Source: a virus. From it: a stretch of DNA of 23,480 nucleotides. Made by a program: the position numbers and the translations under genes. This document shows, in pieces, positions 1-23,480 of this stretch. The notes beneath the pieces were generated by a model. That model did not search any database. It saw nothing but the letters and a program-made list of their open reading frames with translations, and was not told the origin of the DNA. Position 1 is the stretch's first letter. The number at the start of each line of letters is the position of its first letter. The DNA lies in the IMG/VR virus record IMGVR_UViG_3300036795_000434, positions 1 through 23,480 of that record, one strand, 5' to 3'.

Positions 1-408
1 ATGGCCACCACCCCGATCCGCCCCTACGATCCCGCTTTCGAGACCCGCGTCGTCGTCGAGGCCCAGGCCGGCCGCAGCCGCGCCGAGATCGCCGTCGCGC
101 TCGGCGCCTCGCTCGCCGACTTCGACGCCTGGGCCGCCGACCATCCGGCTTTCGCCGTCGCCCTGGCCGACGCCGATACCGCGGCCCGCGCCTGGTGGGA
201 AGCCCAGCCGCGCCTCGCCTTCGAAAAGAGCAAGCCTTTCAAGGCCGCCACCTGGTCGAAGGCGATGGCCCAGCGTTACGGGAGGTCCTCCGATCGCCCG
301 CGCCCGCAAGCCAAGCCCGCCACCAAAGCCGAGCCGGACGTCGAATACATCTACGACATCCCCGACCCCGGACGCCTGCGCCGAGGAAGAAAGGGAGCGG
401 ACCGCTAA
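1..408 (+). CDS. Terminase small subunit-like protein
   Basis: This 135-aa protein probably recognises phage DNA for packaging and hands it to the large terminase encoded immediately downstream. Residues about 14-45 form a short helical DNA-binding-like segment (QAGRSRAEIAVALGASLADF, resembling a helix-turn-helix). An acidic and aromatic stretch and a basic, proline-rich tail follow. The ATG is the first base of the window, so a longer upstream start cannot be excluded, but the length suits a small terminase. The stop codon TAA at 406-408 sits where the large-terminase reading frame must begin. The assignment rests on position and general character more than on a strong motif. A purine-rich stretch near its 3' end (383-397) would serve as the ribosome-binding site for the next gene. 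Confidence 0.7.
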   Translation: MATTPIRPYDPAFETRVVVEAQAGRSRAEIAVALGASLADFDAWAADHPAFAVALADADTAARAWWEAQPRLAFEKSKPFKAATWSKAMAQRYGRSSDRPRPQAKPATKAEPDVEYIYDIPDPGRLRRGRKGADR

Positions 409-1783
409 GGTCCAGATCCTCTTCCGGCCTCAACCTGGGCCCCAGGCGAAATTCCTGGAATCCGAAGCCGACATCGCCATCTACGGCGGCGCCGCGGGCG
501 GTGGAAAGACCTGGGCTCTGCTGTTGGCTCCGCTACGTTACCGCGACGAACCGGATTTCTCCGCTGTCTTCTTCCGTCGCACCACGGTTCAGGTTCGCAA
601 TCCCGGCGGGCTCTGGGACGAAAGCTTCAAGCTCTACCCCGGCGCCGGCGGCGAACCGTTCGCCGCAGCTCTGGAGTGGCGCTTCCCGTCCGGCGCCAAG
701 GTGCGTTTCGCGCACCTGGAGCACCCGAAGTCCGTGATGGATTGGCAGGGCGCACAACTGCCGCTGATCTGCTTCGACGAGCTCACGCACTTCACCGCCG
801 CCCAGTTCTGGACGATGACCGCCCGCAACCGGACGATGGGTGACGTCGTGCCGTACGTTCGGGCCACCTGCAATCCCGACGTGGACAGCTGGGTCGCCGA
901 GCTTGTCGCCTGGTGGATTGATCCCGGCACCGGGCTTGCTATCCGCAGGCGCGCCGGGCGCCTGCGCTGGTTCGTCCGCGACGGTGATCGCCTGGACTGG
1001 TCGGACAAGGCCAGCGACCTGAAGCGCCGCCACCCAGGCTTGAGGCCGCGCTCGCTCACTTTCGTCGATGCCCGCCTGGATGACAACGCCGCGCTGAAGA
1101 AGGCCGATCCCGAGTACCGCGCCCGCCTGCTGGCGCTGCCGCGCGTCGAGCGCGAACGGCTGCTGCACGGCAACTGGAAGATCCGCCCCGCCGCGGGCCT
1201 GCTCTTCAGCCGCGCCTGGTGCCAGGTGGTCGACGCCGTCCCCGCCGGCCTCGTCGTCAAGCGCGGCTGGGACCTGGCGGCGACGCCGAAGACCGAGACC
1301 AACGACCCGGACTGGACGGCGGGCGTCAAGCTCGGCCGCAGCGCCAACGGGAGATACTACGTGCTCGACCACCGCCGCATCCGCACCACGCCCGCCGGCG
1401 TCGAGCGCTTCCTTGCCAATACCGCCGCCGAGGACGGCCCGGAGGTGGAGATCGCCCTGCCGCAGGACCCCGGCCAGGCCGGCAAGTCCCAGGCCGCCGC
1501 CCTGGTCCGCGCCCTCGAAGGCTACACCGTCCGCGCCACGCCGGAGAGCGGCGACAAGACCACCCGCTTCGGCCCCTTCAGCGCCCAGGCCGAAGCCGGC
1601 AACGTCCACGTCCTCCGCGGCGCCTGGAACGACGCCTGGTTCGCCTCCCTCGAAGGCTTCCCGGACGCCGCTCACGACGACGACGCGGACGCCACCAGCC
1701 GCGCTTTTGGGGCGCTGCAGACGCGGATCGCAAGCGCGGGCTTTCTGGAGATGGCGCGGGAGGACTTGGCGTCGCGGGATTGA
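407..1783 (+). CDS. Terminase large subunit (packaging ATPase/nuclease), start codon unresolved
   Basis: This is the motor that pumps DNA into the prohead and cuts the concatemer. The Walker A motif GGAAGGGKT is encoded at 485-511, preceded by the conserved FRPQPGPQ segment at 422-445. Walker B is LICFDE, near 765-782. The RuvC-like nuclease acidic residues are in GWDLAAT (near 1267), PQDPGQ (near 1462) and HDDDADAT (near 1675). The frame is open and homologous back to about position 407, but it holds no ATG, GTG or TTG before the TTG at 524, which is already past Walker A. A good ribosome-binding stretch (AAGGGAG, 391-397) points to a start near 407, where the codon is AAG. Initiation at a rare codon (ATC 416, CTG 455), a frameshift from the small terminase, or loss of the start codon are all possible. 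The rest of the protein looks intact. The listed start is the expected position, not an observed start codon. Confidence 0.88.
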   Translation, partial: KVQILFRPQPGPQAKFLESEADIAIYGGAAGGGKTWALLLAPLRYRDEPDFSAVFFRRTTVQVRNPGGLWDESFKLYPGAGGEPFAAALEWRFPSGAKVRFAHLEHPKSVMDWQGAQLPLICFDELTHFTAAQFWTMTARNRTMGDVVPYVRATCNPDVDSWVAELVAWWIDPGTGLAIRRRAGRLRWFVRDGDRLDWSDKASDLKRRHPGLRPRSLTFVDARLDDNAALKKADPEYRARLLALPRVERERLLHGNWKIRPAAGLLFSRAWCQVVDAVPAGLVVKRGWDLAATPKTETNDPDWTAGVKLGRSANGRYYVLDHRRIRTTPAGVERFLANTAAEDGPEVEIALPQDPGQAGKSQAAALVRALEGYTVRATPESGDKTTRFGPFSAQAEAGNVHVLRGAWNDAWFASLEGFPDAAHDDDADATSRAFGALQTRIASAGFLEMAREDLASRD

Positions 1784-1800
1784 GCTTTTGGTTTCATCGC

Positions 1801-1829
1801 TTGAATGAGTGAAAGAAGAACGCTAAGTT
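1801..1829 (+). promoter_or_regulatory. Putative promoter for the antitoxin/toxin pair
   Basis: TTGAATG at 1801-1807 and GCTAAGTT at 1822-1829 are 14 bases apart. They partly match the Caulobacter housekeeping promoter (TTGACGS, 10-14 bases, GCTANAWC). The element lies in the only gap between the large terminase and the antitoxin, where an independently expressed cassette would need its own promoter. The match is incomplete. Confidence 0.35.
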
Positions 1830-1862
1830 CGCCACCGTCGAGTGTTTTCGATTGGACGAACC

Positions 1863-2201
1863 ATGCCAGCGGCAGTCGCTGCGATCCTGCACGAGCTGAA
1901 GGAGCGCGGCGCATTGCGCGGTGCGGATGTGGCCAATGTTGCGTCTGTCTCGCCGGCCACGGTCTCGCGGTGGACCAGCGGCGCCGCTTCACCGCACCCG
2001 AAGACGCAGCTGCTGATCTCGGATTTGCGCTACGTCGTGGACCGGCTCGCGGAGTTCTACGACCCCGAAGAGACGCGCATCTGGCTCTATGCCAAGCACC
2101 GCCTTCTGGGCGGCGAGCGCCCGATCGATCTCATTCACGACGGCCGCGCCGACGAGGTGCTCGCCGTCATCGAGAGCCTCGACGCTGGGACCTACACCTA
2201 G
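1863..2201 (+). CDS. Xre/MbcA/ParS-type antitoxin (DUF2384)
   Basis: This 112-aa protein probably neutralises the RES toxin encoded directly after it and represses their shared promoter. Residues about 18-45 look like a helix-turn-helix (VANVASVSPATVSRWTSG). Residues about 57-112 match the toxin-binding DUF2384 domain, with the typical WLYAKHRLLGGERPIDLI segment and an ending of the form VLAVIESLDAGTY. The ATG at 1863 is chosen with GGA at about 1854-1856 as ribosome-binding site. A GTG at 1842 in the same frame would add seven residues. The gene directly abuts the toxin gene, as is usual in this type II system. It is a cassette inserted between terminase and portal and is not needed for virion assembly. 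Confidence 0.9.
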   Translation: MPAAVAAILHELKERGALRGADVANVASVSPATVSRWTSGAASPHPKTQLLISDLRYVVDRLAEFYDPEETRIWLYAKHRLLGGERPIDLIHDGRADEVLAVIESLDAGTYT

Positions 2202-2756
2202 GTGGCGCCGAGTTCGGGGCGCGTGCACGACCGCGCCGTCCTCGACGCGCTGGAGGCGATCGAACCGCAGACGTTCGCCGGCGAAGTCTGGCGCATCGCT
2301 CGCAAAGGGCGCGTGCCAACCCTGGGCTCCCCGGCAAGTGGCCGCTGGACGCCCGGCGACGGCACGGAAGCGCTCTACACCAGTCTGGAGCGGGAAGGCG
2401 CCTTGGCGGAGATCGGCTACCGCTTGTCTTTGGAGCCGGTCTGGCCGAGCCGTCTGGAGCACCAGCTGCACCGGCTCGAAGCAGGCGCCGAACGGACGCT
2501 GCGCTTTGCCGATCTTGACGCCTTGGCTGCGGTCGGCGTCGAGACGGCCCGCTACGCCAGCTTCGATTACGGTGCGACCCAGGCCATCTCGGCCGCAGCG
2601 CACTTCCTCGAGTTCGACGGCCTGATCGCGCCCAGCGCGCGGCACACGTCGCTGAACCTCGTGCTCTTCATGGACCGCGTCACGCCCGACGACATCCGCC
2701 TGGTGTCGTCCGAGGACGTCGACTGGAACGCCTGGCGCAGCGCCAAGCCTCGATAA
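2202..2756 (+). CDS. RES-domain toxin
   Basis: This 184-aa protein belongs to the RES family, whose studied members (MbcT, and the Pseudomonas putida and Sinorhizobium RES toxins) destroy NAD+ and stop growth. Visible family residues include R31 in VWRIA, R48 in GRW, Y59 in EALYTS, E70 in GALAEI and S145 in GLIAPSAR, followed by NLVLF. These suggest an intact active site. The GTG start at 2202 follows the antitoxin stop TAG with no gap, and no in-frame ATG is better placed. In the phage context the pair could stabilise the prophage or exclude superinfecting phages by NAD+ depletion. That role is inference; the family assignment is firm. Confidence 0.92.
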   Translation: MAPSSGRVHDRAVLDALEAIEPQTFAGEVWRIARKGRVPTLGSPASGRWTPGDGTEALYTSLEREGALAEIGYRLSLEPVWPSRLEHQLHRLEAGAERTLRFADLDALAAVGVETARYASFDYGATQAISAAAHFLEFDGLIAPSARHTSLNLVLFMDRVTPDDIRLVSSEDVDWNAWRSAKPR

Positions 2757-2787
2757 CCGCTGTTTTAACCAGCCAACGGACGGTCTG

Positions 2788-4149
2788 ATGCCCCCCACCG
2801 GCGGATATCGCACGTCGCTTGCCTGGCAGGCGCGCTACGGCGCCCTCGGGCAGGCGGTCACCGACGCGGTGTTCTCGCCCGGCCAGCCGCTGGTCCCGCC
2901 CGACCAGGAGCCGGTGCGGGTGTGGGACTTTCCGGTCGGGATCAACGCCTTCATCACGCCCCGCGCGGCCGATCCGTTCGGCTTCGCGCACCTTCGGGCC
3001 TTCGCCAACGTCGAGCTGGTCCGCCTCGCCATCGAGACCCGCAAGGACCAGCTCGAGGCGCTGCGCTGGCGCTTCAACCCCGCCGACGGCGCGCAAGGCT
3101 CGCCGGCGCTCACCGCCCGCGCCGCCCAGCTGGCGCAGTTCTGGAAGCGGCCGGACGGTGTCCACCCGTTCGCGCTCTGGCTGCGCCTGGCGGTCGAGGA
3201 CCTGCTCGCCATCGACGCGCCGGCGTTCGAGAAGCGCCGCGACCGCGCCGGCCGCCTAGTCGGCCTCGACGTCGTCCCCGGCGACACCATCAAGCTGCTG
3301 GTCGATGAGACCGGCCGCACGCCCGTCCCGCCCGCGCCGGCCTTCCAGCAGATCATCAAAGGCCGGGTCTGGGCCGACCTCACCACCGCCGACCTGCTCT
3401 ACGCCCCGCGCAACCGGCGCCCGAACCACCTGATGGGGTTCTCGCCGGTCGAGCAGATCGTCGTCACCATCCAGACGGTGATCAACCGCCAGGCCGCCCA
3501 GCTCGCCTATTTCACCGAAGGCAACGCCCCGCTCGGCTTCATCACCGCGCCCGAAGGCTGGGGCCCCAGCCAGATCCGCGAGCTACAGCTGTGGCTCAAC
3601 ACCCAGCTCTCCGGCCAGCCGGCCGAGCGCGCCAAGCTGATCTGGACGCCGAGCGGCGCGTCCTACCAGGCGCTGAAGGACCCGCCGCTGAAGGACGACT
3701 TCGACGAGTGGCTGGCCCGCATCGTCGCCTTCGCCTTCTCGCTGCCGCCGACGCCGTTCGTGCGCCAGATGAACCGCGCCACCGCCGGCGAGGACCAGGA
3801 CCGCAGCCTCGAGGAGGGCCTCAGCCCGCTCAAGGTGTGGGTGAAACGCCTGGTCGACGAGGTCAACGAGACCGAGTTCGGCGAGACCGGCCTGGAGTTC
3901 GCCTGGGTCGACACGCCCGAGATAGACCCGCAAGGACAGGCCGACATCGACGACAAGGCCCTGCGCAACGGCTCGTCCACCGTCAACGAGGTCCGCCTGC
4001 GCCGCGGCCTCGGCCCTGTCGCCGGCGGCGACGCGCCCCGCATCTACGGCGCCCAGGGCGCGACGCCCCTCGCCGACGACGCGGGACCTGAACCTGAAGG
4101 TCCGACAGCGACCAGGCCTCCGCTTCCGTCAGCGAACAACTTGCGCTGA
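2788..4149 (+). CDS. Phage portal protein
   Basis: This 453-aa protein should form the twelve-subunit ring at the capsid vertex through which DNA passes. It has the features of the phage portal family: an N-terminal wing region, the LLYAPRNRRPNHLMGFSPVE segment before the long helical stem (nucleotides about 3400-3500), and NRATAGEDQDRSLEEGLSP in the crown. The C-terminus ends in proline-rich low complexity. The ATG follows a GGACGG ribosome-binding site. The last 35 codons overlap the 3' end of a minus-strand gene, and the low-complexity tail may have been created by that neighbour's arrival. The homologous part appears to end near residue 425. Confidence 0.92.
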   Translation: MPPTGGYRTSLAWQARYGALGQAVTDAVFSPGQPLVPPDQEPVRVWDFPVGINAFITPRAADPFGFAHLRAFANVELVRLAIETRKDQLEALRWRFNPADGAQGSPALTARAAQLAQFWKRPDGVHPFALWLRLAVEDLLAIDAPAFEKRRDRAGRLVGLDVVPGDTIKLLVDETGRTPVPPAPAFQQIIKGRVWADLTTADLLYAPRNRRPNHLMGFSPVEQIVVTIQTVINRQAAQLAYFTEGNAPLGFITAPEGWGPSQIRELQLWLNTQLSGQPAERAKLIWTPSGASYQALKDPPLKDDFDEWLARIVAFAFSLPPTPFVRQMNRATAGEDQDRSLEEGLSPLKVWVKRLVDEVNETEFGETGLEFAWVDTPEIDPQGQADIDDKALRNGSSTVNEVRLRRGLGPVAGGDAPRIYGAQGATPLADDAGPEPEGPTATRPPLPSANNLR

Positions 4150-4307
4150 ACGACGACGATAGACCCGGGCGCGAAACGCCATTCCTGGTCCTCAGGCTGA
4201 GGACCAAGTAGCCGAAAGCAGCCGCCGTCGAGCCGCTCGGCTCGCACCGGCGCCCAGACCTCCGTCCCCTCATTGTCCAGCGGGACGTAGATGGTTTCGC
4301 TGGTCAC
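4044..4307 (-). CDS. Small conserved hypothetical protein, minus strand
   Basis: This 87-aa protein starts with GTG at 4307, preceded on its strand by AAGG about nine bases upstream. The N-terminal two thirds read like a small compact beta domain (TIYVPLDNEGTEVWAPVRAE, then GCFRLLGPQPEDQEWRFAPG and VVVQRKL). I recognise this pattern from short hypothetical proteins of many proteobacteria, with no known function. The last 25 residues, rich in Gly, Ser and Pro, are antisense to the portal C-terminus and probably not part of the fold. It converges with the portal gene and is the only coding content I see in the 205-bp gap between portal and protease. It is probably a moron gene rather than a virion protein. 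Confidence 0.72.
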   Translation of the reverse strand: MTSETIYVPLDNEGTEVWAPVRAERLDGGCFRLLGPQPEDQEWRFAPGSIVVVQRKLFADGSGGLVAVGPSGSGPASSARGVAPWAP

Positions 4308-4354
4308 GACCGACCTTAGCAGCTTCCCGCAAGCGGGAGGAACAAGGAGACCGC

Positions 4355-5569
<1,215 letters not shown>

Positions 5570-5607
5570 TCCCTCTCTGCCCCTCCCTCCGAAGGAGCGC
5601 CCCACAA

Positions 5608-7143
5608 ATGAACACCGCCCTCGCGCCCGACGCGCTGAAGAAGTCGTTTGCGGACGCCATGTCCCGCCCCAGCGAAGACATCGCCCGCACCATCCTCGCC
5701 CAGGCCGGCGTCGATCCGGACCGGCTGGAGAAGTCGATCTCCACCGCCACCGGCCTCGTCGCCTTCGACCTGCAGGCGCCGGCCAAGAACCTCTATCCGG
5801 CCGCGACGCCGCTGCGGAACCGCGTCCCGCGCGTCCCCGGCGCCGGCGGCACGGCCACCAACTGGCGCCAGGTCTCCAGCCTGATCGGCTCCGGCTACGA
5901 CGCCATCGGCTGGGTCGCAGAAGGCCAGCGCGCCGGCCAGATGAGCTACACCACGGCCACCAAGTCCGCCTCCTACGTCACCCTCGGCGAGGAGGACTCG
6001 GTCACCTTCGAGGCCATCAACGCCGCCATCGGCTTCGAGGACATCCAGGCCACCATGGCCATGCGCCTGCTGCAGAAGACCATGCTGAAGGAGGAGATGG
6101 CGATCCTCGCCGGCAACACCTCGCTGGCGCTCGGCACCCCCTCGGCGCCGACCCTCGCCGCCGCCGGCTCCGGCGCCACGCTGCCGGCCGCCACCTATTC
6201 GGTGATCGTGGTCGCCCTCACCCTCGAAGGCTACCGCAACTCCTCGGTCGCCGCCGGCGTCGCCACCTCGAAGACGGTGACGGGCGCCGACGGCAAGACC
6301 TTCGCCATCAACGGCGGCTCTTCGATGAAGTCGTCGAACACGACCCAGGCCGTCACCCTCGGCCAGACCCTCTCGGCTACGGTGACTCCCATCCAGGGCG
6401 CCGTCGCCTACGCCTGGTACGTCGGCACGGCCGGCAGCGAGACGCTGCAGGCGATCACCTCTCTGAACTCGGCCACCTTCGCAGCCGCGCTCGGCTCGGG
6501 CCAGGCCGCGACCTCGATCACGGCGGACAGCTCCACCAACAGCCTCGGCTACGACGGGCTCCTGACCACCGCGCTGAAGTCCGCCAGCAACGCCTACGTC
6601 AAGACGCTGGCCACCGGCGCGGCCGGCGCCGGCACTGCGCTCACGGCGTCCGGCCGCGGCTCGGTCACCGAGATCGACCAGATGCTCGAGAGCATGTGGG
6701 ACAGCTACCAGGTCTCGCCGACGGTGCTGTTCGTCAACAGCCAGGAGCTGCGCAACATCACCACCAAGGTGCTGTCTTCCGGCTCGGGCCCGCTGCTGCA
6801 ATACCACCAGGACGCCGACAGCGGCGCCTACCAGCTCGACGCCGGCGGCACCATCGCCACCTACTACAACCCGTTCCTGCTCGATGGCGGCCTGCGCATC
6901 CCGGTGAAGATCCACCCGTTCGTGCCGCCCGGCACGCTGCTCGCCTACGCCGAGACCCTGCCGGCCCAGTACCAGTCGAGCGAGGTGCCGAACGTCGCCG
7001 AGGTAAAGTGCCGCCAGGACTACTACGCCATCGACTGGCCGCCGGTGACCCGCCAGCGCCAGAAGGGCGTCTACGTCGAGGAAGTCCTGGCCGTCTACGC
7101 GCCCTTCGCCATGGGCGTGATCACCAACATCGCCAACGGCTGA
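5608..7143 (+). CDS. Major capsid protein with an inserted Ig-like domain
   Basis: This 511-aa protein is the shell subunit, placed directly after the protease. Residues about 55-175 and 312-511 read like an HK97-fold capsid protein, for example the YVTLGEEDSVTFEAINAA region, the LLQKTMLKEEMAILAGN helix and the late QDYYAIDWPPVTRQRQKGVY strand. Between them, residues about 176-310 form a Thr/Ser/Ala/Gly-rich beta segment (ATYSVIVVALTLEGY, then AYAWYVGTAGSETLQAI). It looks like an immunoglobulin-type or I-domain insertion and begins right after the GNTSLALG turn. Such insertions often stabilise the shell or decorate its surface. The ATG has a GAAGGAG site at about 5591-5597. Confidence 0.9.
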   Translation: MNTALAPDALKKSFADAMSRPSEDIARTILAQAGVDPDRLEKSISTATGLVAFDLQAPAKNLYPAATPLRNRVPRVPGAGGTATNWRQVSSLIGSGYDAIGWVAEGQRAGQMSYTTATKSASYVTLGEEDSVTFEAINAAIGFEDIQATMAMRLLQKTMLKEEMAILAGNTSLALGTPSAPTLAAAGSGATLPAATYSVIVVALTLEGYRNSSVAAGVATSKTVTGADGKTFAINGGSSMKSSNTTQAVTLGQTLSATVTPIQGAVAYAWYVGTAGSETLQAITSLNSATFAAALGSGQAATSITADSSTNSLGYDGLLTTALKSASNAYVKTLATGAAGAGTALTASGRGSVTEIDQMLESMWDSYQVSPTVLFVNSQELRNITTKVLSSGSGPLLQYHQDADSGAYQLDAGGTIATYYNPFLLDGGLRIPVKIHPFVPPGTLLAYAETLPAQYQSSEVPNVAEVKCRQDYYAIDWPPVTRQRQKGVYVEEVLAVYAPFAMGVITNIANG

Positions 7144-7150
7144 CGCTCGG

Positions 7151-7183
7151 GCTGGCGGCCCCGGACGCCCCGGGGCTGTCAGC
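7151..7183. terminator. Putative bidirectional terminator hairpin
   Basis: A perfect seven-base stem GCCCCGG/CCGGGGC (7158-7164 and 7170-7176) with a five-base loop is extended by an outer GCTG/CAGC pair (7151-7154 and 7180-7183). It sits between the stop of the capsid gene and the stop of the convergent minus-strand gene, which suits a shared terminator. There is no U-tract. Confidence 0.5.
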
Positions 7184-7811
7184 CGCGCCCTGCCCAGTAG
7201 ACGCGGCACTCGCACTTCGACCAGCCGGCCGGGCCGAGCCCGAGCTGGACGTTGGAAAAGCTGACTGTCTGCCCGGGATCGAGCCGCTCATAGACGATCC
7301 CCTTCACCTTCCCGAGCTGCGTGCCGGAATCGCCGCGCAGAGCGCAGTAGATGTGAATGTCCCGGAAGTAGCCGCGGCCGCTGTTGTGGATCGTACCCGA
7401 CAGCAGGAGCACTGACTGCAGGCTGACGCGGGGCCGGAAGAACCCCGGGCGGGTCGTGACGATCGAGTTCGTGGTGTCGCAGGAGATGTTGCTCAACTGC
7501 AGGTCATCCAGGTCGCCGGTCGGGGCGGCGCCGTCGTTGGGCCGGGCCGGCACGGACGGGCTCGCCGGCCGCGGCGGCGCTATCCGCGGTGCGACTTCCT
7601 TGGCCAACCTGCCGCTGGCGTACTCGGCCACCGGGAACGGGACGAACAGCTGCATGAGCGCCGGGACGGCGACGAAGATCGCCAGGAAGACACCGAACGC
7701 ACGCCAGCGGGTGGCGACGACCGGCCAGCTGCGCACCGGGCGAAACACGAAGAACAGCGCGACGGCCCAGGCGAGCGGCCACGCGAGGATCATGAAGGCG
7801 ACAAGCAGCAT
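7179..7811 (-). CDS. Membrane-anchored protein with a C-terminal FxLYD-like domain
   Basis: This 210-aa protein has two hydrophobic helices (residues about 1-23 and 39-58), a proline/alanine-rich linker (about 73-97) and a beta-rich domain. The pattern SGTIHNSGRGYFRDIHIYCA, then LGKVKGIV and LDPGQTVSFSNV resembles the FxLYD fold, which usually lies outside the cytoplasmic membrane. Four cysteines (C111, C156, C200, C202) could form disulfides. It starts with ATG 14 bases after the stop of the SHOCT protein gene and surely shares its transcript. Its strand is opposite to the late genes, so it is a moron unit. No function is assigned; a role in envelope modification or phage exclusion is possible but untested. 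Confidence 0.75.
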   Translation of the reverse strand: MLLVAFMILAWPLAWAVALFFVFRPVRSWPVVATRWRAFGVFLAIFVAVPALMQLFVPFPVAEYASGRLAKEVAPRIAPPRPASPSVPARPNDGAAPTGDLDDLQLSNISCDTTNSIVTTRPGFFRPRVSLQSVLLLSGTIHNSGRGYFRDIHIYCALRGDSGTQLGKVKGIVYERLDPGQTVSFSNVQLGLGPAGWSKCECRVYWAGRG

Positions 7812-7825
7812 TCGACGCGAAACCC

Positions 7826-8635
7826 CTATCCGTTCGAGAGCAGCTTGGCCTTCTGCGCGGTGAACTCTTCCTCGCTCAGGGCGCCCGCTTGGCGAAGCGC
7901 CCAGAGCTTGCCCAGCGCGTCGGCGCGGCCGGCGTCGCCTCCGCCGACGGCCTGCCGCTTGGCGAGAATGTCCGTCAGATAGGCGTGGAACGCGTCGGCG
8001 TCGTTCACCGCCTGGGTCACATGCGGGCTCTGCAACGCCTCGCCCACCGCCGTCGCGGCGCGGAAGAAGTTGATCGCATAGACCGGCGTCACGGGATCGC
8101 TGACGGCGATTTTCAAGGTCAGGTCGGTCAACGTCGAGATCTGCAGCGTCGGCGACTCGATCGCCTTCAACAGCGCGCGCTCCTCGAAATAGGTGTCCTG
8201 GAAGAAGAATGGCGAGTGCGGCTGGTCGGTGCGCAGCGCGACCGTCGCGCCGTCCTTGACGACCTCGACCGAGACCACCGCGGCGAAGTCGTACGACTTC
8301 ACTTCGGGGATGCGGCCCAGCGCCAGGTTCTGCTGGGCGAAGCTGATGGCGATGAAGCTGTTGTCGAAGTACGAAAAAGCGGTGCGGTCCCAGTCGGCAT
8401 AGCGTCGGCGGAAGTCGTCCAGAGGTGAGCGCTGCGGCGCCGTCGCCACGGGGCTGACCGGGGACGGCGCGGCGATTGGACTGCCGGGAAGCTGCGGCTG
8501 GAGCGCGCTGCCTGCCGCGGGTCCCTTCGCGGCGCCGCGCGCGATCGCCCGCACCGCGAAAACGGCGCCGAGAAACAAGAGCACGAGCGGCAGGGCGACA
8601 AACCCGTCCATGGCGAACAGCGCGAGCCAGTTCAT
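7826..8635 (-). CDS. Membrane-anchored protein with a C-terminal SHOCT domain
   Basis: This 269-aa protein has one N-terminal membrane helix (residues about 9-30, VALPLVLLFLGAVFAVRAIA) and a Pro/Ala/Ser-rich linker. The middle domain includes SYFDNSFIAISFAQQNLALG, VVSVEVVKDG and a run of beta strands. It ends with a classical SHOCT motif (ALGKLWALRQAGALSEEEFT). The central part resembles proteins that place a PH-like or membrane-sensing domain next to SHOCT. The ATG at 8635 is preferred because it puts the membrane helix at the N-terminus. A GTG at 8671 would add twelve arginine-rich residues. It is the first gene of a two-gene minus-strand unit. Function unknown. Confidence 0.78.
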   Translation of the reverse strand: MNWLALFAMDGFVALPLVLLFLGAVFAVRAIARGAAKGPAAGSALQPQLPGSPIAAPSPVSPVATAPQRSPLDDFRRRYADWDRTAFSYFDNSFIAISFAQQNLALGRIPEVKSYDFAAVVSVEVVKDGATVALRTDQPHSPFFFQDTYFEERALLKAIESPTLQISTLTDLTLKIAVSDPVTPVYAINFFRAATAVGEALQSPHVTQAVNDADAFHAYLTDILAKRQAVGGGDAGRADALGKLWALRQAGALSEEEFTAQKAKLLSNG

Positions 8636-8708
8636 CGACGGCCCCCGTCGGCCTCGGCGACGATCATGCACCCCCCAGACTCCGCCGCGTCGAAGCGGGC
8701 AGGAGCTT

Positions 8709-8738
8709 AGAATTTCGCGCAGCCTAAGGTCGCGTCAA
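8709..8738 (-). promoter_or_regulatory. Putative promoter for the minus-strand two-gene unit
   Basis: On the minus strand TTGACG (8738 to 8733) is followed 18 bases later by AATTCT (8714 to 8709). The -35 matches the alphaproteobacterial housekeeping motif; the -10 is weak. It lies about 75 bases upstream of the SHOCT gene in a gap where an independent promoter is expected. Confidence 0.35.
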
Positions 8739-8815
8739 CCTCCTTTTCGGCGTCCTCCGCCCGCAGCCTTCACGCCTCACCGCGCGGCCGAAATCGACAT
8801 CGCCCACCGTGAGTT

Positions 8816-8925
8816 CACACCTTCCCCCGCGAGGGGAGGGCGGGGGTGGGGGGTCGCCCAGCGCTTGCGCGCCGGCGGACTCCCTCGCCGCGGCCCATCG
8901 CCGACGGATCCCCACCCCCAACTTC
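8816..8925. repeat. GC-rich structured intergenic element
   Basis: The 319-base stretch between the minus-strand unit and the connector gene holds no gene. It contains a G-rich block (8834-8853) whose GGGGGTGGGG (8842-8851) is the exact reverse complement of CCCCACCCCC (8910-8919). Such elements are dispersed between genes in many Caulobacterales and Rhizobiales genomes, so this may be a copy of a chromosomal repeat. That is inference from memory. Confidence 0.55.
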
Positions 8926-8954
8926 CGACCGCAACTCTCTTCTGGGAGCCGCTC

Positions 8955-9509
8955 ATGGCCGCCGGCGACCTCACCGATCTCGACACGGTCAAGGCCTGGC
9001 TGGGCGTGACCGGCGCCACCACCGACACGCTCATCTGCGGCCTCATCACCGCCGTCTCGGCCTTCGTCCCGAGCTACCTCGGCCGCCAGGTGCTCAGCGC
9101 CAGCTACGTCGAGACCTACCGTGGCAACGGCCAGCGCGAGCTCCTGCTGCGCAACTTCCCGATCACCGCTGTCGCCAGCATCGCCTTCGCCGGCCAGACC
9201 ACGGCCGCCGATCCGGCGGGGCTGACGAGCGGCATCCTCTTCGACGACCGCCTGATCACGCTCGTTGGCCACCGCTTCCCGATCGGCCTGCCGGTCGTCG
9301 TCAGCTACACCGCCGGCTACCCAGTCACGCCGCCCGACATCGCGCAGGCGGCCATCGAACTAGTGGGTGAAGCGTTCCGGCGCCGCGAGCGCATCGGGGT
9401 CGCCTCCAAGACCCTCGGCGGCCAGGAGGTCGTCGCCTTCTCGCTGAAGGACATGAACGACACCATCCGGGCGCTGCTCGCGCCCTACCAGGTGCTGGCG
9501 CCCTTCTGA
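8955..9509 (+). CDS. Head-tail connector protein (gp6-like)
   Basis: This 184-aa protein probably forms the adaptor ring under the portal. The N-terminus LTDLDTVKAWLGVTGATTDT, followed by a helix and SYLGRQVLSASYVETYRGNG, is typical of the phage gp6-like connector family. A conserved PVVVSYTAGYPVTPPDIAQA segment and an alpha-helical C-terminus follow. The ATG at 8955 is preceded by GGGAG at 8944-8948. A longer in-frame reading upstream runs through the non-coding repeat and is rejected. The stop overlaps the next ATG by one base (TGATG). Confidence 0.87.
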   Translation: MAAGDLTDLDTVKAWLGVTGATTDTLICGLITAVSAFVPSYLGRQVLSASYVETYRGNGQRELLLRNFPITAVASIAFAGQTTAADPAGLTSGILFDDRLITLVGHRFPIGLPVVVSYTAGYPVTPPDIAQAAIELVGEAFRRRERIGVASKTLGGQEVVAFSLKDMNDTIRALLAPYQVLAPF

Positions 9510-10006
9510 TGTTCAGCGTCTCGATCACCGGCGACGCCGCGCTGGCGCAGCGCCTGGACGGCCTTCCGGCCGCTGCGCTCGCCGCCGTCGCCGCCAAGTC
9601 CGCGGCGCTCGCCGACCAGCTGCTGGCGCTCGTGCGCTCCAAGCTCAGCGGCGGCGTGCTGCAGTCCCGCACTGGCGCGCTCGCCGCCTCGGTCACCGTC
9701 GATGGCCCACGGATCACGTCCACTGGTGTCGTCACCACGCTCAGCGCCGGCGGCGATCTGAAGTACGCCGCCATCCAGGAGTTCGGCGGCGTCACCTCGC
9801 CGCACGAGATCTTGCCGTCCCGCGCCAAGGCGCTCGCCTTCGTCGCCGGCGGCGAGACGGTGTTCGCCAAGCACGTCCACCACCCCGGCTCGCACATCCC
9901 GGCGCGCTCCTACCTGCGCTCGTCGCTCGCCGAGATGGGGGCCGAGATCGACGCCGGCATCAAGTCCGCGGTGCTCGACGCCATGCGTCAGCAGATGGGG
10001 TCCTAG
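9509..10006 (+). CDS. HK97 gp10-like head-tail joining / tail completion protein
   Basis: This 165-aa protein resembles HK97 gp10: an N-terminal alanine-rich helix, an LQSRTGALAASVTV segment, LKYAAIQEFGG, and the C-terminal IPARSYLRSSLAEM signature. It helps finish the connector or tail end during head-tail joining. It is translationally coupled to its neighbours, overlapping the connector stop by one base and directly abutting the next start. Confidence 0.85.
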   Translation: MFSVSITGDAALAQRLDGLPAAALAAVAAKSAALADQLLALVRSKLSGGVLQSRTGALAASVTVDGPRITSTGVVTTLSAGGDLKYAAIQEFGGVTSPHEILPSRAKALAFVAGGETVFAKHVHHPGSHIPARSYLRSSLAEMGAEIDAGIKSAVLDAMRQQMGS

Positions 10007-10444
10007 ATGGACGCAGAGCCGATCTACCGGGCGCTTTTCGACCTCACCGACGGCCTCGCCTGGCCGCCGGGCGGCGCGATGCAGTTCCGCGCCCGCCGGG
10101 TGAAGACCTTCGAGGATCTGCCGGCCCAGCCCGCCCTCTGCCAGGCCGAGACCGACGAGACGATGGCCCAGGTCACCAGCCAGCAGTCGCTGACCACGCT
10201 CGGCGCCAGCTGGCTGATCTACCATCAGGCCGGCAAGGACGACGGCCGCGTCCCCGCCGAGACCACCAACGCCATCCTGACCGCGGTGAAGGCCCTCTTC
10301 GTCGACCCTTCCGACCCGACCTTCGCCCAGACCCTCGGCGGCCGCGTCCACAAATGCTGGATCGAAGGCCGCATCCAGAAGTTCCAGGGCGACCTCGACG
10401 GCCAGTCCCTGCTCGTCGTCCCCATCAAGGTCCTCATCCCCTAG
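10007..10444 (+). CDS. Tail terminator-like minor tail protein
   Basis: This 145-aa protein starts with ATG immediately after the TAG of the gp10-like gene. It is placed where phages of this type encode the tail terminator, which caps the tail tube and joins it to the head. It has a compact alpha/beta pattern (MDAEPIYRALFDLTDGLAWP, then a C-terminal beta stretch SLLVVPIKVLI). I assign it by position and general look; the family match is weak. Confidence 0.62.
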   Translation: MDAEPIYRALFDLTDGLAWPPGGAMQFRARRVKTFEDLPAQPALCQAETDETMAQVTSQQSLTTLGASWLIYHQAGKDDGRVPAETTNAILTAVKALFVDPSDPTFAQTLGGRVHKCWIEGRIQKFQGDLDGQSLLVVPIKVLIP

Positions 10445-10446
10445 CC

Positions 10447-10524
10447 GCTCCTCCCTCGCGTCTCCTACCCGCGCAGCGGGGGAGGTGGATCGGCGCCTCG
10501 CAGACGCGGCGAGACGGAGGGGGC
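10447..10524. repeat. GC-rich intergenic repeat with multi-stem structure
   Basis: The 112-base gap after the tail-terminator gene holds an outer stem CGTCTC/GAGACG (10459-10464, 10511-10516), an inner hairpin CCCGC-GCA-GCGGG (10468-10480) and a second CTCGC/GCGAG pairing. Together they could form a three-way cruciform. The sequence style (GGAGGTGGATCGGCGCCTCG, then GAGACGGAGGGGGC) matches repeats I associate with Caulobacterales chromosomes. That origin is inference. Confidence 0.6.
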
Positions 10525-10556
10525 GCAAGGCCGCGTTCCTCACATTCGGAGCACTC

Positions 10557-10754
10557 ATGCCCGACGAATCCAACGTACCCGAGCCGCCGCCCGATCCCGC
10601 GCCGCCGCTCGCGCCGGACCCGCGCCCGGCCGCCGTCGCCGCGCTGATCCGCAACGGCCTCTCCAACGGCCCCATCGCCCAGTCCCACGCGGCCTGGAAC
10701 CACCTCGAAACCCGGCTGGGCGAGATCGCCCGCGCCATCCTGAAGGAGCTCTGA
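10557..10754 (+). CDS. Small hypothetical protein in the tail operon
   Basis: This 65-aa protein has a proline-rich N-terminus (PEPPPDPAPPLAPDPRP) and a helical C-terminus (AALIRNGLSNGPIAQSHAAW, then RLGEIARAILKEL). The ATG at 10557 has GGAG six bases upstream; the longer in-frame reading from 10485 runs through the repeat and is rejected. It ends three bases before the tail-tube start. No known function; its position suggests a minor morphogenesis factor. Confidence 0.65.
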   Translation: MPDESNVPEPPPDPAPPLAPDPRPAAVAALIRNGLSNGPIAQSHAAWNHLETRLGEIARAILKEL

Positions 10755-10757
10755 GCC

Positions 10758-11504
10758 ATGGCCCAGTCCGTCTTCGGCGTCGGCTTCCTCTTCGCCACGC
10801 CTTCCGGGACCAATCCGACCCCGACCCGCTTCGGTCGGCTGCAGGACGTCCAGGTCGATTTCTCCTACGATTCCAAACTGCTCTACGGCTCCAACCAGTA
10901 CGCGCTGGAGCAGGCCCGCGGCAAAGCCAAGATCGAGTTGAAGGCCACTGTCGGCGTCGTCGACCCCGCGCTCTTCAACAGTGTCTACTTCGGCCTGACC
11001 ACCGCGACCGGCGAGACGCTGAACAGCGTCGACGAGTCGGCCACGCCTTCCGCCGGCACGTTCACCGTCGCCAACGGCGGCACGTTCAGCCAGGATCTCG
11101 GCGTCTACAACACGGTGACCGGCCTCTATCTCAGCCGCGTCGCCTCAGCGCCCGCCGCCGGCCAGTACGCGGTCAACACCGCCACCGGCGTCTACACCAC
11201 CAACACCGCCCAGAACGGCGCGCTGCTGAAGGCGAGCTACACCTACGCCTCGTCCTCCACCGGTCAGAGCCTCAGCTTCACCAACCAGCTGATGGGCGCC
11301 ACGGTGATCTTCTCGGTGCAGCTGGTGAACAAATTCCGCGGCTCCGACGGCGTCGTTCGCTCGCTGTTCCTCAACTTCCCGGCCGTGCAGTGCCCGAAGC
11401 TGGCGATGCCGCTGAAGCTCGACGACTTCAGCCTGCCGCAGCTCGACATGAGCGCCCAGGACAACGGCTCGGGCAATGTCTTCAGCTACTCGATGACGGG
11501 GTGA
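10758..11504 (+). CDS. Tail tube protein
   Basis: This 248-aa protein is the likely subunit of the tail tube. The N-terminus has FGRLQDVQVDFSYDSKLLYG and ARGKAKIELKATVGVVDPAL, and the C-terminus LFLNFPAVQCPKLAMPLKLD and FSLPQLDMSAQDNG. These are typical of the phage tail-tube family in this operon position. A Thr/Ser/Gly-rich middle section (residues about 90-165) may be a surface-exposed insertion. It is followed by the tail assembly chaperone, as expected. Confidence 0.85.
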   Translation: MAQSVFGVGFLFATPSGTNPTPTRFGRLQDVQVDFSYDSKLLYGSNQYALEQARGKAKIELKATVGVVDPALFNSVYFGLTTATGETLNSVDESATPSAGTFTVANGGTFSQDLGVYNTVTGLYLSRVASAPAAGQYAVNTATGVYTTNTAQNGALLKASYTYASSSTGQSLSFTNQLMGATVIFSVQLVNKFRGSDGVVRSLFLNFPAVQCPKLAMPLKLDDFSLPQLDMSAQDNGSGNVFSYSMTG

Positions 11505-11507
11505 TCC

Positions 11508-11837
11508 ATGGCGGACGTGACCATCGGCGGGCAGACCTGGTCGGTCTCCCTGCCCAACTTCAAGAAGCTCAAAGCCGCCTGGCGCCACATCGCCGCCGTC
11601 CAGGCCTCGACCGACCCGATGGACAGCGTCGAGGCCATCCTCGGCATCGTCGCCGTCGGGTCCTCGGTCGCCGTCACGCTCGACGAGCTCGAGGAGGCGC
11701 TGGCCCCGGCCGAGATGACCGGCCTGCGCAGCTTCGTGAACACCCTGATGATCGAGATCGGCCTCGCCGCGGACGAGGCGTCGCCGCCCGACCCTTTGGA
11801 CCCGGCGAGCCCTTCGACGGCGACTTCGACGCCCTGA
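11508..11837 (+). CDS. Tail assembly chaperone, short form
   Basis: This 109-aa protein corresponds to lambda gpG. The order tube, chaperone, tape measure is strongly conserved, and the protein helps fold the tape measure. The sequence has a GQTWSVSLPNFKKLKAAWRH start and a helical core, then a low-complexity end. Like gpG, it should be made together with a frameshifted longer form (see the 11508-12091 entry). Confidence 0.85.
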   Translation: MADVTIGGQTWSVSLPNFKKLKAAWRHIAAVQASTDPMDSVEAILGIVAVGSSVAVTLDELEEALAPAEMTGLRSFVNTLMIEIGLAADEASPPDPLDPASPSTATSTP

Positions 11838-12091
11838 TCTGCGCCATTCTCGCCGGCCTTGGCGGAACCGACTGGGAGGGGGTAGAGGCGAAGTGGAACC
11901 TTCACCGCTATGCCGCCCTGATGCGGCATTGGCGGCGTGAAGGACCGCCGGTCTATGTTTCCGTGGCGGCCTATCTGGGTCTGCGCCAGCCCGGCGTGGC
12001 GGCGGGCGATGTCCTCGCGGGTGACGACCTCGTCCGCTTCCTCGAGGCGTTCCCGGCCGGCGGCCAGCTCGACGAGCCAGCCACCGGTTGA
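11508..12091 (+). CDS. Tail assembly chaperone, -1 frameshift product (gpGT-like)
   Basis: At the slippery heptamer CCCTTTG (11792-11798) ribosomes shifting by -1 leave the short form and read on to the TGA at 12089-12091. The fusion is about 194 aa. The downstream part has a convincing protein pattern (FDALICAILAGLGGTDWEGV, then KWNLHRYAALMRHWRREGPP, and VAAYLGL). There is no independent start of its own in the needed place, so a fusion is the natural reading. It corresponds to lambda gpGT, which bridges tape measure and tube subunits. Confidence 0.8.
11792..11798 (+). promoter_or_regulatory. -1 ribosomal frameshift site CCCTTTG
   Basis: The heptamer reads C CCT TTG in the zero frame and CCC TTT after the shift, exactly the X XXY YYZ form. 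It lies in the 3' part of the short chaperone, upstream of its stop, so both tRNAs can re-pair and the other frame is open through 12091. Confidence 0.8.
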
Positions 12092-12105
12092 GTCGACGGG
12101 CTTGC

Positions 12106-12116
12106 CTGCAGGTTCT
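12106..12116. repeat. 11-bp direct repeat, left copy (CTGCAGGTTCT)
   Basis: The same eleven bases recur at 14949-14959, just upstream of the tape measure. Together the two copies flank the secreted-protein gene and the insertion sequence. Confidence 0.6.
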
Positions 12117-12164
12117 CTCTATGTTCTATTCTCAATGCCGAGCCGGCATCTTGGGAGGGGACGC

Positions 12165-12779
12165 TTGAGCAGGAAAAGATCTTCCGGCGCGCTTTGGGCA
12201 GCCATCTTGGCGTCCTCGCTGCTCACCGGCGTGGCGCTGGCGAAGCCGGCGGTCATCAATAACGGTCCGTTCGGGATATCTATGGGCGAGCCTCTCGCGG
12301 ATCTGGGTAAGACTGTTCCACAGCCTGAGTTGCTTGGCGTCTATCTAGTTGTCCACCCGCCGAAACCGAGCCCCGCGCTTCCGAGAGTGGGCGTCATGGC
12401 GTTTCCGTCGACGGGCGTTTGCAGGGTCGTTGGCGCCGCCGCCGTGATTGAAGACGCCCGCGGCACGTCGGCTCGCCAGCAAGCCGACCAGCTGGCGGCT
12501 CTCCTTGAGCAAAAATACGGGTCTCCGAATAAAACAGACGAGTGCGATGATGAAGATGGTTGCCGATCGCTATGGGTAGATGATGTCTACGATGGTCATG
12601 CCAGGTATCAGTATCAGTGGAACTTACAGGATAGCCACCGCCCGGACGGGATAGTTACCATCGTGGTCAAGGTGATGGCGGACGATGCGCTTCGGTCCTA
12701 TCCCGCCGTGAGCTATTACTTCGCAAACAACCCTGCCTGCGAAGCGGCCGTCAGCGCGGCAAACGGCGCCGCCCTCTAG
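12165..12779 (+). CDS. Secreted hypothetical protein (moron gene)
   Basis: This 204-aa protein begins with TTG at 12165, behind GGGAGGGG at 12153-12160. The start gives a proper signal peptide: basic SRKRSS, a hydrophobic core WAAILASSLLTGVALA, and probable cleavage before KPAV. The mature part has four to five cysteines (CRVVG, then TDECDDEDGCRS, and NNPACEA), so it is probably disulfide-bonded in the periplasm. It ends at 12779, just before the insertion sequence. The second half is less GC-rich than its neighbours, suggesting separate origin. No family is recognised. A possible promoter, TTGCCT (12102) with TATTCT (12127), has a long spacer and is weak. Confidence 0.75.
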   Translation: MSRKRSSGALWAAILASSLLTGVALAKPAVINNGPFGISMGEPLADLGKTVPQPELLGVYLVVHPPKPSPALPRVGVMAFPSTGVCRVVGAAAVIEDARGTSARQQADQLAALLEQKYGSPNKTDECDDEDGCRSLWVDDVYDGHARYQYQWNLQDSHRPDGIVTIVVKVMADDALRSYPAVSYYFANNPACEAAVSAANGAAL

Positions 12780-12787
12780 ATACAAAG
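12780..12787. repeat. Likely target-site duplication, left (ATACAAAG)
   Basis: The eight bases before the left terminal repeat, ATACAAAG, reappear after the right one as ATACCAAAG with one extra C (14856-14864). IS1595-family elements make 8-bp duplications. The difference is a one-base indel. Confidence 0.6.
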
Positions 12788-12810
12788 GGGACCTATATAC
12801 GAGCTTGACC
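12788..12810. repeat. Left inverted terminal repeat of the IS
   Basis: It begins GGGACCTATATACGAG, and the outer 16 bases are an exact inverted match to the right end. GACC at the inner end is also shared; three of 23 bases differ. Confidence 0.95.
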
Positions 12811-12833
12811 CAAGCCCTTGGCTGAGGTAGTAT
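12805..12833 (+). promoter_or_regulatory. Transposase promoter with -35 in the left terminal repeat
   Basis: TTGACC (12805-12810) and TAGTAT (12828-12833) are separated by 17 bases, the ideal sigma-70 spacing. The transposase ATG lies 25 bases downstream of the -10. The -35 forms part of the left terminal repeat, so transposase binding there could repress its own gene. Confidence 0.6.
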
Positions 12834-12836
12834 TCG

Positions 12837-12854
12837 CTTGTCAAAAAGGACAAG
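12837..12854 (+). promoter_or_regulatory. Hairpin overlapping the transposase ribosome-binding site
   Basis: CTTGTC and GACAAG (12837-12842, 12849-12854) pair around AAAAAG. The Shine-Dalgarno AAGGA (12846-12850) falls in the loop and first stem bases, eight bases before the ATG at 12859. It could limit translation, or be a binding site; this is inference. Confidence 0.45.
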
Positions 12855-12858
12855 TGAG

Positions 12859-13770
12859 ATGGCGGAATTTAACAGCCTCTTTGAAATGATGAACGCGGTC
12901 CCGGATGAGGATGCCGCCATCGCTCACTTCACGGCGATCCGCTGGAAGAACGGAGCGTTCTGTCCTTACTGCGGATCGACGAAAATCTACCACTTCAGCG
13001 ATCACAAGACCCACAAGTGCGGAGATTGCCGCCAGCGTTTCTCGATCAAGGTCGGCACCGTCTTTGAGGATAGCAAAATCCCGCTCCGGAAGTGGCTTCT
13101 GGCGATCTGGCTCATTACATCCCACAAGAAGGGTATCGCCAGCACCCAACTCGCCCGTGACATTCAGGTCACGCAAAAGACGGCATGGTTCATGCTTCAC
13201 CGTCTTCGCCATGCCGCGATGACGAAGTCGTTCAACGCGCCGCTCTCCGGCTCGATGGAGGCAGATGAAACTTTCGTGGGCGGCAAGGAGTCGAACAAGC
13301 ATGCGTCCAAGCGCTTGCACAAAGGCCGTGGCGGCGTCGGCAAGGCTATCGTCATGGGCCTGCTAGAGCGCGGCGGCGAGCTGCGCGCCGGAACGATTGA
13401 GAATGTGAAGGCGGAGACCCTTCAGCACATCGTGCGGTCGCATGTCGCGCCCGGCGCGAACCTCTACACCGACGAAGCCAGGGGTTATCGCGGCCTAGAG
13501 GGAGAGTATCACCACCATACGGTGAACCACGGCGCGGGCGAGAACGTCCGCCACTACCACGCCCACACCAATTCGATTGAGAGTGCCTGGGCGCTGCTGA
13601 AGCGCCAGATCATCGGCATTCATCACTGGGTGAGCCCGAAGCACCTTTTCCGCTATGTCGATGAGATGTCCTGGCGCTACAACCGTCGCGAAGTGGCGGA
13701 GGGGGCTCGCGTGGACGCGCTGATCGCGGGGTCGGACGGACGGCTCACGTATAAGGCGCTCATCGCATGA
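12859..13770 (+). CDS. IS1595-family transposase (ISXO2-like)
   Basis: This 303-aa transposase has an N-terminal zinc ribbon (C35 and C38 in CPYCGS, C54 and C57 in CGDC). A helix-turn-helix region follows (STQLARDIQVTQKTAWFMLH). The DDE-type core is D136 in MEADETFVGG, D205 in YTDEARGY and N238 in HTNSIESAW, the DDN pattern of ISXO2-like enzymes. A late YNRRE motif is also present. All key residues are there, so it is probably active. ATG at 12859 is chosen because of the AAGGA site; an in-frame TTG at 12838 would add seven residues. Its stop overlaps the next gene's ATG (ATGA). Confidence 0.95.
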   Translation: MAEFNSLFEMMNAVPDEDAAIAHFTAIRWKNGAFCPYCGSTKIYHFSDHKTHKCGDCRQRFSIKVGTVFEDSKIPLRKWLLAIWLITSHKKGIASTQLARDIQVTQKTAWFMLHRLRHAAMTKSFNAPLSGSMEADETFVGGKESNKHASKRLHKGRGGVGKAIVMGLLERGGELRAGTIENVKAETLQHIVRSHVAPGANLYTDEARGYRGLEGEYHHHTVNHGAGENVRHYHAHTNSIESAWALLKRQIIGIHHWVSPKHLFRYVDEMSWRYNRREVAEGARVDALIAGSDGRLTYKALIA

Positions 13771-13982
13771 CGAAGCGCGGCGAGAACACTGCTCCCAAGC
13801 CCCTTGAGGAATTGTCATTTGGTGAGGCGCTGGCGCGCTTGATCCAAACCGATCCGAGGGAGCTACAGCAGGCCTATGAGCAAGCCCGCAAGGCGGAGGC
13901 AGAGGCGCAACGCTTCATCGAGGAGCGAAAGGCGAGCATCGGCAGGGGGGCCCGCCGATCAACAGGACGATTCCGTCCTTGA
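13767..13982 (+). CDS. IS passenger gene 1, small hypothetical protein
   Basis: This 71-aa protein overlaps the transposase stop by four bases (ATGA), so translation is coupled. The pattern is an N-terminal PLEELSFGEALARLIQTDP, then a charged helix (AEAEAQRFIEERKASIGRGA) and a basic end GRFRP. I associate such short proteins with IS1595-type elements, but with no known function. Lying between the transposase and the third gene, it may regulate or assist transposition, or be part of a two-gene cargo. Confidence 0.75.
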   Translation: MTKRGENTAPKPLEELSFGEALARLIQTDPRELQQAYEQARKAEAEAQRFIEERKASIGRGARRSTGRFRP

Positions 13983-13986
13983 TTTC

Positions 13987-14832
13987 ATGTACCACGACGC
14001 TCGCCGCGTCGGGTCCTTCCTTGCGCAGTTCGATCCTTCGGGCCACCTCCAAGGCATCAAGGAGTCGGATGCGGTAAGCGCCTCCCGCAAACCGGAAATT
14101 TCTCTTAGGGCCGGCATCTCAATCCCCGGGCTACCTCCTACGGGCGAGGGACCGGAAGCCAGTGTTGGCTTCACGCGCAGCGCGAGCGAGGCTGGCCACC
14201 AGGGCAGCGAACGGGCGTACGACCCCTATTGGGCGAACGCCCGCACGTTTCTCGATTTTGTGGAGGAGCGCGGCCTTCTGAGGCGCGATCTTGCGACGGC
14301 AACGCTCGGTGACATCGTCATGATGGCGGGCACGTTGAGCATACTCGATTTGCGAGTGCTCAAGGCTGTCTGGGAATCCCCGCTCGTGACGCACTTCGCC
14401 GGCCTGGCGAGCGAGAGCAATACCAATCCAGTGGCCAATCTGATTGGCTTAGAAGCGCTCCGCATCATGCCGCACACAGTCCAGGGTACGATGCGGAGCC
14501 CTCAGGAAGAGACGGCCTGGATGATGCTGGATGAGCCGAGCCTAGTCGGAAATGCCAGCGACTTCATGCTTAAGCACGGTGCCCAGATCAGCGGCGCATG
14601 GCGAGTGGTCGGCGTTCTGGACGCGCGGCCGGAGCCGACGGTGCTGCAAGAACTTCCGCAGATGGACATTCCCGGCAATAACTTCATGGTCGCCGCCATC
14701 GCTCAGAACAACAACATTCTTGCGGCGGTCGCGGCGACGCTGGCGCCGTTAGCGCGCTTTGTCATGGGCCGTCCCGGCAACGCCTACGGTCTCACGCCGC
14801 TTTTGATCTTCCGCGCCGTCTCAGAACGCTAA
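13987..14832 (+). CDS. IS passenger gene 2, DUF6414-like protein
   Basis: The listed reading (281 aa) begins at ATG 13987 with MYHDARRVGSFLAQFD. An in-frame ATG at 13876 would add 37 arginine-rich residues that overlap the previous gene. The residues just before 13987 (DSVLDF) fit a typical N-terminus of such proteins, so the true start remains unclear. The N-terminal pattern (D.F/Y.D..RV.SFLAQ.D..G) and the central helical and beta parts recall DUF6414, a family of unknown function. The remaining length shows LLRRDLATATLGDIVMMAGT and a late VAAIAQNNNILAAVAATLAP hydrophobic segment. The TAA abuts the right terminal repeat, so the gene was captured inside the element. Confidence 0.7.
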   Translation: MYHDARRVGSFLAQFDPSGHLQGIKESDAVSASRKPEISLRAGISIPGLPPTGEGPEASVGFTRSASEAGHQGSERAYDPYWANARTFLDFVEERGLLRRDLATATLGDIVMMAGTLSILDLRVLKAVWESPLVTHFAGLASESNTNPVANLIGLEALRIMPHTVQGTMRSPQEETAWMMLDEPSLVGNASDFMLKHGAQISGAWRVVGVLDARPEPTVLQELPQMDIPGNNFMVAAIAQNNNILAAVAATLAPLARFVMGRPGNAYGLTPLLIFRAVSER

Positions 14833-14855
14833 GGTCGCACTCGTATATAGGTCCC
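14833..14855. repeat. Right inverted terminal repeat of the IS
   Basis: It ends CTCGTATATAGGTCCC, the exact inverse of the left outer 16 bases, and starts right after the stop codon of passenger gene 2. Confidence 0.95.
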
Positions 14856-14864
14856 ATACCAAAG
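14856..14864. repeat. Likely target-site duplication, right (ATACCAAAG)
   Basis: This copy differs from the left flank ATACAAAG by one added C. Confidence 0.6.
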
Positions 14865-14866
14865 GG

Positions 14867-14946
14867 GCGAGGCGCGATTCAGCCTTTCGCTGAGCCCGCC
14901 GCGCTCCCGTTCATTCTCGAGCCTCATTGCTGGTCTCGCGCCTCGC
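14867..14946. repeat. 11-bp perfect inverted repeat with 58-base spacer
   Basis: GCGAGGCGCGA (14867-14877) is the exact reverse complement of TCGCGCCTCGC (14936-14946). A small hairpin (TCAGC/GCTGA, 14879-14891) lies between. The element lies in the non-coding gap between the IS and the tape measure and could terminate read-through from the secreted-protein gene or IS, or be a remnant mobile repeat. Confidence 0.6.
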
Positions 14947-14948
14947 GG

Positions 14949-14959
14949 CTGCAGGTTCT
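14949..14959. repeat. 11-bp direct repeat, right copy (CTGCAGGTTCT)
   Basis: It is identical to 12106-12116 and lies 37 bases before the tape-measure start. The two copies may mark where the moron cassette entered the tail operon. Confidence 0.6.
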
Positions 14960-14996
14960 GCCGGCATGAACACCGCGCGTCGAGGAGGGCTGCTCC

Positions 14997-17654
14997 ATGC
15001 CCGACAACGATCTTCAAATATCGATCGGCGCCGATGTAGGCGCCCTGGTGCAGGGGGCCGGTCAGGCGCAGTCGTCGATCAAGCAGCTCGTCGACCAGGT
15101 GCAGTCGATCGGCAAGCTGTTCGGCTCGCTCGGCGACGACGTCAAAAAGGCGATCGACGGGTTCAAGCAGGTCCAGCAGGCGATCTCCGAGCTCTCGAAG
15201 GGCGCGAGCGACCTCGGCAAGGTGTCGACAGCCGTCCGCGATCTCGGCCAAGCCGCGTCCACCGCGGAAGGCTCCGCGCCGGCTAGCCTCCGCGCCGTCG
15301 GTTCGGCGCTAACGGAGCTCGGTCGGGGCGTGGGTGGGCTCGGGACCCAGGCTGCAAGCGGGCTTCGCGGTGCGACCACCGCCATCTCGAGCTTCCTGGG
15401 TCGCCTCGGCGGCGGCCAGATTCCAGGCGTGAGCTCGGCCCTCCGAGGCCTCGGCGATGCGGTCGCGAGCGTCGGCACGCGAGCCGCCAGCGGCCTCGAA
15501 GGGGCCAGCGGTGCGGCTTCGCGCATGCTGACGGGGCTCGGCGCCGCTGCGGCCGACGGGGGCGTCGAGGTCGCGGCGCTGGGCGCCGCGGCCACCGGGG
15601 TCGGCGCCGTCGTCATGGCCGTCGGCGCGGCCGCCATCACGGCCGGCTCGGCGCTGGCGTCCTGGGCCGCCCAGACACGCGACTCGGCGGCGGCCAGCGC
15701 GACCGCGCGTCAGCATGCGGCCGAGCTCGACGACGCGATGCACAACGCCGGCGACGCCTTCGGTCACGTCGCGACGACACTACAGACCGCCCTCCAGCAG
15801 ATGATCGACTCGATCGCCTCGGCCTTCGCGCCGGCGATGACCACGATCGTCAACGCGACGACCGACCTCGCTAACGCGTTTCAGCAATCCTACGACAGTG
15901 GCGGTCTGGCGAAGACGATCATCGACGGTCTCGTCGGCGCGGTGAGCTCGCTCGCGAGTGCGCTCAGCGGCGTCATTTCGTTCTGGCAGCTGGAGATCCA
16001 GCTCGCCGGCGACGCCGCCAAGGTGTGGTCGGACTTCTTCGGCGTCGCCAACGCCGGCGCCAACGACCTGAAGGACGCATTCAACAACGCTCTCGCGCCG
16101 GCGGTGAAGGATTTCGAAACCGCAGCGACTCTCGCCTGGAACACGCTCGGCGGCGCGTTCGATGCGCTCGTCGGCGTCGTCAAACGCGGTTTTCAGGACT
16201 GGCTGAACCAGAACCCGATGGTGGTGGGCGCCATCAACGGCATCGCCGCTGCGTTCAATTGGGTAGAGGGCCAGGTCAAGTCGGTGCTCGACAGCATCAA
16301 CGGCTGGATCGCCGGCGTCGCCAAGTCGCTGATGGAACTCCTCAACCAGATCCCCGGCGTCGGAGCGGCCCTCCGGAAGACGGCGCAGGACCTCAAAGGC
16401 TTTGGGCAGGACGGCGCGAACGGCGCCTTGGCGATTGTCGGCTCCGCCTCGGCCGCGGCTCAACCCAACGGCTCCGCCAGCGCAAGTGGCGGCGTCAATC
16501 TTGGCGCCCGCTCGGGCTCCGGCGCCCCGTCCAATTCAGGCAGCGGCGGCGCGTCCGGGGGCCACTCGAACAACGCAAGCGCCGCTCCTGACTGTGGATG
16601 CGATCCGCAGACAGCCGCCGACAACGCCGCGCAGGCGGGGAACGCGATCAACGAGGAACAGGAGAAGCGGGCCAAGACGGGCGTCGCGATCAACGAGGCG
16701 GCCAACGCCGCGATCGAGGCCAGCGACGGTGGTGTGACGGTAGCCCTCAACACCCAGTTGGGCGTGCAAGTCGACGCTTCACGGGCGGCATATCTGGCGC
16801 AGGTCCAGATCAGCGACGAGACCACCCAGCACATTGCGGACAACAACAAGAAAGCGCTCGAGGACTTCAAGCGCTCGCTGGACCAGACCGTTTCGGCGTT
16901 CACCAAGGGCATGCTGCAGATGGCCGAGGGGACGAAGTCCTTCGGCCAGGTCATGCGGAACATCGGCCAGCAGATGCTGAACGACCTGCTGCGCGTAGTC
17001 GATCAGCAGGTCGACTCGTGGGCCTGGGGCGTCACCGAACGCGTGCTCGCCAGCAGCCAGGGCCAGTCGCTCCTGCAGGCGCTGGGCTTGAAGGACTTGG
17101 CCCAACAGGTGCTCGTCGATGCCCGAAAGGTGACGAGCGCTGGGACTACGGCCCAGGCTCAGCAGGCTGCCGCGGCTGCCGCAAGGTCTGAGGGCATGGC
17201 GAGCGACACCGCCTTCGTGCAGGCCCAGAAGCTGATGAATGCGCAGGCGGCGTTTTCAGGCGCGATCGCGGCGATCGCCCCGATCCCGCTCGTCGGACCG
17301 TTCGAGGCGCCTGAGATCGCGGCGGAGATGGCGGCCTTGGCCTCGGCGGCCGGCGGCTTCGACATCCCCTCTGGCGTCAACCCGCTCACCCAGCTCCACG
17401 CCCAGGAGATGGTCCTGCCGGCCCGCCTCGCGAACCCGATGCGGGCCATGCTCGCCGGCTTCGGCCGCGACGCGCAGCCAGCCTCGCCTTGGTCCCAGGC
17501 CGCCGGCGACACCCATCACCACACCTGGAACGTCCAGACCCTGGACGGCGCCAGCCTCTACAACACCATCACCGGCAACGCGTCGGACTTCGGCCGCGCG
17601 ATGGACAGTGTCGTGGGCGGCCGCAACGGCCGCGGCTTCGGCTACGCCGGCTGA
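14997..17654 (+). CDS. Tail tape measure protein
   Basis: This 885-aa protein sets tail length and probably exits with the DNA. It has the usual make-up: long alanine/glycine-rich helices (residues about 20-190), a strongly hydrophobic stretch (about 191-222) able to cross a membrane, more helices, and a Gly/Ser-rich linker (about 485-535) followed by CGCDPQ. A helical region with LDQTVSAFTKGMLQMAEGTK (residues about 625-660) follows, then a C-terminal LVGPFEAPEIAAEMAALASA segment. ATG at 14997 has a GGAGGG ribosome-binding site seven bases upstream. No lysozyme or peptidase domain is seen. Assigned by size, composition and position after the frameshifted chaperone, from which it is now parted by 2.9 kb of accessory DNA. 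Confidence 0.9.
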   Translation: MPDNDLQISIGADVGALVQGAGQAQSSIKQLVDQVQSIGKLFGSLGDDVKKAIDGFKQVQQAISELSKGASDLGKVSTAVRDLGQAASTAEGSAPASLRAVGSALTELGRGVGGLGTQAASGLRGATTAISSFLGRLGGGQIPGVSSALRGLGDAVASVGTRAASGLEGASGAASRMLTGLGAAAADGGVEVAALGAAATGVGAVVMAVGAAAITAGSALASWAAQTRDSAAASATARQHAAELDDAMHNAGDAFGHVATTLQTALQQMIDSIASAFAPAMTTIVNATTDLANAFQQSYDSGGLAKTIIDGLVGAVSSLASALSGVISFWQLEIQLAGDAAKVWSDFFGVANAGANDLKDAFNNALAPAVKDFETAATLAWNTLGGAFDALVGVVKRGFQDWLNQNPMVVGAINGIAAAFNWVEGQVKSVLDSINGWIAGVAKSLMELLNQIPGVGAALRKTAQDLKGFGQDGANGALAIVGSASAAAQPNGSASASGGVNLGARSGSGAPSNSGSGGASGGHSNNASAAPDCGCDPQTAADNAAQAGNAINEEQEKRAKTGVAINEAANAAIEASDGGVTVALNTQLGVQVDASRAAYLAQVQISDETTQHIADNNKKALEDFKRSLDQTVSAFTKGMLQMAEGTKSFGQVMRNIGQQMLNDLLRVVDQQVDSWAWGVTERVLASSQGQSLLQALGLKDLAQQVLVDARKVTSAGTTAQAQQAAAAAARSEGMASDTAFVQAQKLMNAQAAFSGAIAAIAPIPLVGPFEAPEIAAEMAALASAAGGFDIPSGVNPLTQLHAQEMVLPARLANPMRAMLAGFGRDAQPASPWSQAAGDTHHHTWNVQTLDGASLYNTITGNASDFGRAMDSVVGGRNGRGFGYAG

Positions 17655-17663
17655 GCTACCGTC

Positions 17664-17682
17664 GGCGCGGTATCGCCGCGCC
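17664..17682 (+). terminator. Strong hairpin after the tape measure
   Basis: A perfect seven-base stem GGCGCGG/CCGCGCC with loop TATCG lies just after the tape-measure stop. No U-tract follows, and the tail-tip genes continue in the same direction, so it may be a partial terminator or an mRNA-stabilising structure. Confidence 0.4.
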
Positions 17683-17726
17683 AGGCCGCAGATTTACGAG
17701 CACCGAGTGAGCAGGGAAGGGCGCGC

Positions 17727-18389
17727 ATGCCGATCACGCCGTTCGTTCCGCCGTCGTTCCTGTCTTCGCTGCCGACCGGCATCTGGTCGGGCGTCGATGG
17801 CCTGCCGGTGCTGCCCTTCCTGCCGGGCCAGGCCGTCGGGGTGACCAAGTCGCCGCAGTGGTCGACCAAGGTGATCCTCAGCGCCTCCGGCCGACGGCGC
17901 GCGACCGCCTTCTGGAGCTACCCGCTCTGGGCCTTCGAGCTGCAGTACGAGGTGGTGCGCCACCGGCCGAACCAGGGCGAGCTCTTCACCCTGTGGGAGT
18001 TCTTCAACGTCGCCCAGGGGCAGCGCGGCGTATGGCTCTTCGTCGATCCGAGCGACTGTCAGATCGCGTCCGGCTCGCCCGTCCAGTTCGCGATCGGGGA
18101 CGGGACCACCACGTCGTTCCAACTCTCCCGCTCGATCAACAGCTTCACCGAGCCGGTGTTCGCCGCCTACGCCCCGACCATCCTCGACAACGGCGCTGCG
18201 GCCGGTGCGCACACGGTGGCGAATGGCGCTGTCACCTTCTCCACGCCGCCTGCGGGCGGCCACGCACTCAGCTGGTACGGCTACTTCTACTTCGGCTGCG
18301 CCTTCGGCGAGGACGGCCTGACCTTCGAGCAGATCGTCAGCCAACTCTGGTCCAGCAAGTCGCTCAAATTCTCCTCCATCCGGGTCTGA
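17727..18389 (+). CDS. DUF2460 tail protein (GTA gp12-like distal tail)
   Basis: This 220-aa protein matches DUF2460, the distal tail component of alphaproteobacterial phages and gene transfer agents. Signature parts are LPVLPFLPGQAVGVTKSPQW near the N-terminus, the LWAFELQYEVVRHRP segment, LWEFFNVAQGQRGVWLFVDP, and the ending YFGCAFGEDGLTFEQIVSQL. ATG at 17727 follows GGGAAGG. It begins the four-gene tail-tip module. Confidence 0.93.
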   Translation: MPITPFVPPSFLSSLPTGIWSGVDGLPVLPFLPGQAVGVTKSPQWSTKVILSASGRRRATAFWSYPLWAFELQYEVVRHRPNQGELFTLWEFFNVAQGQRGVWLFVDPSDCQIASGSPVQFAIGDGTTTSFQLSRSINSFTEPVFAAYAPTILDNGAAAGAHTVANGAVTFSTPPAGGHALSWYGYFYFGCAFGEDGLTFEQIVSQLWSSKSLKFSSIRV

Positions 18390-18394
18390 GCCGA

Positions 18395-19303
18395 ATGAAG
18401 ACGCCGATCGACAGCGCGTCCGCCGGGGCGGGTGCGACCACAGCGCTGCTCAACGGCGGCGCCGACTTCGTGATGCTCGACCTCTATAAGATCACCCTCA
18501 ACGGCGGCGGCGTCGTGCGCTGGCACGGCGGTCCGGTCGGCCTCGTGGGCTTCGCGGCGGCGGCAGGGCAGAGCGCCGCGGCGAACGGAACCTACACGCC
18601 CGGTCCGTTGCTCGACCGCGGCAAGATCTCGACCAAGCTGGGGCTCGATGTCGCGACCTTCGACGTGAAGGTCGCGGCCGCGGTGAGCGACCTGATCAAC
18701 GGCGCGCCGCTGATCCCGTTCGCGCAAGGCCGCGGCTTCGACGGCGCCACCGTCGTCCTCTACCGCGCCTTCCTCCCCGCGTTCGGATCCCCGATCACCG
18801 GCGTGGTCATCGCCTTCTCGGGCCGCGTCACCGCGCTCAAGGAGATGTCGCGCACCGGCTTCACCATGACCGTCTCGGCCTGGACCGTGCTCCTCAACGT
18901 CAACATGGGGCCGGACGTCTTCCAGGCCGGTTGCCTGAACACCCACTATGACGCCGACTGCGGCCTGACGCCGACCAACATCACCGGGCATGTGATCGGC
19001 GCCATCAGCGGCAGCGTCTTCACCACCAGCCTCACCAACCCCGACCATTACTTCGACAAGGGTACGGTGACCTTCACCTCGGGCGCCAACAGCGGCCTCG
19101 TGCGGACCTGCCAGACCTATCTCAACGCCTCCGGGCAGATGAGCTTCGCGTTCGGCTTCCCCGCCGCGCCGGCGATCAGCGACGCCTTCACCGCTGTCCG
19201 CGGCTGCCTGCTCACCATCGCCGACTGCACCGCCCAGTCGAACCTGATCCACTTCCGCGGCCAGCCTTTCACGCCGCCCGCGGTCACCGGAGCTGTCGGA
19301 TGA
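18395..19303 (+). CDS. DUF2163 tail protein (GTA gp13-like hub)
   Basis: This 302-aa protein matches DUF2163, with the phage BR0599-type C-terminal domain. The N-terminal part has LDLYKITLNGGGVVRWHGGP and GKISTKLGLDVATFDVKV. The C-terminal part has the conserved cysteine pattern GCLNTHYDADCGL and RGCLLTIADC. In RcGTA the equivalent is a hub protein, and the cysteines may bind a metal or cluster there; I cannot check this here. The real start is ATG at 18395, not the long upstream reading. It overlaps the peptidase gene by ATGA. Confidence 0.92.
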   Translation: MKTPIDSASAGAGATTALLNGGADFVMLDLYKITLNGGGVVRWHGGPVGLVGFAAAAGQSAAANGTYTPGPLLDRGKISTKLGLDVATFDVKVAAAVSDLINGAPLIPFAQGRGFDGATVVLYRAFLPAFGSPITGVVIAFSGRVTALKEMSRTGFTMTVSAWTVLLNVNMGPDVFQAGCLNTHYDADCGLTPTNITGHVIGAISGSVFTTSLTNPDHYFDKGTVTFTSGANSGLVRTCQTYLNASGQMSFAFGFPAAPAISDAFTAVRGCLLTIADCTAQSNLIHFRGQPFTPPAVTGAVG

Positions 19304-19743
19304 GACCGGTCGCCGAACAGCGCGCCGCCGTCGTCGCCGAGGCGAGGACCTGGCTCGGCACGCCCTGGCGCCACCGCGGCCGGGTGAAGGGCGTCGCGGT
19401 CGACTGCGCCCAGTTCGTGATCAAGGCCTACGCCGGCGCCGGCGTGATCGCCGACTTCGACACCGGTGAATATCCGCGCGACTGGCACATCCACCGAAAC
19501 GAAGAGCGCTTCCTCGCCTTCGTCCCCAGCTTCGCCCGCGAGATCGAAGCGGCCGACCTCGGCCCCGGCGACCTCGTCCTGTGCCAGATCGGCCGCGTCT
19601 ATTCGCACGGCGTCATCGTCATCGACTGGCCGCTCGGCATCCACGCCGCGGTCAACGCCGGGCAGGTCGTGCTCTGCGACCTCGCCCGCGACGCCGGCCT
19701 CATCAGCGGCCCGCGCCGCTACTTCACTCACAAGGATTGGTGA
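19300..19743 (+). CDS. NlpC/P60 family tail peptidase (GTA gp14-like)
   Basis: This 147-aa cell-wall hydrolase probably opens peptidoglycan at the tail tip during DNA delivery. The catalytic triad is C36 in VDCAQFV, H103 in YSHGVIV and H115 in GIHAAVN, with the typical GTPWRHRGR substrate segment before it. The domain is the whole protein, with no signal peptide, as expected for a virion part. It overlaps the DUF2163 gene by four bases and is followed two bases later by the hub gene. Confidence 0.95.
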   Translation: MRPVAEQRAAVVAEARTWLGTPWRHRGRVKGVAVDCAQFVIKAYAGAGVIADFDTGEYPRDWHIHRNEERFLAFVPSFAREIEAADLGPGDLVLCQIGRVYSHGVIVIDWPLGIHAAVNAGQVVLCDLARDAGLISGPRRYFTHKDW

Positions 19744-19744
19744 T

Positions 19745-22700
19745 TTGGCCGGCCGCGCCGCTTCCAGCGCCATCACCCGCTACGCCGGGATCCAGGTCCA
19801 GACTTCGTCTCTGGGCCTGCAGATCCCGGTCGGCTGGGGCACGTTCCGCTGCAAGTGCAACCTCGTCGACTATCTGGACTTCAAGTCGACGCCGCAGAAG
19901 GCCGCAGCGGCAGGGAAGGGCGGCGCCACCGTCACCGGTTACAACTATTCGGCCTCCATCATTCTCGCGCTCTGCGAGGGCCCGATCGACGCCGTCACCC
20001 AGGTCTGGGTCGACTCCAAGATCTACGCGCACGGGTCGGTCGGCAGCACGGTCGCCGACACCGGCTCGACCTCGGCCTGCCAGCAGGTCAATCTCACGCT
20101 GGCGACCGGCGCCATCGGTCAGACGCCCTGGACCTACCTCACCAGCGTCCATCCCGATCACGCCATCGGCTACTCGGGCCTGGCCATCGTCCACGCCGAG
20201 AACTACGCGCTCGACACCGGCGCCTCGACGCCCAGCCACAGCTTCGAGGTGGTTCGCACCGCGGCGTTCGGCGTGAGCGGCACGCCCGACGCCGACCCTT
20301 CGCTGGTCTTCTCCGACTTCTTCGGCAACACCCGCACCGGCGTGCCCGGCTGGATCGCCGGCCTGGTCGACGCCCCGAGCCTTGCACAGTACCAGGACTA
20401 CTGCCTCGCCGCCGGTCTGCTGGTCAGCCCCGTCATCGACCAGCAGCGGAGCGCCTCGGACTTCCTCACTGAGCTGCTGCGCGCGACCAACTCGAGCGTC
20501 GTGTGGTCCGAGGGCCTGCTGAAGCTCGTCCCCTACGGCGACACCGCGCTCACCGGCAACGGCAAGACCTTCACGCCCAACCTGACGCCGGTCTACGCGC
20601 TGGACGACGACGACTTCATCGTGAAGGGGTCCGGCGACGCGCCTCTGACCACCGAGATCGTGGATCAGTCGGACGCCTACAACGTCATCCAGCTCGAGTA
20701 TCTGGACCGCACCAACCAGTACAACATGGCCATCGCGCTGGCCTCGGACGCCGCCAACGTCCAGCAGTACGGCATGCGCCGCAAGGACCCGGACACGGTC
20801 CACTGCATCTGCACGCCGACCGTGGCCGCCATTTCGGCGCAGCTCTACCTTCAGCGCACGCTCTACGTCCGCGGGCAGTACAAGTTCACGCTGGGATGGA
20901 TGTACGCCCTGCTGGAGCCGGGCGACATCGTCGAGGTCACTGACGCGGGGCTCGGCCTCGCCGCCTACCCGATCCGGGTCACCCAGATCGACGAGGACGA
21001 AAAGAAAGCCACGCTCGACCTCACCGGCGAGGACCTGCTGACGGGGGTCAGCCACGCGCCGCTCTACACCATGCAGAACGGCGTCGCCGCCCCGCCCAAC
21101 CGGCTGGCCGATCCAGGTGGCGTCGAGTCGAACCTCGTGCTCGCGAGCCAGGATTTCACCCAGGGCGCCTGGACCAAGACCCAGCTCGCCGTCACCGCCG
21201 CCGCCGCGACCGACCCCGTCTACGGCGCCGCGGCGGCGCAGAAGCTGATCCCGAGCACGGCCAACGCCGTCCACTGGACCAGCCAGGCCGCCGCCGTCTT
21301 TGGCGCCGCCAACTACACCTTGTCCGGCTATTTCGCCGCCGCCGGCCGCAAGCGCGTCTGCCTGCAGCTGGCCAGCACCGTCTCCGGCTCGGCTGCGCAG
21401 TTCCGGGTGGGTTTCGACCTTGCGACGGGACAGAATTTCCTGCCGGCCTACGCCAGCGGCGGCGCCGTGCTGATTTCGAGCTCGGTCTCGGCCCCGATCA
21501 CGGTCGGGTCCGAGACCTGGTTCCGGCTCGCCATCACCGGCCAGCTGCAGGCGAGCGACACGACCGCCAACGTCGTCGTCGAGATCACCGACGACTCCGG
21601 GGCCGAGACCTGGGCGGGCGATGGGGCCGACGGGATCCTGGCCTATGGCCTGCAATTCACGCAGGGCGTCGACGTGCGCGCCTACACGCCGACCACCACG
21701 GCGATCTCGGGCCCGCAGATCTTCAACGCCCCGAGCGGCCTCACCGGCGGTGCGCTGGAGACCTGGTGCGCGGTCAGCGGCGGCGCCTTCTGGGGCGGCG
21801 CCAACATCTGGGTGAGCCTTGATGGCGGCTCGAGCTACCAACTCGTGGCCGAGGCCGCGAACGGCGGCGCGCGCTATGGCGCGCTCACCGCCAGCTACCC
21901 CGCCGGCGCCGATCCCGATACCGGCGACACCCTGGCGATCGACCTTTCGGCTTCCAACGGCGCGCTGGACTCCGCCGACGCCACCGTCGCCGACGCCGAC
22001 GGAACGCTGTGCCTGATCGAGGGCGAGCTGATCAGCTTCAGCACCGCCACGGCGATCAGCCCCGCCGGCAGCTTCGACCTCACCGGGTACGTCCGCCGCG
22101 GCCAGCTGGGGACCGCCATCGCGGCGCACGCCGCCGGCGTCCCGTTCGTCCGCCTCGACGCCGCCTGCGTCGCGTTGCCGTTCCTGGTCAGCCAGTCCGG
22201 GGCGTCCGCCTATGTGAAGTTCCAGTCGTTCAACCTCTGGGGCGAGGTCGAAACTCCGCTGCAGAACTGCATCGCCTATGCGTTCACGCCGAGCCCAAAC
22301 GCCGCCGCGCAGCCCGGCTCGTCGGCCTGGAGCGCGAGCGGCGGCGTGCTCTCGAACGCTGGCCAGTCGATCCCGGTCATCACCGTCACCGGCGCCTGCG
22401 ACAACCCGGTCGCCACCAACATCGAGTTCTATGTCCGCCTCACCGGAGCGGGCGCCTGGACCCCGTCGCTGCTGACCTCGCGCACCGCGACGGTGGTGCA
22501 GCTGACCAACATCGCGCCCAACCAGAGCTACGACGTCGGCGTCGCCTATCTTGTGGGCGGCGCGCTGACGCCGGTGCAGCAGATCGCCTCGGCCGTCACC
22601 GCCGGCGCGGTCGCCACCAGCGCCGCGGCCGGCGGGGTGCTCTTCGACAGCCACATCTCCGGCGCCTGGAGCTTCGCCTGCCCCGCGGGCTCCTATGGTC

Positions 22701-23095
22701 ATGTGATGATCGAGGCCTGGGGCGCGGACGGCGGCGAATACTATGCCGCCTACTTCGGCCCGGGTGACTACGACATCAAACTCGGCGGCTCGGGCGGCTA
22801 CTCCGCCTACGCCTCCTACGCCGTCACACCGGGCACGAGCGCCTTTGGCGGCACGATCGGCGCGACCGGCTTCGTTGGCGGCGCTTCCGGCACCGGCCAT
22901 TCCGGCGCGTCGGGCGCGGGCGGCGGCACGACGGTGACGACGCCGGCGATCTCCACCAACGGCGGCGGCGCGGCGACGTCCTCCGCAGGCGGCGCCGCCG
23001 GCGCGGCCGGCAGCGGCGGCACGACCAACACCGCCGGCGCGTCGGGGCGCGGGGTCGGCAGCAACGGCCGCGTCCGCATCACCGCGCTCACCTGA
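19745..23095 (+). CDS. Tail tip hub / host specificity protein (GTA gp15-like) with lectin-like and polyglycine parts
   Basis: This 1,116-aa protein starts with TTG at 19745, preceded by AAGGA at 19732-19736; readings from further upstream cross the peptidase gene. Residues about 1-110 resemble the gp15 N-terminus (SSLGLQIPVGWGTFRCKCNL, then ASIILALCEGPI). Residues about 230-440 match the phage-tail_3 region (VVWSEGLLKLVPYGDTA, then ALLEPGDIVEVTDAG). Residues about 460-655 look like an inserted carbohydrate-binding-like beta sandwich (LVLASQDFTQGAWTK). A gp15 C-terminal part follows (LIEGELISF, then GYVRRGQLGT), then a fibronectin-III-like segment (about 875-960) and a glycine-rich end (about 1000-1105). 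It is the likely receptor-binding hub of the tail. Confidence 0.9.
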   Translation: MAGRAASSAITRYAGIQVQTSSLGLQIPVGWGTFRCKCNLVDYLDFKSTPQKAAAAGKGGATVTGYNYSASIILALCEGPIDAVTQVWVDSKIYAHGSVGSTVADTGSTSACQQVNLTLATGAIGQTPWTYLTSVHPDHAIGYSGLAIVHAENYALDTGASTPSHSFEVVRTAAFGVSGTPDADPSLVFSDFFGNTRTGVPGWIAGLVDAPSLAQYQDYCLAAGLLVSPVIDQQRSASDFLTELLRATNSSVVWSEGLLKLVPYGDTALTGNGKTFTPNLTPVYALDDDDFIVKGSGDAPLTTEIVDQSDAYNVIQLEYLDRTNQYNMAIALASDAANVQQYGMRRKDPDTVHCICTPTVAAISAQLYLQRTLYVRGQYKFTLGWMYALLEPGDIVEVTDAGLGLAAYPIRVTQIDEDEKKATLDLTGEDLLTGVSHAPLYTMQNGVAAPPNRLADPGGVESNLVLASQDFTQGAWTKTQLAVTAAAATDPVYGAAAAQKLIPSTANAVHWTSQAAAVFGAANYTLSGYFAAAGRKRVCLQLASTVSGSAAQFRVGFDLATGQNFLPAYASGGAVLISSSVSAPITVGSETWFRLAITGQLQASDTTANVVVEITDDSGAETWAGDGADGILAYGLQFTQGVDVRAYTPTTTAISGPQIFNAPSGLTGGALETWCAVSGGAFWGGANIWVSLDGGSSYQLVAEAANGGARYGALTASYPAGADPDTGDTLAIDLSASNGALDSADATVADADGTLCLIEGELISFSTATAISPAGSFDLTGYVRRGQLGTAIAAHAAGVPFVRLDAACVALPFLVSQSGASAYVKFQSFNLWGEVETPLQNCIAYAFTPSPNAAAQPGSSAWSASGGVLSNAGQSIPVITVTGACDNPVATNIEFYVRLTGAGAWTPSLLTSRTATVVQLTNIAPNQSYDVGVAYLVGGALTPVQQIASAVTAGAVATSAAAGGVLFDSHISGAWSFACPAGSYGHVMIEAWGADGGEYYAAYFGPGDYDIKLGGSGGYSAYASYAVTPGTSAFGGTIGATGFVGGASGTGHSGASGAGGGTTVTTPAISTNGGGAATSSAGGAAGAAGSGGTTNTAGASGRGVGSNGRVRITALT

Positions 23096-23114
23096 AAGAG
23101 GGGGGATTTCCGGC

Positions 23115-23480
23115 ATGGCCGCCGCGCTCATCCGCAAGCAATGGCAGGTCGCCAACAACGGCGGCTGGGCCGAGACGTTCTTCTTCTGGGCCGGCGGCCT
23201 CGGCACGCCCGACCTTCTGAGCGGCTACACCGCCCAGCTGCTGCTGATCCGGCCCGGCCGGCCGACCAGCGAGGCGCTGACCTACGCCTCGACGGACGCC
23301 ACGCCCTACCTGGCCGTCTCCAACAACCAGGTCGCGCTCGATATCCCGCGCACGGTCACCGCGGCGTGGACGCCGGGCGCCTACGACGTGCAGCTGCGGG
23401 TGTTCGACGGCGCCGCCGACTTCGACCGCTACAGCCTCTTCGGCCCGCAGCGGCTGAACGTGATCGAGGCGCCGGGGACA
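23115..23480 (+). CDS. Hypothetical tail protein, 3' end outside the window
   Basis: The reading frame starts at ATG 23115, behind GAGGGGGG at 23098-23105, and stays open to the last base, giving at least 122 residues. It begins AALIRKQWQVANNGGWAETF and includes LGTPDLLSGYTAQLLLIRPG and PGAYDVQLRVFDGAADFDRY. This looks like a small beta-sandwich protein. A protein of this style often follows the hub gene in related phages. No function can be assigned; it may be a fibre adaptor. Confidence 0.8.
   Translation, partial: MAAALIRKQWQVANNGGWAETFFFWAGGLGTPDLLSGYTAQLLLIRPGRPTSEALTYASTDATPYLAVSNNQVALDIPRTVTAAWTPGAYDVQLRVFDGAADFDRYSLFGPQRLNVIEAPGT

Follow-up and report, generated by a model that had tools for sequence, protein, structure and literature searches.

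Elements of the IS1595 family that carry passenger genes form a named class, the transporter IS (tIS), which includes MTnSag1/tISSag10 and tISCpe8 (Siguier et al. 2009 in PMC3129680, PMC5704250). A tIS combines an IS1595 transposase with ∼25-bp terminal repeats, 8-bp target duplications and passengers located between the transposase gene and the right end, and the passengers described there confer lincomycin resistance (PMC3129680, PMC5704250). The element analysed here shares this design, with a target duplication that agrees at six of eight positions, and differs in its cargo, a phage-type two-gene module whose first gene is fused to a transposase-coupled leader. A preliminary description had placed an IS1595-family element with two passengers at positions 12,788–14,855 of the window (the whole stretch of viral DNA analysed, 23,480 bp), and its coordinates and anatomy are confirmed. 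Its emphasis on cargo in so small an IS, as a hint of an undescribed role, is overstated, IS1595 elements with passengers being the named tIS class (PMC3129680, PMC5704250).

The larger passenger protein is homologous over most of its length to DUF6414 (PF19952) and to phrog_9699 and phrog_22777, but the obligatory overlapping small partner lies outside those definitions and the window protein falls below the Pfam cut-off. In phage lambda, the exclusion genes rexAB lie downstream of cI. Stand-alone relatives of the module resemble RexAB in that they lie directly downstream of a repressor gene on the same strand, where expression in the lysogen is expected, and the likeness is one of position alone. 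In sister IS1595 elements, this cargo slot is taken by restriction-modification systems and the defence-candidate families PDC-S05, S13 and S22, to none of which the DUF6414-like module has a match. A literature search found no paper on DUF6414, and in the open literature none on IS1595 elements with defence cargo, although Siguier et al. 2009 may already list part of the passengers.

Results

An intact transporter IS in a siphophage genome

The window is a complete IMG/VR entry with siphophage genes for terminase, portal, tape measure and tail tip; the ORF at 5608–7143 occupies the slot expected for the major capsid protein, and its product shares 41% identity with a hypothetical protein from Brevundimonas phage Strzyga. 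The insertion has the upstream tail region on one side and the tape-measure gene on the other (Table 1). Its inverted arms are 82% complementary over 28 nt, and their perfect outer 16 nt read GGGACCTATATACGAG and CTCGTATATAGGTCCC. The flanking 8-mers, ATACAAAG and ATACCAAA, are identical at six of eight positions, with one extra C also fitting, and the target duplication is therefore degenerate, compared with eight of eight in many relatives. The transposase ORF is uninterrupted from TTG 12838, or from ATG 12859 with a well-spaced AAGGA, to its stop at 13770, and its product matches PF12762 (E 7.7e-43), an N-terminal zinc-ribbon domain (PF12760, E 1.1e-11) and NF033547 (E 1.3e-62, 211 bits versus a cut-off of 75). 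The locus thus has the ISXO2-like DDE transposase with N-terminal zinc ribbon, the terminal inverted repeats of about 25 bp and, in its two further ORFs, the passengers between transposase and right repeat that characterize IS1595/tIS elements, and it is an intact tIS. The start of the 71-aa ORF overlaps the transposase stop as ATGA at 13767, and the DUF6414-like gene ends within the imperfect extension of the right repeat, its stop codon 7 nt short of the perfect core; both contacts had been noticed in the preliminary description.

Table 1. Features of the IS1595-family element and its flanks (window coordinates).
Feature	Position	Strand	Remarks
Left target-site flank ATACAAAG	12780–12787	.	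degenerate target-site duplication (TSD), 6/8 match to right flank
Left terminal inverted repeat	12788–12815	+	28 nt; outer 16 nt perfect; IR 17/20
IS1595-family transposase	12838–13770	+	PF12762, NF033547; likely start ATG 12859
71-aa chimeric ORF	13767–13982	+	ATGA-coupled to transposase
Generic IS1595 leader segment LEELSFGEALARLIQTDPREL	13803–13865	+	HMM from DinD-type leaders only, E 3.3e-5
Module tail SIGRGARRSTGRFRP	13935–13979	+	common to stand-alone phage small proteins
DUF6414-like protein, 318 aa	13876–14832	+	+1 frame relative to small ORF; phrog_9699 E 3.1e-44
Right terminal inverted repeat	14828–14855	-	imperfect part contains stop TAA 14830–14832
Right target-site flank ATACCAAA	14856–14863	.	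compared with left flank, 6/8

Searches of viral contigs revealed neither a second copy of the exact window element nor the exact GGGACCTATATACGAG elsewhere, and a search for an empty insertion site in related phages, made with a tape-measure query, recovered no relative. The absence of a second exact copy, the six-of-eight target duplication and the origin of the record as a metagenomic viral contig are what would be expected of an assembly chimera or a decayed element. However, this explanation is hardly credible given that all three ORFs are intact, that the outer repeat ends are perfect and that the gene order is repeated in two independent genomes (L013 and L003). The latter also answer the question, raised in the preliminary description, of whether the trio of transposase, leader and DUF6414-like gene is unique to this copy. 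Three elements of this type were found among the matches listed, of which one besides that of the window is intact: the L013 element has all three genes, terminal repeats and a 7/8 TSD. In the L003 element the same three genes are present, the DUF6414-like cargo is cut short and followed by IS3-type ORFs (L003:3323–4533), and a right repeat was sought and not found.

Immediately left of the window element, an ORF at 12105–12779 encodes a protein that begins like a signal peptide and matches no PHROG. Both this ORF and the IS lie in the region preceding the tape-measure gene, which is where the DUF6414 module is found in other phages (L083, L084 and L090).

A leader coupled to the transposase precedes unlike cargo

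Relatives of the transposase were collected by a scan of genome contigs, which yielded 80 loci with ∼41–72% identity; since the survey comprises the best 80 matches per collection, proportions drawn from it are not population estimates. Within the alphaproteobacterial clade, almost every ORF overlapping the transposase stop begins with one segment, approximately LDMPFDEALERFIxTDPKEL. This leader occurs as a stand-alone ORF of ∼57–73 aa or as the N-terminus of a larger protein, and it is found fused to cargo as unlike as Bro-N/DinD-like proteins, P63C, RhuM and Dam methylase. An HMM trained only on leaders fused to DinD-like (Bro-N) proteins was searched against 22,672 six-frame ORFs. It matched leaders ahead of P63C (E 2e-10), RhuM (2e-9) and Dam (4e-7), leaders ahead of PLD-like and wHTH-type cargo, and those ahead of DUF6414 cargo (5e-10, 4e-6 and 3e-5, the last being the window ORF at 3.3e-5). 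The leader probably keeps whatever cargo follows the transposase translated, and it may possibly serve as a tether.

At one locus (L009:5976–6176) the leader ORF lies 908 nt after the transposase and near the right repeat; two genes on the opposite strand, one of them encoding an IrrE/M78 peptidase, intervene. In distant phyla (L077, L180, L209, L215 and L219), a short ORF approximating FxxFxxLAKKIVxVPKxEL follows the transposase stop and is possibly the same leader; the HMM gave no support for this.

The cargo is a two-gene module that also stands alone in prophages

The label ‘DUF6414-like’ proposed earlier is borne out by the relatives of the window protein, 21 of 23 of which match PF19952 at E≤0.1 (best E 1e-11), but not by the window protein taken alone, which scores 12.6 bits against a gathering cut-off of 25. 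Its best PHROG match is phrog_9699 (E 3.1e-44), with phrog_22777 also matched, both without assigned function. Homologs were found in 12 phage records, and an alignment-based search extended these to 55 viral loci, where a single-sequence pattern search for relatives of the protein (P0003) had found none. All 55 loci lack a transposase. The gene is rare in alphaproteobacterial genomes, being present in 2 of 289 in a class-wide sample and in 6 of 298 and 1 of 249 in two orders, and two of eight matches in the sampled genomes are IS-linked. The DUF6414-like gene is therefore largely what the preliminary description had named as grounds for abandoning its proposal, a stand-alone gene unlinked to IS1595, and the leader half of the 71-aa ORF is unaffected by this. 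That the stand-alone copies are derivatives which lost the transposase but retained the terminal repeats was considered and rejected, no CCTATATAC-type ends being present around those in genomes.

At each of the 55 viral loci, one of which ends at a contig edge, a small ORF is open in the +1 frame relative to the cargo gene, and it stops at a TGA that overlaps a conserved Asp codon of the DUF6414-like gene. In stand-alone copies the second gene starts at ATG or GTG, mostly 12 codons before a conserved DF and with a purine-rich SD-like sequence upstream, and the small protein is charged and has a conserved tail approximating RGARxTxHRFxL. For alphaproteobacterial-type copies, mean identity over this tail region is 73% in the small protein's own frame, versus 23% in the cargo frame and 22% in the third. 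Hence the small protein is real and selected in its own frame, and the notion that its tail is a by-product of the overlapping cargo frame was rejected. Programmed +1 frameshifting from the small ORF into the DUF6414 ORF was also considered, prompted by a zero-frame stop that is always TGA just before the conserved DF, and is unnecessary for stand-alone copies, which have their own start codon and SD-like sequence. In the window copy, where the nearest start lies 35 codons upstream, such frameshifting may occur.

The C-terminal tail of the 71-aa ORF (RGARRSxxRFR) belongs to this stand-alone module. Since the small protein of the module is real and selected, and the tail is common to both, the 71-aa ORF is a chimera of an N-terminal IS1595 leader half and the small-protein tail. 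We have found no earlier description of such a chimeric ORF or of the stand-alone module. A module with a degraded IS1595-type leader and no transposase is present in a prophage (L088:1121–1336) and in a chromosome (L224:1305–1533); this weaker evidence suggests that a captured module can outlive its IS.

At all eight prophage loci tested, a phage CI/HTH repressor gene is located immediately upstream of the module on the same strand, while other stand-alone copies adjoin an integrase gene or lie in tail operons behind the tail assembly chaperone. The RexAB-type arrangement of two genes downstream of cI on the same strand is therefore seen in the stand-alone relatives, the window copy being IS-borne. 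Lysogeny regulators or accessory genes unrelated to defence would also fit a position beside cI. Near one stand-alone DUF6414-like gene ends a gene for a GNAT-like acetyltransferase, possibly of toxin–antitoxin (TA) type (L226:2516–3010, reverse complement).

The window protein and a prophage homolog, modelled with AlphaFold (mean pLDDT 74 and 73), have a common C-terminal beta-rich core. In a VIA comparison both models gave OB-fold chains as top matches (RPA, AsnRS, MCM and YgiW) with best Z scores of 6.9 and 7.5, both below 8, and the OB-fold may therefore be just a common arrangement. Foldseek searches of the PDB and BFVD gave no match at E≤0.001, and the protein has no sequence relative in the PDB. 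We tentatively assign it a predicted OB-fold-like C-terminal core.

Sister elements exchange cargo behind one type of transposase

Terminal repeats and target duplications located the ends of 76 elements with confidence among the loci listed, mostly 2–4 kb in size, and representative cargo was annotated with Pfam and PADLOC. The slot occupied by the DUF6414-like module holds restriction-modification and other genes in sister elements: a D12 methylase (Dam) with a PD-(D/E)XK nuclease, an N6/N4 MTase, an MvaI/BcnI REase, an N6 MTase with a type I specificity subunit and GmrSD-HNH. It also holds RhuM (PDC-S05), Bro-N/DinD-like (PDC-S13) and KilA-N (PDC-S22) proteins, PADLOC PDC-S families that are defence candidates rather than proven systems, and P63C and DUF3800. 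A maximum-likelihood tree of 59 transposases requires at least 25 changes of cargo label, where the minimum possible is 11 and the mean of shuffled labels 42.7; for example, the transposase closest to that of L003 (DUF6414 cargo) is the one of L005 (DinD cargo; SH-aLRT 99). Two identical cargo-bearing elements of 2906 bp (L018 and L019, 3949–6854 in each) occupy two sites in one Sphingobium genome, with a perfect 8-bp TSD at one and 6/8 at the other, and the whole unit including its cargo therefore moves. Sister elements with defence-type cargo in one slot suggest a family of tiny cargo shuttles.

Discussion

The explanation that we moderately favour is that the window element is an IS1595 tIS that captured a prophage accessory module for exclusion or defence and moves it between replicons. 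Repeats and transposase enclose the coupled leader ORF and a cargo slot, which in this copy holds a two-gene module otherwise resident, free of any transposase, in prophages; the small protein of that module has been joined in frame to the generic leader. The module itself would be a lysogen-expressed accessory system for superinfection exclusion or abortive defence, in which the larger protein may sense or bind nucleic acid through its OB-fold-like domain and the small protein may act as its partner or regulator. The IS would carry the module from replicon to replicon, with expression supplied by transposase read-through and ATGA coupling. By analogy, the role of the module is probably exclusion or defence, which is the most likely reading because of the position downstream of CI and the restriction and defence-candidate cargo of sister elements. 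A PADLOC search with the 71-aa and DUF6414-like proteins gave no match at E≤1.

The main alternative is a toxin–antitoxin pair, in which the small protein is a neutralizer made ahead of the DUF6414-like protein, the latter targets nucleic acid or translation, and the two together stabilize the IS or prophage. The order of the genes, their strictly conserved overlap, the charged small protein with its conserved tail and the distribution on mobile elements would all suit such a pair. However, profile searches gave no toxin or antitoxin family match, the alignment has no evident catalytic signature and plain TA pairs are not typically CI-adjacent, and we consider this reading rather unlikely. It is improbable that the module is an ordinary prophage accessory pair, for lysogeny regulation or nucleic-acid housekeeping, that has no defence role and was picked up by chance. 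A location beside cI or in tail operons and PHROGs without assigned function accord with such a pair, but restriction-modification and defence-candidate cargo recurs in the slot of sister elements, which therefore does not look random.

Transposition control, target choice and host defence had all been put forward in the preliminary description, and host defence is the best supported of the three. Control of transposition or of target choice by the passengers is similarly improbable. In its favour, the leader of many elements is coupled to the transposase and conserved in sequence despite different cargo. Against it, cargo has been exchanged 25 times or more behind a transposase that was retained, and the module occurs without a transposase at all 55 viral loci. 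This leaves the leader as the sole candidate for transposition control, and such a role could belong to the leader half of the 71-aa ORF. For the DUF6414-like protein a role in transposition or target choice is unlikely, because none of its 55 viral homologs has a transposase and just two of eight genome matches are IS-linked.

More broadly, and with less confidence than in the capture of an accessory module, we propose that a widespread branch of IS1595 elements may be modular shuttles for defence or addiction cargo. A short leader domain, coupled to the transposase, would mark the cargo slot and be fused in frame to the first gene, tying cargo expression, and perhaps location, to the transposase, and in that slot the small protein and its DUF6414 partner would form an unrecognized prophage exclusion system. 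If so, very small transposons would transfer restriction-modification systems and accessory modules of phages among bacteria and phages, cargo being exchanged repeatedly behind a single transposase. The cargo slot would then be a place to seek defence genes, like defence islands and prophage hot spots, and DUF6414 and many uncharacterized small overlapping phage genes would gain a candidate function.

Elsewhere in the window, two minus-strand ORFs (210 and 281 aa, within 7179–8671) lie amid the plus-strand structural genes and resemble host-derived accessory genes.
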